Of a stretch of 64,000 nucleotides of DNA, positions 1 to 64,000 are shown one piece after another; the first letter of the stretch is position 1, and each line of letters begins with the position of its first letter. Made by a program: the position numbers and the translations under genes. The notes under the pieces were generated by a model. The model had not been told where the DNA came from and made no database searches. It saw only the letters and a program-made list of their open reading frames with translations. Source of the stretch: Erysipelotrichaceae bacterium (GTDB lineage: Bacteria > Bacillota_I > Bacilli_A > Erysipelotrichales > Erysipelotrichaceae); the NCBI GenBank assembly GCA_030526485.1, contig JAUNCS010000006.1:1-64000 (forward strand), read 5' to 3'.

Positions 1-54
1 GCTAGAGTAAAAGAATTCATGGACATCGTTAAAGAATTCAGAAAAACTTTATAA
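1..54 (+). CDS. 3' end of an unidentified protein
   Basis: An open frame enters from the left edge and ends at a TAA at 52-54, encoding 17 residues rich in Lys, Glu and Phe with the ending KEFRKTL. It is followed by a strong hairpin terminator and converges on the PHP phosphatase gene. The piece is too short to assign a family. It is accepted as a real gene end because of the terminator placement. Confidence 0.5.
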   Translation, partial: ARVKEFMDIVKEFRKTL

Positions 55-88
55 TCATCAATAACACTTATTGAAATAAATCCTTTCG

Positions 89-121
89 AAAATTAAAAGA
101 GGCACTGCCTCTTTTAATTTT
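89..121. terminator. Bidirectional intrinsic terminator
   Basis: A 15-bp perfect stem (89-103 with 107-121, loop ACT) carries runs of A and T on its outer flanks, so it can terminate in both directions. It lies between the convergent gene end at 54 and the PHP gene ending at 124. Confidence 0.85.
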
Positions 122-123
122 GC

Positions 124-978
124 CTATAACTTATGAAAAATCGGTTCCAACTTATCAAAGGTACAATACTCTTTATATCCCAGTTTCTTTAATTCTTCCT
201 TAGCCATATTCAGAATATCAATACTTAAATGTTCTCTTTTATGAGCATCAGAACCAATGGTAATAATTCTTCCACCAAGTTCCCTATACAGTTTCAAGAT
301 ATCCCTGCTCGGTGTTAAATCCTTTAAACCATAACGAATACTTGAAGCGTTGATTTCTATACCCTTTCCATCAGCTATTACTATTTTTAATATTTCTTCT
401 ATTAATGGTTTCAACAGTTCAAATGGATAATCACCCTCCAGATCATATCTTCTTAAAAGATCCATATGAGCTAATGCACTATAGTTCTTAAAGTTTTTAA
501 CTGTCTTAAGCATATCGAGATAATAGCCCTCATTATATTCTTTTTGACTCTTACCCTTCTGATAATCCTGATTCCAGGTTTCTAAATCATCAGTTTCATG
601 AAATGATAAAAGAAAGAAATCAAAGACCGGATACTTCTGAATCAATTCTTCATATTCCTTTATCCTGTGTGACTGAAGACCCAGTTCCAAGCCCTTTTTA
701 ATCACAACCTGGTCTTTATATTTATCGGCCAGTTCATCTATTCTTTTGATGTAATTAGGATAATCAACATTACTTAAAGGAACATATTTTCCATCGTTAT
801 AAGGACAGAAATATTCAAAGCCACGAGGATCATCATGATCTCTTTTAATACCATAGTCTACATGGTCAGTAAAACAGATTTCGTTTATACCCAATTTAAT
901 ATAATCCTTAACAAGTTCTTCCATATCATAGAAAGAGTCATCAGAATATTCACTGTGTAAATGATAGTCTACATTCAT
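124..978 (-). CDS. Histidinol-phosphatase-like PHP phosphoesterase
   Basis: This 284-residue PHP-domain metalloenzyme resembles HisK/HisJ-type histidinol phosphatases, which hydrolyse L-histidinol phosphate in the cytoplasm. The N-terminal metal motif HLHSEYSDDS is present, followed by FTDHVDYG, by HMD near residue 170 (part of SALAHMDLLRR) and by GSDAHKREHL near the C-terminus; these are the usual PHP metal-ligand blocks. Length fits the family. Its start overlaps the stop of the upstream PfkB kinase by 4 bases, so it is the last gene of a nitroreductase-kinase-phosphatase operon. No other his genes are visible, so the true substrate may be another phosphate ester. Confidence 0.75.
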   Translation of the reverse strand: MNVDYHLHSEYSDDSFYDMEELVKDYIKLGINEICFTDHVDYGIKRDHDDPRGFEYFCPYNDGKYVPLSNVDYPNYIKRIDELADKYKDQVVIKKGLELGLQSHRIKEYEELIQKYPVFDFFLLSFHETDDLETWNQDYQKGKSQKEYNEGYYLDMLKTVKNFKNYSALAHMDLLRRYDLEGDYPFELLKPLIEEILKIVIADGKGIEINASSIRYGLKDLTPSRDILKLYRELGGRIITIGSDAHKREHLSIDILNMAKEELKKLGYKEYCTFDKLEPIFHKL

Positions 979-1889
979 AAGATTTCCTCTACTTTCAAAT
1001 TCTTACTCCAGCTGTTGGCACCATTTTTAACGATACATTTTGAAGCGAATTTGTGCCCCAATTTGGCTGATTCAATAATATCCATATCTTTACTCATTCC
1101 GTGGATAAAACCCGCTACAAAGCTATCTCCTGCCCCTGTAGTATCAATTATGTTATCTACTATAAGAGCATTTACATAAGTACTTAATTCTTTATTCCTT
1201 ATATAGCAACCCTTCTTGCCACACTTGATAATGACATTCTTAATTCCACATTTAAACAGTTCTTCTGCAGCTTCTTCAATAGTATTTTTATCAGTAAAAT
1301 ATAAGGCTTCAATATCATTGGGGAAGAAATAATCCAGATACTTAAGACACTTCATATCAAAGCACTTTTCATTGTGTTTTGGCTTAACCATATCGGCGCA
1401 TAGTATCTTATTCTTTCTTTTGATATCTTCAAACAATACACACATTTCATCATCATTTAAACGATTAGAAATAAACATTGAACCCAAAGATACGATATCG
1501 ATATCATCCAAATCATAATGAATATTATTAACTGATAACTCGCGCATCGAACCACTTAAAGTAGAAATGAAATGACGCTTGCGCATTTCATCAATCAGGA
1601 TAACGGAAACATTGGTCTTTTCATCAATAAAACAGTCATCACTTATTTTTACATTATTATTTAAACAGTAATTATAGATAGCTTTGCCAGCATCATCATT
1701 TCCTAAAGTAGTTACAAATGATGTATCAATTCCACTATTTGCCAAGATGACTGCCTCATTTAAACCATCGCCACCAAAGTTTAATAAGTTTTCTTTAGAA
1801 CGTACTGAAAAGGAAGATAAAACATCTTCCTTAACTCCATCAACAATGATATCGATACAGGCTGTACCGATAATTAGTACCTTCTTCAT
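975..1889 (-). CDS. PfkB-family carbohydrate kinase
   Basis: This is a 304-residue ribokinase/PfkB-fold sugar or nucleoside kinase. The N-terminal sugar-binding glycines are visible (NFGGDGLNEAVILANSG), as is the C-terminal signature DTTGAGDSFVAGF, with the catalytic Asp and anion-hole GAGD. The substrate cannot be read from sequence; ribose, fructose and nucleosides are all possible. The gene is translationally coupled at both ends: its start touches the nitroreductase stop at 1889 and its stop overlaps the PHP phosphatase start. Confidence 0.8.
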   Translation of the reverse strand: MKKVLIIGTACIDIIVDGVKEDVLSSFSVRSKENLLNFGGDGLNEAVILANSGIDTSFVTTLGNDDAGKAIYNYCLNNNVKISDDCFIDEKTNVSVILIDEMRKRHFISTLSGSMRELSVNNIHYDLDDIDIVSLGSMFISNRLNDDEMCVLFEDIKRKNKILCADMVKPKHNEKCFDMKCLKYLDYFFPNDIEALYFTDKNTIEEAAEELFKCGIKNVIIKCGKKGCYIRNKELSTYVNALIVDNIIDTTGAGDSFVAGFIHGMSKDMDIIESAKLGHKFASKCIVKNGANSWSKNLKVEEIL

Positions 1890-2409
1890 TATTTAACGTA
1901 ATAAATATAGTTTTCTTTTCTTGGATGAGCAATATTCTTATCACCTGCACGATAACCAATTACACAGTTACCAATGCCTTCATAATCACCTTCAATACCA
2001 AGATCCTTTAAGATTTGCTTGCCCTCTTCAGTTTCAAAAGTTTCCTTGGCGCGATGAATCCAGATACCATCTAGACCCAATGCTTCAGCAGCATTTAATA
2101 AGTTACCCATAACAAGAGAACCATCATAAAGATATGTAGGTCTATTCTTATCAGCTAAAACAGTAAGCACTACTGGGCCACCATAGAAAGGATCATTATC
2201 AGTACCCATTATTTCAGCATTAATTCTTGATAACTTGTCTCTTAATTCTTTATTTGTAACCGCAACAATAAGAGGTGATTGCTTGCCCATACCAGTAGGT
2301 GCATAAGTACCAGCCTCACAAATCTGTTCCACCAATTCAAAAGGAACTTCCTTATTTGAAAAAGCACGACAGCTTCTTCTGTTTTTAATACATTAATTAC
2401 TTCATTCAT
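1889..2409 (-). pseudogene. Nitroreductase family protein, single-base frameshift
   Basis: A small FMN-dependent nitroreductase reads in two frames. From the ATG at 2409 the first ten codons (MNEVINVLKT) match the family start. The family motif RRSCRAFSNKEVP then appears only after a shift, from about position 2380, and continues in the frame ending at 1889. Losing one A from the purine run after codon 10 explains the break. The rest (EICEAG-like segment, PTGMGKQSP, NCVIGY) is intact, so this is either a very recent pseudogene, a phase-variable tract or a sequencing error. It is first in the operon with the PfkB kinase and PHP phosphatase. Confidence 0.75.
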
Positions 2410-2415
2410 GTCTAT

Positions 2416-2421
2416 ATTATA
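2416..2421 (-). promoter_or_regulatory. -10 element of nitroreductase operon, leaderless geometry
   Basis: TATAAT on the minus strand lies 6 nt before the ATG at 2409, and there is no Shine-Dalgarno. Transcription would begin at or next to the start codon. No good -35 is seen; the U-tract of the preceding terminator lies just upstream. Confidence 0.5.
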
Positions 2422-2431
2422 AGCCCAAAAC

Positions 2432-2454
2432 AAAAAGAGCCATTAAGGCTCTTG
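2432..2454 (-). terminator. Terminator of the BMP transporter operon
   Basis: On the minus strand, AGAGCC-TTAAT-GGCTCT is followed by five T, G and four more T, 26 bases after the lipoprotein stop codon. It ends just before the -10 of the next operon. Confidence 0.85.
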
Positions 2455-2479
2455 ATGTATAACAAATGAAAATTCTAAA

Positions 2480-3523
2480 TTAGTTTTCGCTGTAGTTAGG
2501 AGTAACAACGATTTCACCAGCTACGATCTTAGCGATGATGTCATTAACCTGAGTAGCTACTTCTTCAGGCATTTCAGATGAGAAAGCAGCGATGCTTACA
2601 ACACCATCATGTAAACCTGGGAAGCTCTGGCCACCGTAGTTACCAGCCTTGATTAAATCAGTCTGTGAAGAAATCATGAATGGGATGTCGATTAACATAG
2701 AAGTTAACATCTTACCACCTTCAACTAAAGCTGACTGGTCAGAAGTATAACCGATGCACCAAACACCATTTTCAGAACAGTACTGAAGAGCACCTAAACC
2801 AGTGTGGTCACAAGTCTGAAGGATTACATCAGCACCAGCTTCATGCATAGCCTTAGCAGTTTCATAACCTAGGTTAGAGTCATCGAAAGTACCAGTAATA
2901 ACAGTCTTAACTTCTACATTAGCATTGATAGACTTAACGCCTTCAACGAAAGCATTCTTATCTGACTGCTGAGTAGTGTTGTTACCACCACCGATGTAAC
3001 CAACTACACCAGTCTGAGTCATTAAAGCAGCGATAACACCAGAAACGTAAGCACCTTCACATTCTCTGTAATCAGCGAACATAATGTTCTTTGGAAGATC
3101 TTCTTCAGCGATATCTTCTGGAGCATTACCAGTGATGAAGAAGTTTACAGTATCAAAGTCTTCAGCAACATTGCAGATAGCCTGGCCGTATTGCGCACCA
3201 TGGCCGATGATGAAGTCAAAACCTTCTTCAGCATAGCTTCTAGCTACTGCTTCAGCAGTTGCAACGTCAACGTTTTCAGTATAAGCAACTTCATAGCCCT
3301 GAGATTCAATAGTCATTAAACCTTCATAAGCTGACTGGTTCCATGACTGGTCAGTGATTGAACCAGGAAGAATAACAGCAATCTTAGATACAGTGTTACG
3401 ATCAGCAACTGGAGCACTGTTGTCACCAGCTGTAGAATTGTTGTCTTCAGTCTTATTTGAAGAACAAGCAGCAAGGCTTAGTACCATCATTACAGATAGT
3501 AATAAAGCGAATAATTTTTTCAT
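2480..3523 (-). CDS. BMP/PnrA-family substrate-binding lipoprotein
   Basis: This 347-residue extracytoplasmic binding protein is of the BMP (PnrA/Med) family, members of which bind purine nucleosides or related compounds. It has a signal peptide with lipobox LSLAAC, then an acidic Asn/Glu linker and the BMP core: VAVILPGSITDQSWNQSAYEG at residues 47-67, the GHGAQYGQAI motif, and GYIGGGNNTTQQSDKNAF. It is the last gene of a five-gene importer operon. A Shine-Dalgarno (GGGAGG) precedes the ATG, and a small ACTCA/TGAGT hairpin lies in the 45-bp gap to the permease gene, perhaps stabilising the abundant binding-protein message. The ligand may be a nucleoside or, given the COG0212 neighbour, a thiamin-related compound. 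Confidence 0.85.
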   Translation of the reverse strand: MKKLFALLLSVMMVLSLAACSSNKTEDNNSTAGDNSAPVADRNTVSKIAVILPGSITDQSWNQSAYEGLMTIESQGYEVAYTENVDVATAEAVARSYAEEGFDFIIGHGAQYGQAICNVAEDFDTVNFFITGNAPEDIAEEDLPKNIMFADYRECEGAYVSGVIAALMTQTGVVGYIGGGNNTTQQSDKNAFVEGVKSINANVEVKTVITGTFDDSNLGYETAKAMHEAGADVILQTCDHTGLGALQYCSENGVWCIGYTSDQSALVEGGKMLTSMLIDIPFMISSQTDLIKAGNYGGQSFPGLHDGVVSIAAFSSEMPEEVATQVNDIIAKIVAGEIVVTPNYSEN

Positions 3524-3568
3524 TTTCTTTCCTCCCTATATATGACACTCAAATGAGTTATCACCAAA

Positions 3569-4510
3569 TTAACGGCTTTCCTTATCAAAAGGAAGACCAA
3601 GCTCCTTAGGAGCCCTTAGGTTGCGTCCACCGATAGCCAATACCACAATAGTAATCAGATATGGCAAAGCAACAAAGAACTGGAACGGTAATGAAGAGCC
3701 CATTACCTGTAGACGAATCTGTAAGGCTTCGATTGAACCAAAAGTAAATGAAGCCAGAACCGCAACCAGCGGATTCCATCTCGCCAATATAACAATAGCC
3801 AAGCAGATAAAGCCACGACCGCTGGTAACACCTTCTGAGAAGGCACCAACTGAGCCAAGTACCAGTGAGGCACCACCAATACCCGCTGCAAAGCCACAGA
3901 ACATATAACTTAAAATTCTAAAGCGGTAAACATTAACACCACATGATTGAGCAACCTTAGGATCTTCGCCAACAGATGTTAATAGTAAACCAAGTTTTGT
4001 CTTCTTCATCACAAAGAACATGATTAAGGCAAAGATTACTGCCCCATATGTAAGTAATGACTGTTCGAAGAAGACAGGTCCGATAAACGGAATTTTTGAT
4101 AATAGAGGAATCTTAACAATCGGGAATGTCGCAATCGCAATATTTGCATTGTTAGTTCCAAAGACAATTCTATTTAAGAAGTTAGTAAAACCAGCCGCAA
4201 AGATATTAAACATAATACCGGTAATTGACTGATCCTGTTTCAATAAGACTGACCAGATAGCAGGGATCAGTGATACAAACATACCAGCTAAGCCACCAGC
4301 TAAAACACCTAACCAAAGTGAACCGGTTTTTAAGGCTACAATGTAAGAGAATAATGATCCAAATAACATTTCGCCTTCAATAGAAATACCAATGGCACCT
4401 GCTTTTTCTAAGAAGCAGTCACCGACTGAAGCATAGATTAGTGGTACTGCCATTCTGACACCAGCACCAAATAAAGCTACAAGGAAAGTCATTGTAAAGA
4501 AATCTTTCAT
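3569..4510 (-). CDS. BMP-type ABC importer, permease 2
   Basis: This 313-residue polytopic membrane protein is of the RbsC-like permease family used by nucleoside/BMP importers (NupQ/YufQ type). It opens with hydrophobic segments and the conserved stretch SVGDCFLEKAGAIGISIEGEM, then GSLFSYIVA; later come GVNVYRFRILSYMFCGFAAGIGGASL and TSGRGFICLAIVILARWNPL, matching the cytoplasmic loop that contacts the ATPase. It starts 1 base after the stop of permease 1. Confidence 0.85.
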   Translation of the reverse strand: MKDFFTMTFLVALFGAGVRMAVPLIYASVGDCFLEKAGAIGISIEGEMLFGSLFSYIVALKTGSLWLGVLAGGLAGMFVSLIPAIWSVLLKQDQSITGIMFNIFAAGFTNFLNRIVFGTNNANIAIATFPIVKIPLLSKIPFIGPVFFEQSLLTYGAVIFALIMFFVMKKTKLGLLLTSVGEDPKVAQSCGVNVYRFRILSYMFCGFAAGIGGASLVLGSVGAFSEGVTSGRGFICLAIVILARWNPLVAVLASFTFGSIEALQIRLQVMGSSLPFQFFVALPYLITIVVLAIGGRNLRAPKELGLPFDKESR

Positions 4511-4511
4511 C

Positions 4512-5564
4512 TTACTTCACCTTCTTTCTCTTGTCTAAGTAGACGCTTATTGCCATACCTAAAAGAATAAATAGAACAATTAATGCTTCAAGTACTGAGG
4601 CAAATGATGTTGGGATACCGGTTTTTACTTGCATAGTAACAGCACCTGAACTGATTAAGGCCATAAAGAAAGCCGCAATCACAATACCGATAGGATTTAA
4701 GTTACCAAGTAAGGCAACAACAATGCCACCAAAGCCAAAGTCTGCTGCTACACCACTCATTAATCGACCAGTATTACCGGCAACCTGCATCATACCCGCA
4801 AGGCCACAGATAGCACCTGATATAAGCATGGCAATGAAATAGTATTTCTTTTCAGAGATACCTGAATAGCGGCTGGCCTTGATAGAGCCACCCAATACTC
4901 TTAAGTTATAACCAAACTTTGTCTTATAAATGACAATGGCATATATCACAACCATGATAAGAGCGATAATTACCCCATAATTGATTCTTGAACCGGTAAA
5001 GATTTTTGGAATCATCGTACCAATCTTGGCAGATTGAGGTTCAGCACCTGCTCTTAAATGGTAGAAAATAATATAACTGATTAACTGCGTTGCGATATAG
5101 TTAAGCATTAAGGTCACAACCAGTTCGGAAGCATTAAACATTGTCTTAAAGATTGAAGCGATAGAGGCATATAAACCGCCCATCAGCATACCTAACAAGG
5201 CACCTAAGACAAGTGAGAAGATGCCAAGTGACTTACCTAATGGGGAAACGCCAACAAGAGTCATACCCAGGGCACCAAATAAAATCTGGCCTTCGCCACC
5301 CAGGTTTGTCAGTTTGCACTGTAATGTAAAGCTAACACCAACACCTACCAGTAACAACGGTGTAAAGTACATAGATACTTCACCAAGCGAAGATACTGAC
5401 GACATAGGTCTAAGTATCATGTAGTAATAGGCGTCCATTGGATTAGCACCACTGGCAATAACCAGAAGCGAACCAACAAGCATTGCCATAATTACACTGC
5501 AGACAATGATAATGATTTTCTTCAGGGATTCTAAGCTTTGAAACTGATTTAATAATTTTCTCAT
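4512..5564 (-). CDS. BMP-type ABC importer, permease 1
   Basis: This 350-residue membrane permease is of the NupP/YufP type, the partner of permease 2 in a heterodimeric channel. It has about ten hydrophobic helices, the conserved LTNLGGEGQILFGALG segment, and the coupling region YNLRVLGGSIKASRYSGISEKKYYF followed by GGIVVALLGNLNPIGI. Its ATG overlaps the ATPase stop by 4 bases, indicating translational coupling. Confidence 0.85.
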   Translation of the reverse strand: MRKLLNQFQSLESLKKIIIIVCSVIMAMLVGSLLVIASGANPMDAYYYMILRPMSSVSSLGEVSMYFTPLLLVGVGVSFTLQCKLTNLGGEGQILFGALGMTLVGVSPLGKSLGIFSLVLGALLGMLMGGLYASIASIFKTMFNASELVVTLMLNYIATQLISYIIFYHLRAGAEPQSAKIGTMIPKIFTGSRINYGVIIALIMVVIYAIVIYKTKFGYNLRVLGGSIKASRYSGISEKKYYFIAMLISGAICGLAGMMQVAGNTGRLMSGVAADFGFGGIVVALLGNLNPIGIVIAAFFMALISSGAVTMQVKTGIPTSFASVLEALIVLFILLGMAISVYLDKRKKVK

Positions 5565-7075
5565 GCTTTACCTCCCATCATCATATAAACAACATCACCT
5601 GTGCTGGCTGTATTTGGATCACATTCGCCAATAATTTCACCGCGATATAAAACCACAATACGGTCACAGATGGCAAATAATTCTTCTAAGTCACTTGATA
5701 AGACAAGGATGCCACTGCCATTTTTCTTAGCTTCCAATAGACGACTTCTAACCGAATATGAAGCCTTGATATCCAAGCCTCTTGTTGGATAAGAACAGAT
5801 CAAGACATTAGAAACTTCTTCCATTTCTCTGGCCAGGATAAACTTTTGCAGGTTACCACCAGACAGATTAGCCGATCTGACATTCTGATCCTTGGCGCGG
5901 ACATCAAACTTTTCCATGCCCTTCTTGCAGTCTTCATTAATCTTCTTGTTATCTAATAAACCAAATTTCTTTGGCACTTTAATTTTTCTTAATAACCAGT
6001 TAGAAACTAAAGAGAAATCAGAAACCGTACCAGTATGATTACGGTCAGAAGGGATATAAGCTACACCTTTTTCCATAAATTCTTTAGTCTTGCCTGGCTT
6101 CAGGTTTTCACCAGCTACCTCAATAGAACCTTTGGTAACATTTCTGACACCAGCCAGTACCTGAGCCAGTTCTTCCTGGCCATTGCCTTCAACACCAGCA
6201 ATGCCCACGATTTCACCCTTATGAATAGTCAGGTCGACATGATTTAGAGTTTGTACGCCTCTATCATCCTTGGCAGCCAGATCTTTACAGTTCATGATTA
6301 CGATATCTGATGGCTTTTCTTTTTCGAAATTAAATTTCTTTAAGGCATCTTCACCAGACATCATAGTTACGATAATATCTTTATTCGCATCAGCAGTCTT
6401 AACTTCACCAGTAACTCTACCAGCTGATAAGACATTGATACGATCAGAAATTTCCAGTACTTCATCAAGCTTATGGGAAATAAAGATTACACCCTTATTT
6501 AATGAAGTCATATTTCTGATGATCTTAAATAAAGATTCGCATTCCGCCGGTAACAATACAGCGGTTGGCTCATCAAGAATAAGAATTTCTGCACCAACAT
6601 ATAAAACCTTTAAGATTTCTACTTTCTGCTGCATAGAAATGCTTAACTGTTCAACTGGACAGTCAAGGTCAACGTCAATACCAAACTGAGCCTTTAATTC
6701 TTCCAGCCTGTCCTTAACCTTTTTCTTGTTTAAAACAGAAAATGATTTATCATCAGAAATTAAAATAATATTTTCAACAGCATTGAAACGGCCAATCAGC
6801 ATAAAGTGCTGATGAACCATGCCAATAGAAAAAAACATGGCATCTTTTACTGAGTTAATATTAGCTCTTGAACCGTTCACGAAAATCTGACCACTATCTG
6901 GTTTATATATGCCATAAATAATGTTCATTAAAGTACTCTTACCGGCACCATTTTCACCAAGTAAAGCCAGTACTTCGCCCTTTTGTAAGTGAAGAGAGAT
7001 GTTATCATTTGCCTTAACATCCTTAAAACTCTTACTTATACCCTTTAGTTCAAGCAGATAATTCTCATTTGCCAT
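5561..7075 (-). CDS. BMP-type ABC importer, double-domain ATPase
   Basis: This 504-residue cytoplasmic ATPase has two nucleotide-binding domains in tandem, like RbsA and NupO/YufO. Domain 1 has an intact Walker A (GENGAGKST, about residue 40), a signature region (QLSISMQQKVEILKVL) and Walker B (ILILDEPTAVL). Domain 2 has a degenerate Walker A (GVEGNGQEEL, lacking the GKS/T core) but a good signature (LSGGNLQKFILARE). This asymmetry is normal for the family. The gene lies 30 bases after the 5-FCL-like gene and overlaps permease 1. Confidence 0.9.
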   Translation of the reverse strand: MANENYLLELKGISKSFKDVKANDNISLHLQKGEVLALLGENGAGKSTLMNIIYGIYKPDSGQIFVNGSRANINSVKDAMFFSIGMVHQHFMLIGRFNAVENIILISDDKSFSVLNKKKVKDRLEELKAQFGIDVDLDCPVEQLSISMQQKVEILKVLYVGAEILILDEPTAVLLPAECESLFKIIRNMTSLNKGVIFISHKLDEVLEISDRINVLSAGRVTGEVKTADANKDIIVTMMSGEDALKKFNFEKEKPSDIVIMNCKDLAAKDDRGVQTLNHVDLTIHKGEIVGIAGVEGNGQEELAQVLAGVRNVTKGSIEVAGENLKPGKTKEFMEKGVAYIPSDRNHTGTVSDFSLVSNWLLRKIKVPKKFGLLDNKKINEDCKKGMEKFDVRAKDQNVRSANLSGGNLQKFILAREMEEVSNVLICSYPTRGLDIKASYSVRSRLLEAKKNGSGILVLSSDLEELFAICDRIVVLYRGEIIGECDPNTASTGDVVYMMMGGKA

Positions 7076-7105
7076 GTTTTAAATTCCTTTATTCTAATAA
7101 AAAGC

Positions 7106-7858
7106 TTATTTACAGTGAACTCTGCACCATAATTCCTGTACAGGTGGAATCTGTTCTCTCATACCTGGAGCAAGTCTTGCCCAGATAATGCCCTTGCTAG
7201 GACGTGGGAATTCATGTCTAGTTTCAATGATTCTTGTAGGAGTAACGATATAGTCGATAGCTGTATCGTATTCTTCTACTGTTACTGGTACATCAGCAAC
7301 CTGGCAATCATGACCAGCACCAATGATAACTGTATCCTTATCAGCGATACCAACAGTTGAAAGCATAGCCCATTCTAAGTCGAAGTAGCCATGGCCCTTA
7401 CCAAATCTGATACCACTTGGTGTGATAGCGCTAGCACCAGTTACCATCATATCAATATGATTAATCTTTTCTGAAAGCTGAGCTAATGTCTGGTGTTTCC
7501 AGTATCTGCCAATGCCATCAAGTAATGAAGCAACTTCTTCCTTACCTTCAGGAATCTGACCTGGTTCAATTAAGAAGAAACCTCTAGTAATACCATAGTT
7601 AGTCATGATAACAGTCTTCTTATCCTTAAAAGCTCTTTCTCTTAAAGTTTCAAGATTGTTGTCAGGAGTAATAAAGATTACCTTAGCATTCTTATACATA
7701 TCAGTAGCACAAAGAAGTTCTGTACCCTTTTCACTACCTTCATAATCACAGATAAATTCAGAGAACTGCCAGCTAAATTTTGAATCTGGTTTAGCTACCT
7801 TTAATAGTTCTTCCCAAATACGAACACGTTCAGTTTTTGCATCAACTTTTACTTCCAT
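7106..7858 (-). CDS. COG0212-type 5-formyltetrahydrofolate cyclo-ligase paralog
   Basis: This 250-residue cytoplasmic protein of the MTHFS fold carries the Gly-rich segment FGKGHGYFDLEWAML near residue 165. That spacing and the DLEWA ending are typical of the COG0212 5-FCL-like subgroup rather than true 5-FCL (which has GGGYYDR). The frame extends to a TTG at 7876, but the ATG at 7858 is preferred because AAAGGAG lies just before it. As first gene of a BMP importer operon it probably acts on the imported ligand. From memory, COG0212 paralogs have been linked to thiamin metabolism rather than folate; whether that holds here is inference. Confidence 0.75.
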   Translation of the reverse strand: MEVKVDAKTERVRIWEELLKVAKPDSKFSWQFSEFICDYEGSEKGTELLCATDMYKNAKVIFITPDNNLETLRERAFKDKKTVIMTNYGITRGFFLIEPGQIPEGKEEVASLLDGIGRYWKHQTLAQLSEKINHIDMMVTGASAITPSGIRFGKGHGYFDLEWAMLSTVGIADKDTVIIGAGHDCQVADVPVTVEEYDTAIDYIVTPTRIIETRHEFPRPSKGIIWARLAPGMREQIPPVQELWCRVHCK

Positions 7859-7886
7859 AAAGACTCCTTTTTTCAAATACTTTTCA

Positions 7887-7914
7887 ATATTAACATATGT
7901 AAAAAATGTTTCAA
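7887..7914 (-). promoter_or_regulatory. Promoter of the BMP importer operon
   Basis: The minus strand reads TTGAAA (7909-7914), a 16-base spacer, then TAATAT (7887-7892). The leader is about 20 nt and ends in the AAAGGAG ribosome site. No riboswitch-like fold was recognised between here and the oppA terminator. Confidence 0.5.
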
Positions 7915-7963
7915 TATGATTTAAAAACGTAATCCCTTACAAATTAAAAATTTCTTCAAAGAA

Positions 7964-7995
7964 TAAAAAAAGGACCTATATTACTATAGATCCTT
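7964..7995 (-). terminator. Terminator of the opp operon
   Basis: On the minus strand a 10-bp stem (AAGGATCTAT with ATAGGTCCTT, one G-U pair) is followed by seven T. It begins 25 bases after the oppA stop. Confidence 0.85.
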
Positions 7996-8019
7996 AGATT
8001 AACTAATTATTTAAATTAA

Positions 8020-9792
8020 TTATTTGCCGTAGTACTTAGAGATTACTTCCATAGCAGCATTGTAGTTAGCTTCATAAGCTTCTTCTGCTACGTCGTAGTA
8101 ACCAACGAAAGCGTCGTTATGACCAGCATTCTTGCAGAATTCTGAGCCATCTGGTTCGATTAAACCTAAAGCAACGAATGAAGATGCAGGTTCCTGACCA
8201 GCCTTACCGATTTCTCTAACGATGTAGTTTCTATCTAATACTAGAGACATAGCGTTTCTTACAGCAGCCTGTTCATTCTGGTAAGCAGCAACATCCATAT
8301 CCTTGCCAGCAGCACCTAATAAGTCAGCGTTAACGTTCCAGCAAACGTAGTAAGTACCTAACTGACCAGCGATAACGAATTCGTTAGCGTATTCAGCCTT
8401 TAGAGTGTCGATTTCAGCATTTGGAACTGAATCGATGAATAACCAGTCGCCAGTCTTGAAGTTAGAAAGCATAGCGTTATCATCATCTGATAAGTAGAAT
8501 TCGATAACTTCCATTGTAACTTCATCAGCATTTACGTAGTCTGGGTTCTTAGTTAGAGTGATCTTAGAGTTGTGATCCCAACCAGTCATAGTGTACATAC
8601 CGTTTGTTACGTATGTAGAAGGATCAGTAGCCCAAGCTTCGTTGTTTTCAACGATATCTCTTCTTAAAGGCATGTATGTAGGGAATGCAAGTAATTCATT
8701 CCAGTAAGCAGTGTAGTTATTTAATGTTACTGTGATTGTACCAGCAGCATCATCAGCAGTTACATCAAGACCTTCTGGAGTACCGTAACCCTTGATGCAG
8801 TCGAACATATAGCCGTAGTCAGCACCTAGTTCATCACTAGCAGCTCTCTTCCAAGCCCATTCGAAATCAGAAGCCTTAACTTCAACGCCATCAGACCACT
8901 TAGCACCTGAAACTAGTTCATAAGTGTAAGTAACTGTACCGTCTTCGTTGTAAACTGGTTCGCTTAATTCCTTAGCTAATTCAGCAACTACTGTAGGAAC
9001 GCCGTTTACGCTGTCCCACTTAGCTAAAGCTGAGAAGCAATGAGAAACAAGAGTAGCACCATCAACAGAAGAGTTTAAAGCTGGGTCGATGTTATCTGGT
9101 TCAGAAGCGATACATACAGGAAGTGTAGTAGAACCATCAGCTAAAGTAGTCTTGTTGAAGAACTTGTAGCCTAATGGGCTTGAATAGAAACCAGAAATCT
9201 TGTCAGAGATCATGTATACGTCAGTGTAGTAGTAAAGTGGAGTGATAGCACCTGTAGACATTAATAAGTCTTCAGCCTTGTGCATTAATGCGAAACGTAA
9301 ATCCTGATCAGCACTTGTCTTTACGATAGCGATGATAGCATCATAAGTTTCAGCCCAAGTTCCATTTTCAACTTTTAGGTCGATACCTAAGTCTGTGCAG
9401 TCTACAGAGTAGATAGCAGCATCCTTATGAGCGCCCTTACCAAACTGGCAGTCGTTGTTACCAGATTCTGTTGTCCACATATCAAGGAATGAGATAGGGT
9501 CGTTGAAGTCACCTAACCAACCATTTCTAGCGATAGTGAAGTCACCGTTCTTTCTTGTGTTTAAGAAAGTAGCCCATTCCTGGTTTTCAAGCTGAATATT
9601 TACACCAGCAGTAGCTAATGCACCCTGGAAGTATTCAGCGATAGCCTGGTGGCCAGAACCGTTGTTGTAAAGGTATGTTAAAGTTGGAGCTGTTGTAGTA
9701 GTTGTAGTATTGTTGTCTTCCTTCTTACCACCACAAGCAGTTGCAGAGAATAACATAGCGATTACTAAAAGAATTGTTAATAATTTTTTCAT
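8020..9792 (-). CDS. oppA: Circularly permuted oligopeptide-binding lipoprotein OppA
   Basis: This 590-residue family-5 binding lipoprotein has its halves swapped. After the signal peptide and lipobox (ATAC) and a Thr-rich linker, residues about 35-216 match the C-terminal third of OppA: IAEYFQGALATAGVNIQL, LENQEW, RNGWLGDFNDPISFLDM, ITPLYYYTDVYM and the usual family ending SPLGYKFF. After a roughly ten-residue joint, residues about 221-590 match the family N-terminal two thirds: ASEPDNIDPALNSS, SGAKWSDGVEVKASDFEWAWKR, TNGMYTMTGWDHNSKITL, and finally YYDVAEEAYEANYNAAMEVI, which in normal OppA directly precedes the first segment. The total equals one full copy. The start is the ATG at 9792 with AAAAGGAG before it, not the upstream ATG at 9819. 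It lies last in a complete opp operon. Confidence 0.9.
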   Translation of the reverse strand: MKKLLTILLVIAMLFSATACGGKKEDNNTTTTTTAPTLTYLYNNGSGHQAIAEYFQGALATAGVNIQLENQEWATFLNTRKNGDFTIARNGWLGDFNDPISFLDMWTTESGNNDCQFGKGAHKDAAIYSVDCTDLGIDLKVENGTWAETYDAIIAIVKTSADQDLRFALMHKAEDLLMSTGAITPLYYYTDVYMISDKISGFYSSPLGYKFFNKTTLADGSTTLPVCIASEPDNIDPALNSSVDGATLVSHCFSALAKWDSVNGVPTVVAELAKELSEPVYNEDGTVTYTYELVSGAKWSDGVEVKASDFEWAWKRAASDELGADYGYMFDCIKGYGTPEGLDVTADDAAGTITVTLNNYTAYWNELLAFPTYMPLRRDIVENNEAWATDPSTYVTNGMYTMTGWDHNSKITLTKNPDYVNADEVTMEVIEFYLSDDDNAMLSNFKTGDWLFIDSVPNAEIDTLKAEYANEFVIAGQLGTYYVCWNVNADLLGAAGKDMDVAAYQNEQAAVRNAMSLVLDRNYIVREIGKAGQEPASSFVALGLIEPDGSEFCKNAGHNDAFVGYYDVAEEAYEANYNAAMEVISKYYGK

Positions 9793-9813
9793 CTTTCTTC
9801 TCCTTTTATCTGT

Positions 9814-9831
9814 ACGCATATTTTTATGCGT
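9814..9831 (-). other. Intercistronic hairpin before oppA
   Basis: Perfect 7-bp inverted repeat ACGCATA / TATGCGT with a 4-nt loop in the 63-bp oppF-oppA gap, without a T-run. It could be an mRNA-processing or stability element raising binding-protein levels; the role is inference. The stop-to-start gap is the largest inside the operon. Confidence 0.4.
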
Positions 9832-9855
9832 TACATTTAAACAAAATTTTATTAC

Positions 9856-10836
9856 TTATTTAACCTTATGACAAGCACAGAAATGACCAGGTTTTACTTC
9901 CCTGAATTCTGGCATTGACTTAGCGCATTCCTCACTAGCCTTAGGACATCTAGTTCTGAATGGACAACCTGAAGGAGCATTTAATGGTGAAGGGATATCG
10001 CCTTCAAGGACGATTCTCTCATTTGCTCTGGCAATCTTTGGATCTGGTACTGGTACTGCAGACATTAGAGCCTGTGAATATGGATGTAGAGGATGTTCAT
10101 AAATTTCATCAGCATCACCCATTTCAACCATGTGGCCAAGATACATAACAGCGATTCTATCAGAAATGTGTCTTACAACTAATAAGTCGTGAGCAATAAA
10201 TAAGTAAGTTAAGCCAAGCTCTTTCTTTAGTTCATCAAACATGTTGATAACCTGAGCCTGAATAGATACGTCTAGAGCTGATACTGGTTCATCACAAACG
10301 ATGAAGTCTGGATTTACCGCTAAAGCTCTGGCAATACCGATTCTCTGTCTTTGACCACCAGAGAATTCATGAGCGTATCTTGAAGCATGTTCAGAGTTAA
10401 GACCAACCTTAGCCATTAAATCTAAAATCTTAGCTTCTCTTTCTTCTTTAGAGTTATATAAATGATGGATATCAAGTGGTTCACCAATGATATCTGAAAC
10501 TGTCATACGAGGATTTAAAGAAGAATATGGATCCTGGAAAACCATTGTGGCCTTCTTACGGAACTCCTGAATATCTTCCTTAGTTTCAATCTTCTTGCCA
10601 TTGTAGTAGATTTCACCGCCAGTAGGCTTGTATAGATTTAATACAGTTCTGCCAACAGTAGTCTTACCACAACCAGATTCACCAACTAAACCTAATGTTT
10701 CACCCTTATTGATATAAAAAGAAACATCATCAACAGCCTTAAGCTGCTTAGTCTTAAACATTCCATCAGCAATATCGAAGTATTCCTTTAAGTTCTTTAC
10801 TTCAATAAGTGGAGTTTGTTTATTTACTTCTGACAT
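9856..10836 (-). CDS. oppF: Oligopeptide ABC importer ATPase OppF
   Basis: This 326-residue ATPase has Walker [10 protein letters not shown], the signature ARALAVNP preceded by EFSGGQRQR, Walker [15 protein letters not shown] and the H-loop [10 protein letters not shown]. The C-terminal oligopeptide/dipeptide extension, with Cys-rich [15 protein letters not shown] and the terminal FCACHKVK, marks the Opp/Dpp ATPase subfamily. It pairs with OppD at the membrane; the start overlaps the OppD stop by one base. Confidence 0.95.
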
Positions 10837-11843
10837 TATTTAGCTTCCTCCACTTCTACTTCACCCTTTTCAATTGCTTCCTTTAAGTTAATGAAGCACT
10901 TTGCAAAGTGATTAGGACCAACTTCCTCAAGTTCTGGACAATTGTTGATACAAATCTTCATTGCATTCTGACATCTTGGCGCAAATGGACAACCCTTTGG
11001 CATATTTAATAAGTCAATTGGTGTACCAGTAATTGGCTCAAGCTTCTTGCCTGAATTTGAACTAGTTGGAATAGATCTTAATAGACCCTTTGTATATTCA
11101 TGCTTAGGGTTGTAGAAGATATCATCTGCACTACCCTTTTCACAAATTGAACCAGCATACATAACGATTACTTCATCACAAATCTGAGCGATAACGCCAA
11201 GGTCGTGAGTAATCATGATGATAGCCATACCAAGTTTCTTCTGTAAAGAAATCATTAAGTCGATGATCTGAGCCTGAATAGTAACATCCAGCGCTGTAGT
11301 AGGTTCATCGGCAATCAGAATATCTGGTTCGCAAGCTAAAGCCATAGCGATACCGATTCTCTGTCTCATACCACCTGATAATTCAAATGGATACTGATTA
11401 ATTCTCTTATCTGGTTCATTGATACCAACAAGAGTTAAAAGTTCTTTTGTTCTCTCTCTAGCTTCTTCCTTAGTTCTATCAGTATGAAGAAGAATAGCCT
11501 CCATAATCTGATGACCAATTGTATAAGTAGGATTTAAAGAAGTCATTGGGTCCTGGAAGATAATAGAAATCTTATTACCTCTGATAGTTCTAAGAACATT
11601 TTCACCAGCACCAACAAGTTCCTGTCCATCTACTACAACTGAAGAACCTTCAAGAATCTGACCTGCACCAGCCAGAATCTGTAATACTGAGTAAGCTGAA
11701 ACTGATTTACCTGAACCAGATTCACCTACGATACCTAGTACCTTACCTCTTTCCAGTGAGTAAGAAACACCATTAACAGCCTTTACTTCACCAGCATCTG
11801 TAAAGAAAGAAGTCTGTAAATTATTAATTTCTAATAAAGCCAT
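10836..11843 (-). CDS. oppD: Oligopeptide ABC importer ATPase OppD
   Basis: This 335-residue ATPase has Walker A GESGSGKSV, signature ELSGGMRQRIGIAMALA, Walker B ILIADEPTTALDVT and H-loop MITHDLGVIA. The C-terminal Opp-type cysteine cluster (GCPFAPRCQNAMKIC...C) is present, probably an Fe-S or metal site as in other OppD/DppD proteins. It forms a heterodimer with OppF and lies 12 bases after OppC. Confidence 0.95.
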   Translation of the reverse strand: MALLEINNLQTSFFTDAGEVKAVNGVSYSLERGKVLGIVGESGSGKSVSAYSVLQILAGAGQILEGSSVVVDGQELVGAGENVLRTIRGNKISIIFQDPMTSLNPTYTIGHQIMEAILLHTDRTKEEARERTKELLTLVGINEPDKRINQYPFELSGGMRQRIGIAMALACEPDILIADEPTTALDVTIQAQIIDLMISLQKKLGMAIIMITHDLGVIAQICDEVIVMYAGSICEKGSADDIFYNPKHEYTKGLLRSIPTSSNSGKKLEPITGTPIDLLNMPKGCPFAPRCQNAMKICINNCPELEEVGPNHFAKCFINLKEAIEKGEVEVEEAK

Positions 11844-11855
11844 ATCTTCCTCCTC

Positions 11856-12914
11856 TTACGCATTTAATTTAGGGTCAAACGCATCGCGAAGACCATCACC
11901 AAATAAGTTTAGTGATAATACAATTAATGAAATAACGATTGCAGGGATGATTAAACGGTAAGAATAAGTATTGATACCATTTAAAGCATCTGAAGCAAGT
12001 GAACCAAGTGAAGGCATTGGTGCGTTAACACCTAAACCAAGGAATGACAGATAAGATTCTGTAAAGATTGCACTTGGAATCTGAAGAGCAGTTGAAATAA
12101 CGATAACTGAAATACAGTTAGGGATTAAGTGCTTCTTGATAACCCAGAAAGCCTTAGCACCTGAAGCCTGTGCACTTAATACATATTCCTGTTCTCTTAA
12201 AGATAAAATCTGACCTCTGATTAAACGAGCCATTGAAACCCAATATAACAGAGCGAATACGATAAATAACGAAATGATATTAGAACCAATCTTTTCAAGC
12301 GGTGTACCCTGAATAGCTGTAGCCAGGTTAGTCTGCTTTAATACTGAAGCCAACAGGATAATCATCAACATATCAGGTAATGAATAGATAATATCAACGA
12401 TACGCATGATAAATAAGTCCACCTTACCACCAACATAACCAGCGATAGAACCAACAGTCATACCGATGATTAATACGATGATAGAAGCGAAGAAACCGAT
12501 AGAAAGAGAAATTCTTGTACCATAGATGATACGAATGAAGTAGTCTCTACCAGCTGAGTCTGTACCAAAGATATGTGGAACCAGGCTTTCACCAGCAGCG
12601 ATTCTCTTAAGTTCAGATTCAGACCACTGCATAGGGAATAGATTGTTGAAAGAAGGATCAACAGGCTTACCAGGTTGCATACCTAACTGCTGGTCATAAG
12701 CATATGGCCAGAACATTGGAATAACGATAGAAGCGATAGTGATAATTACGATAATAATTAAAGAAACTGTCGCAACTTTATTTTTGAATAATCTCTTGCA
12801 ACCATCCTTAAAGAAAGTAGAAGATGGACGCATTTGCACCATATAGGCTTTTTCTTCTTCAGATGCAGGTAGGAAGCTATCTGTATCTAAATGCATAGTT
12901 AGTTTTTTCTTCAT
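11856..12914 (-). CDS. oppC: Oligopeptide ABC importer permease OppC
   Basis: This 352-residue inner permease has a long cytoplasmic N-terminus, one membrane anchor, then the binding-protein-dependent permease domain. The family stretch HIFGTDSAGRDYFIRIIYGTRISL and the EAA-loop region ASGAKAFWVIKKHLIPNC are both visible, with FTESYLSFLGLGVNAPMPSLG near the end. It lies between OppB and OppD with short gaps. Confidence 0.95.
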   Translation of the reverse strand: MKKKLTMHLDTDSFLPASEEEKAYMVQMRPSSTFFKDGCKRLFKNKVATVSLIIIVIITIASIVIPMFWPYAYDQQLGMQPGKPVDPSFNNLFPMQWSESELKRIAAGESLVPHIFGTDSAGRDYFIRIIYGTRISLSIGFFASIIVLIIGMTVGSIAGYVGGKVDLFIMRIVDIIYSLPDMLMIILLASVLKQTNLATAIQGTPLEKIGSNIISLFIVFALLYWVSMARLIRGQILSLREQEYVLSAQASGAKAFWVIKKHLIPNCISVIVISTALQIPSAIFTESYLSFLGLGVNAPMPSLGSLASDALNGINTYSYRLIIPAIVISLIVLSLNLFGDGLRDAFDPKLNA

Positions 12915-12928
12915 CTTAGCCTTCCTCC

Positions 12929-13858
12929 TTATTCAAATGAAATTCTAGGGTCAACAATCTTGTACATGATATCTGATACTAAGTTAGAAATAACGATTAA
13001 TACAGAAAGTACGATAGTAGTACCCATGATTAATGGATAGTCACGGCTAGTGATAGAGTTAACGAAAGCTCTACCAATACCAGGAACTGAATAAATCTTT
13101 TCAACTACCAGTGAACCAGTAACGATATAAGCCAGCATTGGACCTACATAAGTGATAACTGGGATTAAAGAGTTCTTTAAAGCGTGTTTAAAGACTACAC
13201 CCCACTTAGAAACACCCTTTGCCTTAGCAGTTCTGATATAGTCCTGACCAAGAACATCAAGCATACTTGATCTGGTTAAACGGGTAACATGTGACATTGG
13301 TGATAAAGATAAGGTAATAACCGGCAATATCAAACCACCAGCAGCAGCACCATTGGCAGGTAAAACATTTAATTTAACTGCAAACAATAGTAAAAGGAAA
13401 GTACCCATGATAAATGAAGGCATAGATACGAAAGCTGTTGAAATAACCATGATTAGTCTATCAACAAATTTATTTCTATTTAAAGCTGCACATGAACCAA
13501 GTAATACGCCCATGATTAAAGCGATGATAGCTGCAATAACACCAAGCTTAGCTGATACTTTCATACCATCGGCGATGATGTCGATAACAAGTCTACCTCT
13601 CTGCTTAATACTAGGACCGAAATCAAAATGGAAAACGATGCCCTTTAAATAAGTTAAATACTGTTCAAATAATGGCTTATCTAAACCATATTTTGCCTCT
13701 AGAGCCTGTCTAACTGATTCAGAAACTGACTTTTCAGATAAGAATGGTCCACCTGGAACCGCGTGCATTACAAAGAATGTAATTGTAATAACACACCAGA
13801 CAGTTAGAGCGGCTAGTAAAATTCTTTTTATAATGTAACCTAACGTCTTAGAATTCAT
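12929..13858 (-). CDS. oppB: Oligopeptide ABC importer permease OppB
   Basis: This 309-residue permease has about six membrane helices. The family N-terminus (YIIKRILLAALTVWCVITITF, PGGPF) and the EAA-loop (DYIRTAKAKGVSKWGVVFKHALKNSL) are present. It is the first gene of the opp operon; GGAGAG precedes the ATG. Confidence 0.95.
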   Translation of the reverse strand: MNSKTLGYIIKRILLAALTVWCVITITFFVMHAVPGGPFLSEKSVSESVRQALEAKYGLDKPLFEQYLTYLKGIVFHFDFGPSIKQRGRLVIDIIADGMKVSAKLGVIAAIIALIMGVLLGSCAALNRNKFVDRLIMVISTAFVSMPSFIMGTFLLLLFAVKLNVLPANGAAAGGLILPVITLSLSPMSHVTRLTRSSMLDVLGQDYIRTAKAKGVSKWGVVFKHALKNSLIPVITYVGPMLAYIVTGSLVVEKIYSVPGIGRAFVNSITSRDYPLIMGTTIVLSVLIVISNLVSDIMYKIVDPRISFE

Positions 13859-13892
13859 ACATCTCTCCTTTCAACAAACGCATACAACATTA

Positions 13893-13920
13893 ATTTTACC
13901 TAAAAATAAGGGTCATACAA
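13893..13920 (-). promoter_or_regulatory. Promoter of the opp operon
   Basis: The minus strand reads TTGTAT (13915-13920), a 16-base spacer and TAAAAT (13893-13898), starting right after the U-tract of the upstream transporter's terminator. The leader is about 30 nt with GGAGAG before oppB. Confidence 0.55.
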
Positions 13921-13921
13921 T

Positions 13922-13948
13922 AAAAAAATGGTAATTCTACCATTTTTT
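13922..13948 (-). terminator. Terminator of the trpXYZ-type operon
   Basis: An 11-bp stem of AAAAAATGGTA type with its complement and a 4-nt loop is followed on the minus strand by T-rich sequence, 12 bases after the ATPase stop. Confidence 0.85.
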
Positions 13949-13960
13949 ATGAAAATATTT

Positions 13961-14773
13961 TCATTTTAAGAAAAAATAATCACTCAAGATAATGCGGTCA
14001 TTATCCAGTTCTTCACCAGAATTTTCCCTAAATTTCTTCAAAAGATCATCCACAGTATAAGACTTCCTCTCTTCCCCTTCACAATCAAAGACGACTCTTC
14101 CATCCTTCATCATTAAAGTACGATTACCAAGCTCTAAAGCCTGTTTCATATTATGGGTAATCATTAAAGTAGTGATTTTATCTTCTTCAACGATCTTCTT
14201 GGTTAATTCCAGTACTTTATCAGCAGTAGCGGGATCTAAGGCTGCTGTATGTTCATCCAACAATAAAAGTTCAGGCTTAGCCAAAGTAGCCATTAAAAGT
14301 GTTAAAGCCTGTCTTTGACCACCAGATAATAAGCCAATAGGCGAACTCATGCGGTCTTCAAGTCCCATATCAAGTAAGGCTAATCTGTTTCTGATTTCCT
14401 CTCTATCACTTTTAGTTAATCTGCTTAACAAAGGTCTATTCTTAGACTGCAGATAAGCCAAAGCCATATTTTCCTCGATTGTTAAATCAGGACAGGTACC
14501 AAGCATTGGATCCTGGAATAAACGACCAATCTTCTTGGAACGAAGATGTTCCTTCATAAAAGTGATATCCTTACCATCAAGAATAATTGAACCCTCATCG
14601 GTTAAAAATGTACCAGCAATCATATTAAATAAGGTTGACTTACCAGCCCCATTAGAACCAATAATTGTAATAAAGTCGCCATCCTTAACACTAAGATTAA
14701 AGTGATTTAAAGCCTTCTTTTCATCAGGAGTGCCTGAATTAAAGGTCTTTGAAATATTTTTTAACTCAAGCAT
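13961..14773 (-). CDS. ABC importer ATPase, TrpZ type
   Basis: This 270-residue ATPase has Walker A GSNGAGKST, signature LLSGGQRQALTLLMATL, Walker B LLLLDEHTAALDP (the family-typical DEHTAALDP instead of DEPT) and H-loop ITHNMKQAL. That Walker B variant is characteristic of the COG1101 ATPases paired with COG2984 binding proteins. It is last gene of the operon and overlaps the permease by 8 bases. Confidence 0.85.
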   Translation of the reverse strand: MLELKNISKTFNSGTPDEKKALNHFNLSVKDGDFITIIGSNGAGKSTLFNMIAGTFLTDEGSIILDGKDITFMKEHLRSKKIGRLFQDPMLGTCPDLTIEENMALAYLQSKNRPLLSRLTKSDREEIRNRLALLDMGLEDRMSSPIGLLSGGQRQALTLLMATLAKPELLLLDEHTAALDPATADKVLELTKKIVEEDKITTLMITHNMKQALELGNRTLMMKDGRVVFDCEGEERKSYTVDDLLKKFRENSGEELDNDRIILSDYFFLK

Positions 14774-15698
14774 TTTTAATCTCCTTATTATGATTCATTC
14801 TTCTTTTAAATTCAGGATACTTACTCTTAATATAAGGAAGCGAAATAGCCAGAACAACAATAACTGATGATACAAGTTTAAGCATATAAGCTGGCATCTT
14901 TAGACGAAGGGCCAACATATAAGTGATTCTAAAGATAATGGCACCAATTACACAGGCAACGCCTTTTTTAGCACTTGAACCTCTTCTTACCAAAGTAGAA
15001 CCAATAAGTAATGAAGCCAGCGCAACCGTTACCATGCCATTACCAATATCAATTGAAACTGACTTTTGGGATTGAGCCAGTAAACAGCCTGATAAAGCTG
15101 TAAAAGAATTGGAAATACATAAGCCAACTGTCGTAGTAAAGACTGGATTAATTGATGAAGTCTTTACCATTGATGGATTATTACCAGTAGCTCTAATTGC
15201 CAAACCCAGCTTGGTCTTTAAGAATAAAGATAAGAAGATTAATACGATAACCACAGCAATCAAACCAATAAACATCACATTGTACTTAGCCAGGCCATAA
15301 GTACTTAAGAAGTTCTTCATCTTAACAAAGACAGTTTCTGTCTTATTCATATTAAGCAATGATGAACCACCCATGATGGCAATATTAACTGAATATAAAC
15401 CGGTATTAACTACAATACCAGCCAAAAGTGAATTAACACCCATTCGTGTTTGTAGGAAGGCAGTCACAAAACCGGAAACAGATCCTGCCAGCATGGCCAT
15501 AGGCAGCGCCAGATAGGGATGGCCACTAAGAGCTACAATCGCACCAACAGCTGCTCCAAGAGTGAAGCAGCCATCAGTTGATAAATCACAAACATTTAAC
15601 ATTGAATAGCTTAGGAAAAGGGATAAAACTGTAAGCGAACAGATTAATCCCAGTTCCACAGCTGTAAAAGACATATTGAATAAAGCAGTTAAACTCAT
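14766..15698 (-). CDS. ABC importer permease, TrpY type
   Basis: This 310-residue membrane permease is of the RbsC-like/COG4120 family. Visible blocks are LSYSMLNVCDLSTDGCFTLGAAVG near the N-terminus, ATGNNPSMVKTSSIN, and the C-terminal helices with ALASLLIGSTLVRRGSSAKKG. It sits 3 bases after the binding-protein stop codon. Confidence 0.85.
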   Translation of the reverse strand: MSLTALFNMSFTAVELGLICSLTVLSLFLSYSMLNVCDLSTDGCFTLGAAVGAIVALSGHPYLALPMAMLAGSVSGFVTAFLQTRMGVNSLLAGIVVNTGLYSVNIAIMGGSSLLNMNKTETVFVKMKNFLSTYGLAKYNVMFIGLIAVVIVLIFLSLFLKTKLGLAIRATGNNPSMVKTSSINPVFTTTVGLCISNSFTALSGCLLAQSQKSVSIDIGNGMVTVALASLLIGSTLVRRGSSAKKGVACVIGAIIFRITYMLALRLKMPAYMLKLVSSVIVVLAISLPYIKSKYPEFKRRMNHNKEIKNA

Positions 15699-15701
15699 AT
15701 T

Positions 15702-16724
15702 TTAGAAACTTTCTGCAGTCTTAATTTCTTCAACCTTAGTGCATAATGGAGCGAAGGTTTCTTTAACAGTTTCAAAATCTAAACCCAGGTCTGCACAGAT
15801 TTCAGTATTGACAGTAGCAGTACCATTATCGAAAGTCTTAACTGGATATGTGCTTACATCTTTGCCATTCATTAGGATATCCGCAACCATTGCACCCGTT
15901 TCTTTACCAAGATTTGCATAGTCAACGCCATAGCCTACAAACGCACCATTTAAAGCGAATGAATCAGCACCACCATAGTGTTTGATACCGTTTTGAGCCA
16001 TCTTTTCATAGATAGTAAGTTCAGCAGCCATGATTGTATTATCAGAAGGAGTAAAGACAACCTTAACGCCATCATCAATCATCACATCAACAGCACTGCT
16101 TACATCAGTAGTATTGCCACCATTGTATTCCTTATAAGCTACACCTTTCGCATTTAAGTAATCCTTAGCAGCCTTAATAGCTGTAAAAGAAGAATCTTGA
16201 CCAAGGTCATATAATAAACCAACAGTTTCAGTTTCTGGATTTAAAGCCAGAATTAAGTTCATCATAGCGTTTGTATCAAGATAATCACTGGTACCAGTTA
16301 GATTTGCACCTGGATTTTCAAGTGAATCAACCAGTCCTGCACCAACCGGATCCGATACAGCCGCAAAGACTACCGGAATCTGACTTTCATCAGTAGCACC
16401 CTGCATAGCCATGGCAACCGGTGTAGCTACCGCTACCATCAGGTCAACTTCTTCAGCTTCAAAATCAGCAATAATCTGTGCCAGATCATTTGGATTAGCG
16501 TTACAGTTTTGATAATAGATTTTAAATTCAACCGGATTATTTAAAGAAACATTTACCAGTTTATCTTCAATATTTTCAACAATCTGATTTAAAGAAGCGT
16601 CATCAACATAGTTACAGATACCAACCTTATAAGTAGTAATTCCATTGTCTTCCTTGTTTTCTTCTTTTGCACCACAAGCAGTCATTAATAATAATGCCAA
16701 TAATACAGTTAATAGTTTTTTCAT
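15702..16724 (-). CDS. ABC importer binding lipoprotein, TrpX type
   Basis: This 340-residue COG2984-family solute-binding lipoprotein has lipobox LMTAC. Core motifs include YQNCNANPNDLAQIIADF, VAVATPVAMAMQGA, IPVVFAAVSDPVGAGLV and NLTGTSDYLD. Tryptophan is the likely ligand because the gene stands directly behind a T-box with a UGG specifier; family members are commonly assigned as Trp or Tyr importers. The start is fixed by AAAGGGAGG. Confidence 0.85.
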   Translation of the reverse strand: MKKLLTVLLALLLMTACGAKEENKEDNGITTYKVGICNYVDDASLNQIVENIEDKLVNVSLNNPVEFKIYYQNCNANPNDLAQIIADFEAEEVDLMVAVATPVAMAMQGATDESQIPVVFAAVSDPVGAGLVDSLENPGANLTGTSDYLDTNAMMNLILALNPETETVGLLYDLGQDSSFTAIKAAKDYLNAKGVAYKEYNGGNTTDVSSAVDVMIDDGVKVVFTPSDNTIMAAELTIYEKMAQNGIKHYGGADSFALNGAFVGYGVDYANLGKETGAMVADILMNGKDVSTYPVKTFDNGTATVNTEICADLGLDFETVKETFAPLCTKVEEIKTAESF

Positions 16725-16768
16725 TTTTATACCTCCCTTTGAGTGGCAGATGTATGTGCCAAATAATC

Positions 16769-16804
16769 AAAAAAGGCCTTCATCCCCCAATGGGACAAAA
16801 GCCT
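16769..16804 (-). terminator. T-box-controlled terminator
   Basis: The 13-bp stem starts AGGCTTTTGTCCC, includes several G-U pairs and is followed by six T. It overlaps the T-box antiterminator region and decides whether trpX is transcribed. Confidence 0.85.
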
Positions 16805-17025
16805 ATTATAAACTTCTGCGATACCACCCAAATTGATGCTAAGCATCCACTCGCTTCATGTACCATCATACATGCCCTGACTGATAACGGATAGGGATAC
16901 CCGTTGTTCACTACTATAATTCGCAAACACCCTCTTAAGCCCATTCGGTTAAATCTTTCTGTTGGTTTACACCAGCCACCAACTCTCTATAAGAATTTCT
17001 TTAACTTACTCCCCTTAATCAAAGG
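16769..17025 (-). ncRNA. T-box riboswitch, tryptophan specifier (UGG)
   Basis: The leader contains every T-box landmark in order on the minus strand. Stem I has the AGTA of the specifier-loop 5' side (17007-17010) and the apical AGAGAG and GGCTGGTGTAAACC segments. The 3' side of the specifier loop reads CCGAATGG, placing the specifier TGG at 16943-16941 between two helices (GTTAAA/TTTAAC above, TTAAG/CTTAA below). The T-box GGGTGGTATCGC lies at about 16829-16818, followed by the terminator. Uncharged tRNA-Trp should promote readthrough into the transporter genes. Confidence 0.93.
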
Positions 17026-17042
17026 TTTCTTTCTACAACTTA

Positions 17043-17051
17043 ATAATAGCA
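17043..17051 (-). promoter_or_regulatory. Extended -10 promoter of T-box leader
   Basis: The minus strand reads TGC followed by TATTAT, an extended -10 without a strong -35. Transcription would start about 10 nt before stem I. It lies just downstream of the pyr operon terminator. Confidence 0.5.
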
Positions 17052-17068
17052 CTATAAATCAAGAATAA

Positions 17069-17100
17069 ATAAAAAGAATGTAAATTAATTACATTCTTTT
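17069..17100 (-). terminator. Terminator of the pyr operon
   Basis: A 12-bp perfect stem (AAAAGAATGTAA and complement, 5-nt loop) is followed by a T-rich tail on the minus strand, 13 bases after the pyrD stop codon. Confidence 0.85.
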
Positions 17101-17113
17101 GAAAACATTTACA

Positions 17114-18025
17114 TTAATGAGCTTTACCAATAATATCACTCAGTTTTTCAATTTTTAATTCATCCATTAATGAAGGAAGTCTTTCGATGATATCCTTGCA
17201 TACATATGGATCAACCAGGTTGGCAGCACCAATTTCAACAGCTGTGGCACCAGCCATCATCATTTCAATGACATCTTCGGCCTTGCTGACGCCACCTAAG
17301 CCGATAACTGGAATATTAACGTTTCTTGAAACATCATAAACCATTCTAACGGCTAATGGGAAAATAGCTGGACCAGATAAGCCACCAGTAACATTCTTAA
17401 TGATTGGCTTACCAGTCTTGATATTGATACGCATTGAAAGAACGGTATTGATTAAGCTGATGGCATCAGCTCCTCCTCTTTCACATGCCTTGGCGATTTC
17501 CACGATATTAGTTACATTTGGTGAAAGCTTAATGATAACTGGTTTTTTACAAACTTCCTTAACAGCCTTGGTTACTTCATAGGCCATATCCGGATTTGTA
17601 CCAAAACTCATACCGCCGCCATGGACATTTGGACAAGAAATATTGATTTCTAACCAGCCCACAATATCCTGTTCATCAAGTCTTCTGGCACATTCTACAT
17701 ATTCTTCTTTAGAGAAGCCGCAGACATTGGCCATAACCTTTTTATTGAAAATCTTTTTAAGATTAACAAGTTCTTCATTGATAACTTTTTCAACGCCGGG
17801 ATTCTGTAGACCTACCGCATTCAACATGCCACTTGGTGTCTCAGCAATTCTGACACCTTCATTACCAAATCGAGGATTAAGTGTAGTTCCCTTAAACGAG
17901 AAAGTACCAAGGATATTTAAATCATATAGATCAGCAAATTCCTTGCCATAACCATAGGTACCAGAAGCTGGAATGATTGGATTATCTAATTCGATTCCAC
18001 AAAGATTAACACTTAGCCTTCCCAT
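17114..18025 (-). CDS. pyrD: Dihydroorotate dehydrogenase B, catalytic subunit PyrD
   Basis: This 303-residue FMN-binding class 1B enzyme oxidises dihydroorotate to orotate with NAD through PyrK. Visible are NPIIPASGTYGYG at residues 15-27, the active-site Cys in NISCPNVHGGG, KLSPNVTNI, and the FMN phosphate site GLGGVSKAEDVIEMMMAGATAVEIGAAN. Length fits. The start overlaps the pyrK stop by 13 bases. It is the last gene of the operon. Confidence 0.95.
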   Translation of the reverse strand: MGRLSVNLCGIELDNPIIPASGTYGYGKEFADLYDLNILGTFSFKGTTLNPRFGNEGVRIAETPSGMLNAVGLQNPGVEKVINEELVNLKKIFNKKVMANVCGFSKEEYVECARRLDEQDIVGWLEINISCPNVHGGGMSFGTNPDMAYEVTKAVKEVCKKPVIIKLSPNVTNIVEIAKACERGGADAISLINTVLSMRINIKTGKPIIKNVTGGLSGPAIFPLAVRMVYDVSRNVNIPVIGLGGVSKAEDVIEMMMAGATAVEIGAANLVDPYVCKDIIERLPSLMDELKIEKLSDIIGKAH

Positions 18026-18750
18026 AGTATTTCATCCTTTCTCATAACTGGACCTTCCTTACAGATACGCTTGTAGCCAGTAATAGTCTTACATGAACAG
18101 CCCATGCAGGCACCAAAGCCACAGCCCATTCTTCTTTCGAAGCTCATCTGACCATCGACAGTAGTCTTCTTATATACCGCCTTCAACATTGGCTCTGGAC
18201 CACAGGTAATAAAGTATTCGAAATCCACTTCATCCAAGACATCAGTTACAAAGCCCTTATGACCATAAGAACCATCTGCTGTTGTAACTAAAGTCTTAAC
18301 ACCTAAGTTCTTGAACTCTTCCTCATAGAAGATTTCATCCTTTGTGTTAAAGCCTAAGACAACAGTCACTTCCTTATTAAGCTTTAATAACTGCTTACAA
18401 GCTTCATACATTGGTGGAACACCAACGCCACCACCAATTAAGACAACTTTGTTTTGAGTAAAAGAAAGGTCGTATCCATTACCAAGTTCAATCAAAACAT
18501 CAAGCTTATGATTTTCTCTTAAAGTACTTAAATACTTAGTTCCTTCACCCACAGCCTTATAAATAATTGTTAATTCATTGCCATCTACCTCACAAACCGA
18601 AATTGGTCTTCTAAGATAAAGCTCCTTTAACTTAATATTTACAAACTGACCTGCCTTAATATTTTCTAAAGAATCACCAAGAAGTCTCATCTTATAGACA
18701 TCCTTGGCAATCTTTACATTTTCCTTAATAGTTAATACGACCTGTTTCAT
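18013..18750 (-). CDS. pyrK: Dihydroorotate dehydrogenase B, electron-transfer subunit PyrK
   Basis: This 245-residue subunit binds FAD (YLRRPISVCEV), NAD (GGGVGVPPMYEACK) and a [2Fe-2S] cluster through four cysteines in the C-terminal FERRMGCGFGACMGCSC...C block. It moves electrons from PyrD to NAD. It is flanked by pyrE (3-base gap) and pyrD (overlap), an obligate pair. Confidence 0.95.
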   Translation of the reverse strand: MKQVVLTIKENVKIAKDVYKMRLLGDSLENIKAGQFVNIKLKELYLRRPISVCEVDGNELTIIYKAVGEGTKYLSTLRENHKLDVLIELGNGYDLSFTQNKVVLIGGGVGVPPMYEACKQLLKLNKEVTVVLGFNTKDEIFYEEEFKNLGVKTLVTTADGSYGHKGFVTDVLDEVDFEYFITCGPEPMLKAVYKKTTVDGQMSFERRMGCGFGACMGCSCKTITGYKRICKEGPVMRKDEILWEG

Positions 18751-18753
18751 ATT

Positions 18754-19395
18754 TTATTTTCCGATCCAAGATTCATCACTTGGATTATTTCTGAAAGAAA
18801 TTAATGAATCAATCTGTTCCTTCTTGATATAGTTTTCCTTTGCAGCTACTTCCAGTAAAGTATCGTAGTCGCTAGCTGAAACATTCTTGCAGTTAGCAGC
18901 CAATAGTCTATCAGTAGCCTTCTTCATACCATAAGTGAAGATTGAGGCAATGCCAAGAACCTCAGCTCCCGCACTTCTTAAAGCCTCTACTGTTTCAATC
19001 GAAGAACCAGCAGTTGAGATTAAGTCTTCAATAACGACAACCTTAGTTCCTGGTTCGCACTTACCTTCAATCTGATTACCACGGCCATGATCCTTGTTTC
19101 CACCTCTTACATAGCCCATTGGCATATTCAGGATATTACCTACTAAAGCCGCATGAGCGATACCAGCAGTAGAAGTACCCATAACCATTTCACATTCAGG
19201 GTATTCTTCTCTAACGATTTTCGCTAAAGCATTTTCAACATCATTTCTAACTTCCACATCAGAAAGTGTTAAACGATTATCACAATAGATTGGCGACTTA
19301 ATACCACTAGCCCAAGTAAATGGCTGTTCAGGTCTTAAAAACACCGCTTTAATTTTTAATAAGTCGTGAGCGATTAGTTCCTTCATTATTTCCAC
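18754..19395 (-). CDS. pyrE: Orotate phosphoribosyltransferase PyrE
   Basis: This 213-residue enzyme converts orotate and PRPP to OMP. Its PRPP-binding motif VVVIEDLISTAGSSIETVEAL lies near residues 119-139, with the conserved FTWASGIKSPIYCDNR near the N-terminus and VRGGNKDHGRGNQIEG as the catalytic loop. It sits 14 bases after the transporter stop and 3 bases before pyrK. Confidence 0.95.
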   Translation of the reverse strand: MEIMKELIAHDLLKIKAVFLRPEQPFTWASGIKSPIYCDNRLTLSDVEVRNDVENALAKIVREEYPECEMVMGTSTAGIAHAALVGNILNMPMGYVRGGNKDHGRGNQIEGKCEPGTKVVVIEDLISTAGSSIETVEALRSAGAEVLGIASIFTYGMKKATDRLLAANCKNVSASDYDTLLEVAAKENYIKKEQIDSLISFRNNPSDESWIGK

Positions 19396-19408
19396 CTTTA
19401 AATTTTAT

Positions 19409-20752
19409 TTATTTAATTTTATCAAAGATTTCATCTGAAAGAGCATTTTCAGACTTAGCTACAGCCATTGCACAAGCAGAGTCACCAGTTACATTTAGTG
19501 CAGTAACTAACATTTCGATTGGTCTGTTGATAGCTAAGATTAATGCATATACAGAAAGTGCAACTTCACCAGTGAAACCAACACCTGAAAGGATAGTGAA
19601 CAGGATAACTGCACCAGCACCAGGAGCTGCAGGAGTACCGATAGAAGCTACGATAGCTAATACTGCGATAAGGATGATTGAAGTAAAGCTTACTTCATAA
19701 CCAGCAGCACCAGCGATGAATAATGTAGCGATAACCTGCATTAGAGCAGTACCATCCATATTGATAGTCATACCAAGAGGAAGTACAAATGATGCGATAT
19801 CATCACTTACACCTAATTCTTCCCTAACAACCTTTAGGTTTAATGGAAGAGTAGCAGCACTTGAAGAAGTTGAGAAACCGAATAAGCTTACTTCAGAAAT
19901 CTTCTTTAAGAAAGTAACAGGATTCTTACCAGTTGTGATCTTAACAAATAATGGATAACCGATTAGTAAGAAGACAAATAGTAGAACTGTTGTGATAACG
20001 ATATAAGAAATAGCTGGTCTTAGGTAAGAAACACCATAAGCAGCGAAAGTTCTAGTTAATAGACAGAAAATTGAAACTGGAGCACAAGTATTGATAATCC
20101 AGCTTAATACGATAGTTACAAGATTAGAAATTTCTTCACACATCTTAGTTAAGATTGGGAAAGATTCCTTAGCAGAGTTGATACCTAAACCAACAGCTAC
20201 AGCTAATACAACGATAGCTAATACGCCACCATTATTAGTTAAAGCACTAGCGAAGTTATTAGGAACAGCATTGATGATGATAGCTAATGGGTTAGAACCA
20301 GTCTTACCAGTAGCACCTTCTAAAGCTAAGTTTGAAATTCTGAATGCACCAGCATTGTATGCGATCATACCAACTGAAGCAGCTAAGATAATAGCGATAA
20401 CAGTAGTAGTTAAGAAGTAAAGAACAGTCTTAGTTGAAATACGACCTAACTTCTTGCTGTCAGCGATTCTAAGCATTGCTGAAACGATTGAAGTAAATAC
20501 CATTGGCACGATAACAAGCTGCATAGCTCTTACGAATAACTGACCAATGATGTAGAAGATACCAAGTGCCTTTTCATTACCAGCAGCAGTGATATCAGCG
20601 AATAATAAGTTGTTGATTGTAGCCCAAGTAGCTGCATTGCCACCAGCAACTAGTGATTCTCTAACGAAGATTGCCACTAGGCCAGCAAGTAAACCACATA
20701 CTAAGGCGATAGTCATTTTTTGAGTTAAACTCTTTTTTGTTTTCTTTTCCAT
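19409..20752 (-). CDS. DAACS-family dicarboxylate/amino acid:cation symporter
   Basis: This 447-residue membrane symporter is of the GltP/DctA family. Family signatures are present: FGFSTSSSAATLPLNL (serine-rich reentrant loop), PLGMTINMDGTALMQ and APGAGAVIL (second hairpin), with NRPIEMLVTALNVTGDSACAM as the substrate/cation site in helix 8. As first gene of a pyr operon it probably supplies a pathway input: aspartate is a good guess, and orotate is possible since DctA relatives carry it. The NVTGDSA segment keeps the Asp/Asn/Asp pattern of acidic substrate carriers. Confidence 0.85.
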   Translation of the reverse strand: MEKKTKKSLTQKMTIALVCGLLAGLVAIFVRESLVAGGNAATWATINNLLFADITAAGNEKALGIFYIIGQLFVRAMQLVIVPMVFTSIVSAMLRIADSKKLGRISTKTVLYFLTTTVIAIILAASVGMIAYNAGAFRISNLALEGATGKTGSNPLAIIINAVPNNFASALTNNGGVLAIVVLAVAVGLGINSAKESFPILTKMCEEISNLVTIVLSWIINTCAPVSIFCLLTRTFAAYGVSYLRPAISYIVITTVLLFVFLLIGYPLFVKITTGKNPVTFLKKISEVSLFGFSTSSSAATLPLNLKVVREELGVSDDIASFVLPLGMTINMDGTALMQVIATLFIAGAAGYEVSFTSIILIAVLAIVASIGTPAAPGAGAVILFTILSGVGFTGEVALSVYALILAINRPIEMLVTALNVTGDSACAMAVAKSENALSDEIFDKIK

Positions 20753-20772
20753 GTGTTTTCTCCCCTGTTAAT

Positions 20773-20800
20773 AAAAAACTCCATAGTAAAGACTATAGAG
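20773..20800 (-). terminator. Attenuator terminator in pyr leader
   Basis: A 9-bp stem (CTCTATAGT with ACTATGGAG, one G-U) is followed by six T, upstream of the first gene of the pyr operon. Its 5' arm contains TATAGT, which can pair with the 3' arm of the upstream hairpin, so the two structures exclude each other. Confidence 0.75.
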
Positions 20801-20841
20801 CTCAAAATTTTAATATACGTGGACCAAGTCCCAAATTTGCG

Positions 20842-20869
20842 CTTTATAGTATCTCGTACTATATTAAAG
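20842..20869 (-). promoter_or_regulatory. Candidate PyrR-binding hairpin
   Basis: On the minus strand a 7-bp stem TATAGTA/TACTATA holds a CGAGA loop, with a 3-nt bulge (TAA) on the 5' side and a CTT/AAG lower helix. The loop agrees with the NGNGA pattern of PyrR sites and the overall shape fits, though the stem sequence differs from the classic consensus. Binding would favour the downstream terminator. pyrR itself is not in the window. Confidence 0.5.
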
Positions 20870-20879
20870 TTCCTTTATT

Positions 20880-20908
20880 AGTATAGGTACTACAAAGTAT
20901 TAACACAA
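20880..20908 (-). promoter_or_regulatory. Promoter of the pyr operon
   Basis: The minus strand reads TTGTGT (20903-20908), a 17-base spacer and TATACT (20880-20885). The transcript would start just before the PyrR-like hairpin and carry about 120 nt of leader. Confidence 0.7.
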
Positions 20909-20945
20909 GGAATTTTTAACACTTTTTAATGAAAGCAGTTACATC

Positions 20946-21902
20946 CTAAGTATTAGAAATTTTATAACCGGTATTGAAATCAACCACGTTCTTAAGAGGT
21001 CGATTATTCAGATAATTATCAAGATTTTCCAAAGCCAGTTTTGTAAGTAATTGTCTGGTTCGCTCACAGGTTTCATTGCCAGTAGAATGAGGTGTAATCA
21101 GAACATTTTCCAGATCCCAAAGCTCAGATTTTTCATCTAAAGGTTCTTTTTCAAACACGTCCAGGCAAGCATAAATCTTCTTATTTTTCAAAACTTCAAT
21201 AAGCGCTTCTTCATCAATACAGCTGCCTCTGCCCACATTCATCAATAAAGAACCATCTTTTAACTTATTTAAAAGTTCCTTATTCATATAGTGATAAGTT
21301 GTATCATTGGCCGGTAAAGACATAAAGATAATATCGTAATCAGATATAACTTCACTAAGCTTATCATTGGTATAAAGATTATCAAGATAATCAGGCTTTT
21401 CACCCACTGTCTTCTTTATTCCATCAACAAGAGCCCCCAAGGCATTCAGTTTTCTGGCTGTGTACATGCCAATGGAACCACAACCTATAATTAAGACCTT
21501 GGAACCATAAACTGTCTTAGTCTCACCCGGATTAAAGTAGATGTGCTTAGACTGATTAGGAATAATCACATTAAGATTCTTATAGAAATACATAATCATA
21601 CCAATAGCCCACTCACTGATAGAATCTGAATAACAGCCAGTCGAATTAGCCAGTATTACCTTATTTTTTATCTCATCTCTAAAGGCATATTTTTCACTAC
21701 CCGCATTAGAAATCTGCAGAAACTTTAAATTCGGCATATCTTTCAATAGATCAGTATCAATATTGCCAAGAACGATTTCTACTTCACGCAGTTCTTCCTT
21801 GCTTGGCAGATAATCAAAAGATGTGAGGACTTCATAATCCTTCACATCTATTTCCTTGATATGATCAAAATACATTTTTCTTGTTAAAAGTATCTTTTTC
21901 AT
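20946..21902 (-). CDS. D-isomer-specific 2-hydroxyacid dehydrogenase
   Basis: This 318-residue NAD-dependent dehydrogenase has the Rossmann motif LIIGCGSIGMYTARKL (about residues 145-160), the family MNVGRGSCIDEEALIEVL signature and the catalytic His in ITPHSTGNE. The usual Arg and Glu positions also look intact. The substrate is unknown; phosphoglycerate, glyoxylate or a branched 2-keto acid are possible. It lies 14 bases after the MetRS-like gene, without an evident Shine-Dalgarno. No clear terminator is seen after it. Confidence 0.85.
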   Translation of the reverse strand: MKKILLTRKMYFDHIKEIDVKDYEVLTSFDYLPSKEELREVEIVLGNIDTDLLKDMPNLKFLQISNAGSEKYAFRDEIKNKVILANSTGCYSDSISEWAIGMIMYFYKNLNVIIPNQSKHIYFNPGETKTVYGSKVLIIGCGSIGMYTARKLNALGALVDGIKKTVGEKPDYLDNLYTNDKLSEVISDYDIIFMSLPANDTTYHYMNKELLNKLKDGSLLMNVGRGSCIDEEALIEVLKNKKIYACLDVFEKEPLDEKSELWDLENVLITPHSTGNETCERTRQLLTKLALENLDNYLNNRPLKNVVDFNTGYKISNT

Positions 21903-21916
21903 AAATATAAATTATT

Positions 21917-23890
21917 TTATTTAGTTACAAACTGACTTGGATGCTTGTAGTAGAAGTCTTCCTTTTCCTTCAGTTCTTTTAACTGATGATTATCAGGATC
22001 ATCTACAAGTTCATATAGTGTATTGAAAATGTAATCCCAAGAGAAGAACTTGTCAGGATCAACATTTAAGTATTCACAAGTCTTTTCGGTACCAGTAGGA
22101 ACTACTGGGTGAGAAAGAACAGTTGCCACTCTGATTAAATGGAAAGCGTCCACTAAAGTCTGAGCAATTCTTTCTTCATCATTAGAATTCTTAGCCCAGT
22201 ACTTAGAAGCGTTTCTAATATAAGAGTCCAAGACATTCATCATCTGATGAATTTCAGTTCTATACATAAACATTTCGTACTTAAGGATGGCATTATCTGA
22301 CATTTCCTTAATTTCTGGACTTACTTCGCCCTTAGGAAGAACACCATTGAAATACTTCTGAGTTGTATAGAAAGCACCTCTGATTAATCTGTTTAAAACA
22401 TTTGTATATAAATTACCCTGAGTCAGAACTGGATCAAGTTCGTTTTCATTAGCCTCTGGATTTAAAGGCTTAGGCATAAAGCTTACTGACTTGTTTGATA
22501 AAGCCAAAGATAAGAAATGAGCTCTTAACTGTTCAGCAGTATACATATCCAATAAATCAGCAGCCATTGGTGGCTTGATTGCACCTGAAGATGAAGCCTT
22601 CTTATCTAAGAATAAGATATGGTGGTTAGGCACTAAAGTAGTTAACTGTAAGTCACCCTTTGGATATTCTACTTTTAGTTCAGGACCATTTTGAGCCATA
22701 AACATTGGCATTTGCGCAACACCATAGAAGTAGATATTATCCTGACCAATGAACTGGAATACTTCAGCCTCTGGATCACACCAGAAGTCCTTCCATCTCT
22801 CATCACTTTCACCCTTTCGCTTGAAATAAGTCTTAGTGAAAGAAATAGGAGCCCATAAAGATTCAGGCCATACCCAGACAGTTAAACCTTCTTCACCTTC
22901 TAAACTTGGAGCCTTTACACCCCATTCGATATTACCAGTAAGTCTTAGTGGAACTAAGGTCTTACCTGTACGATATCTGATATTTTCTCTTGTTAGAATA
23001 ACGCAGGCATCTTCTCTATCTTTTAAAGTCTTAAATTCGATTTCAAAGCTGCCACCCTTAATCTTTTCCAGATCTGAACAAGTATGTTCAGGAAGTTCAT
23101 TAACGATATTCTGATAAGTTTCTACATATTCCTTACGAACATAGATAATTGGCTTAGCCAGAGACTCTCTCATTGTTTCCGAAACAATTCTTCTGACATT
23201 TCTCTTCTTAGATATCTTATCGACATATTCAGTTAATACGTCGTTACATTCAGTAAGCTTGAAATACCAGTTAGTTACATCTCTCATTTCTGGAGTTTCA
23301 TTAGAAAGAGTAGACTTTGGATCAATCAGTTCTTCTGGCATATACTGGTGACCTAAGTCACATTCATCCGCATAAGCCTTTTCTGATTGGCAGCCGGCAA
23401 TTGGACACTTACCAATAACCTGACGGCCATTTAAGAAGCAGTCATATCTTGTATCATAGAACTGCTTGGTAACCATCTTTTCTAACCAGCCATTCTTATA
23501 TAAAGTTCCAATGAATTCATTTGACTCAGCCTGATGAATATCCTTTGAATCAAGTAAACCACTGGCACCAAATAAGTCCAGACTGATTTCATAATCATTT
23601 AAAGTCTTTTCCTGAGCCTCATGATTAATATTTACATAATCTTCAATAGTACCTGTAAAACCCTCGTTTTCACACTTCTTACGGTAGCCTTCCGCAATAG
23701 GTGAACCGAAACAGTCAGTACCACTGACAAATAATACATTTTCTTTACCGATTCTGTCTCTTAAGAATCTGGCATAGCAGTCCGCATGAACAAACATGCC
23801 GCCAACATGGCCAAAGTGTAGTGTCTTATTACCATAAGGCATACCACCTGTTACGACTGCTCTTTTTGGGAAATTTGGACGTTCCATCAT
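21917..23890 (-). CDS. Divergent methionyl-tRNA synthetase-type class I enzyme
   Basis: This 657-residue class I tRNA ligase is of MetRS architecture. The HIGH motif reads HFGH (residues 25-28). A zinc-knuckle-like set C162, C167, C177 with H181 sits in the connective insertion; an unusual insert follows at about 245-310. The KMSKS motif is replaced by KASSS (431-435) within FLDKKASSSGAIK. The C-terminal anticodon-binding helical domain is present (GNLYTNVLNRLIRG), but no C-terminal dimerisation domain follows. It could be the housekeeping MetRS or a paralog. GAGGTG precedes the start; a second ATG follows immediately. Confidence 0.8.
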   Translation of the reverse strand: MMERPNFPKRAVVTGGMPYGNKTLHFGHVGGMFVHADCYARFLRDRIGKENVLFVSGTDCFGSPIAEGYRKKCENEGFTGTIEDYVNINHEAQEKTLNDYEISLDLFGASGLLDSKDIHQAESNEFIGTLYKNGWLEKMVTKQFYDTRYDCFLNGRQVIGKCPIAGCQSEKAYADECDLGHQYMPEELIDPKSTLSNETPEMRDVTNWYFKLTECNDVLTEYVDKISKKRNVRRIVSETMRESLAKPIIYVRKEYVETYQNIVNELPEHTCSDLEKIKGGSFEIEFKTLKDREDACVILTRENIRYRTGKTLVPLRLTGNIEWGVKAPSLEGEEGLTVWVWPESLWAPISFTKTYFKRKGESDERWKDFWCDPEAEVFQFIGQDNIYFYGVAQMPMFMAQNGPELKVEYPKGDLQLTTLVPNHHILFLDKKASSSGAIKPPMAADLLDMYTAEQLRAHFLSLALSNKSVSFMPKPLNPEANENELDPVLTQGNLYTNVLNRLIRGAFYTTQKYFNGVLPKGEVSPEIKEMSDNAILKYEMFMYRTEIHQMMNVLDSYIRNASKYWAKNSNDEERIAQTLVDAFHLIRVATVLSHPVVPTGTEKTCEYLNVDPDKFFSWDYIFNTLYELVDDPDNHQLKELKEKEDFYYKHPSQFVTK

Positions 23891-23957
23891 AAAAACACCT
23901 CTTTTTCTAACTAACTAATTTTAACACAAGAAATTTTATGGATATTATTTGATATTT

Positions 23958-24962
23958 CTAATTTGGACTTTTAAGAATAATACCTGATTCACTGTAAGCT
24001 CCTAACCAGCCACTGGTCTGAGCTACCTGTTGAGATACTTCTTTTTCATTGCCCTTAGAATCGACGTTGATATAGACGGTTTCATAGCCACCCTTTTCAA
24101 CCTTTTTCATCTCGCCACCACTGCCATCACATGTTGGACAATCGCTGTCATCATCACCACCAGTACCCTCGCAGACTGCACAATCAACCCAGGTATTTTT
24201 TAAAGATACACGATATTCAGTCTTTTCATAGCCACCAGCAATCAGATTATTATTTTCATCAAAAAGCCAGACCGAATGGGTAGCTTCATCCTTGGTCAGA
24301 TTCATATTCTCTAAAATATAATTAGCCAAGTCTGAATTGACATAACCATTAACCACTTTAATCTGTGGAAGACTTCTTAACTCTTCCAGCGTCATTCCAT
24401 ATTTTTGCAAGATTACACTAGCTGAATAAGAATATTTAATCTTCTGATATAAGTCTTCACCACTTACATATTTATAGCTCTTAGGATTTTCAAGCAGGTA
24501 ATCCTTGGCCGTAGAAGTAATAGTTGAATCATTCTTCCAGTCAACTGTTAAACCATTACCATTAACATAAGTTAACTGACAGATGGCTTTATCAGAACCA
24601 CTTGGCCAGTTTAACCAGTTAGCGCCATTATCGCCATTATTATTAGCTGCTGACTCCACTCCACCAAGAACCAGGGGAAGTGACATAGACCAGCCCTCTT
24701 TTTTCTGTTTAAGTTTTACATTAACACTATAAGACTTATCAACTGAATGATAGATAGTCTTGCCATTATAGGTAGCATCCTTGTCTTCACTGATTACCGC
24801 TGTCATCAACTGAGCATAGGCTGCTCTGACATTGGCTAAATCAGTAGCTTCACGGGACTTTTCCAGCTGATTAGAAAAAACAGGAACGGATATTCCTGTT
24901 AGTACCGCGATGATAGCCACAACTATTAAAAGCTCAGCCAGTGTAAAACCTTTTTTATACAT
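23958..24962 (-). CDS. Type IV pilin-like protein with CxxC pair
   Basis: This 334-residue protein has a prepilin peptidase site: a short basic leader MYKKG, then FTLAELLIVVAIIAVLTGISVPVF, the classic class III signal and hydrophobic stalk. Beyond it is a soluble domain of unknown fold. Near residues 261-283 (start at 24962) are two CxxC units, CAVCEGTG and CPTCDGSGG, like half of a DnaJ zinc finger, split by an acidic spacer. The start is taken as the second in-frame ATG at 24962, eight bases after TATAAT. No other pilus or Com genes lie near it; it may be a pseudopilin working with a distant machine. Confidence 0.75.
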   Translation of the reverse strand: MYKKGFTLAELLIVVAIIAVLTGISVPVFSNQLEKSREATDLANVRAAYAQLMTAVISEDKDATYNGKTIYHSVDKSYSVNVKLKQKKEGWSMSLPLVLGGVESAANNNGDNGANWLNWPSGSDKAICQLTYVNGNGLTVDWKNDSTITSTAKDYLLENPKSYKYVSGEDLYQKIKYSYSASVILQKYGMTLEELRSLPQIKVVNGYVNSDLANYILENMNLTKDEATHSVWLFDENNNLIAGGYEKTEYRVSLKNTWVDCAVCEGTGGDDDSDCPTCDGSGGEMKKVEKGGYETVYINVDSKGNEKEVSQQVAQTSGWLGAYSESGIILKSPN

Positions 24963-24970
24963 ATACATTT

Positions 24971-24976
24971 ATTATA
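24971..24976 (-). promoter_or_regulatory. -10 element of pilin gene, leaderless geometry
   Basis: TATAAT on the minus strand lies 8 nt before the ATG at 24962 and 2 nt before the ATG at 24968. There is no Shine-Dalgarno. The terminator U-tract of the preceding operon abuts it. Confidence 0.5.
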
Positions 24977-24977
24977 T

Positions 24978-25001
24978 AAAAAAGCGAACCCAAAGGTCCG
25001 C
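24978..25001 (-). terminator. Terminator of the cystine-type importer operon
   Basis: The minus strand reads GCGGACC, a 4-nt loop, GGTTCGC (one G-U), then six T, 9 bases after the binding-protein stop codon. Confidence 0.85.
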
Positions 25002-25009
25002 AATATTAT

Positions 25010-25801
25010 TTATTCACCAACTACAGTCGCATCATAGCCAAAGTATTTGATAGATAATTCAGCTAAAGTGCCATCTTCTCTTAATTCATTAAGAATCTTA
25101 TTGATTTCTTCTACTAAAGTATTTGTAGAATCAGACTTCTTTGTAGCGATAACAGTCTTTTCTGGCTCAGTTCTAGCAACAATCTTAATACCAGCATCAT
25201 CACCCTTTTCTCTTAAATAGTCATTGTAAACAGCTAAGGCATTGATAGTAGCCTCAGCATCACCTCTTAAAAGTACCTGAATAGTATCAGCGAAAGTATT
25301 AACGTAGTTAACTGTCGCACCATATTCAATAGCCATATCAGCATATGAAGAACCAGGAGAGTTAGTAGTAACTCTATCTGCCAAATCATCAAAGCTTGTG
25401 ATATCGTTATTGTCTTCTAATACGATAAGTACAGTCTGGTCATATAAGTATGGTTCAGAGAAGTTATAAGACTTAGCTCTTTCATCAGAATAAGTAACAC
25501 CATTAATACCTAAGTCATATCTTCCAGATTCTACACCAGCCAGAATTGAATCCCAGTCAGTTTCCTGAGCGATGAATTCAACACCTAACTTTTCAGCGAT
25601 TAACTGACCAAGTTCAACATCAAAGCCCACAAGCTCACCAGTTTCTTCATCATGGTAAGTATAAGGAGACCAGTTACCCTCACTGGCAACAGTGATATTT
25701 CCTCTTTCCTTGATTTCAGTTAATAAGTCCTTTGTTTCACTCTTAGAACCACAAGCGCTAAGAGTAAGTACCATTACAAGTAATACTAATAATTTCTTCA
25801 T
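25010..25801 (-). CDS. Amino-acid (probably cystine) binding lipoprotein
   Basis: This 263-residue family-3 binding protein has lipobox LSAC. The pattern ASEGNWSPYTYHDEETGELVG, then GFDVELGQLIAEKLGV, WDSILAGVESGRYDLGINGV and NFSEPYLYD is closest to cystine-binding FliY/TcyA-type proteins as I remember them. The operon stands opposite an Rrf2 regulator whose operator-like site is shared with a sulfur operon, which supports cystine. The specificity is an inference. Confidence 0.8.
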   Translation of the reverse strand: MKKLLVLLVMVLTLSACGSKSETKDLLTEIKERGNITVASEGNWSPYTYHDEETGELVGFDVELGQLIAEKLGVEFIAQETDWDSILAGVESGRYDLGINGVTYSDERAKSYNFSEPYLYDQTVLIVLEDNNDITSFDDLADRVTTNSPGSSYADMAIEYGATVNYVNTFADTIQVLLRGDAEATINALAVYNDYLREKGDDAGIKIVARTEPEKTVIATKKSDSTNTLVEEINKILNELREDGTLAELSIKYFGYDATVVGE

Positions 25802-25813
25802 TTTTTATCCTTC

Positions 25814-26551
25814 CTATCTAATTGAGACATTCTCAATAAATTTTCTTGTACGCTCATTCTTTGGCGTTTCAAAGAATGACTTCGAATCAGTGTTTTCAAC
25901 GATTTTACCCTCATCCATAAAGATAATCCTGTTAGAAACATTCTTCGCAAAACTCATTTCATGAGTTACCACTACCATGGTGATACCACTGTTAGCCAGA
26001 TCCTTCATGACATTCAATACTTCATTGATCAGTTCCGGATCTAAAGCGCTTGTTGGCTCATCAAAGTAGATTACTTCTGGCTTATAAGCCAAGGCACGGG
26101 CTATAGCTACACGCTGCTGCTGGCCACCTGATAACTGACTTGGATAGCTGTCTTTCTTTAAAGCCATACCAACTTTTTCAAGTGCAGACATTGCAACATC
26201 AATAGCTTCTTCCCTGTTCATCTTGCGGGCTACTATTAAACCCTCAGTCACATTTTCCAGAACCGTCTTATTTAAGAAAAGATTATAGTTCTGAAAAACA
26301 AAGCCTGTCTTCTTTCTAAGCTCAGCGATATCCTTCTTATTCATCTTTGATAAGTCATATTCCTTGCCATCAAAGACCAAAGTTCCCTCATCTGCTTCTG
26401 CTAAGAAATTGATACATCTAAGAATTGTTGTCTTACCTGAACCTGAAGGACCAAGTATCGCAATAACATCACCCTTATTGATTTCAAAGTTTATACCCTT
26501 TAAAACTTCATGACCCTCATAGGACTTATGCAGGTTTCTTACTTCAATCAT
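25814..26551 (-). CDS. Polar amino acid ABC importer ATPase
   Basis: This 245-residue ATPase is of the GlnQ/TcyC type: Walker [10 protein letters not shown], signature [17 protein letters not shown], Walker [16 protein letters not shown]-loop VVTHEMSFA. It overlaps the permease stop by one base and precedes the binding-protein gene by 12 bases. Confidence 0.9.
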
Positions 26552-27222
26552 TACTTAACACCTCCATAAGTATTCAGTTTCTTTTCCACCTTCTTTTGAA
26601 TAAAAGTCACAATCGAACAGAACATCAGATAAATAAAGGCTGCTTCCAGATACAAGGCAAATGGTTGATAAACACGGCCATTGATAATCTGGGCCTGTCT
26701 AAACATTTCCACTACGGTAATAGTTGAAGCCATACTTGTTTCCTTAATTAAGGCGATAAGCGAATTCATCAATGAAGGAAAAGCTGTTCTTAAAGCCTGA
26801 GGCAGAATAATTCTAAGCATAATCTGTAAATACGACATGCCTACACAATACCCTGCTTCCAGTTGTCCACTAGGCACCGCATCAATAGAAGCACGCATCG
26901 TCTCCGCCATATAGGCACCCTCATTTAAACCAAAGACCAGAAAGGCACAAAGGTAGGCTGGCAGTTTAATACCAATTGAAGGCAGGCCATAAAAGAAGAT
27001 ATAAAGCTGAACCAGTAATGGCGTACCTCTTACTATCCAGATGTAGAATCTGGTAAGCGGCACTAAAACTTTAATCTTGCTGTGCTGTATAAATGCCACT
27101 ATCAAAGAAATCAAAAAAGCCAGGATGAACGAAACAATCGTTAAAGGAATGGTTACCTTAATACCTGGTAATAAGATTTTTAAAAAAGAATCACTTAATA
27201 CTTCAATTACGCGTTCAGACAT
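26551..27222 (-). CDS. Polar amino acid ABC importer permease
   Basis: This 223-residue HisM/TcyB-type permease has five predicted membrane helices, the conserved [20 protein letters not shown] stretch and the EAA loop [24 protein letters not shown]. The frame runs upstream to 27255, but the ATG at 27222 with AGGA six bases before it is the better start. It is first gene of the three-gene importer operon, divergent from the Rrf2 gene. Confidence 0.88.
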
Positions 27223-27253
27223 TTTAATTCCTAGTTCCTTAATAGGCATTTGC

Positions 27254-27283
27254 ATTATAGAACCTTATATCCTAGTCGGTCAA
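27254..27283 (-). promoter_or_regulatory. Promoter of cystine-type importer
   Basis: The minus strand reads TTGACC (27278-27283), an 18-base spacer and TATAAT (27254-27259). The leader is about 25 nt. The -35 lies inside the operator-like repeat. Confidence 0.65.
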
Positions 27284-27295
27284 TAGGGATTAAGG
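27269..27295 (+). promoter_or_regulatory. Candidate Rrf2-family operator between divergent genes
   Basis: CCTA-N9-TAGG dyad (27271-27274 with 27284-27287) covers the -35 of the importer promoter and the spacer of the Rrf2 promoter. Similar sequence, in the order CCTAG, GGTCA, TAG, ATTAA, GG, recurs at 58386-58413 in front of the siroheme-reductase operon. It suggests autoregulation plus control of both sulfur units. Confidence 0.45.
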
Positions 27296-27301
27296 TATAA
27301 T
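27296..27301 (+). promoter_or_regulatory. -10 element of Rrf2 gene, leaderless geometry
   Basis: TATAAT ends 6 nt before the ATG at 27308. A GGAGG lies between them but only one base from the ATG, which is too near to work as a ribosome site. Confidence 0.5.
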
Positions 27302-27307
27302 GGAGGC

Positions 27308-27724
27308 ATGTTGATATCGTCAAAAGGAACCTATGCAATCAGAGTCTTAATTGATATGGCCACAAACAATGGAAATGAAAAAATTATTTCGATTTCCGAA
27401 ATATCTAATCGCTTAAACATTTCCCGCAAGTATCTGGAATCAATCATGACTCTTTTATCCAAGAATGGCATTATTGATGTCGCCTATGGCAAGAACGGCG
27501 GTTACCGCTTAAACAGATTACCGGAAGAATATAATCTTCTGGTTATTTTACATACTACCGAAGATGACCTGGCACCAGTACTTTGTCAAAAGAAGGATTA
27601 TGAACCCTGCACTAATAAAGAGAACTGCTCAGTTCATAAAACCTGTGAAGAACTGCACGACTTGATCAATAATTTCCTTTTGCATAAAACAATCAAAGAC
27701 TTAATGGAGAATACGTGTAAATAA
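27308..27724 (+). CDS. Rrf2-family transcriptional regulator
   Basis: This 138-residue winged-helix repressor has the typical N-terminus (ISSKGTYAIRVLIDMA), the HTH segment SISEISNRLNISRKYLESIMTLL and the wing GKNGGYRLNR. Cysteines at 93, 101, 107 and 113 lie in the region where IscR-type members bind an Fe-S cluster, so it may sense iron-sulfur or thiol status; CymR-type control of sulfur genes is the alternative. It is divergent from a cystine-type importer and coupled to an ABC-F gene by TAATG overlap. Confidence 0.85.
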   Translation: MLISSKGTYAIRVLIDMATNNGNEKIISISEISNRLNISRKYLESIMTLLSKNGIIDVAYGKNGGYRLNRLPEEYNLLVILHTTEDDLAPVLCQKKDYEPCTNKENCSVHKTCEELHDLINNFLLHKTIKDLMENTCK

Positions 27725-29445
27725 TGATTATTTCTTTAGAAGATGTATCTTACAAATATAATATTGAACCCATCCTGGACCACGCTGACTTTGTGGTCAA
27801 CGAAAAAGACAAGTGGGGTGTGGTTGGTTTAAACGGTTCGGGTAAATCAACCCTTTTAAAGCTGATGGCTGGTAAAGACAAACCTGACAGTGGTAAAGTT
27901 GTAACTTTAAACAAATATAAAATTTCCTATTGTCCGCAAAATACTGACTTCGATGAAGAATTAAGTATTAAAGAAGCAGTAGAAAAAGCCACTGAAGAAA
28001 AAGAGGCCTATCGCATTAATTCCATCTTAAATAAGCTGGGCTTCGATGACTATTCATTAAAGATTAAGACATTATCAGGTGGTCAAAAGAAAAGAGTCTC
28101 TTTAGCTATCGCTCTAATCAGAGAAGCTGATTTATATCTATTAGATGAACCAACCAATCATCTGGATCAGTCAATGATAGTCTGGCTGGAAAAATACTTA
28201 TCAAAATCATCTAAGGCTATTGTCTTGGTAACCCATGATCGATATTTCTTAAGCAGAATTACCAATCACATCGTCGAAATTGATGAGGGCAAGCTTTATA
28301 AATATGAAGGTAACTATGCCGATTATCTGGAACAGAAAGAAATACGCTATGCCAATATTGCAGCCCGTGAAGCTAAAAGGCAGAGTTTCTTAAGAACGGA
28401 AATTGAATGGATTAGAGCTGGTGCTCAAGCCCGTACCACCAAGCAAAAAGGTCGTATTAAAAGATATGAAGAGATTGCCGCTATTGAAGCTCCTAAAGTA
28501 AGAGAAACATTAGATATCAAGGCTGCTTCCTCAAGACTTGGCAAAAAGACCATTGAAATTGAACATCTATCAATGTCTTATGATGATAAGGTCTTATTCA
28601 AAGACTTCTCATATAACCTCTTAAGAAATGACCGTGTAGGTATTATTGGCGATAATGGTGCTGGTAAATCAACGCTGTTAAAAATAATCATGGGTCAGGT
28701 AAAACCCACAAGCGGCACTGTTTCCATTGGCGAAACTGTCAAGATTGGCTACTTTGCGCAAATGAACGAGGTCTTCAAGCCTGAACAAAGAGTCATCGAC
28801 TATCTAAAAGACTTTGGCGATATTATCTATACCCTGGATGGTGAGGAAATTACGGCCTCTAAAATGCTGGAAAGATTCCTCTTCTTTAAAGAAGACCAGT
28901 ATAAGCCCATCAGCAAGTGCTCTGGTGGTGAAAAAAGAAGACTATATCTTTGTTCAATCTTAATGCAGGCCCCAAATATCTTACTTTTGGATGAACCTAC
29001 CAATGATTTGGATACCGAGACATTAGGTATATTAGAAGATTATCTTGAAGACTTTAAGGGTGCGGTGCTGACTGTATCCCATGACCGTTACTTCTTGGAT
29101 AAGGTATGTAATCACTTATTTGTTTTTGAAGGTGAGACTATCAAATTGGATAACCGAAACTATTCCGATTATCTGGAAGCCAAGTTAAATGAAAGCACAG
29201 TTAAAGAAGAAGTAAAAGTTAATACCAAGGTTCATACAACTAAGCTTTCTTATAACGAGAAAAGGCTGCTGGAAGAACTGGATAAAAAGATTCCGGTTAT
29301 GGAAGAAAACATCAAAGTCTTAGAAGGCAAGTTAAATAACACTTCTAACTTTGAAGAGATCAGAAGTATCTCTGATGAATTAAATAAACTCAATAATGAA
29401 TATGAAGAAGTCCTGGAAAAATGGATGGAACTATCAGAAAAATAG
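27724..29445 (+). CDS. ABC-F ATPase (ribosome-associated)
   Basis: This 573-residue cytoplasmic ABC-F protein has two ATPase domains and no membrane part. Domain 1: Walker A GLNGSGKST, signature LSGGQKKRVSLAIAL, DEPTNHLD. Domain 2: GDNGAGKST, CSGGEKRRLYL, DEPTNDLD. The charged linker KRQSFLRTEIEWIRAGAQARTTKQKGRIKR between them is of the YdiF/Uup kind, and the C-terminal region is coiled coil. It may relieve stalled ribosomes or antibiotic blockage. It is coupled to the Rrf2 gene. Confidence 0.9.
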   Translation: MIISLEDVSYKYNIEPILDHADFVVNEKDKWGVVGLNGSGKSTLLKLMAGKDKPDSGKVVTLNKYKISYCPQNTDFDEELSIKEAVEKATEEKEAYRINSILNKLGFDDYSLKIKTLSGGQKKRVSLAIALIREADLYLLDEPTNHLDQSMIVWLEKYLSKSSKAIVLVTHDRYFLSRITNHIVEIDEGKLYKYEGNYADYLEQKEIRYANIAAREAKRQSFLRTEIEWIRAGAQARTTKQKGRIKRYEEIAAIEAPKVRETLDIKAASSRLGKKTIEIEHLSMSYDDKVLFKDFSYNLLRNDRVGIIGDNGAGKSTLLKIIMGQVKPTSGTVSIGETVKIGYFAQMNEVFKPEQRVIDYLKDFGDIIYTLDGEEITASKMLERFLFFKEDQYKPISKCSGGEKRRLYLCSILMQAPNILLLDEPTNDLDTETLGILEDYLEDFKGAVLTVSHDRYFLDKVCNHLFVFEGETIKLDNRNYSDYLEAKLNESTVKEEVKVNTKVHTTKLSYNEKRLLEELDKKIPVMEENIKVLEGKLNNTSNFEEIRSISDELNKLNNEYEEVLEKWMELSEK

Positions 29446-29472
29446 AACTGTTAAAAACAGCTCTATTTTTTT
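29444..29472. terminator. Convergent terminator after ABC-F
   Basis: Imperfect stem AGAACTGTT / AACAGCTCT with a T-run on the plus strand. It overlaps the patatin stop codon; the reverse strand also shows a T-rich tail. Confidence 0.75.
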
Positions 29473-30311
29473 AGATATTCTTTTAAATCATCAAGACAAT
29501 TCGAGGCTGTCTCTCTGCCCATATCATAAGCCGCCTGCAGTCTTTCGGGATCACTCTCTAAAGAAGAGACTTCTATTGCTTTAGGTGGACGTATTACAAA
29601 GACCTCACCTTTTTCTTCTTTCCCTCTTATATAATCAAGGGTCTTGTTGTATTCAAGATGACGCTTAGCCATCGCTTCTACGAGTTTAGGATACTTCTTA
29701 TACATTATCTTGAATAAGAATAAACCAATCTGTTTCTTTTTACGATATTCTTTGGGTCTGGTTAAAACGCAAACGTTTCTATCATAGCCTTTTTCTTCCA
29801 TCGCCTTTAAAGGGATAGAATCCGAGATACCACCATCAAGATAGCCATGGTCATTGATATAAACCGTATTACTGACAAGAGGCATCGAAGCTGAAGCCTG
29901 AAACCATTTAAGATCTTTTCTACCACCATCAGCACATAAATAATAAACAGCTTCTCCTGTTTCTATATCAGTTACTGTTGAATAAAATTCCATCGGATCC
30001 TTGCGATAAGTTTCAATATCAAAGGGATCATCATGATAAGGAATTATTTCGTAGCAGAGTTCTTCATCAAAGACATCGCCAGTTTTTAACCATGACTTAA
30101 AAGAACCATAGCGATAATCACTGCAATGTTTCTTGTTGTAGCGAATAGTTCTGCCCTTTTGATGAGACTTATAGTTGCAGCCAAATACCGTACCAGCACT
30201 TACCCCAATAACTCCATCAAACTTAATATCATTTTCCATAAAGACATCCAGTACGCCAGCCGTAAACATACCGCGCATACTGCCGCCTTCAAGTATCAAT
30301 CCTTTTCTCAT
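29463..30311 (-). CDS. Patatin-like phospholipase
   Basis: This 282-residue lipid acyl hydrolase has the oxyanion block LEGGSMRGMFTAGV at residues 7-20, the serine nucleophile in GVSAGT and the Asp of the catalytic dyad in DGGISDSIP. The family is usually cytoplasmic and acts on membrane lipids or acyl esters. It overlaps the preceding HAD gene by 4 bases. Confidence 0.88.
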   Translation of the reverse strand: MRKGLILEGGSMRGMFTAGVLDVFMENDIKFDGVIGVSAGTVFGCNYKSHQKGRTIRYNKKHCSDYRYGSFKSWLKTGDVFDEELCYEIIPYHDDPFDIETYRKDPMEFYSTVTDIETGEAVYYLCADGGRKDLKWFQASASMPLVSNTVYINDHGYLDGGISDSIPLKAMEEKGYDRNVCVLTRPKEYRKKKQIGLFLFKIMYKKYPKLVEAMAKRHLEYNKTLDYIRGKEEKGEVFVIRPPKAIEVSSLESDPERLQAAYDMGRETASNCLDDLKEYLKK

Positions 30312-31030
30312 ATCTTTTCGTTTAATATATCCTCAATATATAAAGCCAAAGAATCATAGACATAAGTCGCCTTTTCCTTAACTTCTTTTAAGCCTGAACT
30401 GACACAAGCCCCCTTGTGTCTTTCGATCATTTCCAGGTCATTTAGATTATCACCAATGACATAGACCTTATCTACCCCATACTTATTCTTAATAAAGTCA
30501 CAGGTATTGGCCTTGGAAACATTGGGTGGGACTATATCTACACAGCCGCTGTTTGGGAAGGTATTCAATTTACCCTTAAACAGTTTATTTAAATCATTGG
30601 CTTCATTAAGCATTCTTTTCTTATTAAATAAGAAAGAAGTTATGGAAGTCACATCATCATATAGTTCTAAATCCTTATTCTTAAGTTTCTTGAAATAAAA
30701 CTTTAAACAATACACAAAATGGGAATTGCCATTAAAAGTTACATGTGAAGGATAGTTCTTCTTAATGAATGAATATACTTCTTTAATCACTCCCTTTTCA
30801 AAGTAAGATTCAATCACTTCATCGCCAATTTCCATCGCTGAACCCGATGCCATTAATAAGCCATCTCTTTCAATGCCTCCCATTCCTCTTCTGGCATTCT
30901 TGCCTCGTCCTGAACAGATAAAGAAAAGATTGCCGGCTTCGCGGAACTTCTTAACAGCCTCTTTATTTTCTTTTAGAATGATTCTATTTTTAGTAATTGT
31001 GTTATCAAAATCACTGACTATTATCTTCAT
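30308..31030 (-). CDS. HAD-superfamily Cof-type phosphatase
   Basis: This 240-residue hydrolase has HAD motif I SDFDNTITKN, motif II FICSGRGKN and motif IV VIGDNLNDLEMIE. The cap domain is of the Cof (C2B) type, so sugar phosphates or nucleotides are likely substrates. It is first in a two-gene unit with the patatin gene. Confidence 0.85.
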   Translation of the reverse strand: MKIIVSDFDNTITKNRIILKENKEAVKKFREAGNLFFICSGRGKNARRGMGGIERDGLLMASGSAMEIGDEVIESYFEKGVIKEVYSFIKKNYPSHVTFNGNSHFVYCLKFYFKKLKNKDLELYDDVTSITSFLFNKKRMLNEANDLNKLFKGKLNTFPNSGCVDIVPPNVSKANTCDFIKNKYGVDKVYVIGDNLNDLEMIERHKGACVSSGLKEVKEKATYVYDSLALYIEDILNEKI

Positions 31031-31038
31031 AATTAGTT

Positions 31039-31044
31039 ATTATA
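31039..31044 (-). promoter_or_regulatory. -10 element of HAD/patatin unit, leaderless geometry
   Basis: TATAAT on the minus strand lies 8 nt before the ATG at 31030. No Shine-Dalgarno is present. Confidence 0.5.
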
Positions 31045-31103
31045 TTGCCTTATATGGTCTTTTAGTAAATAATAATAAAGGATTTTGAAAAGGAAACATT
31101 ATT

Positions 31104-31448
31104 ATGCATGAATTATTTATTGAATTAATTGAACTAATTGTAACTTTGGCTGAACTTACAGCAGTAGTTATTGTCTTAATCGCTTTATTCCAGGCAATCT
31201 ATCGCCTTATCAAGGTACATAAGTTTAACTTCAAGAAGGCTCATCACGATACAACTCTTCCTTCTGGATTATCTTATGCCCTAAGCGTACTTATCATTGC
31301 CGAAATCATGGAAACTCTACTTGGTTCTGACTTTGTACACCTTGGTAAAATTGCTGCAACAGCTGGTGTTAGATTTATCTTTGTATTAATCATCATCTTC
31401 GAAAACAAGGAAGCTGAAAAACACGAAGTTGGCGAATTAAAAGACTAA
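31104..31448 (+). CDS. DUF1622 family membrane protein
   Basis: This 114-residue protein is predicted to have three hydrophobic segments: about residues 10-32, 55-70 and 84-99. The pattern matches DUF1622, a family of small integral membrane proteins of unknown role. AAGGA precedes the ATG by nine bases. Its stop overlaps the start of the next HAD gene (TAATG), so the two are co-translated. Confidence 0.75.
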   Translation: MHELFIELIELIVTLAELTAVVIVLIALFQAIYRLIKVHKFNFKKAHHDTTLPSGLSYALSVLIIAEIMETLLGSDFVHLGKIAATAGVRFIFVLIIIFENKEAEKHEVGELKD

Positions 31449-32221
31449 TGGAAAAGAAATACTTTTTCTTCGATATCGATGGTACTTTAACGGACCGTAA
31501 AACCGGTCTTATTGTCCCTAGTGCCTTAGAAGCTTTAAATAAACTTCAGGAAGCAGGTCACTTTGTGGCTATCGCGACCGGTCGTGCCTACTACAAGGCC
31601 AAGGATTTTATGAAAGACTGTGGTCTAAACAATATGGTCTGTTGTGGTGGTGGCGGTTTAGTTATAAACAATGAACTTGTTTATAATATTCCTCTTGATA
31701 TCACTCATGCCCGTGCCTTAGTAAAAGAAGCTAAAGAGTACAATGTCGGTTACTTATTACAACTGGAAGATTCCAATGAAGTCTATAGTGAAAACGACTT
31801 ATTCGTAAGACAGGTTGGCGAAAGAAAAGAACCAACAATCTATCACTACGATGAAAACCTGGACATTGATAAGATTGATACTATCTATAAGATTTATCTT
31901 TCTTGTCCACTTGAAAAAGAAAAATTATTTAAAGAATTAGGTCCCATTGGCTATATTCGCTTTATTCCTGAATATCTGATTTGCCAGTATGATGAAAAGA
32001 AACAAGGCATCTTAAATATGATGGAAAGAGTAAATGGCGACTTAAAAGATGTGGTTGTCTTTGGTGACGATACCAATGATATGGTCATGTTTGATAAGAG
32101 ATGGACCTCAATTGCCATGGGCAATGCTACTGAAGAATTAAAGAAAGCCGCAAGCTATGTAACTGATACAAATATCAATGACGGTATCTATAAAGCTTGT
32201 GAAAAATTTGGCTGGTTCTAA
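31448..32221 (+). CDS. HAD-superfamily Cof-type phosphatase
   Basis: This 257-residue protein has motif I FFDIDGTLTD, motif II VAIATGRAYYKAK and motif IV VVFGDDTNDMVMFD with the expected acidic pair. It is of the Cof/C2B cap class. It follows the DUF1622 gene with start-stop overlap and ends at a terminator. It is paralogous to the HAD gene at 30308-31030. Confidence 0.88.
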   Translation: MEKKYFFFDIDGTLTDRKTGLIVPSALEALNKLQEAGHFVAIATGRAYYKAKDFMKDCGLNNMVCCGGGGLVINNELVYNIPLDITHARALVKEAKEYNVGYLLQLEDSNEVYSENDLFVRQVGERKEPTIYHYDENLDIDKIDTIYKIYLSCPLEKEKLFKELGPIGYIRFIPEYLICQYDEKKQGILNMMERVNGDLKDVVVFGDDTNDMVMFDKRWTSIAMGNATEELKKAASYVTDTNINDGIYKACEKFGWF

Positions 32222-32242
32222 GTCTGTGAAAACAGACTTTTC
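32220..32242 (+). terminator. Terminator after HAD gene
   Basis: An 8-bp stem AAGTCTGT / ACAGACTT with GAAA loop, then TTC TT. It overlaps the HAD stop codon. Confidence 0.8.
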
Positions 32243-32259
32243 TTATACCAAAATGGGTG

Positions 32260-32265
32260 TATATT
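32260..32265 (+). promoter_or_regulatory. -10 element of MATE gene, leaderless geometry
   Basis: TATATT ends 9 nt before the ATG at 32275. No Shine-Dalgarno; a poor TTTTCT -35 lies 16 bases upstream. Confidence 0.4.
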
Positions 32266-32274
32266 AGATTAAGT

Positions 32275-33627
32275 ATGGAAAATAAAAATGATTTAGCGCA
32301 TTTTAATAGAATGACCAAAGAAAGAATACCAAAGCTTGTTATTACTCTTGGTATTCCCACAACAATTTCCATGTTGATAACAAATATCTACAATATGGCC
32401 GATACCTACTTCGTATCCCAGATATCCTTATCAGCCTCTGGAGCTACCGGTATTGTTTTCTCAGTCATGTGTATCTTACAGGCCTTTGGCTTTATGTTTG
32501 GCCATGGCGCTGGCTCTAATGTCTCAAGATCTTTAGGTGCCAAAAATAAAGAAAGAGCTTCAATGTTTGCCTCAACTTCATTTATGCTGGCCTTATTAAC
32601 CGGCTCGCTTATTGGCATCTTCGGTCTAGTCTTTATTGAACCACTGATGTTGCTGTTGGGATCAACAGAGACAATACTGCCTGAAGCTATCAAATATGCC
32701 CGCTTCATCTTTATCTCAGGACCAGCTATGACTCTGGGCTGTGTCTTAAACAATATCTTAAGATATGAAGGAAGAGCTACCTATGCCATGTTTGGCTTAA
32801 CAGCCGGTGGTATCTTGAATATGTTTATGGACCCCATTCTGATATTTGGCCTTAAATTAGGAACTACCGGAGCAGGTCTATCAACAGCTATTTCTCAATA
32901 TATCTCTTTGCTGATTCTGCTTTACCCTTATTTAAAGGGCATCAGTTCTTCTGAATTATCAATCAAAAACGTAAGTAAAGACTTTAAAGATTATAAAAAT
33001 ATTATTTATACAGGATCACCTAGTTTATTCCGTCAGAGTTTAAATTCAATTACTTCTGCTACCTTAAATATTGTAGCTAAGCCATTTGGTGATGGAGCAA
33101 TCGCTGCCATGTCAATTGTTGGACGCTGCTCAAATCTGATCTTCTCGACTGCCTTAGGTGTAGCTCAGGGCTTTCAGCCAGTGGCAGCCTTCAATTATGG
33201 TTCCAGAGACTATAAGCGTGTAAAAGAAGCAGCCAGCTTCACCATGCTGTTTGGAACAATATTAATGGTTGTAATTGGTACAGTGGTCTATTTAAATGCT
33301 CCACTTATTGTTTCAATGTTTAGAAAAGACATCGATGTTATAAGTATTGGCTCAATGGCTCTTAGATACATCTGTCTATCAATAGTTCTATTACCCTTCT
33401 CATCTATTTCCAATATGTTGTTTCAAAGCGTTGGTAAAAGTGGCAGGGCTCTATTCCTGGCAATCACTCAAAGCGGACTATTCCATATTCCATTACTGTT
33501 AATACTTCCAAGAATTCTGGGAGTTAAAGGTATTGCTCTGGCTACTCCAATCGCCTATATCTTGGCAGCTATTGTAGCTTTACCATTCACATTAAGTTTC
33601 TTTAAAGAACTTAAATATAAAAACTAA
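32275..33627 (+). CDS. MATE family efflux transporter
   Basis: This 450-residue, 12-helix MATE antiporter exports drugs or cationic metabolites using a sodium or proton gradient. The N-terminal block LVITLGIPTTISMLITNIYNMADTYFVSQI is typical, as is the mirrored second half starting SPSLFRQSLNSITSATLNIVA. The start at 32275 is chosen since the upstream ATG at 32257 overlaps the promoter. It converges on the fic gene. Confidence 0.88.
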   Translation: MENKNDLAHFNRMTKERIPKLVITLGIPTTISMLITNIYNMADTYFVSQISLSASGATGIVFSVMCILQAFGFMFGHGAGSNVSRSLGAKNKERASMFASTSFMLALLTGSLIGIFGLVFIEPLMLLLGSTETILPEAIKYARFIFISGPAMTLGCVLNNILRYEGRATYAMFGLTAGGILNMFMDPILIFGLKLGTTGAGLSTAISQYISLLILLYPYLKGISSSELSIKNVSKDFKDYKNIIYTGSPSLFRQSLNSITSATLNIVAKPFGDGAIAAMSIVGRCSNLIFSTALGVAQGFQPVAAFNYGSRDYKRVKEAASFTMLFGTILMVVIGTVVYLNAPLIVSMFRKDIDVISIGSMALRYICLSIVLLPFSSISNMLFQSVGKSGRALFLAITQSGLFHIPLLLILPRILGVKGIALATPIAYILAAIVALPFTLSFFKELKYKN

Positions 33628-33645
33628 GCGTCACGCTTAGTTTTT
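33619..33645. terminator. Bidirectional terminator
   Basis: A 12-bp perfect stem AAAAACTAAGCG with its complement and a TCA loop, flanked by A- and T-runs, serves the convergent MATE and fic genes. Confidence 0.9.
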
Positions 33646-34686
33646 CTTTACATAAAAGGTTGTTCTACCACCGCCATATTTAATTATTTTTTCATCTTTC
33701 AGCAATATCGAAAGCCCCTTTTCAACGGCACTGGCTGATAAACCAGGACAAAGCTCCATAATGTCAGATTTAGTAAATTTGCCTATTTTTCTTTCAACCG
33801 CCATTTCAACCGTTTCTTTAGCTGATGTTTTATCATTCACCAGTTCAAGGCGACTTTCAAAACCTTTATATGCCATATCAACAATAGACAGAATATATTT
33901 TATAAAAGGCAGTGGATCATCCTGATTGTCATACCAGCCCACCTGACTTTCAGCTAAAGCGTCATAATATAAATCTTTAATAGGAGCGATAATTGCCTCT
34001 AAAGAAATATATCTTCCAATAAAGTATCCGCTTCTATATAGAAGTAAGGTCGTCAACAAGCGACTCATACGTCCATTACCATCTCTAAAAGGATGTATAC
34101 ACAAAAAATCATGAATAAAGACTGGAATCAGAATAAGTGGATCTATCTCACCTTCTTTAATCATCTTGTTATATTGATTACATATTTCTTCAATGGCTGC
34201 AGGTGTTTCAAAAGGGCTTAAAGGCGTAAATATCGTAGTCGCTTCCCCATTTTCATCTATACCCTGTATATAGTTTTGAGTATTCTTAAACATTCCCCCA
34301 AAGCTTGCATTGCTTACATGCGAAAACATTATTTTATGTAACTGTAAGATATAACCTGGTGTTAATGAAATATATTCAAAACTGTCATGAATCACATTTA
34401 AGGCATCTCTGTAGCCCGAAATTTCTTCTTCATTTCTATTTTTAGGAGTGGTTTTTTGTCTAATTAGCTGTTTTAATCTTGTCTCTGTCGTTCTTATTCC
34501 TTCAATCGCATTACTGGCATCAACGCTTTGAATCTTCGCAATTTCCACAAGTCTTTCCAGTTCCTGTGGTTTTTTAGAAAGATACGCTTCACACCTCCCT
34601 TTAGCTTCATGAATGTTGTTTAAAAGCCGAACCATTTTTAAATCAAAACTTAATTCTTTTAAGCTTTCATAATTGAAGTTTCTCAT
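33637..34686 (-). CDS. Fic-domain AMPylator with winged-helix tail
   Basis: This 349-residue Fic protein has the active-site motif HPFRDGNGR, which uses ATP to modify proteins (usually AMPylation). An N-terminal inhibitory-helix motif SNAIEG fits the [S/T]xxxE[G/N] self-inhibition pattern of class II Fic proteins. The last 70 residues (FTKSDIMELCPGLSASAVEKGLSILL...IIKYGG) look like a winged-helix domain. AGGAGG precedes the ATG. Target unknown; the tail and nearby repeats suggest self-regulation. Confidence 0.88.
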   Translation of the reverse strand: MRNFNYESLKELSFDLKMVRLLNNIHEAKGRCEAYLSKKPQELERLVEIAKIQSVDASNAIEGIRTTETRLKQLIRQKTTPKNRNEEEISGYRDALNVIHDSFEYISLTPGYILQLHKIMFSHVSNASFGGMFKNTQNYIQGIDENGEATTIFTPLSPFETPAAIEEICNQYNKMIKEGEIDPLILIPVFIHDFLCIHPFRDGNGRMSRLLTTLLLYRSGYFIGRYISLEAIIAPIKDLYYDALAESQVGWYDNQDDPLPFIKYILSIVDMAYKGFESRLELVNDKTSAKETVEMAVERKIGKFTKSDIMELCPGLSASAVEKGLSILLKDEKIIKYGGGRTTFYVKKN

Positions 34687-34700
34687 AAAAACCCTCCTTT

Positions 34701-34748
34701 TCTCGTATAATTATACCTATTTTACGAGATTAGATAAATATTACGAGA
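34701..34748 (-). promoter_or_regulatory. Three TCTCGTA-type repeats around fic promoter
   Basis: TCTCGTA on the plus strand at 34701-34707 and its reverse complement TACGAGA at 34723-34729 and 34742-34748 surround the fic -10 (TATAAT, 34710-34715 minus). They look like operator half-sites 22 and 19 bases apart. Binding by the Fic winged-helix domain is inference. Confidence 0.45.
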
Positions 34749-34770
34749 AAAAAGAGCCTATATCAGGCTC
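34748..34770 (-). terminator. Terminator of azlCD
   Basis: The minus strand reads GAGCCT, a 5-nt loop and AGGCTC followed by six T. It overlaps the azlD stop codon. Confidence 0.85.
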
Positions 34771-35060
34771 AATAGGAAGACAACTACACTGGCTGTTACA
34801 GCTGTCATAAATAGATTAGAAGTCTTATAGGCAACTAGGCAAGATATCACCAGGGCTCCAACACCACAGATTACATTTTCTGAGACAAAGAAAATAGAAG
34901 GAACCGTCATCACCGATAAGGTTACATAAGGAAGATAAAACAGTAATGATTTAATAAAGGGATTAGTAATCTGTTTTCTAATAAGAGTAATAGGTAAAAC
35001 TCTTAAAAGATAACTGACAATGGCCATTGTAAAGATATAGGCCCATACCGATCTAGTCAT
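34758..35060 (-). CDS. azlD: Branched-chain amino acid exporter subunit AzlD
   Basis: This 100-residue membrane protein has about three to four helices, with the AzlD-family core (YLLRVLPITLIRKQITNPF, then LLFYLPYVTLSVMTVPSIFF). The start is the ATG at 35060, overlapping the azlC stop by 8 bases; the longer frame to 35099 only copies azlC sequence in another frame. It pairs with AzlC for export of branched-chain amino acids or analogs. Confidence 0.85.
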   Translation of the reverse strand: MTRSVWAYIFTMAIVSYLLRVLPITLIRKQITNPFIKSLLFYLPYVTLSVMTVPSIFFVSENVICGVGALVISCLVAYKTSNLFMTAVTASVVVFLLSLI

Positions 35061-35769
35061 TTGCTTCTTCCTTTCTAGGGAACAGTATTGCCACCACAAC
35101 CGAAATCACCAGCGTTAAGATGATGATTCTAAAAGATTCTGACATCGCATTTAGAACTGGTACGAAGTAAACAACTGTCGAAATGATGAAGCTGGCAATG
35201 ACCGCTACTAAGACGCCTTTATTTTCTTTAGCTGGTGGAATAACAATCGCAATAAACATCCCAAAGATTGATGCGCTTAAGGCACAAACTACATTGGCAG
35301 GCAGGATATCACCAACATAGATTCCTAGCCCTGTCCCTAAAGCCCACATCGGTAAAGCTATTGAGTAGGCACCATAGACATAATAAGGATTCAAAGGATA
35401 CTTCTGGGCAATGGAAATGCCAAAGAGTTCATCAGTTATATCAAAGCCAATCAATAAACGATGGAATAAACCAGTCTCTGGACTGATTTTTTGAGATAGT
35501 GCACAAGACATTAACAGGTATCTTGCATTAGTCACCAGAATTAAAACAGCTACTTCTAACAAAGATACATTGGCCTTGATTGCTGCAATACCAGCATATT
35601 CACCAGCTGAGGCATTATTTAACAGACTCATGAAAGTTCCTTGCATTACTGTCATTCCTGCATTATAGGCGGCAATGCCAAGAGAGAAGGAAACCGCAAA
35701 ATAGCCCAGGCCAATAGGAAGGCCATCTCGCATTCCACTGAGTACAACATTACTTAAATTCTTTTTCAT
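35053..35769 (-). CDS. azlC: Branched-chain amino acid exporter subunit AzlC
   Basis: This 238-residue AzlC-family permease has the conserved GMRDGLPIGLGYFAVSFSLGIAA near the start, then NNASAGEYAGIAAI, TNARYLLMSCALSQK and FDITDELFGIS. It is transcribed divergently from a LysR regulator, a frequent arrangement for amino acid export. The -10 TAGAAT (35776-35781) lies 6 nt from the ATG with no Shine-Dalgarno. Confidence 0.88.
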   Translation of the reverse strand: MKKNLSNVVLSGMRDGLPIGLGYFAVSFSLGIAAYNAGMTVMQGTFMSLLNNASAGEYAGIAAIKANVSLLEVAVLILVTNARYLLMSCALSQKISPETGLFHRLLIGFDITDELFGISIAQKYPLNPYYVYGAYSIALPMWALGTGLGIYVGDILPANVVCALSASIFGMFIAIVIPPAKENKGVLVAVIASFIISTVVYFVPVLNAMSESFRIIILTLVISVVVAILFPRKEEAND

Positions 35770-35775
35770 GGCTTA

Positions 35776-35841
35776 ATTCTAAATAAAATATTAATATCGG
35801 TAAAATTGATATTTATAATATAAGTATCGGAAATATCGATA
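35776..35841. promoter_or_regulatory. Divergent azlC/lysR control region
   Basis: It holds the azlC -10 (35776-35781 minus), an ATATC-N9-GATAT dyad at 35794-35812 of the T-N11-A LysR-box kind, a lysR -10 TATAAT near 35814-35820, and a second dyad TATCG/CGATA at 35825-35841. The LysR gene has GGAGTG before its ATG. The dyads are likely regulator binding sites. Confidence 0.5.
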
Positions 35842-35847
35842 ATTGGA

Positions 35848-36726
35848 GTGAGTATGTTATCAAAGTATGGAATAATCTGCGAAGTTGCCAAATGTGGCAG
35901 CTTCTCAAAAGTAGCGGAAAAATACGGCTATGCCCAAAGTTCTATCAGTCAGGCCATCAAAAGCCTTGAAGAAGAATATGGACTAAGTCTGATTGAGCGC
36001 AAAAGACATAGTATCAAATGGTCTAAGGACGGTGAAATCTTTAAGGAACACTTTCTAAATATCTACAATAATGAACTGGAAATTGAAAAGAAAATCAATT
36101 CTTTAAAAGGACTGGAAAAAGCGGTCATTCGTATTGGCACCTTTACTTCTGTTTCTCGAAACATTCTTCCTTCGCTTATGACAACATTCAAACTGCAGTA
36201 TCCTGATGTTTCTTTTGAACTTCATCAGGGCGACTACAACAATATCAGAGAATGGCTGGAAAATGGTGACATTGACTTGGGCTTTATTTCTTCAGAAATG
36301 GTAAGCGACTTAAATTATGAAGAACTCTATTCCGATGAAATGCTGGCGGTTCTGCCTTTAAAACATCCCTTAAATAAATATAAGAAACTGTCTTTAGAAC
36401 AGCTGGCAGAAGATACCTTTATTCTTTTGGATGAAGGAGAATATTCGACTACTTTAACCGCTTTTGAAAAACAGAATCTAAAACCCAATGTTGAATATAA
36501 AATTTATGACGACTATTCTATTCTTTCTATGGTCAAGAATCGTTTAGGTATTTCCATCTTATTCAAAAACGTTATCAAAGGCTTTGAAGAAGATGTTTCA
36601 ATACATGAATTAAAGACACCAATCAAAAGAACCATCTGTTTAGCCTACAGTAAAAATAAAGATCTTTCTTATTCATCAAAAAAGTTTAGGGATTTCACCA
36701 TTGAGGAAATTAAAAACATCATTTGA
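35848..36726 (+). CDS. LysR-family transcriptional regulator
   Basis: This 292-residue regulator has an N-terminal winged HTH (CEVAKCGSFSKVAEKYGYAQSSISQAIKSLEEEYGLSLIER) followed by an effector-binding domain starting at AVIRIGTFTSVSRNILPSLM. It is divergent from azlC and so probably controls it in response to an amino acid. No terminator separates it from purE. Confidence 0.9.
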   Translation: MSMLSKYGIICEVAKCGSFSKVAEKYGYAQSSISQAIKSLEEEYGLSLIERKRHSIKWSKDGEIFKEHFLNIYNNELEIEKKINSLKGLEKAVIRIGTFTSVSRNILPSLMTTFKLQYPDVSFELHQGDYNNIREWLENGDIDLGFISSEMVSDLNYEELYSDEMLAVLPLKHPLNKYKKLSLEQLAEDTFILLDEGEYSTTLTAFEKQNLKPNVEYKIYDDYSILSMVKNRLGISILFKNVIKGFEEDVSIHELKTPIKRTICLAYSKNKDLSYSSKKFRDFTIEEIKNII

Positions 36727-36763
36727 ATGTGATAGTATGAATTAGTAATCAGGAGAAATTGAA

Positions 36764-37255
36764 ATGAAAAAAGTTGGATTAGTAATGGGCAGTAAGTCTG
36801 ATCTGCCTATCGTTGAAAAAGCTATCAACGTTTTAAAAGAATATGAAGTACCATTTGAAGTACATGTCTTCTCAGCACACCGCTGTCCAGTTGAAGCCAG
36901 AGACTTCGCAATGAATGCCAGAGAAAATGGTTTTGGTGTTCTAATTGGTGCTGCTGGTATGGCTGCTCACTTAGCTGGCGCTTTAGCTGCCAATACAACA
37001 CTGCCAGTAATTGGTATCCCATGCCGCTCATCTGGTTCAGATGGTATGGATGCTCTTTTATCAACAGTAATGATGCCTCCTGGCATCCCTGTAGCTACAG
37101 TAGGTATCGACACAGCTAAAAACGCTGCCCTGTTAGCAGTAGAAATCTTATCAGTTGGCGATGATACTTTAGCTGCTAAATTAAATGAAGCTCGTAATAA
37201 AGATAAGGAAAAAGTTCTAGCCGCTGATAAAGAAGTATCAGAAATGTATAAATAG
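36764..37255 (+). CDS. purE: N5-carboxyaminoimidazole ribonucleotide mutase PurE
   Basis: This 163-residue enzyme converts N5-CAIR to CAIR in purine synthesis (or CO2-dependent AIR carboxylation for class II). The core GSKSDLPIVEKA (residues 9-20) and SAHRCP, then GAAGMAAHLAG and the conserved PCRSSGSDGMDALLSTVMMPPGIPVATVGID are intact. AGGAGA precedes the ATG. It stands alone, away from purLDH at 58-64 kb. Confidence 0.95.
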   Translation: MKKVGLVMGSKSDLPIVEKAINVLKEYEVPFEVHVFSAHRCPVEARDFAMNARENGFGVLIGAAGMAAHLAGALAANTTLPVIGIPCRSSGSDGMDALLSTVMMPPGIPVATVGIDTAKNAALLAVEILSVGDDTLAAKLNEARNKDKEKVLAADKEVSEMYK

Positions 37256-37274
37256 ACCTCACGGTCTATTTTTT
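37250..37274. terminator. Bidirectional terminator
   Basis: A 9-bp stem AAATAGACC / GGTCTATTT with TCAC loop and a T-run on the plus strand, between the convergent purE and MATE genes. Confidence 0.85.
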
Positions 37275-38605
37275 AATTGTGGACTGTTCCACAAAGTATA
37301 TACAAGCTGTATGGTCATTACCACCCAGATAAGGGGCTCACACCATATGATGGCGTTATAACCAAACTTTGGCACAAAAGCGAAGCAGAATAAGATTTTA
37401 CCCAGACATTCAATAGTCGAAGAATATAAAGGCACAATCTTTGCTCCCAAGCCTTGTAAAGAATTACGGGATTGTACCAGTATACCCAGTATGCCAAAGA
37501 AGGCTGAAGAAACAATTACATAGTTAGCTCCGGCATTTAAAATAATTTCATCACTGCTACCTGTAATCCAGGCAATTAAATCTTTCGCATAAAAGAAAGA
37601 CAGGACAAAGATAAAGACAGAGAAGACGATATCACAGATATACATATCTCTTAAGCCAATCTTTATACGCTTATAATTACCCGCACCCGCATTTTGCGAA
37701 ACAAAGGTTGGAGCTGCCATACCCACGCTAAGCACTGGCAGCATCATAATATTGTAGGCTCTTCTGCCGGCATTATGAGCTGCAATATAAGACTTGCCTA
37801 AGCCATTAATGCCAAACTGCAGAATAACCGAGCCAACACAGACTATTGAAGACATTAAACCTAAAGAAAGACCCTGACCAAACATATCTTTAAATAAGGC
37901 CTTATCCATTTTGAAATCTTCCCTTGAAGGAATAATATAGTTCTTTTTCTTGTAGATATATATAAAGCACAGTATTGCGCTAAAACATTGAGCTATAACC
38001 GTCGCAATAGCTGCCCCATCAACACCCATCTTGAAGTATGTTAAAAAGACATAATCCAAAACGATATTAATGAAACTTGAGATTAATAAAAAGACAAAAG
38101 GCATCAAAGAATCACCAATCGCTCTTAATAGTGCCGAAAACAGATTATAGGCAAACATCAGACTGGCCCCATAGACTATATAGGAAATATAAGAATAAGC
38201 CTCTTCATATATCTCAATTGGCGTATTTAAAATCGTAAGCAATGGCTTTAAAGATAAAGAGCCCACAATCGATACAAATACTGCAAAAGAAAAACCAATT
38301 ATCAGGGCAAAGGCCACTGACTTTCTCAAGATATTTTTATCACCAGTTCCAAAGCATCTGGCCGTAACAATCGATAGACCCACACCCACACCATTAGTAA
38401 AACCAATCAGTAATTCAAAGATGGCTAAAGTAGCACCAACTGCCGCTAAAGATGTATCACCAAGAATATTACCAACTATCATAGTATCAACAGCTGAATA
38501 TAAACTCTGGAATAAAGAAGATACAAATAAAGGTATTGAAAAAAGGACAATTGACTTAAAGATTGGTCCGTTTAATAAATCAGTTTTAAAGATATTTTTC
38601 TTCAT
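37259..38605 (-). CDS. MATE family efflux transporter
   Basis: This 448-residue 12-helix MATE protein has LFSIPLFVSSLFQSLYSAVDTMIVGNILGDTSLAAVGA in its first half and GLSLGLMSSIVCVGSVILQFGINGLG in the second. The long frame starts at 38626, but the ATG at 38605 (MKKNIFKTDLLNG) is preferred because a -10 TATGAT (38615-38620) lies 9 nt upstream. It is divergent from an NhaC-type gene only 40 bp away. Confidence 0.85.
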   Translation of the reverse strand: MKKNIFKTDLLNGPIFKSIVLFSIPLFVSSLFQSLYSAVDTMIVGNILGDTSLAAVGATLAIFELLIGFTNGVGVGLSIVTARCFGTGDKNILRKSVAFALIIGFSFAVFVSIVGSLSLKPLLTILNTPIEIYEEAYSYISYIVYGASLMFAYNLFSALLRAIGDSLMPFVFLLISSFINIVLDYVFLTYFKMGVDGAAIATVIAQCFSAILCFIYIYKKKNYIIPSREDFKMDKALFKDMFGQGLSLGLMSSIVCVGSVILQFGINGLGKSYIAAHNAGRRAYNIMMLPVLSVGMAAPTFVSQNAGAGNYKRIKIGLRDMYICDIVFSVFIFVLSFFYAKDLIAWITGSSDEIILNAGANYVIVSSAFFGILGILVQSRNSLQGLGAKIVPLYSSTIECLGKILFCFAFVPKFGYNAIIWCEPLIWVVMTIQLVYTLWNSPQLKNRP

Positions 38606-38645
38606 ACTCACATAATCATACACCAAAAGTATTACAATAAATTCT
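38606..38645. promoter_or_regulatory. 40-bp divergent promoter pair
   Basis: The gap between two divergent start codons carries TATGAT (38615-38620, minus) and TACAAT (38633-38638, plus), 9 and 7 nt from their ATGs. No ribosome site fits on either side. The two polymerases could not bind at the same time. Confidence 0.45.
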
Positions 38646-39947
38646 ATGAATATTATTAATTATTTCTTAGTCTTTCTGGCTGTCTTAATTATCTCGTTAA
38701 TCTTAAATATTAATATGTCAATTCCAGTCGGCATTGGTGTTTTAATATTTGGACTTGCAGCCTATAAAAAAGGACTGAGTATTAAAGAAATCTATAAACT
38801 TGCAATTTCGACTGTCAAGGAATCAATGATCGTTGTAAAGATTCTGCTCTTAATCGGCTGTATGACTGGTCTATGGCGAGCATCAGGCACTATCGCCTAC
38901 TTTGTATCCATGGGCATTAGAATAATTCCCGAATCTTTATTTATTCTTTCAGCCTTTTTAATTACCACCATCATGTCTTTGGCCCTGGGCACAAGTTTTG
39001 GGATTACCGCAACCTGTGGAGTAATCTTAATGACTATCGCCAGAGCTGGTAATGCCAATGTCATCATCACTGCAGGAGCCATTATGTCAGGGGTCTATGT
39101 TGGCGACCGTGCTTCTTATGCAGCCTCTTCAGCCAACCTTGTGGCTTCAATTACCAAGACTGATATCAAGGACAATATCCCCAAACTGATGAAGACTTCT
39201 ATAATTCCTGTCTTAATCTGTATTGTCTTATACAGCGTCTTCAGCATTCTTAATCCTTTAACTGTTAAGGATTTAAGTCTCTTAAACATTATGGAAAATG
39301 AATTTGTTCAAAGTCCTTTCTGTTTAATTCCAGCGGTATTAATGCTGGCACTGCCCTTCTTTAAAGTTAAGGTATCCAACTGTATGATTATCTCTATTAT
39401 CAGTTCAATAATCTGTTGCTTATTTATTCAAAATCAAAGTATTTTAGAAATCATAAATTATATGCTTATGGGCTTTAAGCCTCATAATCCAGAATTAATC
39501 AGCACCTTCTCTGGTGGTGGTCTAATATCCATGCTGGATATCTGTTTAATACTGGTATTATCTGGTTCCTATGGTGGCATCTTTGAAGGAGCATCACTCT
39601 TAGATCAGTTAGATAAATATCTGTTTAAGTTAAAAGAAAAGACCAGTCGCTTTATGGTCATGGTCCTTATTTCAATTCTTGTATGTGCTATCTTCTGCAA
39701 TCAGACAATTGGTGTCATCATGCTGAATCTGATTTGTAATAACTTATATAGTGAAGAAGAAAAAGATATAAAGATGCTGGATATTGAAAGTTCAGTTATC
39801 GTCATTGCCGGACTGGTGCCCTGGTGTATTGCCTGCTCAGTACCACTTAGTATGTTAGGAGTAGGTATCAAGGCTATTCCTTATTCCTTCTTCTTATTCT
39901 TAATTCCAATAATTAGACTAATCCAATCAAAAAGGCACTTTAATTAG
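38646..39947 (+). CDS. NhaC-family Na+/H+ antiporter
   Basis: This 433-residue membrane antiporter has about 11-12 helices. Family features are LALGTSFGITATCGVILMTIARAGN near residue 118 and the ion-site motif VGDRASYAASSANLVASIT, equivalent to the GDKxSPxSxTTNLA of NhaC. It ends at a bidirectional hairpin. Confidence 0.8.
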   Translation: MNIINYFLVFLAVLIISLILNINMSIPVGIGVLIFGLAAYKKGLSIKEIYKLAISTVKESMIVVKILLLIGCMTGLWRASGTIAYFVSMGIRIIPESLFILSAFLITTIMSLALGTSFGITATCGVILMTIARAGNANVIITAGAIMSGVYVGDRASYAASSANLVASITKTDIKDNIPKLMKTSIIPVLICIVLYSVFSILNPLTVKDLSLLNIMENEFVQSPFCLIPAVLMLALPFFKVKVSNCMIISIISSIICCLFIQNQSILEIINYMLMGFKPHNPELISTFSGGGLISMLDICLILVLSGSYGGIFEGASLLDQLDKYLFKLKEKTSRFMVMVLISILVCAIFCNQTIGVIMLNLICNNLYSEEEKDIKMLDIESSVIVIAGLVPWCIACSVPLSMLGVGIKAIPYSFFLFLIPIIRLIQSKRHFN

Positions 39948-39960
39948 TGCCTTGTTTTAT
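39929..39960. terminator. Bidirectional terminator
   Basis: An 8-bp stem AAGGCACT / AGTGCCTT with a 6-nt loop, followed by GTTTTATT on the plus strand, lies between the convergent NhaC and flavodiiron genes. Confidence 0.82.
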
Positions 39961-41114
39961 TATTTAGCTAATTCTTCAGCTAAGGCCTTAACCTGGGCAA
40001 TGCTTGTTTCATTTAAACCAGAGTTAATCTTAACTGTTGTATCAGTAAATGTAAGATTCTTAGAACCTTCAAGCAGCTTCTTCATAACAGCAGCAGCTGT
40101 AGGAGCCCATGAACCATTTTCAATTAAACCGACTTTTCTATTCTGGAATAGACGTTCAGTTAACTTATGGATATAGGTATGCATGCTTGGATAGATTTCA
40201 GTATTGTAAGTTGTAGTCGCAAGAACCAGTCTATCGAACTTGAAAGCTTCAGATACGGCATATGCCATATCGCATCTTGCTAGATCAATTACCTCAACTG
40301 TTTCACCCTTAGCCTTTAATTCTTCAGCTAACAGTTCAACAGCCTTCTTGGTGTTACCATAAATACTTGTATAAGCAATCAATACACCTTCTTCTTCTGG
40401 TCTGTATGAAGACCATGTGTCATATAGACCGATATAATAGCCTAAGTCTTCTTTTAGAACTGGACCATGTAAAGGACAGATAGTTTGAATATCTAATGCG
40501 CTAGCCTTCTTTAATAAAGCCTGTACCTGTAGGCCATATTTACCAACGATACCGATATAGTATCTTCTGGCTTCATCTTTCCAGTTTGTTTCTTCTACAT
40601 CCAGTGCACCAAACTTGCCAAAGCCATCAGCTGAGAATAAAACCTTGTCAGTCGCATCATATGTAACCATTACTTCTGGCCAGTGTACCATTGGCGCAGA
40701 AATAAAGCTTAGTTTATGCTTACCTAAATCCAGGCTGTCACCTTCCTTGATAACAATTCTTCTATCAGAATAATCAAAGCCATAGAAGTTCTTCATCATA
40801 GTGAAAGCCATAGCTGAAGCTAGAATTGTTGTTTCAGTATACTTATTCATGAAGCTGACAATACTAGCTGAATGGTCAGGTTCCATGTGCTGTACTAATA
40901 GATAGTCAGGCTTTCTACCAGCTAAAACAGTTTCAACATTGTTTAACCACTCTTCAGTAAAATTCACATCAGCAGTATCAATTACCACTGTCTTTTCATC
41001 ATCAATTACATATGAGTTGTATGTCATACCCTTAGTAACAACATACTGTCCTTCAAACAAATCAACGCGGTGGTCATTAACACCAACATACTTAATGTCG
41101 TTAGTAATAATCAT
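39960..41114 (-). CDS. Class A flavodiiron protein (O2/NO reductase)
   Basis: This 384-residue cytoplasmic enzyme joins a metallo-beta-lactamase diiron domain to a C-terminal flavodoxin (IAYTSIYGNTKKAVELLAEELK, FMN phosphate loop). Diiron ligands are visible: HMEPDHSASI (HxExDH), MVHWPEV, LFSADGFG and CPLHGP. Such enzymes reduce oxygen to water or NO to nitrous oxide, protecting anaerobes. GGGGAG precedes the ATG. It is not adjacent to the hydrogenase, but both fit a strict anaerobe. Confidence 0.92.
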   Translation of the reverse strand: MIITNDIKYVGVNDHRVDLFEGQYVVTKGMTYNSYVIDDEKTVVIDTADVNFTEEWLNNVETVLAGRKPDYLLVQHMEPDHSASIVSFMNKYTETTILASAMAFTMMKNFYGFDYSDRRIVIKEGDSLDLGKHKLSFISAPMVHWPEVMVTYDATDKVLFSADGFGKFGALDVEETNWKDEARRYYIGIVGKYGLQVQALLKKASALDIQTICPLHGPVLKEDLGYYIGLYDTWSSYRPEEEGVLIAYTSIYGNTKKAVELLAEELKAKGETVEVIDLARCDMAYAVSEAFKFDRLVLATTTYNTEIYPSMHTYIHKLTERLFQNRKVGLIENGSWAPTAAAVMKKLLEGSKNLTFTDTTVKINSGLNETSIAQVKALAEELAK

Positions 41115-41203
41115 TATAGTTATCTCCCCTACTTAACTATTTAATTATAAAATTTATAAACTATCTTTTAAAGAAAAATACTCACAAAACAAATCCAACA
41201 TAT

Positions 41204-41232
41204 TTGACATAATGTGTTCTATTGTCCATAAT
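41204..41232 (+). promoter_or_regulatory. Promoter of YitT-type gene, leaderless geometry
   Basis: A consensus TTGACA (41204-41209), a 17-base spacer and CATAAT (41227-41232) are followed by the ATG only 8 nt later, at 41241. This is the clearest leaderless promoter in the window. Confidence 0.7.
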
Positions 41233-41240
41233 CTATAAAG

Positions 41241-41858
41241 ATGTTCAAGAAGAATACATTAATTAAATATCTATCAATTTTTACAGGCATGGTCATACTA
41301 TCGTTTGGCCTTTTTAATATACATTCAAGATCAGTTATCTCGGAAGGCGGAATACTTGGAGCCTCCTTACTGTTTAAACAATGGTTTAATATATCTCCAT
41401 CCTTTACTTCTCTCACTTTAGACAGTATCTGTTTTATTCTAGGAATCATTGTCTTGGGCAAGGACTTTCTAAAAGACTCAGCCTTCGCCTCTATCTCATT
41501 CTCATTATGTTATCGCTTCTTTGAAAAAGTAACTGGTCCTCTTCTTCCAGTATTCAATAATCTATTTATAACAGCCATCATCGGAGCCATCTTTGTCGGA
41601 GTTGGTGTAGGACTGGTAGTCAGAAATGGTTGTGCAGCTGGTGGCGACGATGCCCTGGCTTTAGTATTAAATAAAAAATTTAATACTAAAGTATCAACGA
41701 CATATATCGTTTCTGATACTATCGTTCTTTTATTATCTTTATCTTATATTCCTTTTAAGGATATCTTCTTTTCTTTATTTTCGGTCTGGTTATCGGGATT
41801 CATAATTGAGATTTTCCATGATCGGAAAATAACATCTAAGCTAAAGAAAAAATCGTGA
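41241..41858 (+). CDS. YitT family (DUF161) membrane protein, short form
   Basis: This 205-residue protein has about six helices. Family hallmarks are SRSVISEGGILGASLLFKQWF and the repeat-like GVGVGLVVRNGCAAGGDDALALVL. It lacks the C-terminal DUF2179 domain present in the convergent paralog at 41871-42719. Function unknown; a transporter is presumed. Confidence 0.8.
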   Translation: MFKKNTLIKYLSIFTGMVILSFGLFNIHSRSVISEGGILGASLLFKQWFNISPSFTSLTLDSICFILGIIVLGKDFLKDSAFASISFSLCYRFFEKVTGPLLPVFNNLFITAIIGAIFVGVGVGLVVRNGCAAGGDDALALVLNKKFNTKVSTTYIVSDTIVLLLSLSYIPFKDIFFSLFSVWLSGFIIEIFHDRKITSKLKKKS

Positions 41859-41872
41859 GTAATCACGATTTT
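41849..41872. terminator. Bidirectional terminator
   Basis: A 10-bp perfect stem AAAATCGTGA / TCACGATTTT with GTAA loop ends both convergent YitT genes. Confidence 0.85.
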
Positions 41873-42719
41873 ATAATCTCTTTTCAAAGCCACCTCTGAT
41901 CATTGGCCCTTCAAAGAAAGTGATGAAGGCTTTTGGATCATTGTCGGTAACTATGTGTCTTATTTCAGATATTTCATATTTATTTACAGCACAGAACAGT
42001 ATCTGTTTACTGTTGCCGGTATAGGCACCAAAGCCATGCCAGAAAGTAACACCTCTCCCCATCTGTTTCATGATGATTTCTTTGATTTCATCATGGTCAG
42101 TAATGATTAGAGCAGCAACATTGATATTCTGGTCGTGGTACTTATCGGCTACTGTATATAGAATTGCGACAAAGACAATTGAATACATTGTTGTCTGTAA
42201 ATCAAAGATAAAGAAACAGATTGAGAATAGTACAGCATTTATATAAATAGATAACTGGCCAGTCTTAAAGTCTGGATGTTTCTTAACAATACACATGCAG
42301 GCGATATCAATACCCCCACAACAACCACTGCTTCTAAGGGCTATACCTACGCCCATGCCACATACCATGGCACCAAATAAACAGTTAAGCAGGATGTCGT
42401 CAACCAGTGGCGCTTTTAGTGGTGGTAAGACCGATAGAATCAGAGTTTGAATAATCAGTGACACTATTGTCTTAAAGCAGAATTCCTTATTCATGATTTT
42501 TAAGGCAAACAGGAATAAGGGAACATTTATTAAGAAGTTGATAATACCAACCTTATTGGAAATGTTTAATGTCTTACTTAAGAAGTAGTCAATAATCTGT
42601 GATAAACCGATTACACCACCAAAGTTAATATTGTTTGGTGTTACAAACAAATAAATGCCTAAAGCCAATAAACTTGAGCCTAAGACAAGGTTACTGTACT
42701 GTTTAATTTTTTTATTCAT
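41871..42719 (-). CDS. YitT family membrane protein with DUF2179 tail
   Basis: This 282-residue protein has five to six helices (GVIGLSQIIDYFLSK, CGMGVGIALRSSGCCGGIDIACM) and then a cytoplasmic domain about residues 195-282 (VAALIITDHDEIKEIIMKQMGRGVTFWHGFGAYTG), the usual DUF2179. It overlaps the GH1 gene by 8 bases, so it ends the beta-glucoside operon, perhaps by chance of position. Confidence 0.85.
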   Translation of the reverse strand: MNKKIKQYSNLVLGSSLLALGIYLFVTPNNINFGGVIGLSQIIDYFLSKTLNISNKVGIINFLINVPLFLFALKIMNKEFCFKTIVSLIIQTLILSVLPPLKAPLVDDILLNCLFGAMVCGMGVGIALRSSGCCGGIDIACMCIVKKHPDFKTGQLSIYINAVLFSICFFIFDLQTTMYSIVFVAILYTVADKYHDQNINVAALIITDHDEIKEIIMKQMGRGVTFWHGFGAYTGNSKQILFCAVNKYEISEIRHIVTDNDPKAFITFFEGPMIRGGFEKRL

Positions 42720-44142
42720 AAATCTTTTCTTCTTGAATCTTGTTTTTATACCAGTGGAAAGAGTCTTTTACATATCTTTTTAAATCACCACTGCCATCAT
42801 TATGTTTATCAACATAAACCAGGCCATAGCGTTTATCGATTTCTCCGCCACCAGCGCTTATTATATCAATAATGCCCCAAACAAGATAACCAATACATTC
42901 AACACCATCTTCCAGGATGGCTTTTTTTAATTGTGTAATGTGCTGATCAATATATTCAATACGATAGTCATCATGAATTTCGCCTTTTTCATCCATTTTA
43001 TCTTCGACACCAAGACCATTTTCGACAATAAATAATGGTTTATGGTAACGGCTGTATAAGTCATTCATGGTTACTCTTAAGCCCACCGGGTCAATCTGTC
43101 TGCCCCACTTGGTTATCTGTAAATATGGATTTCTTAAAGTTGTGATGGCATTACCATCCGCAACATTTTTTAAATGTTCAGGATCAGTTGAAATAAGTCT
43201 TGAAGAATAGTAACTGAAGCCCAGATAATCGCAGGTATTGTTTTTTAATAATTCAATGTCGCCTTCTTCCATCTTGATTTCCACGCCCAGTTTCTTGAAA
43301 TGATTTTTCGCAAAACCAGAGTATTCGCCATTCATCTGCACATCGATAAAGATGTAGTTTTTATTATTGCAGGTAACAGCTTCCATCACATCATTTGGAT
43401 TACATGAATAAGGATAGAAAGAGCCAGCTGCCATCATACAGCCCATCTTTAGATCAGAGCTGATTTCTTTAGCAATCTCAACAGCTTTAGCGCTGGCCAG
43501 TAACTGATTGTGAGCCGCATTATAAACGATGGAATTAAAGTTTTTATCATCTTTATCAACCAATAAACCACCACCCAGATAAGGGATATGTGTAATCATA
43601 TTGATTTCATTAAAAGTCAGCCAGTATTTAACCAGATCCTTATATCTTTCTAAAACAGTTCTGGCATATTTGGCATATAAATCAATCATGATGCGATTAG
43701 TCCAGGAACCATATTTCTTAATAAGATTAACAGGAACATCAAAATGACAAAGAGTTACCACTGGTTCCATTCCATACTTCAGACATTCTTTAAATAAATC
43801 CTCATAAAATTGAAGACCCTTTTCATTAGGAGTTTCTTCTTCACCATTAGGATAAATTCTAGTCCAGGAAATAGAAAGTCTTAATGCCTTAATACCACTT
43901 TCAGCTAATAGTTTTAAATCCTCTTTGTAGCTATGATAGAAGTCAATAGCCTCATGACTTGGATAGAAACCATAATCAGTTTCAAGTATTTTGCAAGGAT
44001 GATACATTACATCCCAGCGGCCATGAGCAGCATCTGGTAAAAGATCGCACGAAGAAGGCAGTCTTCCATCTTCCAGATATGCACCTTCACATTGATTGGC
44101 GGCTAAAGCGCCACCCCATAAGAATTCTCTTTTTTCGCTCAT
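42712..44142 (-). CDS. Glycoside hydrolase family 1, 6-phospho-beta-glucosidase
   Basis: This 476-residue GH1 enzyme has the acid/base Glu in TFNEIN and the nucleophile Glu in FIVENGLG. It opens with FLWGGALAANQCEGAYLEDGR, typical of phospho-beta-glucosidases of the BglA/BglH type, and HVID-free DYRIEYIDQHI near the C-terminus. It would cleave the 6-phosphate disaccharides delivered by the upstream PTS. GGGGG precedes the ATG. Confidence 0.92.
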   Translation of the reverse strand: MSEKREFLWGGALAANQCEGAYLEDGRLPSSCDLLPDAAHGRWDVMYHPCKILETDYGFYPSHEAIDFYHSYKEDLKLLAESGIKALRLSISWTRIYPNGEEETPNEKGLQFYEDLFKECLKYGMEPVVTLCHFDVPVNLIKKYGSWTNRIMIDLYAKYARTVLERYKDLVKYWLTFNEINMITHIPYLGGGLLVDKDDKNFNSIVYNAAHNQLLASAKAVEIAKEISSDLKMGCMMAAGSFYPYSCNPNDVMEAVTCNNKNYIFIDVQMNGEYSGFAKNHFKKLGVEIKMEEGDIELLKNNTCDYLGFSYYSSRLISTDPEHLKNVADGNAITTLRNPYLQITKWGRQIDPVGLRVTMNDLYSRYHKPLFIVENGLGVEDKMDEKGEIHDDYRIEYIDQHITQLKKAILEDGVECIGYLVWGIIDIISAGGGEIDKRYGLVYVDKHNDGSGDLKRYVKDSFHWYKNKIQEEKIYE

Positions 44143-44162
44143 TTTTATTCCCCCATAGATAG

Positions 44163-44189
44163 AAAAGCCAGGAAGCCATGCCTCCTGGC
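44163..44189 (-). terminator. Hairpin between PTS and GH1 genes
   Basis: The minus strand reads GCCAGGA, a partly paired interior and TCCTGGC, then four T and a C. It is a weak terminator or mRNA stabiliser between genes of one operon. Confidence 0.6.
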
Positions 44190-44204
44190 GTAGATTATAT
44201 GTTT

Positions 44205-45584
44205 TTATTTTGTTTTCTTGATTAAGCTTTCATCAAAACCGAAGACAATAGTTAATACACAAGCAGCAACGATAGTTACAACAATTGCAATAATCATTGC
44301 GATGATAGTATCTTCAAAGATTGGTAAAGCGAATAATGAAGATGAACCATATTCGTAGTTATGAGCACCTAATAGAGCAGCTACAATACCACCAATAGCA
44401 CCACCGATAGAAACAGCCCACATAGGTTTCTTTAATGGAAGGTTAAAACCATAGATAGCAGGTTCAGTAACTGAAGCAAAGATACAGCCAATCGCAACTG
44501 ATAGAGCTTCTGACTTAACTTCCTTATCCTTAGCCTTGATAGCGATACCTAATGAAGCGCCACCTTCAGCCATGTTTGAAAGTAACATACCTGGACGGAA
44601 GATAGGGTCGAAACCATTTTCAGCTAATAACTGAACCATTGGAGCACCAAGAGTCATATGCATACCAGTCATTACCATGTAAGGGAATAAACCAGTGAAG
44701 ACAGCCATTGTGATAGGACCAGCAATTCTATATAACCACATGATAGCAGCAGTTACATAAACACCAGCAAGCTGACCAACAGGAGCTAAAGCCACGATAG
44801 TTACAGCATAAGTTACAACAAGAGTTAATGTACCAACAAAGATTGGCTTGAATACACCAGGAATAACCTTGTTTAAGAACTTTTCAACATAGTAAGCAAC
44901 GATAGCTAACAGTAATGCTGGAAGAAGTGAAGAACCATAGCCCTTTAGTGCAGCATTTACACCAAAGATACTAACAGGTTCACCAGCAGAAACGATACCA
45001 GTCCATTCTGGAGCGATTAAAGCGGCAGCCACCATCATTGAATACATTGGTGTAGCACCAAGTTTCTTAGCAGCACCATAAGCTACAGTAATAGGCATGA
45101 AGTAGAAAGGAGCGTTACCAACAATACTTAATAGCTTATAAGTAGTAGTAGCAGCGAAAGGTCCATAAATCTTAGAAATTAAAAGTAAGAAGACCTTAAT
45201 CATACCACCAGCAATTAAAGCTGGAATCATAGGTTGTACAGCAGCTGAGATATAACCGATTACTTTCTGGCCTAGAGACAGTTTGTTGTCAGCCTTGTCA
45301 TCATCAAGATTTTCGTCAACTGAACCACCATCGCTGTAGCCTAGTTTCATAACTTCATCGTAAACATTTAATAAATCCTTACCGATAATAACCTGAAGCT
45401 GACCACCCTGGTATACTACGCCAAGTACACCTTCTAATTCAGAAATCTGTTTCTGTTCAACTTTTTCAATATCCTTAACTGTCATTCTTAGACGAGTCAT
45501 GCAATGGAATACTGAAGTAATATTTTCTTTGCCACCAGCAAGTCTTGTAATATCAGTGGCTAATCTTTTAAAATCTTTTGCCAT
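44205..45584 (-). CDS. Beta-glucoside PTS permease, IIBC (no IIA)
   Basis: This 459-residue transporter has an N-terminal IIB domain with phosphocysteine C28 in HCMTRLRM, then an EIIC membrane domain with about ten helices (IGYISAAVQPMIPALIAGGMIKVF, MHMTLGAPMVQLLAENGF). The IIA domain usually fused to BglP-type proteins is absent, so a IIA-Glc-like protein must act in trans. It lies 2 bases after the antiterminator gene ends. Confidence 0.9.
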   Translation of the reverse strand: MAKDFKRLATDITRLAGGKENITSVFHCMTRLRMTVKDIEKVEQKQISELEGVLGVVYQGGQLQVIIGKDLLNVYDEVMKLGYSDGGSVDENLDDDKADNKLSLGQKVIGYISAAVQPMIPALIAGGMIKVFLLLISKIYGPFAATTTYKLLSIVGNAPFYFMPITVAYGAAKKLGATPMYSMMVAAALIAPEWTGIVSAGEPVSIFGVNAALKGYGSSLLPALLLAIVAYYVEKFLNKVIPGVFKPIFVGTLTLVVTYAVTIVALAPVGQLAGVYVTAAIMWLYRIAGPITMAVFTGLFPYMVMTGMHMTLGAPMVQLLAENGFDPIFRPGMLLSNMAEGGASLGIAIKAKDKEVKSEALSVAIGCIFASVTEPAIYGFNLPLKKPMWAVSIGGAIGGIVAALLGAHNYEYGSSSLFALPIFEDTIIAMIIAIVVTIVAACVLTIVFGFDESLIKKTK

Positions 45585-45585
45585 T

Positions 45586-46440
45586 TTATTCCCCTCTTTT
45601 TGTATTTAAAATTCTTGTAATATGTATCAATAAATAAAATCTTTCTGTTTCAGACATCTTGTAATCAAAAGACATCGCCATGTACTCAGTTATTTCATTC
45701 AAGCAATCAGTAATACCTTCATAGATTCCCTGATTAGGATTAAGCAATAATTGTCCAAAGTCTGACGCATCATCAGTCTGCTTATTGATTACTCTTTTTA
45801 AGAAAAACTGCAGATGAACTATCAGCCTTGAGAAATCGACTTCCTCATTATCTTTAATGCATCGAAGATTTCTCTTAACGATATTCAAGATATCCTGAAC
45901 TGAATTAGCAATAATTACCGCATCATTTGAACTGTGACCAACTTCACTATTTACAATATGGAAAGTAATAGCACTGGCCTCGCCTTCAGAAATCTCAATA
46001 GCGAAATCTCTAGAAAGCATTTCTACAGCCCTTTTGGAAATCTCATATTCTTTTGAATAGATAGTTTGAAACTCAGTATTCATTAACACCGCTCTGGTTT
46101 CCTTGTTTTTATACTGAACAATCGTGAAATTGATATGATCAGCTAAAGTCAGAACCAGATTTTCATTCAAATTCATGTTTAGGCTTTCTTCTGCCATTCC
46201 CTTGATTTTCTCTGCCTCTAGAAAACAGATTTCGGGAATTTCTGCTACCATCTTTTCAAAACGTCTGATAAACGCCTTGTTGCGAGGTTCATAAATATTA
46301 CGTATCTTAGAACTCTCAATCACCATTCCATAATGTTTACCATAGCCAATGCCGTTTCCGGTTACGACAATTTCTCTATCATCTTCATCACGAGAAATAA
46401 CGGTGTTGTTGTTTAGAACCTTGATAACGCGATAATTCAT
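45586..46440 (-). CDS. BglG/LicT-family transcriptional antiterminator
   Basis: This 284-residue RNA-binding antiterminator has an N-terminal CAT domain (NYRVIKVLNNNTVISRDEDDREIVVTGNGIGYGK) that grips the RAT hairpin, then two PTS regulation domains with conserved His residues (LADHINFTI, HIVNSEVGH, LIVHLQFFLKRV, LLIHITRIL). The start at 46440 has AAAGGAGG 6 bases before it; the upstream ATG at 46470 is rejected. It controls its own operon. Confidence 0.92.
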   Translation of the reverse strand: MNYRVIKVLNNNTVISRDEDDREIVVTGNGIGYGKHYGMVIESSKIRNIYEPRNKAFIRRFEKMVAEIPEICFLEAEKIKGMAEESLNMNLNENLVLTLADHINFTIVQYKNKETRAVLMNTEFQTIYSKEYEISKRAVEMLSRDFAIEISEGEASAITFHIVNSEVGHSSNDAVIIANSVQDILNIVKRNLRCIKDNEEVDFSRLIVHLQFFLKRVINKQTDDASDFGQLLLNPNQGIYEGITDCLNEITEYMAMSFDYKMSETERFYLLIHITRILNTKRGE

Positions 46441-46459
46441 TCTGAACCTCCTTTCTAAC

Positions 46460-46504
46460 AAAAAAGGCATAGCAAATACTAGAAAAAACTAGATTTGCTA
46501 TGCC
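46460..46504 (-). terminator. LicT-controlled leader terminator
   Basis: A long stem GGCATAGCAAATCTAG with its near-complement and an AT loop, followed by six T on the minus strand, lies just before the antiterminator gene. Its 5' arm overlaps the RAT sequence. Confidence 0.9.
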
Positions 46505-46518
46505 CATCATAATCAATC
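46492..46518 (-). promoter_or_regulatory. RAT (ribonucleic antiterminator) element
   Basis: A 27-base element starts GATTGATTA and ends GGCATAGCAAATC on the minus strand. It keeps the GATTG/CAAATC base pairs and the GGCA 3' motif of LicT targets. It overlaps the terminator 5' arm, so LicT binding lets transcription continue. Confidence 0.75.
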
Positions 46519-46534
46519 AGGTAACATGCAAAGA

Positions 46535-46549
46535 TGAATACGTTTACAT
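46535..46549 (-). promoter_or_regulatory. CcpA cre site
   Basis: ATGTAAACGTATTCA matches the cre pattern WTGNAANCGNWNNCW at every defined position. It begins at the -10 and covers the transcription start, a position for glucose repression of the beta-glucoside operon. Confidence 0.8.
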
Positions 46550-46576
46550 TCTAATAACTTGTTAAAATGTTGTCAA
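46548..46576 (-). promoter_or_regulatory. Promoter of beta-glucoside operon
   Basis: The minus strand reads TTGACA (46571-46576), a 17-base spacer and TAGAAT (46548-46553). The leader is about 100 nt with the RAT and terminator. Confidence 0.8.
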
Positions 46577-46637
46577 TAAAAATTCAGGCAACATTTTTTG
46601 AATAGTGTTGCTTTTAGAAAAATAATACAATATAAGA

Positions 46638-46643
46638 TATATT
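46638..46643 (+). promoter_or_regulatory. -10 element of phosphatase gene, leaderless geometry
   Basis: TATATT ends 6 nt before the ATG at 46650. An alternative TACAAT at 46626-46631 would give a 12-nt leader. Neither gives a ribosome site. Confidence 0.35.
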
Positions 46644-46649
46644 TAAAGT

Positions 46650-47222
46650 ATGAATATTTATTTAGCAAGACATGGGCAGACCCGCTACAACAAAAAGAAA
46701 CTGATGCAGGGTTTAACCGATGAACCATTAAATGAAACCGGCCGAAAACAAGCCAAAGATAAAAATGAAGTATTAAAAGGCATTAAGTTTGATGCCATTT
46801 ATACTTCACCATTAAAAAGAGCGATTGAAACAGCTTCAATTATCGCTGATACTGATGAAAGTAAAATCATAAAAGATGAAAGAATTATTGAAGTTGACTT
46901 TGGAAAATATGAATTAAGAAATTATTTTCTATTGGGACTTAGAATGACCCTTTACTGGGCCTTCCCGGAATTCTTTAAAAACCCTGAAAGTGTTGAAAGC
47001 ACAGACTCAATGATTAAGCGTGCAAGTTCTTTCTTAAAAGAATTAGAAAACAAAGATTATGACAATGTCCTAATAGTCTGCCATGGGGGTATTATCAGAG
47101 CCTTAAGAGGCTATCTTGAAGATAGTCCAAATGGTCTTAAATGGCGACCAAAACCCAAGAATTCGCAAATCTTTGTATATGAAGTAAATAAATCTCAACA
47201 CAAACTTGTGAAGATTATCTAA
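46650..47222 (+). CDS. Histidine phosphatase (phosphoglycerate mutase-like)
   Basis: This 190-residue histidine phosphatase family protein has the phosphorylated His in LARHGQTRYN (residues 5-14), the second block LKRAIETASII and the distal His in VCHGGIIRAL. These are the complete active-site blocks. Substrate unknown. Confidence 0.88.
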   Translation: MNIYLARHGQTRYNKKKLMQGLTDEPLNETGRKQAKDKNEVLKGIKFDAIYTSPLKRAIETASIIADTDESKIIKDERIIEVDFGKYELRNYFLLGLRMTLYWAFPEFFKNPESVESTDSMIKRASSFLKELENKDYDNVLIVCHGGIIRALRGYLEDSPNGLKWRPKPKNSQIFVYEVNKSQHKLVKII

Positions 47223-47240
47223 TTTATTAATTATTTCTTG

Positions 47241-47268
47241 TATACTAATTAAGTAATATTGAGGGAGA
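47241..47268 (+). promoter_or_regulatory. Promoter and ribosome site of hydrogenase gene
   Basis: A -10 TATACT (47241-47246) is followed by GAGGGAGA (47261-47268) before the ATG at 47278. This gene therefore uses a normal leader. Confidence 0.45.
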
Positions 47269-47277
47269 GATATAACA

Positions 47278-48816
47278 ATGCGAGGTTTAAAAACCAATAA
47301 GTCGGTAATCCGTCAAAAGATTTTCGAAGAAATTGCTGCCCTTGCCTATACTGGTGGCGGCGCAGCAGAAATGGAAGAAATTCCATTCAAAATCATTCCT
47401 GGTGAAGTAGCTACTTATCGTGATAGTGTCTTCGCTGAAAGAGCAGTAGTAGGTCAAAGACTGCGCGCTGCCATGGGTATGTCACTATTCTCAGGTGGTG
47501 AATCAAGAAGAATTTCTGAAGGCTTAGAAGATTCAATGATTTCTGACAAATACTATGAACCACCACTAATTGACATCATTAAATATGCATGTCACTCATG
47601 CCCAGAAAAAAGAGTCTTAATCACAAACGGCTGTCAGGGCTGTTTTGAACATCCATGTATTGACGTTTGCCCTAAAAAAGCCATCAAAATGGTAAATGGC
47701 AAATCAGTAATCGATGAAATCCTGTGTATCAAGTGTGGCAAGTGTGCGGAAGTATGCCCATACAACGCTATCATCGTTCAGGAAAGACCTTGTCAGAAGG
47801 CTTGTGGTATTAAGGCTATTTCCAGTGATGAATTTGGCAGAGCCAATATTGATCATTCAAAGTGTGTAAGTTGTGGTCAGTGTCTGGTATCTTGTCCATT
47901 TGGTGCTATCGTTGATAAATCACAGATCTATCAGACAGTAAAAGCTACAATGTCCGATACTCCAGTATATGCAATTGTCGCTCCAGCAATCGCTGGCCAG
48001 TTCCCACAGATGGGCTTTAAAAAGATGAGATCATCATTCAAGGCTCTAGGCTTTACTGACGTTGTCGAAGTAGCAGTAGGTGCTGACTTATGTACTATCC
48101 AGGAAGCTCAGGACTTCATTGATGAAGTACCTGCCAAGATTCCATATATGGCAACTTCTTGTTGTCCAGCATGGGCAAAAATGATCAGAAACGAATTCCC
48201 TGATCAGTCAGAAAAGATTTCAATGTCTCTAACACCAATGGTACTTACTGCCCGTCTAATCAAAAAGGAACACCCTGAAGCTAAAATCTGTTTCATCGGA
48301 CCATGTGCCGCTAAGAAACTGGAAGCTTCAAGAAAAGACGTTAAATCATACGTTGACTTCGTTCTGACATTCGAAGAACTTGGTGGCATGTTTAAGGCTA
48401 AAAATGTTAACTTTGAAGAAATGGCAGAAGAAGAATTACCATATCACACTTCAGCTGATGGCAGAGGCTTCGCTCAATCTGGCGGTGTAGCTCAGGCTGT
48501 AGTAAATCTATTAGGTCAGACTCATCCAGAACTAGAAGTTAAAGTCAATGCTGCTCAGGGCTTGGCTGATTGTAAGAAGATGATGATGCTGGCAAAAGTT
48601 GGCAAATACAACGGTTACCTGTTAGAAGGTATGGCTTGTCCAGGTGGCTGTATTGCTGGTGCTGGTACAATCCTACCAATCAACAGTGCCAAGAAAACAT
48701 TAGCTCAATCAATGACCGAATCTAAATTCAATAGTCCACTAGATGCTTCTTATTCAAATGAACTTGAAGAAATCGAAGAACTATTCTCAGATAGAGATTC
48801 ATTCAATAAAGACTAA
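47278..48816 (+). CDS. Monomeric [FeFe] hydrogenase, group B type
   Basis: This 512-residue enzyme has an Fe-S N-terminal half: C105 and C108, C119 and C122, C127 and C131, then CIKCGKCAEVCP and CVSCGQCLVSCP ferredoxin clusters. The H-cluster motifs are L1 TSCCPAW (293-299), L2 PCAAKK (342-347) and L3 EGMACPGGC (450-458). TSCCPAW with MACPGGC fits the group B monomeric type, whose physiological partner is not settled. It may produce or consume H2 with ferredoxin. No hydrogenase maturation genes (HydEFG) lie in the window. Confidence 0.9.
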   Translation: MRGLKTNKSVIRQKIFEEIAALAYTGGGAAEMEEIPFKIIPGEVATYRDSVFAERAVVGQRLRAAMGMSLFSGGESRRISEGLEDSMISDKYYEPPLIDIIKYACHSCPEKRVLITNGCQGCFEHPCIDVCPKKAIKMVNGKSVIDEILCIKCGKCAEVCPYNAIIVQERPCQKACGIKAISSDEFGRANIDHSKCVSCGQCLVSCPFGAIVDKSQIYQTVKATMSDTPVYAIVAPAIAGQFPQMGFKKMRSSFKALGFTDVVEVAVGADLCTIQEAQDFIDEVPAKIPYMATSCCPAWAKMIRNEFPDQSEKISMSLTPMVLTARLIKKEHPEAKICFIGPCAAKKLEASRKDVKSYVDFVLTFEELGGMFKAKNVNFEEMAEEELPYHTSADGRGFAQSGGVAQAVVNLLGQTHPELEVKVNAAQGLADCKKMMMLAKVGKYNGYLLEGMACPGGCIAGAGTILPINSAKKTLAQSMTESKFNSPLDASYSNELEEIEELFSDRDSFNKD

Positions 48817-48841
48817 GGTCTTTCAAAGTCCTTTTCTTTTG
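48815..48841 (+). terminator. Weak terminator after hydrogenase
   Basis: Imperfect stem AAGGTCTT / AAGTCCTT with one T-T mismatch, followed by TTCTTTT. It abuts the next gene's -10. Confidence 0.45.
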
Positions 48842-48848
48842 GTAGAAT
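48840..48848 (+). promoter_or_regulatory. Extended -10 of ABC-F gene, leaderless geometry
   Basis: TGG then TAGAAT (48843-48848) forms an extended -10 ending 6 nt before the ATG at 48855. No Shine-Dalgarno. Confidence 0.5.
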
Positions 48849-48854
48849 GTAAAT

Positions 48855-50405
48855 ATGTCAATTTTAATCGTAGAAAATTTAAGCCACAGCTTTGGTGGCA
48901 GAGTAATCTTTGAAGATGTAAACTTCCGCCTTAATAAAGGCGAACACGTTGGCCTGGTTGGAGCCAATGGTGAAGGTAAATCAACTTTCATGAATATCCT
49001 GACCAGAAAACTGGAAGCCGAAGAAGGCAAAGTTATCTGGTCTAAAAGAGTAAAAGTAGGCTATCTTGATCAGCATGCTGTCTTAGAAAAAGGCAAGACT
49101 ATCAAAGATATCTTAAATGATGCCTATATTGACCTGTTTGATATTGAAAAGTCTATCAATGACGACTATATGCGCATGGGCGATATGAGCGAAGAAGAAA
49201 TGAATGAAGTCCTAGAAGACATCGGTACCAGACAAGAATATCTTGAACAGCATGACTTCTATATGATTGATTCCAAGATTGATGAAGTAGCAAGAGCTAT
49301 GGGTTTATTTGACTATGGACTTGAAAAAGATGTAACCGAACTATCTGGTGGTCAAAGAAGCAGAGTCTTGCTTACAAAGTTATTATTGGAAAAACCCGAT
49401 ATCTTACTATTGGATGAACCTACCAACTATCTGGATAAGGAACATATCGACTGGCTAAAGAGATATCTGCAGGAATATGAAAACGCCTTTATTATGGTCA
49501 GTCACGACATTCCTTTCTTAAATGATACAGTCAATGTCATCTACCATGTTGAAGCGCCAAGTCTTACAAGATATGCCGGCAATTATGATGACTTCACCAA
49601 GGTCTATGAACAGCAAAAGAGCCAGCTGGAAGCAGCTTACAACAGGCAACAGGCTGAAATTAAAAAGATGGAAGACTTCATCGCCCGCAATAAGGCCAGA
49701 GTAGCTACCCGTGGTATGGCTAATTCCAGAATGAAACAGCTGGAAAAGATTGAAAAGATTGAATTAAAGGCTGAAAAACCAAAACCGGAATTCAGCTTTA
49801 AATATGGCAAAACACCAAGCAGATTCATTTTTGTAACTAAGGACTTAGAAATCGGCTATGATTCAGCTCTATCTAAGCCAATGAATCTGGTTTTGGAAAA
49901 AGGCAAGAAGATTGCGATTGTTGGTGCCAATGGTTTAGGTAAATCAACACTCTTAAAGAGTTTATTGGATATCATTCCAGCAATTAAAGGTAATACCGAA
50001 ACTGGTGAAAACCTGCAGATTACCTATTTCAAGCAGGAAGAAGAACCAAGCAAGAAATCATGTATCGATGAACTATGGGATGAATATCCATCATGGACGC
50101 AGTTTGAAGTAAGATCAGCTTTGGCTAAGTGTGGTCTTACTACTGAACAGATTGAATCAAGAGTCTTTGTCTTAAGTGGTGGCGAACAGGCCAAGCTTAG
50201 ACTTTGTAAGTTAATGAACTCACCTAGTAATTTACTGGTACTGGATGAACCTACTAACCATTTAGACCCAGAGGCTAAGGATGAACTTAAAAAAGCCCTG
50301 ATGGAATATCCAGGTACCATACTGCTTGTATGTCATGAACCGGAATTCTACGCAGGACTTGTTGATGAAATCTGGGATATGAAAGAATATTCACTTATGT
50401 ATTAG
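48855..50405 (+). CDS. ABC-F ATPase (second copy)
   Basis: This 516-residue ABC-F protein has two domains. Domain 1: GANGEGKST, ELSGGQRSRVLLTKLL, DEPTNYLD. Domain 2: GANGLGKST, LSGGEQAKLRLCKLM, DEPTNHLD. The inter-domain helical linker RQQAEIKKMEDFIARNKARVATRGMANSR lies near residue 260. It is distinct from the 27.7 kb ABC-F, probably another translation factor of the YkpA/YbiT type. Confidence 0.9.
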   Translation: MSILIVENLSHSFGGRVIFEDVNFRLNKGEHVGLVGANGEGKSTFMNILTRKLEAEEGKVIWSKRVKVGYLDQHAVLEKGKTIKDILNDAYIDLFDIEKSINDDYMRMGDMSEEEMNEVLEDIGTRQEYLEQHDFYMIDSKIDEVARAMGLFDYGLEKDVTELSGGQRSRVLLTKLLLEKPDILLLDEPTNYLDKEHIDWLKRYLQEYENAFIMVSHDIPFLNDTVNVIYHVEAPSLTRYAGNYDDFTKVYEQQKSQLEAAYNRQQAEIKKMEDFIARNKARVATRGMANSRMKQLEKIEKIELKAEKPKPEFSFKYGKTPSRFIFVTKDLEIGYDSALSKPMNLVLEKGKKIAIVGANGLGKSTLLKSLLDIIPAIKGNTETGENLQITYFKQEEEPSKKSCIDELWDEYPSWTQFEVRSALAKCGLTTEQIESRVFVLSGGEQAKLRLCKLMNSPSNLLVLDEPTNHLDPEAKDELKKALMEYPGTILLVCHEPEFYAGLVDEIWDMKEYSLMY

Positions 50406-50430
50406 AGATGGCAACATCTCTTTTATTTTT
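50402..50430. terminator. Bidirectional terminator
   Basis: A 7-bp stem AGAGATG / CATCTCT with GCAA loop and T-rich tail, between convergent ABC-F and antiporter genes. Confidence 0.85.
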
Positions 50431-51598
50431 GAAGCAACTTCTTATAAGAACTATCAATCATAAAAGCCCCCAAAGGTGCACTAAAGACAATGGCTAAGAC
50501 AGCAATACTTAAAATGATATCACCACAGTTTAATCCTAAAGCCAAAGGAACACCACCAATAGCTGCCTGAACTGTTGCCTTAGGCGTATAAGCCATCATG
50601 GTAAACAATCTTTCCTTTTTATTTAAGTCTGTTTTTAAAAGACATAAAGAAACACCAAACATTCTAAAAATTAGAGCTAAAAGTATTAAAACAAGCGCTA
50701 TTAAACCCAAACCTTTTAGATAGCTGATATTTACACTGGCGCCTACCAGAACAAATAAGAAGACTTCTGCCCCTACCCACAGCTTGCCATATTTAAGCGA
50801 CAATCTTTTAGCCACAATATTTCTGGTCATTTGTAAGCCAACCCCAATAAACATCACTGCAATTAAAGCTGAAAAATTAATCGGCGTAGCAAGCATTTCT
50901 TCAATGCTGACAAGGATAAAAGAATAGCTTAGTATAAACAATACTTTAGCAGTATCACGCAAATGATACTTCTTAAACAGGATACCCATAGCCTCACCTG
51001 ATAAGATACCAATCAGAATACCTAAAATAATAGAAACCGGAATATTGATAAAACTTAGAATTGATACTTCACCACCCTGCAAGAGTGATAAGAAAGTAGT
51101 AAATAAGACAATGACATAGACATCATCCACACTGGCTCCCGCCAATATCATCTGCGGTATACCCTGCTTTGTACCATAACCCTCTTCAGTAAGTTTTACC
51201 ATTCTTGGGACAACAACCGCTGGTGAAACGGCCGCTAAGACTGAGCCAAGTAATGCCGCCTCCAGATAATTAATGCCAAAGAATAATGGCGCCAATATCG
51301 TTACAGCAATTATTTCTAAAGTAGCTGGAACAAAACACATTAGAAAAGCAGGTCTGCCCATTTTCTTTAAACCATTAAGATCCAAACCTAGACCAGCCCT
51401 TGTCAGGATGATGATTAAGGCAATCTTTCTAAGATCTGCCGAAATTAAAAGAATCTTTTCATCCAACAAATTAAAAACATAAGGTCCCAACAGTATACCT
51501 GTTATCAGCATGCCCAAAAGTGCTGGAAGCCTTAATTTTTTTGAAATGGTTCCAAGCAAGGAACCACATAATAATATCAGCGCAATACTAAGTAACAT
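50423..51598 (-). CDS. CPA-type cation:proton antiporter
   Basis: This 391-residue membrane protein has about 12 helices. Blocks include LPALLGMLITGILLGPYVFNLL, LTRAGLGLDLNGL, LAGASVDDVYVIVLFTTF (with the SVDD ion-site region) and PKATVQAAIGGVPLALGL. The start at 51598 follows GGAG and the EamA stop codon; the longer frame to 51622 is rejected because it overlaps EamA. No TrkA domain is attached. Confidence 0.82.
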   Translation of the reverse strand: MLLSIALILLCGSLLGTISKKLRLPALLGMLITGILLGPYVFNLLDEKILLISADLRKIALIIILTRAGLGLDLNGLKKMGRPAFLMCFVPATLEIIAVTILAPLFFGINYLEAALLGSVLAAVSPAVVVPRMVKLTEEGYGTKQGIPQMILAGASVDDVYVIVLFTTFLSLLQGGEVSILSFINIPVSIILGILIGILSGEAMGILFKKYHLRDTAKVLFILSYSFILVSIEEMLATPINFSALIAVMFIGVGLQMTRNIVAKRLSLKYGKLWVGAEVFLFVLVGASVNISYLKGLGLIALVLILLALIFRMFGVSLCLLKTDLNKKERLFTMMAYTPKATVQAAIGGVPLALGLNCGDIILSIAVLAIVFSAPLGAFMIDSSYKKLLQK

Positions 51599-51599
51599 A

Positions 51600-52460
51600 T
51601 TATTTCTCCGAAATAGCGACACCTAAAATAATTAATATACAGCCAATAACCGACATTAACGTAATCGGTTCATGTAAGAAAATATAAGCAGCAATCAAAG
51701 TCACAAAGGGTGAAACATAGACATAAATATTGGCCGCCACTATACCAATCTTTACATTGGCAATATTCCATAAGATATAGCAGACGCCACTGGCCAGGCC
51801 ACCTAAAAAGATAAATAGCAATAAATTCTTTAATTCAAAAATTAAAGAGATATTCCAGGGCGACTTATCTAAGAAGGCAATTGGGAAAAGAGTTAAACAG
51901 CCATAGAATAAGACTTTTCTGGTAATCAGTATCTCATCATATTTTGAACTGTAATACTTTAAAAGAATCGAATAAAGTGCCCAACACATAGCTGCACCCA
52001 GAGCCAAAAAATCACCTACAGGACTAAGCTTTAAGACAACTTTGCCATTAAAGATAACCATTATTACACCAATTAGTGCCACAAAGGAGCCACTGATAAA
52101 CTGCTTCTTAATCTTTTCATTCTTATGAATTAAGACATTTAAAAGAATAGTTAATAATGGAGCGAATGTAATCAAGATACTGACATTGGCAGCATACGTA
52201 TAGTTAAGGGCATATGACTCACAAAGATAATAAATCGTTACCCCTACTAAGCCAAAGGGAATCATACCCAAAGTATCTTTTAAATCCATTTTTAAAGATT
52301 TATGATTGTATAACAGAACAAATAGATATCCTACTAAAAAACGATAAAACACCAGTTTAGATGGTGAAAAACTCTCTAATAGTATGGAAGTTCCTACAAA
52401 GGCTGAACCCCAGACAATAATGCAGAATAAAGCTGATAAATGTGCTTTTCTATTACTCAT
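51600..52460 (-). CDS. EamA/DMT family transporter
   Basis: This 286-residue protein has ten hydrophobic segments in two EamA repeats: WGSAFVGTSILLESFSPSKLVFYRF in the first and YSILLKYYSSKY then ASGVCYILWNIANVKIGIVAAN in the second. It probably exports a metabolite. It is first of a two-gene unit with the antiporter. Confidence 0.85.
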   Translation of the reverse strand: MSNRKAHLSALFCIIVWGSAFVGTSILLESFSPSKLVFYRFLVGYLFVLLYNHKSLKMDLKDTLGMIPFGLVGVTIYYLCESYALNYTYAANVSILITFAPLLTILLNVLIHKNEKIKKQFISGSFVALIGVIMVIFNGKVVLKLSPVGDFLALGAAMCWALYSILLKYYSSKYDEILITRKVLFYGCLTLFPIAFLDKSPWNISLIFELKNLLLFIFLGGLASGVCYILWNIANVKIGIVAANIYVYVSPFVTLIAAYIFLHEPITLMSVIGCILIILGVAISEK

Positions 52461-52467
52461 GTAAGAT

Positions 52468-52476
52468 ATTATACCA
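52468..52476 (-). promoter_or_regulatory. Extended -10 of EamA gene, leaderless geometry
   Basis: The minus strand has TGG directly before TATAAT (52468-52473), ending 7 nt before the ATG at 52460. No Shine-Dalgarno. Confidence 0.55.
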
Positions 52477-52481
52477 ATAAG

Positions 52482-52507
52482 AAAAAATCCCTAAGAAACT
52501 TAGAGAT
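52482..52507 (-). terminator. Terminator of the sulfur/tetrapyrrole operon
   Basis: A 9-bp stem ATCTCTAAG / CTTAGGGAT (one G-U) with TTT loop, followed by six T, overlapping the ATPase stop codon on the minus strand. Confidence 0.82.
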
Positions 52508-53255
52508 AAAAATACTTTTCAATATTATTTTCAATATATGTCTTCTTTTCCAGACCAAACTTTTCCTCAATTAATCCAGAATCAACAAATTCCTTTACAT
52601 CGCCCTGATAAATAATTGAACCCTTATCCATCAGAATGATTTCATCAGCGATATTCAAGGCCTCGTTGATATCGTGTATTGTCAGGATAATGGTTTTGCC
52701 AGTGTCTTTTAATTGTTTTAGATGTTTCTTAAATCTTTTGCGATATAGAGCATCTAAAGCACTGGTCGCCTCATCCATTAAAAGAATATCGGAATTCTGG
52801 CAGTACAGCATTGCAAAGTAGGACTGTTGTCTTTCACCTCCTGATAAATGACAGACAAGATTCTTTCTTAAAGACTCAATCTCGCAAAGTTTAATCGCTT
52901 TATCAGCTAATTCATAATCATCACTGTTTAGTCTTCCCATATCATCTGAATAAGGAAAGCGTCCCATACTTACAAGTGTTTCAACACTGATGGCAGGTCT
53001 AGGCAAGACTTGAGGCATTAAAGAAATCTTTTGTGCTCTTTCCTTGTCCTTAAAATCCTTAATATTTTTATCATTTATATAAATATCGCCATTATATTTC
53101 TGTTGTATATAAGACAGACATCTAAGAAGTGTTGTCTTACCTGAACCATTTTTACCCAATATGACAGTAATTTTATTATCAGAAAAAGAAAGATTTACAT
53201 CTTTCAATACTTCTTTTTTGCCATATTTCAGATTCAGATTAGTACACTTGATCAT
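52500..53255 (-). CDS. Metal-chelate/tetrapyrrole-type ABC importer ATPase
   Basis: This 251-residue ATPase is of the FecE/BtuD class: Walker A GKNGSGKTT, signature HLSGGERQQSYFAMLY, Walker B ILLMDEATSALDA and H-loop TIHDINEAL. It is the last gene of the operon; its ATG overlaps the permease stop by 4 bases. Confidence 0.88.
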   Translation of the reverse strand: MIKCTNLNLKYGKKEVLKDVNLSFSDNKITVILGKNGSGKTTLLRCLSYIQQKYNGDIYINDKNIKDFKDKERAQKISLMPQVLPRPAISVETLVSMGRFPYSDDMGRLNSDDYELADKAIKLCEIESLRKNLVCHLSGGERQQSYFAMLYCQNSDILLMDEATSALDALYRKRFKKHLKQLKDTGKTIILTIHDINEALNIADEIILMDKGSIIYQGDVKEFVDSGLIEEKFGLEKKTYIENNIEKYFYL

Positions 53256-54232
53256 AGACTGTTTCTCTTATTAAACAATAGATAAATAAAGAATGGAGCT
53301 CCAATAAAAGCTAAAATAACACCAGCTGATAATTCACTTGGCGCAAAGACCATACGGCCAATTAAATCAGCAGTAACTGTTAAAATAGAACCTAGTAAAG
53401 CAGTAATAATAATCAGATTGCTCATTCTGGCACCAGCTATCTTTCTGGCCATATGGGGTACAAGCAAGCCGACAAAGCCAAGCAGTCCCGCATAAGTAAC
53501 GCTTGAAGCTGTTAAAGCTGAGGCTAAAAGAAGAGTAACAACTCTTAACTTTTTAACATTAACACCCAAAGAAGAAGCCAGATCATCCTTAAGTAACATG
53601 ATTTCCAATTGATTATTTAGTAAATAAACAAGAATTGCGCCACCAATAATAATGATAGCTGGTAAGGCGATATCCTTGAGATATACACCATTAAAACCAC
53701 CAGTCTGGAAATAGACATAAGATGGTAAAACATCAGGATATAGCTGTGACAACATTGAAATAAAGGCGCTGAATAAAGAACTTACCGCCACACCAGTTAA
53801 AACAATAGAAGTCTTAGAAGAATGGGCTATACTTGATCTTGAAATAGCAATTACCAGAACTGTCGTAAAAAAGGCGCCAATAAATGAGGCTAAGGGAAGC
53901 AAATAGAAACTGCCACCGGCAAAGCACAGTACCAGCATTACCATTAAGCCAGCACCTGAGTTTACACCAATGATATTCGGTGAACATAGTTCATTATCAG
54001 TAATGGTTTGAAGTATTAAACCACTTAAGCCCAGGGCCAAGCCTGAAAGGATAGCACCTAAAACTCTAGGCAGTCTTAATTTAAAGACTATCGTATGACT
54101 GATACTTTTATAATCAGTAAAAGCCTTTATTAAATCATTAAAAGATAAAGAAACACTACCAAAACATAGCCCCATAATAGTGACTATTACAAGCAATATC
54201 GATAAAAGTATGATAGTGTTTCTTTTTTTCAT
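53252..54232 (-). CDS. FecCD-family ABC importer permease
   Basis: This 326-residue permease is of the FecCD/BtuC type with about ten helices: RLPRVLGAILSGLALGLSGLILQT near residue 50, CSPNIIGVNSGAGL, and the coupling segment AGLLGFVGLLVPHMARKIAGAR. It overlaps the binding-protein gene by one base. Confidence 0.9.
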   Translation of the reverse strand: MKKRNTIILLSILLVIVTIMGLCFGSVSLSFNDLIKAFTDYKSISHTIVFKLRLPRVLGAILSGLALGLSGLILQTITDNELCSPNIIGVNSGAGLMVMLVLCFAGGSFYLLPLASFIGAFFTTVLVIAISRSSIAHSSKTSIVLTGVAVSSLFSAFISMLSQLYPDVLPSYVYFQTGGFNGVYLKDIALPAIIIIGGAILVYLLNNQLEIMLLKDDLASSLGVNVKKLRVVTLLLASALTASSVTYAGLLGFVGLLVPHMARKIAGARMSNLIIITALLGSILTVTADLIGRMVFAPSELSAGVILAFIGAPFFIYLLFNKRNSL

Positions 54233-55152
54233 TAGTATAAAATATCCGCTAAAGCCTTATAAGCAGCAGCCCACTTCTGATTTGGCTTATAGTTAAATAA
54301 GTCCTTTTCTACAAAGTAATAATTATTATTAAGAACGGCCTTCAAATCCTTCCAGCCATCTTCCTTAAGTAACGATTCCATATATAACTGACTGTCATTA
54401 CCCTTACCCTGACAAACGATTAAGATGATATCCGGATCCTTGTTTACAATTTCTTCCAAAGATAACTCATCAGTCAATAAGTTGCCTGGTTCAACAATAT
54501 TCTTGGCACCCAACTCATCAATCATGACACAGGCAAAGTGATCTTCAGCTGTTTTAGCTCTTGTTGAATTAAAAGCCGAACCAGCTCTGATGAATAAGTA
54601 TGATGGACCATCACCCTTATTATCACTAATTATCTTGTCAGCTTCTTCTTTTACTTTAACACCATATTCCTCATATACTTCTGGACATTCATTGATATCA
54701 GTAAAGATTTTTAGAATGCTTAAATAATCATCGATGTTTTCTTCTCTAAAAGCTGCACAAGGCACACCCATATCCTTAAGCATATTATAAGCTTCAACTT
54801 GAGCACTTAAATCAGCAGTAACAATAAGAAAATCGGGATTGCTGGCAATAAGTTTTTCATTATCAATCTTTAAACCAGCACCATCATTTACCAGTTCTAC
54901 ACCCTCTTTAACAAAGCCTCTTGTAACAGAGTCACCAACTGTTGCAACTACTTCACCCTTGGCTAAAGTCCAGATTTCTGCATATGAAGAAAACAGTACA
55001 GCAACTCTTTCAGGCTTCTTTTCCAGTACTACTTCATTTCCCAGGGAATCTGTAAATGAGTAATAATAAGAATTATTGACTACTTCTTCCTTTTTTTGAC
55101 AGCCACTTAAGACCATCAGACCCAAAAATAATACAACTAATAACTTTTTCAT
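54232..55152 (-). CDS. FecB/BtuF-like binding lipoprotein
   Basis: This 306-residue lipoprotein has lipobox VLSGC. Its core is the helical-backbone type: DSLGNEVVLEKKPERVAVLFSSYAEIW, SVTRGFVKEGVELVNDGAGLKID, then DFLIVTADLS. Ligands of the class include ferric siderophores, heme and cobalamin. The start is the ATG at 55152, two bases past the chelatase stop; the longer frame to 55179 overlaps that gene. Confidence 0.85.
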   Translation of the reverse strand: MKKLLVVLFLGLMVLSGCQKKEEVVNNSYYYSFTDSLGNEVVLEKKPERVAVLFSSYAEIWTLAKGEVVATVGDSVTRGFVKEGVELVNDGAGLKIDNEKLIASNPDFLIVTADLSAQVEAYNMLKDMGVPCAAFREENIDDYLSILKIFTDINECPEVYEEYGVKVKEEADKIISDNKGDGPSYLFIRAGSAFNSTRAKTAEDHFACVMIDELGAKNIVEPGNLLTDELSLEEIVNKDPDIILIVCQGKGNDSQLYMESLLKEDGWKDLKAVLNNNYYFVEKDLFNYKPNQKWAAAYKALADILY

Positions 55153-55153
55153 A

Positions 55154-55801
55154 TTAAATACCCTTATAGATGATTTCAATCAATTCATCCATTTCACCTA
55201 AACACTGATCAGAATATCTGAATTCAGGATGTTCTTCCATAAATTCCAGATAGTGATGACCCCTTGAAATAAATAAAGGGAAGACCAGAAAATCCTTTTC
55301 ATCTATTTCATCATGCATAAAAGAAAGCTTAATATCCCCTCTACCCATTTCTTTCAACAAGTCAAAGTAATCCTCATTGTGACCAAGCTTACTGCCATGA
55401 CCCAACAATAGATATCTTTCACCATTTTCTATTAATAATCCATTAAGTAAAGAAACAATCTCTTTCCTGTTCTGTTTCAGTATAGGTTCTAAAATATCCA
55501 CCCTATCAAACATATCCTTATCAACAGCTTTTAAAAGTCTTTGATACTCAACACCATCAGCCATAATTAACGGAACGATTAAGATGTCTTTATATCCTTC
55601 TTCTTTTAAATCATTTAAACAGTCTTTTACCAGTTTAAGATTTAAAGTCTTTAAAAAAATGGTGCTAGTTAAAGCCAGAAAACAAGGTTTGTTTAACTTT
55701 TTAACTAGTCCCTGATATATTTTATAGAATGTTTTTTCAAATTCAGCAGGCCTGCCTGTACCAAAACAGGCAAGCACTACTGCATCATAATTTTTTAGCA
55801 C
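55154..55801 (-). CDS. CbiK-like anaerobic sirohydrochlorin chelatase
   Basis: This 215-residue protein resembles anaerobic cobaltochelatase CbiK: IVPLIMADGVEYQRLL, the metal-site GHGSKLGHNEDY and a C-terminal HH in ISRGHHYLEFMEEH. CbiK is about 264 residues, so this is short. With a siroheme enzyme upstream it may insert iron into sirohydrochlorin for siroheme, or cobalt for a corrinoid. No other tetrapyrrole genes are in view. It overlaps the upstream gene by 7 bases. Confidence 0.75.
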   Translation of the reverse strand: MLKNYDAVVLACFGTGRPAEFEKTFYKIYQGLVKKLNKPCFLALTSTIFLKTLNLKLVKDCLNDLKEEGYKDILIVPLIMADGVEYQRLLKAVDKDMFDRVDILEPILKQNRKEIVSLLNGLLIENGERYLLLGHGSKLGHNEDYFDLLKEMGRGDIKLSFMHDEIDEKDFLVFPLFISRGHHYLEFMEEHPEFRYSDQCLGEMDELIEIIYKGI

Positions 55802-58353
55802 TTAGCTCCACCGATAACGGTCTTCTTTAGAATTTCTTCCTTGTCGATCTTACCATTTAGAAGCTTGTCTTCAACGTAATCGAAACCTAAACGATCGATT
55901 GTATCAGAGAATCTTTCACCAGTGATACCTTCATCACGGAATAATAGAATTGCCTTTTCAACAATTTCCATAACTTCTGCTTCAGTAGTGAAGACTTTTC
56001 TTAGAGGTACACCGTACTTAACACGTTTACCCCATCTGCCGCCGATAGCAATCTTGTAACCATAAGTACCATCTTCAATAGCCTTGAATGGACACTTACC
56101 GATACATCTGCCACAGTGGTTACATTCATCAGGATTAATTACCAGCTTGCCATCAGCAACCTTAGCGATCTTGATAGGACAAGTATTTTCTACCTGACAA
56201 ACCTTACAGCCATGACACTTGCTAGCATCAAATACTGGAACTCTTTGACCAATGATACCTAGGTCATTTAGATCAGGCTTAACACAGTTGTTTGGACAGC
56301 CACCAACTGCAATCTTGAACTTATGAGGAAGAGTAACTGTATGCCACTTGATATAGAATTCGTTATGAAGTTTTTCACTTAGACCATAAGAATCTAATAA
56401 ACCGTATTGACATGTAGTACCCTTACAAGCAACTACTGGTCTTACAAGTGAACCAGTACCACCTGTATCTAGACCTCTTTCCTTTAGATAAGCGATACAG
56501 TCATCAATCTTATCAAATGGTACGCCCTGGATTTCCAGAGTAAGTCTTGTAGTCATAGCTACTTCACCTGAACCAAATAGAGCAGAAGCTTCTAGAACTG
56601 CACGATGTTCATCAGCAGTAATCTTACCGTTACGAGTAATTACACGAACGTTGAATACATCTGGATATCTCTTATCCTGTAAGCAACCTAAGCCCTTAAC
56701 ACGCTTGATTTCGCTAGCAGGAAGAGTACCAGTGATCTTAACCTTAACTGGAGTGAAAGTTAAGCCACCTTCAAGTACCTTAGTATTTGTGTAACCAAAG
56801 CTTCTTAATCTGTTTTGAGCAAGGTAAGCTCTCTTACCCTTGCCACAAACAAGCAGGATCTTAGCATCTTTATCTAAACCTTCAACAGGTCCATTAATCT
56901 TTTCGAAGTTAACAGCCTTAGCACCAGCAACTGTTGGAACAGCCTGTACATCTACTACTGTGTAATCAGCACAAGCACCAGCAGCATATTCAACTGGAGT
57001 AACTGTATCTAACTTACCACTCATCTTGTTTTCAAGAACAAAGCATGCGTTAACCAGCGGATGGATAGCAGTTGAGAATGGAGGTGCATAAGCGAAGTCC
57101 ATATCTAAGTAGTCTTCAACCTTTAGACCAACAGATAGACCTACAACTGCAGCATCTACTACCTTATCTACACATTCATCGCCTAATACCTGGATACCAA
57201 GTAATTTGCCGCTAGCCTTATCAGCTACAAGCTTAACGATTAGTGAAGAAGAACCAGGCATGTAATGAGGCTTGTTTTCAACTACTGAAACAGCAGTTAC
57301 TACATCAAAGCCAGCATCCTTAGCAGCCTTTTCAGTTAAACCAGTTCTACCAGCATTGAAGCCTTCAGTTAGTTTAACAACACCAGTACCTAAGCAGCCA
57401 TGGTAAGCAGCATCCTGACCAGCTAAGTTCTTAGCTAATAAACGACCTGTAATATTAGCAGTAGAACCCATCTGTGAGCGTTGTGCAGTACCAGTGATTC
57501 TATTCTTAACGATAGCGCAATCACCTACTGCATATACATCAGCAACTGAAGTAGCCATCTTTTCATCAACAACGATAGAGCCATTGATCATTTCTAAACC
57601 ACTTACAAATGAAGTAGCAGGTCTTACACCAATTGCCATAACTACTACATCACCAGCTAACTTCTGGCCATTAGCGATAATGCCATCAGCCTTAGTTTCA
57701 CCTGTGATTTCTTCAATCTTAGAAGATAACTGAATTCTAGTGCCGCTGTTTCTTAATACCTTAGTAGCATAGTCTGCAACTTCGCTATCAAGTAAACCAG
57801 TAAGAACCTGATCAGCCATATCGACAACAGTTACATTTAAGCCCTGTTTTCTTAAGTTTTCAGCGATTTCTAATCCAATGAAACCAGCACCAGCAACAAC
57901 AGCTGACTTGCAGTTGTTGTCCTTAACATACTTTCTTAAAGCAATCGCATCACTTGGCTGTCTCATAGGGAAGACGCCTTCAAGATCAATACCCTTTAAT
58001 GGAGGTAAGATTGGTTCAGCACCAGAAGCGATGATTAACTTGTCATAAGTTTCGCTTAATTCTTCGCCACCCTTAACTGCCTTAACAGTCTTAGCAGCAA
58101 AATCTACACCAGTAACTTCGCATTCAGTCACAACATTAGCCAATGTTAGACCTTCATACTTTTCTGGAGTATTCACAATTAGTTCAGCTTCGTTTTCAAT
58201 CACACCGCCAACATAGTAAGGTAATCCGCAACCAGCATAAGAGATATCTTTACTCTTAGTTAGGATTTTTACTTCAGCAAATGGATTTTCACGACGCAAT
58301 TTAGCCGCAACCTTAGTACCAGCTGCGACGCCACCGATAATTATAATTTTCAT
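55795..58353 (-). CDS. CoA-disulfide reductase / rhodanese / siroheme reductase fusion
   Basis: This 852-residue three-part protein starts with an FAD/NAD(P)H disulfide reductase (residues 1-445, GGVAAGTKVAAKLRR, active Cys42 in SYAGCGLPYY, YAVGDCAIV). Residues 455-540 are a rhodanese domain with active-site Cys503 in VCGKGKRAY. Residues 555-852 are a sulfite-reductase-like part: siroheme/4Fe-4S cysteines C643, C648, C686, C690 (CKGTTC and GGCPNNC) and a two-cluster ferredoxin (C713, C716, C719, C725 and C744, C747, C750, C754), in the order of AsrC. It is likely to reduce persulfide, sulfite or polysulfide. GGAGG precedes the ATG. Confidence 0.88.
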   Translation of the reverse strand: MKIIIIGGVAAGTKVAAKLRRENPFAEVKILTKSKDISYAGCGLPYYVGGVIENEAELIVNTPEKYEGLTLANVVTECEVTGVDFAAKTVKAVKGGEELSETYDKLIIASGAEPILPPLKGIDLEGVFPMRQPSDAIALRKYVKDNNCKSAVVAGAGFIGLEIAENLRKQGLNVTVVDMADQVLTGLLDSEVADYATKVLRNSGTRIQLSSKIEEITGETKADGIIANGQKLAGDVVVMAIGVRPATSFVSGLEMINGSIVVDEKMATSVADVYAVGDCAIVKNRITGTAQRSQMGSTANITGRLLAKNLAGQDAAYHGCLGTGVVKLTEGFNAGRTGLTEKAAKDAGFDVVTAVSVVENKPHYMPGSSSLIVKLVADKASGKLLGIQVLGDECVDKVVDAAVVGLSVGLKVEDYLDMDFAYAPPFSTAIHPLVNACFVLENKMSGKLDTVTPVEYAAGACADYTVVDVQAVPTVAGAKAVNFEKINGPVEGLDKDAKILLVCGKGKRAYLAQNRLRSFGYTNTKVLEGGLTFTPVKVKITGTLPASEIKRVKGLGCLQDKRYPDVFNVRVITRNGKITADEHRAVLEASALFGSGEVAMTTRLTLEIQGVPFDKIDDCIAYLKERGLDTGGTGSLVRPVVACKGTTCQYGLLDSYGLSEKLHNEFYIKWHTVTLPHKFKIAVGGCPNNCVKPDLNDLGIIGQRVPVFDASKCHGCKVCQVENTCPIKIAKVADGKLVINPDECNHCGRCIGKCPFKAIEDGTYGYKIAIGGRWGKRVKYGVPLRKVFTTEAEVMEIVEKAILLFRDEGITGERFSDTIDRLGFDYVEDKLLNGKIDKEEILKKTVIGGAKC

Positions 58354-58385
58354 TTAGCGCCTCCTGATTATAATATCTACCTGGT

Positions 58386-58420
58386 CCTTTAATTCTAGTG
58401 ACCATTCTAGGAATGAGAAA
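58386..58420 (-). promoter_or_regulatory. Promoter and operator-like repeat of fusion-gene operon
   Basis: The minus strand reads TTTCTC (58415-58420), a 17-base spacer and TAGAAT (58392-58397), with CTAGAAT occurring twice 12 bases apart. The segment 58386-58413 resembles the Rrf2 intergenic site, with the shared order CCTAG, GGTCA, TAG, ATTAA, GG. Leader is about 27 nt with GGAGG. Confidence 0.45.
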
Positions 58421-58423
58421 AAG

Positions 58424-58454
58424 TACTGATTTGTTTAATTAAATAAATTCAGTA
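58424..58454. repeat. AT-rich palindrome upstream of the promoter
   Basis: TACTGA and TCAGTA ends enclose TTTGTTTAA / TTAAATAAA arms, forming an imperfect 16-bp stem. It lies just upstream of the -35. Outside it, ATGAGAAAA (58413-58421) and TTTTCTCAT (58473-58481) form a second, wider dyad. It could be an activator site or UP element. The rest of the region to 58576 shows nothing I recognise. Confidence 0.4.
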
Positions 58455-58576
58455 TAAAACAATAAAATATTCTTTTCTCATATTTTCTATATCAATTATA
58501 TCAAACACTTATTTCCGATAAGCATAACCTGTTAAACAATATATTCATAATCCGACACTTTCAATAATCTGTGTAT

Positions 58577-58605
58577 CAAAAAAGTGTGGCCTAAACCACA
58601 CTTTT
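58577..58605 (-). terminator. Terminator after purL
   Basis: A 10-bp stem AAAAGTGTGG / CCACACTTTT with a 6-nt loop, followed by further T residues on the minus strand, 6 bases after the purL stop. Confidence 0.9.
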
Positions 58606-58610
58606 CATCA

Positions 58611-61600
58611 TTATTTCTTAAAGTAATTAACAGCTGATCTGAATAGACCAAGTTCATAGTTACCTGGAACATTCTTATAAAGATCTTTACCGATACGTTC
58701 AGAGTGACCCATCTTACCAAGTACTCTGCCATCAGGTGAAGTGATACCTTCAATCGCGAAGAATGAACCATTAGGGTTGTATTCAGTATCCATAGAAGGA
58801 TTGCCTTCTAAATCAACATACTGCGTAGCAACCTGACCATTAGCAGCTAACTGCTTTAATAGTTCTCTATCACCAACGAAACGGCCTTCACCATGAGAAA
58901 CCGGAACTGCAACTACATCACCAGTATTAACTTCACTTAACCATGGAGACATATTTGAAGCAACTCTTGTATGAACAACCTTAGACTGGTGTCTAGAAAT
59001 TGTATTGTAAGTAAGAGTTGGACACTTATCATCAGTATCGATAATCTTGCCATAAGGAACTAAGCCCAGTTTTACCAGAGCCTGGAAACCATTACAGATA
59101 CCAAGCATTAGACCACCACGATTATCCAGCATATCAGTTACTGCTTCCTTAACTACTGGAGCACGGAAGAAGGCAGTAATAAACTTAGCCGAACCATCTG
59201 GTTCATCACCACCAGAGAAACCACCAGGGATAACAATCATATTAGCCTTCTTAATAGCTTCAGCAAATTCTTTAGCGCTTTCCTCAACATCAGCACTTGT
59301 TAAGTTTCTGATAACGAAAATTTCTGCCTCAGCACCAGCTTCAATTAAAGCATTAGCCGTATCATATTCACAGTTAGTACCAGGGAAGACTGGAATTAGA
59401 GCTAATGGCTTATCAGTTCTATAAGCTTCAGGAGCTCTTAAATTAGACTTCTTATCATAAGAGAAAGTTGGAACTTCCTTTTCATTTTCTTCAACTGCAA
59501 GCGGATATACCTTAGCCAAAGTCTTTTCATTAAGTTCAAATAATTCCTTAATAGAAACTCTATCTTCACCTAAAGTGATATAGCTATCAGCACTTGTATG
59601 ACCTAATACCACGCCGGCTTCTTCCTTCATTTCAGCAATAATAGCAGCTGGCATAGACTGGTATAGGTTTACATCCTTGTTAGTTAATTCAAAACCTACT
59701 TCATTACCGAAAGACATCTTCATGATAGCTTCCGCAATACCACCTTCTACAGCGTAAGCAGATAAGACTTTACCTTCATTCTTTAAAGCCATGAAAGAAT
59801 CCCACATCTGTACAGCGTCTTCAATCTTGTCACAAGTAAATAGACATACTGGATTATTAGCTGCCTTGAATTCAGTTGTAAGAACTTCATCAGCCTTAAG
59901 TGGAGCTACCGCAAAAGAAATTAAAGTAGGCGGAACATCCAAGTCAAGGAATGAACCAGACATTGAGTCCTTACCACCAATAGCAGCAGCACCGATTTCC
60001 ATTTGCGCATCTAAAGCACCAAGTAAAGCAGAGAAAGGCTTGCCCCATCTTTTTGGTTCATTCTTTAGTTTTTCAAAGAATTCCTGGAAAGACAGGTAAA
60101 CTTTCTTATAATCACCACCAGCAGCTACAATCTTAGCTACAGATGAATAAACACTGGCCTTAGCACCATCATATGGGTCAACACTTGTAAGATCTGGATC
60201 AAAGCCCCAAGACATTAATGAAGCCTGTTTAGTAGTCTGACCAGGTAATACCGGGAATAATGCCGCCATAACCTGGGCAGGAGAGTGTTGAGTCTTACCG
60301 CCAAATGGTAAAAGGATACTCTTAGCACCGATAGTAGAGTCAAAACGCTCAGTTAAGCCTCTTCTAGAAGCACTCTTTAAGCTTGAAGCCATAGTTCTTA
60401 AATCATTAGCTTCAATATGGCCGTAATTAGAACGATCGCACTTTTCAATCTTTACATTAGTATGCTTAACAGCACCATTTGTATTTAAGAATTCTCTAGA
60501 AAGGTCAGCAATCTTTTCACCCTTCCAGCTCATAACCATTCTTGGGCTTTCAGTAACTACTGCTACTCGATAAGCCTCCAGATTTTCTTTTTCAGCAGCC
60601 TTGATGAAAGTATCAACATCCTTAGGATCTAATACTACCGCCATTCTTTCCTGAGATTCAGAAATAGCTAATTCTGTACCATCAAGACCATCATATTTCT
60701 TTCTAACAGCATCTAGATTGATTTCCAAGCCATCAGCAAGTTCACCAATCGCAACAGAAACGCCACCAGCACCAAAGTCATTACATCTCTTGATTAATCT
60801 TGTAACGTTGCCATCTCTAAACAGACGCTGAATTTTTCTTTCTTCAGGGGCATTACCCTTTTGAACTTCACTGGCCATAGTCTGTAAAGACTTCATGTTG
60901 TGAGACTTACTTGAACCAGTCGCACCACCAATACCATCTCTACCAGTTCTACCACCAAGTAAGACAATAACGTCACCTGGACTTGGAACTTCTCTTACGA
61001 CATTAGCCTTAGGGGCAGCACCAACCAGGGCACCACATTCTAAACGCTTAGCCACATAACCTTCATGGTATACTTCCGCAACATGACCTGTAGCCAAACC
61101 AATCTGGTTACCATAAGAAGAATAACCAGCAGCTGCACGCTGAGCAATCTTTCTTTGAGGAAGTTTGCCAGGAATTGTATCTTTTAAGGAAACAGTTGGA
61201 TCACCACCACCTGTAAATCTCATAGCCTGGTGTACATAGACACGACCTGAAAGCGGGTCTCTGATACAGCCACCAATACAAGTAGCTGCACCACCAAATG
61301 GTTCGATTTCAGTTGGGTGGTTATGTGTTTCGTTCTTAAACATTAATAACCAGTCTTCATCCTTGCCATCAACATCAGCCACAACATTAATTGAGCAGGC
61401 ATTGATTTCTTCAGAAGAATCTATTTCTGGAGTTAAACCTCTCTTCTTTAAAGTCTTGGCACCAATAGTAGCCAAATCCATTAAAGTCTTAGGACGCTTG
61501 CTGGCCTTTTCCTCACCATATACTTCAACACGGTAGTTCAAGTATCTTTCATAAGCCGCCTTATCCTTTTCATCTTCGATTTCAATTTCATCAAGATGAG

Positions 61601-62291
61601 TAGAGAAAGTAGTGTGACGGCAATGATCTGACCAGTAAGTATCAACTACTCTGATTTCAGTAATAGTTGGATCTCTTTGTTCATCTTCCTTGAAATACTT
61701 CTGAAGGAATAATAAATCATCAATATCCATCGCTAAACCTAACTTATCCAGTAAGTTATTTAACTCATCCTTATCCATATTGATGAAACCTGTAACAGTT
61801 TCAACCTTGCTAGGAATAGCATATTCCTGATGTAAAGTTTCAGGTAAATCAAGACTTGCTTCTCTTGTTTCAACGGGGTTGATCAGATAATGAGAAATAG
61901 CGCTCATTTCTTCGTCAGTGATTTCACCAGCGAAACCATAGATTTTCGCATGTCTGACAATTGGTCTTTCCTTTTGTGAAAGCAACTGAATACATTGCGC
62001 AGCAGAGTCTGCACGCTGATCAAACTGACCAGGAAGAGCTTCAACCGCTAACCATTTATCAGCTTCACTTAAATCAATATTTTCATAAACATTATCAACC
62101 GGTGGTTCAGAAAAAACAGTTGTAACCGCACGGTCAAATAAGTCTTTTTCGATATCTTCAACATCATATCTGTTTAAGATACGAACATTTTTAACACTCT
62201 TAATGCCTAAAAAGCTGTGTAATTCACTTAACAGGCTTTCAGCTTCTGGTGCAAAACCAGGCTTCTTTTCTGAATATATACGATAAACCAT
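58611..62291 (-). CDS. purL: Phosphoribosylformylglycinamidine synthase PurL (single-chain)
   Basis: This 1226-residue large-type FGAM synthase converts FGAR, glutamine and ATP to FGAM. It has the N-terminal linker, the duplicated AIRS-like ATP domains (FKNETHNHPTEIEPFGGAATCIGGCIRDPLSGR and VGAAAIGGKDSMSGSF), and the C-terminal glutamine amidotransferase with nucleophile Cys in MLGICNGFQAL, oxyanion GGFSGGDEPDGS and His/Glu in SHGEGRF. The single-chain form is like that of proteobacteria and some clostridia, unlike the PurS/PurQ/PurL set of bacilli. Confidence 0.97.
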   Translation of the reverse strand: MVYRIYSEKKPGFAPEAESLLSELHSFLGIKSVKNVRILNRYDVEDIEKDLFDRAVTTVFSEPPVDNVYENIDLSEADKWLAVEALPGQFDQRADSAAQCIQLLSQKERPIVRHAKIYGFAGEITDEEMSAISHYLINPVETREASLDLPETLHQEYAIPSKVETVTGFINMDKDELNNLLDKLGLAMDIDDLLFLQKYFKEDEQRDPTITEIRVVDTYWSDHCRHTTFSTHLDEIEIEDEKDKAAYERYLNYRVEVYGEEKASKRPKTLMDLATIGAKTLKKRGLTPEIDSSEEINACSINVVADVDGKDEDWLLMFKNETHNHPTEIEPFGGAATCIGGCIRDPLSGRVYVHQAMRFTGGGDPTVSLKDTIPGKLPQRKIAQRAAAGYSSYGNQIGLATGHVAEVYHEGYVAKRLECGALVGAAPKANVVREVPSPGDVIVLLGGRTGRDGIGGATGSSKSHNMKSLQTMASEVQKGNAPEERKIQRLFRDGNVTRLIKRCNDFGAGGVSVAIGELADGLEINLDAVRKKYDGLDGTELAISESQERMAVVLDPKDVDTFIKAAEKENLEAYRVAVVTESPRMVMSWKGEKIADLSREFLNTNGAVKHTNVKIEKCDRSNYGHIEANDLRTMASSLKSASRRGLTERFDSTIGAKSILLPFGGKTQHSPAQVMAALFPVLPGQTTKQASLMSWGFDPDLTSVDPYDGAKASVYSSVAKIVAAGGDYKKVYLSFQEFFEKLKNEPKRWGKPFSALLGALDAQMEIGAAAIGGKDSMSGSFLDLDVPPTLISFAVAPLKADEVLTTEFKAANNPVCLFTCDKIEDAVQMWDSFMALKNEGKVLSAYAVEGGIAEAIMKMSFGNEVGFELTNKDVNLYQSMPAAIIAEMKEEAGVVLGHTSADSYITLGEDRVSIKELFELNEKTLAKVYPLAVEENEKEVPTFSYDKKSNLRAPEAYRTDKPLALIPVFPGTNCEYDTANALIEAGAEAEIFVIRNLTSADVEESAKEFAEAIKKANMIVIPGGFSGGDEPDGSAKFITAFFRAPVVKEAVTDMLDNRGGLMLGICNGFQALVKLGLVPYGKIIDTDDKCPTLTYNTISRHQSKVVHTRVASNMSPWLSEVNTGDVVAVPVSHGEGRFVGDRELLKQLAANGQVATQYVDLEGNPSMDTEYNPNGSFFAIEGITSPDGRVLGKMGHSERIGKDLYKNVPGNYELGLFRSAVNYFKK

Positions 62292-62292
62292 C

Positions 62293-63561
62293 TTAATCCT
62301 CCAAAGCTTTCAGAGCTCTTTGACCGATGTCCTTACGATAGAAAGAACCATCGAAGTCAATCTCTGAAACAAGTTTATAAGAATCTGTAATAGCTTCTTT
62401 TAAAGTATCAGCGACAGCAGTAACACCAAGTACACGACCACCACTATTAACAAGTTTGCCATCCTTAATAGCTGCACCAGCTACATATGTAGCCTTATGA
62501 GCAGCTTCACTCATCTTGATTTCAAAACCCTTCTGATAAGAAAGAGGATAACCAAGAGAAGCGATAACTACACAACATGAAGATTTATCAGAGAATCTTA
62601 CATCACACTTATCCAAAGTGCCATCAGTTGTAGCCATCATAGCTTCAAGTAAGTCTGTTTCCATTAAAGGAAGCACAACCTGAGTTTCCGGATCACCAAA
62701 ACGTGAATTGTATTCGATAACCTTTGGACCCTTTTCTGTAAGCATTAGTGAGAAATATAGACAGCCCTTGAAAGTTCTGCCCTCAGCCTCCATTGCACGG
62801 ATAGTAGGTACAAAGATTGTGTTCATAGCTTCTTCAGCAATTTCCTTAGTGTAGTAAGGATTTGGGGCAATAGCACCCATACCACCAGTATTTAAGCCCT
62901 CATCATTATCATGAGCTCTTTTGTGGTCCATTGAAGAAATCATTGGCTTTAAAGTCTTACCATCAGTAAAAGTAAGAATAGAAACTTCTGGACCTGTTAA
63001 AAATTCTTCAATAACAATAGTCTTACCAGCATCACCGAACTTGCCATCATTTAACATTTCGCTAACAGCAGTCTTAGCTTCTTCCACAGTTTCAGCAATA
63101 ATAACACCCTTACCAAGAGCTAAACCATCAGCCTTGATAACGATAGGTGCACCCATCTTATCGATATAGGCATGAGCCTTTTCTTCATCAGAGAATACTT
63201 CATATTCTGCAGTAGGAATATTGTATTTCTTCATTAAGTCCTTACTGAAAGCCTTACTAGCTTCAATGATAGCCGCCTTCTTTTCAGGGCCAAAACACTT
63301 ATAACCAGCCTTGTTGAAAGCATCAACGGCACCAAGTGCCAAAGGATCATCAGGAGTAACAACGACATAGTCAATACTGTGTTCATTGGCAAAAGCAATC
63401 TGCTTTTCAATATCAGTAGCGCCAATTGGGAAACATTCAGCATCCTCAGCAATACCGCCATTGCCAGGTAAGCAATAGATCTTTTCTACGTTCTTATTTT
63501 CTTTTAATTTACGGATGATAGCATGTTCTCTACCACCACTTCCAATTACAAGTAAATTCAT
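62293..63561 (-). CDS. purD: Phosphoribosylamine-glycine ligase PurD
   Basis: This 422-residue ATP-grasp GAR synthetase has N-terminal MNLLVIGSGGREHAI, KADGLALGKGVIIA and GCLYFSLMLTEKGPKVIEYNSRFGDPETQVVLPL; these form the ATP and Mg sites. It starts with AAGGAGAG and lies 1 base before purL and 12 bases after purH. Confidence 0.97.
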   Translation of the reverse strand: MNLLVIGSGGREHAIIRKLKENKNVEKIYCLPGNGGIAEDAECFPIGATDIEKQIAFANEHSIDYVVVTPDDPLALGAVDAFNKAGYKCFGPEKKAAIIEASKAFSKDLMKKYNIPTAEYEVFSDEEKAHAYIDKMGAPIVIKADGLALGKGVIIAETVEEAKTAVSEMLNDGKFGDAGKTIVIEEFLTGPEVSILTFTDGKTLKPMISSMDHKRAHDNDEGLNTGGMGAIAPNPYYTKEIAEEAMNTIFVPTIRAMEAEGRTFKGCLYFSLMLTEKGPKVIEYNSRFGDPETQVVLPLMETDLLEAMMATTDGTLDKCDVRFSDKSSCCVVIASLGYPLSYQKGFEIKMSEAAHKATYVAGAAIKDGKLVNSGGRVLGVTAVADTLKEAITDSYKLVSEIDFDGSFYRKDIGQRALKALED

Positions 63562-63573
63562 CGTCTCTCCTTA

Positions 63574-64000
63574 TTAATGATGGAACAGTCTTAAACCTGT
63601 GAAGGCTAATACCATACCATACTTGTCTGCTGTTTCAATAACATTGTCATCTCTGATTGAACCGCCTGGTTCAACGATAGCTGTACAGCCTGACTTATGT
63701 GCTCTTTCAACATTATCACCAAATGGGAAGAAGGCATCAGAACCAACAGTAATGCCTGTTGCCTTGGCAATCCATTCTTTTCTTTCTTCTCTAGTCAGTT
63801 CTTCTGGTCTTTCAGTGAAAACTCTTTGCCATTCACCATCTCTTAAGACATCATCACATTCATCTGACATATAGATATCAATCGCATTATCTCTATCAGG
63901 TCTTCTGACATCAGCTCTAAATGGCAGATTTAAAACCTTTGGATTCTGTCTTAACCACCAGTTATCAGCCTTTTGACCAGCTAAACGAGTACAATGGATT
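63574..64000 (-). CDS. purH: AICAR transformylase/IMP cyclohydrolase PurH, 3' part
   Basis: The frame runs through the right edge, encoding the C-terminal 141 residues of PurH. The family end is clear: IHCTRLAGQKADNWWLRQNP, LPFRADVRRPDRDNAIDIYM, DAFFPFGDNVERAHKSG, EPGGSIRDDNVIETADKYGMVLAFTGLRLFHH. The Met at 63870 is internal. It catalyses the last two steps of IMP synthesis and is upstream of purD in one operon. Confidence 0.93.
   Translation of the reverse strand, partial: IHCTRLAGQKADNWWLRQNPKVLNLPFRADVRRPDRDNAIDIYMSDECDDVLRDGEWQRVFTERPEELTREERKEWIAKATGITVGSDAFFPFGDNVERAHKSGCTAIVEPGGSIRDDNVIETADKYGMVLAFTGLRLFHH

Follow-up and report, generated by a model that had tools for sequence, protein, structure and literature searches.

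The last gene of an oligopeptide-import operon in the window (the whole 64,000-nucleotide stretch of Erysipelotrichaceae DNA analysed here) encodes a family-5 binding protein whose parts seem to stand in the wrong order. The question raised by this locus is whether the gene is a genuine circular permutant of oppA and, if so, how it arose and what the rotated protein does. The operon runs in the order oppB-C-D-F-A, with a terminator-like stem at its end. Its features are listed below with the evidence for each.

12929..13858, minus strand: oppB, BPD_transp_1 (Pfam)
11856..12914, minus strand: oppC, BPD_transp_1 and OppC_N (Pfam)
10836..11843, minus strand: oppD, ABC_tran and oligo_HPY (Pfam)
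9856..10836, minus strand: oppF, ABC_tran and oligo_HPY (Pfam)
8020..9792, minus strand: permuted oppA, 590 aa from the likely start M at 9792, open frame to 9819 (sequence, Pfam, structure-chain alignment, doubled profile, AlphaFold)
9733..9792, minus strand: predicted signal peptide and lipobox SATA/C, Cys20 of the 590-aa form (sequence, lipobox pattern scan)
9436..9693, minus strand: module 3, equivalent to OppA ~357-441, PTLTYLYN to NNDCQFGK (alignment, doubled profile)
9508..9510, minus strand: Asp codon equivalent to Salmonella OppA Asp419 (alignment; position computed)
9367..9435, minus strand: site B insert, about GAHKDAAIYSVDCTDLGIDLKVE (alignments)
9154..9366, minus strand: module 4, equivalent to OppA ~445-517, its end SPLGYKFF being the native C-terminus (alignment, doubled profile)
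9124..9153, minus strand: joint NKTTLADGST, ~10 residues from the native C-terminus to the native N-terminus (sequence)
8332..9123, minus strand: module 1, equivalent to OppA 1 to ~280 (alignment, doubled profile, model)
8023..8301, minus strand: module 2, equivalent to OppA ~285-355, ending in the new C-terminus MEVISKYYGK (doubled profile, model)
7970..7995, minus strand: terminator-like stem and T-run behind oppA (sequence)

The remainder of the operon (B, C, D and F) is normal, with Pfam matches for all four genes, as the initial annotation had held. An Rfam search of window positions 7500-14500 returned no RNA family. Another Opp operon of this genome has a binding protein of normal order (L183). 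Judged from translations alone, a BMP-family-like lipoprotein, two permeases and an ATPase at 2480-7075 (minus strand) look like a nucleoside-type importer, and a cluster of genes for an ABC ATPase, a permease and a TrpX-like binding protein lies upstream of oppB (13961-16724, minus strand).

The open reading frame at 8020-9819 (minus strand) comprises 599 aa, and its likely start is M10 (9792), downstream of AAGGAGAAGAAAG. Pfam SBP_bac_5 (PF00496) matched the protein in two stretches (E = 1.7e-54, 185.8 bits against a gathering cut-off of 32.4). The order of the parts is not the collinear I-II-I-III-I of OppA: the C-terminal third, occupying the ~190 first mature residues and corresponding to OppA 357-517, stands first, and the N-terminal two thirds, corresponding to OppA 1-355, follow, giving a total of one OppA. 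Alignment with the B. subtilis OppA structure 8are placed query residues 228-545 on chain residues 17-322, 41-124 on 365-450 and 164-222 on 462-520. Aligning the segments with SBP_bac_5 and OppA structures thus gave a rotated order. Rotation was called with a profile built from 42 normal-order relatives and doubled head to tail, from which the start and end columns of each protein's alignment were read. The window protein started at column 363 and ended at ~360 of 522, so that no part has been lost or duplicated and each part of OppA is present once. The gene is therefore confirmed as a true circular permutant of the family-5 binding proteins, starting at OppA ~356 and stopping at ~355, on which sequence, profile and structure agree. 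The permuted order, segment limits, joint and both termini given in the initial annotation proved right within a few residues, and its view that the two segments add up to one full OppA agrees with the columns covered (363-522 and 1-360 of 522). The Asp in the motif GDFNDP aligned with chain residue 419, so the equivalent of Salmonella OppA Asp419, which we take to be the residue contacting the peptide N-terminus, is conserved. The site B insert is absent from outgroup normal OppAs, and a similar sequence forms the N-terminus of relatives opened at another site (type B, below).

A structure was predicted with AlphaFold2 from an alignment of 73 rows, for which any relative with a different segment order was divided into collinear pieces. 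The model had a mean pLDDT of 92.7 and a pTM of 0.89, although it is an alignment-based prediction and no proof of folding. Residues 214-590 superposed on Salmonella OppA 1-355 (Z 29.4, rmsd 2.3 over 339 residues), which for these residues agrees with the topology check recommended earlier. This superposition places the new C-terminus at OppA ~355, within domain III, which we take to span residues 271-486. Foldseek gave a TM of only ~0.5 for the full model because a sequential aligner cannot simultaneously place the N-terminal segment of a permutant. Modelled alone, this segment was poorly predicted (pLDDT 80.8, rmsd ~13), and most of its family-5 matches fell on C-terminal thirds, such as MppA 376-523 and DppE 363-495. 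The OppA fold is thus present in the predicted model by superposition for residues 214-590, and by sequence together with a weak separate model for the N-terminal segment. Every top match by sequence and by fold was to a family 5 binding protein of cluster C, a fold other than the sugar-binding one of cluster B. These results support the earlier proposal of an opening inside the third domain, a short linker across the native termini and a signal peptide before the new N-terminus.

A junction probe, consisting of a C-terminal part followed by an N-terminal part, was run across the order and in named genomes. Permuted genes were found across the order, and the matches in named genomes came from metagenome assemblies labelled Clostridia, Oscillospiraceae, Lachnospiraceae, Erysipelotrichaceae, Acholeplasmatales, Coriobacteriaceae, Atopobiaceae, Treponema, Sphaerochaetaceae and Anaerolineaceae. 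Most permuted OppAs come from bacteria of the gut and rumen, spread over several phyla. Four openings were distinguished by profile column: A at ~360 (that of the window), B at ~448, C at ~280 and D at ~120 (seen once). In Salmonella OppA numbering, alignments place C at about 280-285, A at 355 and B at 441-445, and D is estimated at roughly 135-142. Breakpoints of one type agree to a few residues and sit in loops of the model. In all permuted types the native termini are fused via a short joint, and a lipobox pattern scan found a signal peptide and lipobox before the new N-terminus in the permuted genes checked. The permuted gene occupies the exact slot of the normal oppA in operons of the BCDF-A arrangement (the window, L188, L184, L186, L103 and L098, against the normal L185, L187 and L166) and likewise in A-BCDF operons (L178 and L181, against the normal L179, L180 and L182). 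The single type D gene (L207:5830-7632, plus strand) lies behind oppBCDF on a circular 215-kb record (OY725879.1) of a Subdoligranulum variabile isolate. Its opening falls in domain II, and the idea that domain III is the sole place of opening was dropped for this reason. The closest relatives found for it (51-55% identity) have the normal order, and a family search around G795 for further column-120 openings returned only normal and B-type relatives. Two normal-order OppAs (L214 and L225) are split into two profile matches at this same loop, probably by inserts.

Several loci show unusual arrangements. L153:3-2531 (plus strand) encodes a type B OppA behind a very long charged stalk, made up of over 260 residues of repeats rich in Ala, Glu and Asp, and runs off its contig. 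At L120:1638-9572, one oppBCDF lies between two binding proteins, of normal order upstream and of type B downstream. L118:2417-14990 and L119 contain back-to-back Opp operons, of which one ends in a type C binding protein and the next begins with one of normal order.

The number of rotations was estimated from trees of all proteins rotated back to the normal order. A FastTree analysis of 147 proteins required 11 type changes, an IQ-TREE analysis of 52 proteins from the window's wider clade 9, and a tree of 42 proteins (the other subfamily plus outliers) 6; normal-order relatives persist within the same clades as permuted forms. Grouping all type C proteins as one clade was rejected (p 0.002), as was grouping the type C proteins of the L054 and L084 groups (p 6e-9). 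Type B as one clade was also rejected (p 3e-49), but this type could be the ancestral state, lost later in some lineages. Within the window's own clade the AU test gave no support for independent origins across all A or all C rows (p 0.23 for a single A clade that leaves out L171, p 0.51 for a single C clade), and the safe count was therefore drawn from distant clades only. At least eight events are needed: L073 (A), the L054 group (C), the L084 group (C), L197 (C), L207 (D) and three within the wider clade of the window. The best trees, scored by parsimony, give about 14 changes. Separate trees of module 1, modules 1+2 and modules 3+4 showed the same pattern; the permuted genes are thus not mosaics, and chimerism between distant paralogues was ruled out. 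A firm direction from normal to B and then to A, C or normal, with the site B insert as a scar, was weakened by three normal-order proteins (L192, L193 and L196) that carry part of this insert and were placed near the base of the tree. If 20-25 loops were equally likely to open, 8 openings on 4 sites would have a probability of about 0.003-0.008, a rough, after-the-fact figure. The OppAs of related gut bacteria have thus rotated independently many times, at least eight, at few surface loops.

The window genome is a draft of 72 contigs, in which a chimeric contig, or two tandem oppA genes collapsed by assembly, might mimic a permutation. This is exceedingly improbable here. In a second species of the genus (G019), a protein of the same permuted order matches residues 5-599 at 68% identity and is likewise encoded in an oppBCDFA operon, which shows that the permutation is not a local assembly error. 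Separate assemblies contain 14 distinct genes with the window's opening, their breakpoints agreeing within a few residues, the permuted frame is under coding constraint, and the type D gene stands in a circular record of an isolate, although the named permuted genes are nearly all from metagenome assemblies and this single isolate case has another opening. The initial annotation had suggested searching related genomes for the same order; G019 and the further permuted genes across the order supplied it, and both a collapsed tandem and a normal order, named there as refuting outcomes, are excluded by G019, at least 12 further genes with the window's opening and dozens with other openings. As to how a real permutation arose, the most similar two proteins of different type, L073 (type A) and L081 (normal), are informative. 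The proteins are 84.3% identical; in the DNA, blocks of 1026 and 480 bp are swapped at 81% identity, and the flanks match, including the upstream region with promoter, ribosome-binding site and signal peptide and the 3' intergenic region. The rearrangement was therefore internal to the gene, which stayed at its locus. The simplest account of such an in-place swap would be duplication and trimming: the mature coding region would have been duplicated in place within oppA, the native termini would have been fused across the copies, and the front of the first copy and the tail of the last would then have been lost, with promoter, signal peptide and 3' flank kept. Permutation by duplication and its intermediates have been reviewed (PMC3320104). 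The account predicts fused duplicates such as L123:5598-9584 (plus strand), a single 1329-aa lipoprotein frame with two type B OppA units (84.7% identical) and Ala/Glu/Val-rich linkers. No fused normal-normal intermediate was seen among the loci, the tandem in L123 being of an already permuted protein. The rival routes are the moving of a DNA block and fission followed by fusion of the half genes in reverse order. Moving a 480-bp block would also produce what L073 shows, two neighbouring blocks exchanged while signal peptide and 3' flank stay as they were. We consider these routes rather unlikely, as half-length separate oppA frames were absent from the loci examined except at contig ends, and a fused tandem duplicate does exist. 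Duplication, already favoured in the initial annotation, thus fits both L073/L081 and L123 and is still best worded as a probable route.

Permuted OppAs are under purifying selection, with dN/dS values of 0.02-0.23 in close permuted pairs (A, B and C) against 0.09 in a normal pair. The rotated protein would fold to the usual two-lobed flytrap, bind peptides with a free N-terminus and feed OppBC like any OppA. Most likely it serves ordinary oligopeptide import with its lipid anchor in a new place. The main physical effect of the rotation would be that the anchor leaves from domain III (A, B and C) or domain II (D) rather than from domain I. The chances are about even that rotation is a neutral by-product, in which OppA tolerates re-opening at some loops, duplication is frequent and rotated forms drift in with function unchanged: the openings sit in loops, and permuted and normal forms share the same operon slot and similar dN/dS. 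The reuse of few sites (at least 8 openings on 4 sites) hints at a preference instead, although structural permissiveness alone may explain it. Adaptive rotation, in which the anchor is shifted to another face and alters docking, reach or exposure, seems rather unlikely. It would suit the fact that three of the four openings, and nearly all cases, fall in domain III, on the other lobe from the native termini, and tethering was proposed as a reason for the permutation of TpMglB-2 (PMC4990184); however, the fourth opening (L207, column ~120) is in domain II, and normal-order relatives remain in the same clades. Only tentatively can it be suggested that OppA of gut bacteria rotates repeatedly and reversibly, in place, among few openings, that some normal genes are re-normalised descendants (L011 inside the B clade), and that the cause is either a local duplication process or selection for an anchor on the other lobe. 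For the window itself, we are highly confident in the joint reading of a lipid-anchored OppA (SBP family 5) of an oppBCDFA importer, its mature part permuted and opened at OppA ~355 in domain III, probably importing peptides and derived from an in-place duplication.

The window protein resembles OppA and other SBP_bac_5 proteins of cluster C (Salmonella OppA 1ola, B. subtilis OppA 8are, DppE) in full-length homology, operon partners, lipoprotein nature and the Asp419 equivalent, but differs in its rotated segments, in the anchor entering domain III and in the fused native termini. It is an OppA by descent, and probably in function, that departs from the family in one defining feature, the collinear order. 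A natural circular permutation is known from the T. pallidum MglB-2 (Tp0684) family, a cluster B sugar-binding protein described as "Type Ic / Cluster Bc" (PMC4990184). The two cases are analogous in that a tethered ABC binding protein is permuted, with one opening common to many species; TpMglB-2 retains ligand binding and closure (PMC4990184). However, TpMglB-2 has one described opening, whereas cluster C OppAs show at least four openings, repeated independent events and an in-place swap visible in DNA. DNA methyltransferases and saposin/swaposin are likewise families with natural permutations, with duplication intermediates documented for the methyltransferases (PMC3320104); these proteins are unrelated, and in OppA normal and permuted copies are up to 84% identical and share an operon slot. 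The open-access literature searched contained no permuted member of cluster C, OppA included. The earlier remark that no permuted OppA had been described thus stands within that literature, with the addition that permutation is known in a binding protein from a different fold cluster.

In most proteins with a natural circular permutation, the change happened once, long ago, and is recognised by comparing distant relatives; OppA has rotated many times, and recently enough to leave normal and permuted orthologues 84% identical with matching flanks. The mutations that make permutants, the permissive loops, reversal and selection could therefore be tested with OppA. Annotation based on segment order splits or undercounts permuted binding proteins. 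The rotation of OppA is genuine and looks functional, and it may be regarded as a natural experiment in re-cutting a protein without breaking it.

Follow-up and report, generated by a model that had tools for sequence, protein, structure and literature searches.

A three-part sulfur enzyme at the head of a gene cluster

The window (the whole stretch of DNA analysed, 64,000 nucleotides) carries on its minus strand a gene in which a CoADR-rhodanese half is joined to a sulfite reductase/ferredoxin half, followed by genes for a chelatase and an importer:

55795..58353, minus strand: fusion gene, CoADR-rhodanese-sulfite reductase/ferredoxin (852-aa open reading frame, Pfam domains)
57034..58353, minus strand: FAD/NAD persulfide-reductase half, residues 1-440 (Pfam, alignment with 8a56 and 6pfz)
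58228-58230, minus strand: catalytic Cys42 of the reductase half (conserved in 12 of 12 rows holding the region)
56749..57033, minus strand: rhodanese domain, residues 441-535 (Pfam)
56845-56847, minus strand: rhodanese Cys503 (14 of 14 rows)
55876..56721, minus strand: sulfite reductase module, residues 545-826, including ferredoxin cysteines 713-754 (Pfam, residue alignment)
55798..55812, minus strand: conserved C-terminal tail GGAKC, final residue Cys852
55154..55801, minus strand: CbiK-like chelatase, 215 aa (PF06180, 50.1 bits over a cut-off of 26.2)
54232..55179, minus strand: FecB-type lipoprotein, the substrate binder of the importer (PF01497, 72.1 bits; lipobox LSGC)
53252..54232, minus strand: FecC/FecD-type permease (PF01032, 298.1 bits)
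52500..53255, minus strand: importer ATPase (PF00005, 89.6 bits)

The fusion gene begins with ATG, and an AGGAGG lies six bases before it. The original prediction saw a disulfide reductase, a rhodanese and a siroheme reductase in one 852-residue chain, and the Pfam search it had called for agrees: above the cut-offs, Pyr_redox_2 covers residues 1-289, Pyr_redox_dim 333-431, Rhodanese 475-531 (28.8 bits against 22.2), NIR_SIR_ferr 565-625, NIR_SIR 634-826 and Fer4 738-760. A full-length copy with 80% identity lies in another MAG, found by a search with exact peptides of one sequence that recovers near relatives only, and across the family's 272 genomes the architecture recurs in 10 fused copies, of which one is frameshifted. 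These copies indicate that the fusion is neither chance nor an assembly join, and we conclude that the CoA-persulfide-reductase/rhodanese half and the siroheme sulfite-reductase/ferredoxin half form one gene. The fused form is a single clade. In 5 of 15 genomes the same enzyme is encoded by two adjacent genes, which argues that the halves work together. A search of viral contigs with an 8-sequence alignment gave no relative, and no plasmid or phage record spans 80% of the whole fusion protein. An AlphaFold2 model of the full protein, built from a 2-row alignment only, reached pLDDT 33 and pTM 0.22 and was set aside.

Conserved residues and relation to known enzymes

The front half aligned over its full length (residues 1-533) with the CoA-persulfide reductase 8a56 and Npsr 6pfz. 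Like these and CoADR-RHD (3icr), it combines Pyr_redox_2, the dimerisation domain and a rhodanese with Cys42 and the rhodanese Cys, and from this similarity it would be expected to use NADH, FAD and CoA. Those proteins end after the rhodanese; here a sulfite reductase follows, either in the same chain or encoded by a neighbouring gene. It scored 381 bits with the CoA-disulfide reductase equivalog TIGR03385, below the cut-off of 578.8, and we therefore file it as a relative rather than as a CoADR.

In the back half, the alignment contains the predicted siroheme-cluster cysteines (643, 648, 686 and 690) and the eight ferredoxin cysteines (713, 716, 719, 725, 744, 747, 750 and 754), as well as R570, R603, R638, K678 and K680; Cys42 and Cys503 had likewise been picked out correctly. 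All siroheme, cluster and sulfite-binding residues of the solved Fsr are present in the fusion and invariant in its clade. With the four cluster cysteines and the R/R/K/K site of Fsr/aSir modules in place, domains and residues support the assignment of the back half as a siroheme sulfite reductase, and Arg603 marks it as aSiR-like, that is, assimilatory-type. The unusual C-x4-C pair is real: CX4CXnCX3C replaces the usual CX5CXnCX3C in all 14 clade members that were aligned. By contrast, CX5C is found in the nearest stand-alone enzyme and in the nine AsrC proteins compared (taken from 12 loci, with the other-strand loci L031, L032 and L039 outside the comparison and the L031 enzyme read separately).

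Fsr (7np8, 7npa) and AsrC share with the module a siroheme-[4Fe-4S] site, ferredoxin clusters and active-site residues. The fusion differs from them in lacking an F420 domain and AsrA/AsrB, in its CX4C spacing and in its added GGA[K/T]C tail. AsrC is not the nearest kin: the tree groups the module with a stand-alone enzyme whose gene lies in a cluster of the sulfate-assimilation type, a placement that consists of one row on a long branch. With TIGR02912, the AsrC model, the score was 94.8 bits against a cut-off of 324.1, and asrA and asrB do not lie beside the fusion.

All 15 relatives have the GGA[K/T]C tail with its terminal Cys. A conserved Cys at a flexible C-terminal end is what characterizes the arm of DsrC, and by this analogy the Cys852 tail is likely a DsrC-like sulfur arm. 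As in DsrAB-DsrC, a siroheme enzyme would be paired with an arm whose extreme C-terminal Cys could accept the sulfur. Unlike that system, the fusion has no DsrC domain, the arm is part of the enzyme itself, and Arg603 is of the assimilatory type. Three features had gone unnoticed in the original prediction: this Cys, the relatives split over two genes, and the presence of chelatase and FecBCD genes where siroheme synthesis is missing from the genome.

An importer that tracks siroheme enzymes

The chelatase gene begins, with GTG, inside the last bases of the fusion gene. Its two conserved histidines, present in 6 of 6 relatives, we take to be ligands; the protein scored 31.9 bits with the cobaltochelatase equivalog, below the cut-off of 400. 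The next three genes encode a Peripla_BP_2 lipoprotein, a FecCD permease and an ABC ATPase in one operon, the make-up of a FecBCD-type importer, and such an importer adjoins the fusion in 10 of 10 fused loci. The same FecB also occurs beside AsrC-like and NirA-like enzymes. The lipoprotein, permease and ATPase belong to the same families as heme, B12 and siderophore importers. No curated model was matched by FecB above its cut-off; the weak matches included IsdE (heme), BtuF (B12) and binders of siderophores (the L062 FecB reached 78.2 bits with IsdE, cut-off 298.65), so that heme stays a possible cargo by sequence.

What sets this importer apart from those for heme, B12 and siderophores is its distribution: it goes with siroheme enzymes where the genome has no siroheme synthesis. 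In the fusion genome itself, no HemB, no HemC and no siroheme methyltransferase (SUMT) were found, suggesting that siroheme, a rare iron cofactor, is imported, and neither HemB nor HemC was found in any of the 10 fused genomes. Across the family, 43 of all 272 genomes have a siroheme enzyme. HemC is present in 21 of these 43, none of which has this FecB; FecB is present in 20 (of the 22 without HemC), none of which has HemC. The remaining two have neither: G518 is 58% complete, and the AsrC-carrying G006, at 99%, is a true exception at this threshold. Among the 229 genomes without a siroheme enzyme, FecB was detected in one, the 67% complete G116. The FecB threshold was a single value, 1e-25, fixed before the result was known. 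HemC occurs in just 23 of the 272 genomes, so its absence alone says little and the argument lies in the contrast within the siroheme-enzyme genomes. HemB was not found in three HemC-bearing genomes (G035, G114 and G605). Fisher p-values for the FecB/HemC cross-table count related genomes as independent. Contrasts within a genus are free of that assumption: G035 versus G104, G078 and G126 in g35, and G580 and G141 versus G530, G546 and G552 in g31.

The genome distribution supports siroheme or a precursor as the cargo, and import of the cofactor is the newest of our inferences as well as the one with the most support. The remnants adjoining the importer are siroheme-pathway genes. In G003, G060, G039 and G028 the importer lies beside CobA-HemD and SirC, pointing either to an earlier ring as the imported molecule there or to another tetrapyrrole cargo. 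We tentatively entertain a broader possibility: siroheme may be a traded cofactor whose synthesis is replaced stepwise in this family (early ring, sirohydrochlorin or finished siroheme) by a dedicated FecBCD, with the fusion as a one-chain sulfite-to-sulfide machine whose DsrC-like Cys tail passes sulfur from siroheme to rhodanese and an NADH persulfide reductase. If import holds, sulfite reduction and H2S in such anaerobes would depend on neighbours or diet, and genomes seemingly unable to make siroheme may yet belong to sulfite reducers. Since siroheme enzymes of three kinds adjoin a single type of importer, import can be tested directly.

Proposed mechanism and alternatives

We lean towards a reading in which the fusion is the first gene of a fusion-cbiK-fecBCD operon whose products use salvaged siroheme to turn sulfite into sulfide. 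FecBCD would import either siroheme itself or a precursor, for instance sirohydrochlorin, and the CbiK-like chelatase would add iron where the ring arrives metal-free. The C-terminal half would then act as a siroheme-[4Fe-4S] sulfite reductase of the assimilatory type that receives electrons through two ferredoxin clusters, with ferredoxin or FAD as the putative electron source. At least part of the sulfur would leave siroheme zero-valent, onto Cys852, and pass to rhodanese Cys503, from which the NADH/FAD/CoA/Cys42 machinery would release H2S as in CoA-persulfide reductase. The likely role in an anaerobe is sulfite detoxification combined with sulfur supply. The relay from Cys852 to the rhodanese is plausible. 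PMC13188885 describes sulfur leaving at S0, which we count in its favour. On the other side, Arg603 fits full six-electron reduction on siroheme with no relay. If true, the relay would place the DsrAB-DsrC principle inside one polypeptide and couple it to NADH persulfide reduction.

The original prediction favoured a flow of NADH electrons through FAD and the clusters to siroheme. Its three-part architecture and siroheme sulfite reductase stand, but that route no longer appears the likeliest, since the front half retains C42 and C503, both thiols of CoA-persulfide reductase, an enzyme in which it is sulfur, not single electrons, that passes between domains (PMC9405070), and since no BFD-type domain was found. 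It corresponds to an all-in-one NADH:sulfite reductase resembling NirB, with all six electrons delivered on siroheme and the rhodanese and Cys852 as accessories, which we consider rather unlikely. The domain order does recall NirB, the NADH nitrite reductase, in which an NADH/FAD reductase and a siroheme module also share one chain, and the front half gives 192.4 bits with the NirB equivalog, below its cut-off of 578.35; two ferredoxin clusters are available, and in Arg603 and the R/R/K/K set the fusion matches Fsr, an enzyme that works in three two-electron steps with no carrier (PMC10229431). It differs from NirB in having a rhodanese where NirB has its middle region, four additional pairs of [4Fe-4S]-type ferredoxin cysteines, and a reductase from another branch. 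Against this reading, the BFD-type [2Fe-2S] cluster was not found by Pfam, the two cysteines are kept as in persulfide reductases, the halves can be separate proteins, and the invariant terminal Cys would be left without a role. Ordinary heme, cobalamin or iron uptake, with FecBCD and the CbiK-like protein adjacent by chance or for iron supply, would suit the weak FecB matches, but is unlikely: the FecB distribution is not explained by iron need, siroheme-pathway remnants adjoin the importer, and neither the 12 kb surrounding the operon nor eight related loci contain a cobalamin riboswitch.

Two further readings concern the back half. That its physiological substrate is nitrite or selenite we regard as quite improbable. 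Fsr also reduces both (PMC10229431), the CX4C spacing may change the site, and for the LysR genes adjoining three of four tested loci the top-scoring model is selenium-associated, with every score under the cut-off. However, the sulfite-binding residues are retained, sulfur-handling domains lie within the same chain, and the YeiE model scores best for the fourth LysR. In addition, a YeiH-family gene lies directly downstream of the split locus in G134; YeiH drives sulfite resistance in Salmonella (PMC12880088), so this neighbour argues that the enzyme is aimed at sulfite. The least credible alternative is a siroheme-free, cluster-only electron-transfer or persulfide protein. The missing HemB, HemC and SUMT and the changed spacing would fit it, but all siroheme-cluster and sulfite-binding residues are invariant, and split relatives with the same CX4C belong to genomes that encode siroheme synthesis (the synthesis genes lie nearby on the contig in G605 and G134). 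As a separate observation, the glycyl radical enzyme at the G030 locus, considered as a sulfonate lyase that would supply sulfite, is a pyruvate formate-lyase.

Architecture and spread of the fusion

The sulfur enzyme of the window is encoded by one open reading frame:

55795-58353, minus strand, 852 residues: CoADR-type reductase and rhodanese (front half), siroheme sulfite reductase/ferredoxin (back half)

The predicted three-part chain was borne out by Pfam: the FAD/NAD and dimerisation domains of pyridine nucleotide-disulfide reductases, the rhodanese domain, both sulfite-reductase domains and Fer4 all scored above the curated cut-offs. In NCBIfam, CoA-disulfide reductase was the closest model for the front half (381 of 578.8 bits), and AsrC scored 94.8 of 324.1 bits for the back half, both under the cut-off. 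The front half aligned lengthwise with the A. fulgidus NADH persulfide reductase NoxA-3 (PDB 6pfz, 5.4e-90), and with a CoA-persulfide reductase (PDB 8a56, 7.4e-84); the back half aligned with Fsr (PDB 7np8, 4.5e-36). The fusion enzyme is a new variant built of known parts. A literature search on the fusion or its family, with most subscription papers outside its scope, returned only a selenium-metabolism match.

To survey the family Erysipelotrichaceae, the back half was searched against 272 genomes (G numbers; L numbers denote related loci) at E <= 1e-15, which matched 21 genomes. The fusion clade makes up 15 of these: ten carry the fused form (G000, G593, G078, G126, G104, G110, G584, G066, G053 and G120) and five the split form (G605, G134, G030, G114 and G035), where the halves are two adjacent genes with a gap of 14-36 bases. 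Locus L007 is the G593 copy, as contig number and place match. The G078 copy (L067:7712-10785) is frameshifted into overlapping frames of 481 and 558 aa, reflecting either an error or a decaying gene. Since the fused form is a single group in the tree (support 86/100) among split ones, one fusion event would be the simplest reading. No clade member was found beyond Erysipelotrichaceae in a 392-genome phylum sample, nor in another family of the order, of which 43 genomes were searched.

Conserved residues and a putative sulfur relay

Alignment with MjFsr, for which the roles of the residues were taken from PMC10229431, placed R355, R388, R423, K460 and K462 at R570, R603, R638, K678 and K680 of the fusion, and C428, C434, C468 and C472 at C643, C648, C686 and C690. 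The cysteines named in the original prediction (C42, C503, C643, C648, C686, C690 and eight ferredoxin ones) proved invariant in eight fused sequences; the Fsr-equivalent arginines and lysines and C852 were likewise invariant in these eight (alignment A1), and the siroheme-module residues were also kept in five two-gene relatives. The unusual CX4C spacing noted earlier held in 14 of 14 aligned members (nine fused, five split), whereas the stand-alone enzyme of G304 and the nine AsrC proteins compared have CX5C. Judged from these alignments, the CX4C spacing is characteristic of the clade.

Cysteine is the final residue of all 15 members, within a GGA[K/T]C ending that variable residues precede; counted here are nine intact fused proteins, five split ones and the rear portion of the frameshifted G078 copy. 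This tail is missing in the G304 enzyme and the nine AsrC proteins. The glycine-rich end with its invariant last cysteine suggests a sulfur-carrying arm. According to published work, DsrC accepts sulfur from the DsrAB siroheme (PMC10229431); the rhodanese cysteine C508 of CoA-persulfide reductase is persulfidated in cells, and a swinging CoA arm has been proposed to carry the sulfur to C42, which lies at the flavin (PMC9405070); persulfides and polysulfide are the preferred substrates of Npsr (PMC7969121); and zero-valent sulfur is reported as a direct product of assimilatory sulfite reductases (2026 paper PMC13188885). Together with the tail cysteine, these reports make plausible a relay that would run in the order siroheme - Cys852 - Cys503 - CoA - Cys42 - NADH.

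Operon and neighbouring pathway genes

In the window, the fusion gene, a CbiK-like chelatase gene, fecB, fecC and the ATPase gene of a FecBCD-type importer are consecutive, with overlapping ends and starts. The importer adjoins the fusion in 10 of 10 fused loci; in G593 the contig stops within fecB and the remainder begins another contig. A CbiK-like gene lies between fusion and importer in G000, G593, G126, G104 and G078, and a SirC-like gene lies past the importer in G584; neither was seen at the fused loci of G066, G110, G120 and G053. Among the split loci, the importer occurs in G030, together with a SirC-like gene. The genes hemC and cobA-hemD lie near the enzyme on the same contig in G605 and G134, and on other contigs in G035 and G114. 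No cobalamin riboswitch was found in the 12 kb around the operon or at eight related loci.

HemC and the importer's FecB do not co-occur in siroheme-enzyme genomes

Siroheme synthesis appears to be lacking in the fused genomes: HemC (PF01379) and HemB (PF00490) were both missing in 10 of 10, single absences being limited by MAG completeness (97.8% for G000). HemC was found in four of the five split genomes. Tetrapyrrole methylase (PF00590) was a single gene per genome in the nine of ten fused genomes searched; NCBIfam identified it as RsmI in three of them (L049, L050, L052) and in G030 (L051), and in the remaining six its N-terminal motif makes it RsmI-like. HemC and CobA-HemD were present and HemB was not found in split-form G035, G114 and G605 (L068/L071, L069/L072, L078), a gap that missing contigs or porphobilinogen salvage may explain.

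Across the 272 genomes, the siroheme-enzyme marker NIR_SIR (PF01077) occurred in 43, HemC in 23 and the window's FecB in 21 (E <= 1e-25). Among the 43 NIR_SIR genomes, 21 had HemC, none of them with FecB, and 20 had FecB, none of them with HemC; G006 and G518 had neither. The 229 genomes without NIR_SIR included two with HemC and one with FecB (G116). With kinship ignored, Fisher tests gave p = 2.6e-10 for the HemC/FecB exclusion within the 43 genomes, p = 1.9e-17 for FecB against NIR_SIR, and p = 1.5e-7 over 59 genera. Both states co-occur within each of two genera. Iron supply, also considered as the importer's role, leaves the missing FecB in HemC-keeping siroheme-enzyme genomes unexplained.

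Of the 21 genomes with FecB, 18 encode a siroheme enzyme within 10 kb of it on the same contig. In 11 of these the neighbouring enzyme was the fusion or the two-gene pair. It was AsrC-like in three more (G546, G552 and G530, the last labelled by PF01077 match and frame length), and in the other four it was a NirA-like protein 518-538 aa long: G003 (by NCBIfam below cut-off) and G060, G039 and G028 (by Pfam domains and length). Enzyme and importer lie on different contigs in G024 and G107, and the G107 importer is preceded by a formate/nitrite-transporter family gene. Since fused loci fall in two places of the FecB tree, the enzyme-importer pairing must have arisen or been exchanged more than once.

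Pathway genes beside the importer
cobA-hemD and sirC: G003, G060, G039, G028
sirC alone: G030, G584, G530
cbiK: G000, G593, G126, G104, G078, G552
none seen: G066, G110, G120, G053, G546, G024, G107

We read these differences between loci as a stepwise loss of synthesis, with the ring imported at different stages. CobA-HemD and SirC lie beside the importer at L091:12035-14264, L092:3535-5722, L087:9341-11557 and L088:10574-13344. Neither HemB nor HemC was found in these four genomes; CobA-HemD/SirC without them suggests an unusual truncated pathway and import of an early ring. If right, a siroheme-related cargo would be new for a known kind of transporter, here a predicted importer. On siroheme or sirohydrochlorin import or salvage, a search with most subscription papers outside its scope found only fungal-mutant work; broader searches, judged by titles and opening lines of abstracts, yielded no description of it either.

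Other genes at the loci

Two further stretches of the window carry genes of note:

50423-52460, same strand as the importer ATPase gene and 39 bases after it: presumably an EamA-type transporter and a cation/proton antiporter-like gene
47278-48816, opposite strand: monomeric [FeFe] hydrogenase, group B1, above the NCBIfam cut-off

The EamA-type/antiporter-like pair did not turn up at the other inspected loci. The hydrogenase may draw on the same ferredoxin pool. Arylsulfotransferase-family genes occur in G552 near the AsrABC-FecBCD cluster (L089:10069-11934) and in L007, where the fusion has one (2112-3536) a few kb upstream. Directly 3' of the split pair in G134 is a YeiH-family gene (L070:4776-5906; PF03601, TIGR00698 below cut-off). 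The 288-aa stand-alone sulfite reductase of G304 sits in a cluster (L073:8547-16851) that, from the look of the sequences, we take to resemble AprAB-CysDN-MetY-ThiF-JAMM-TusA genes.
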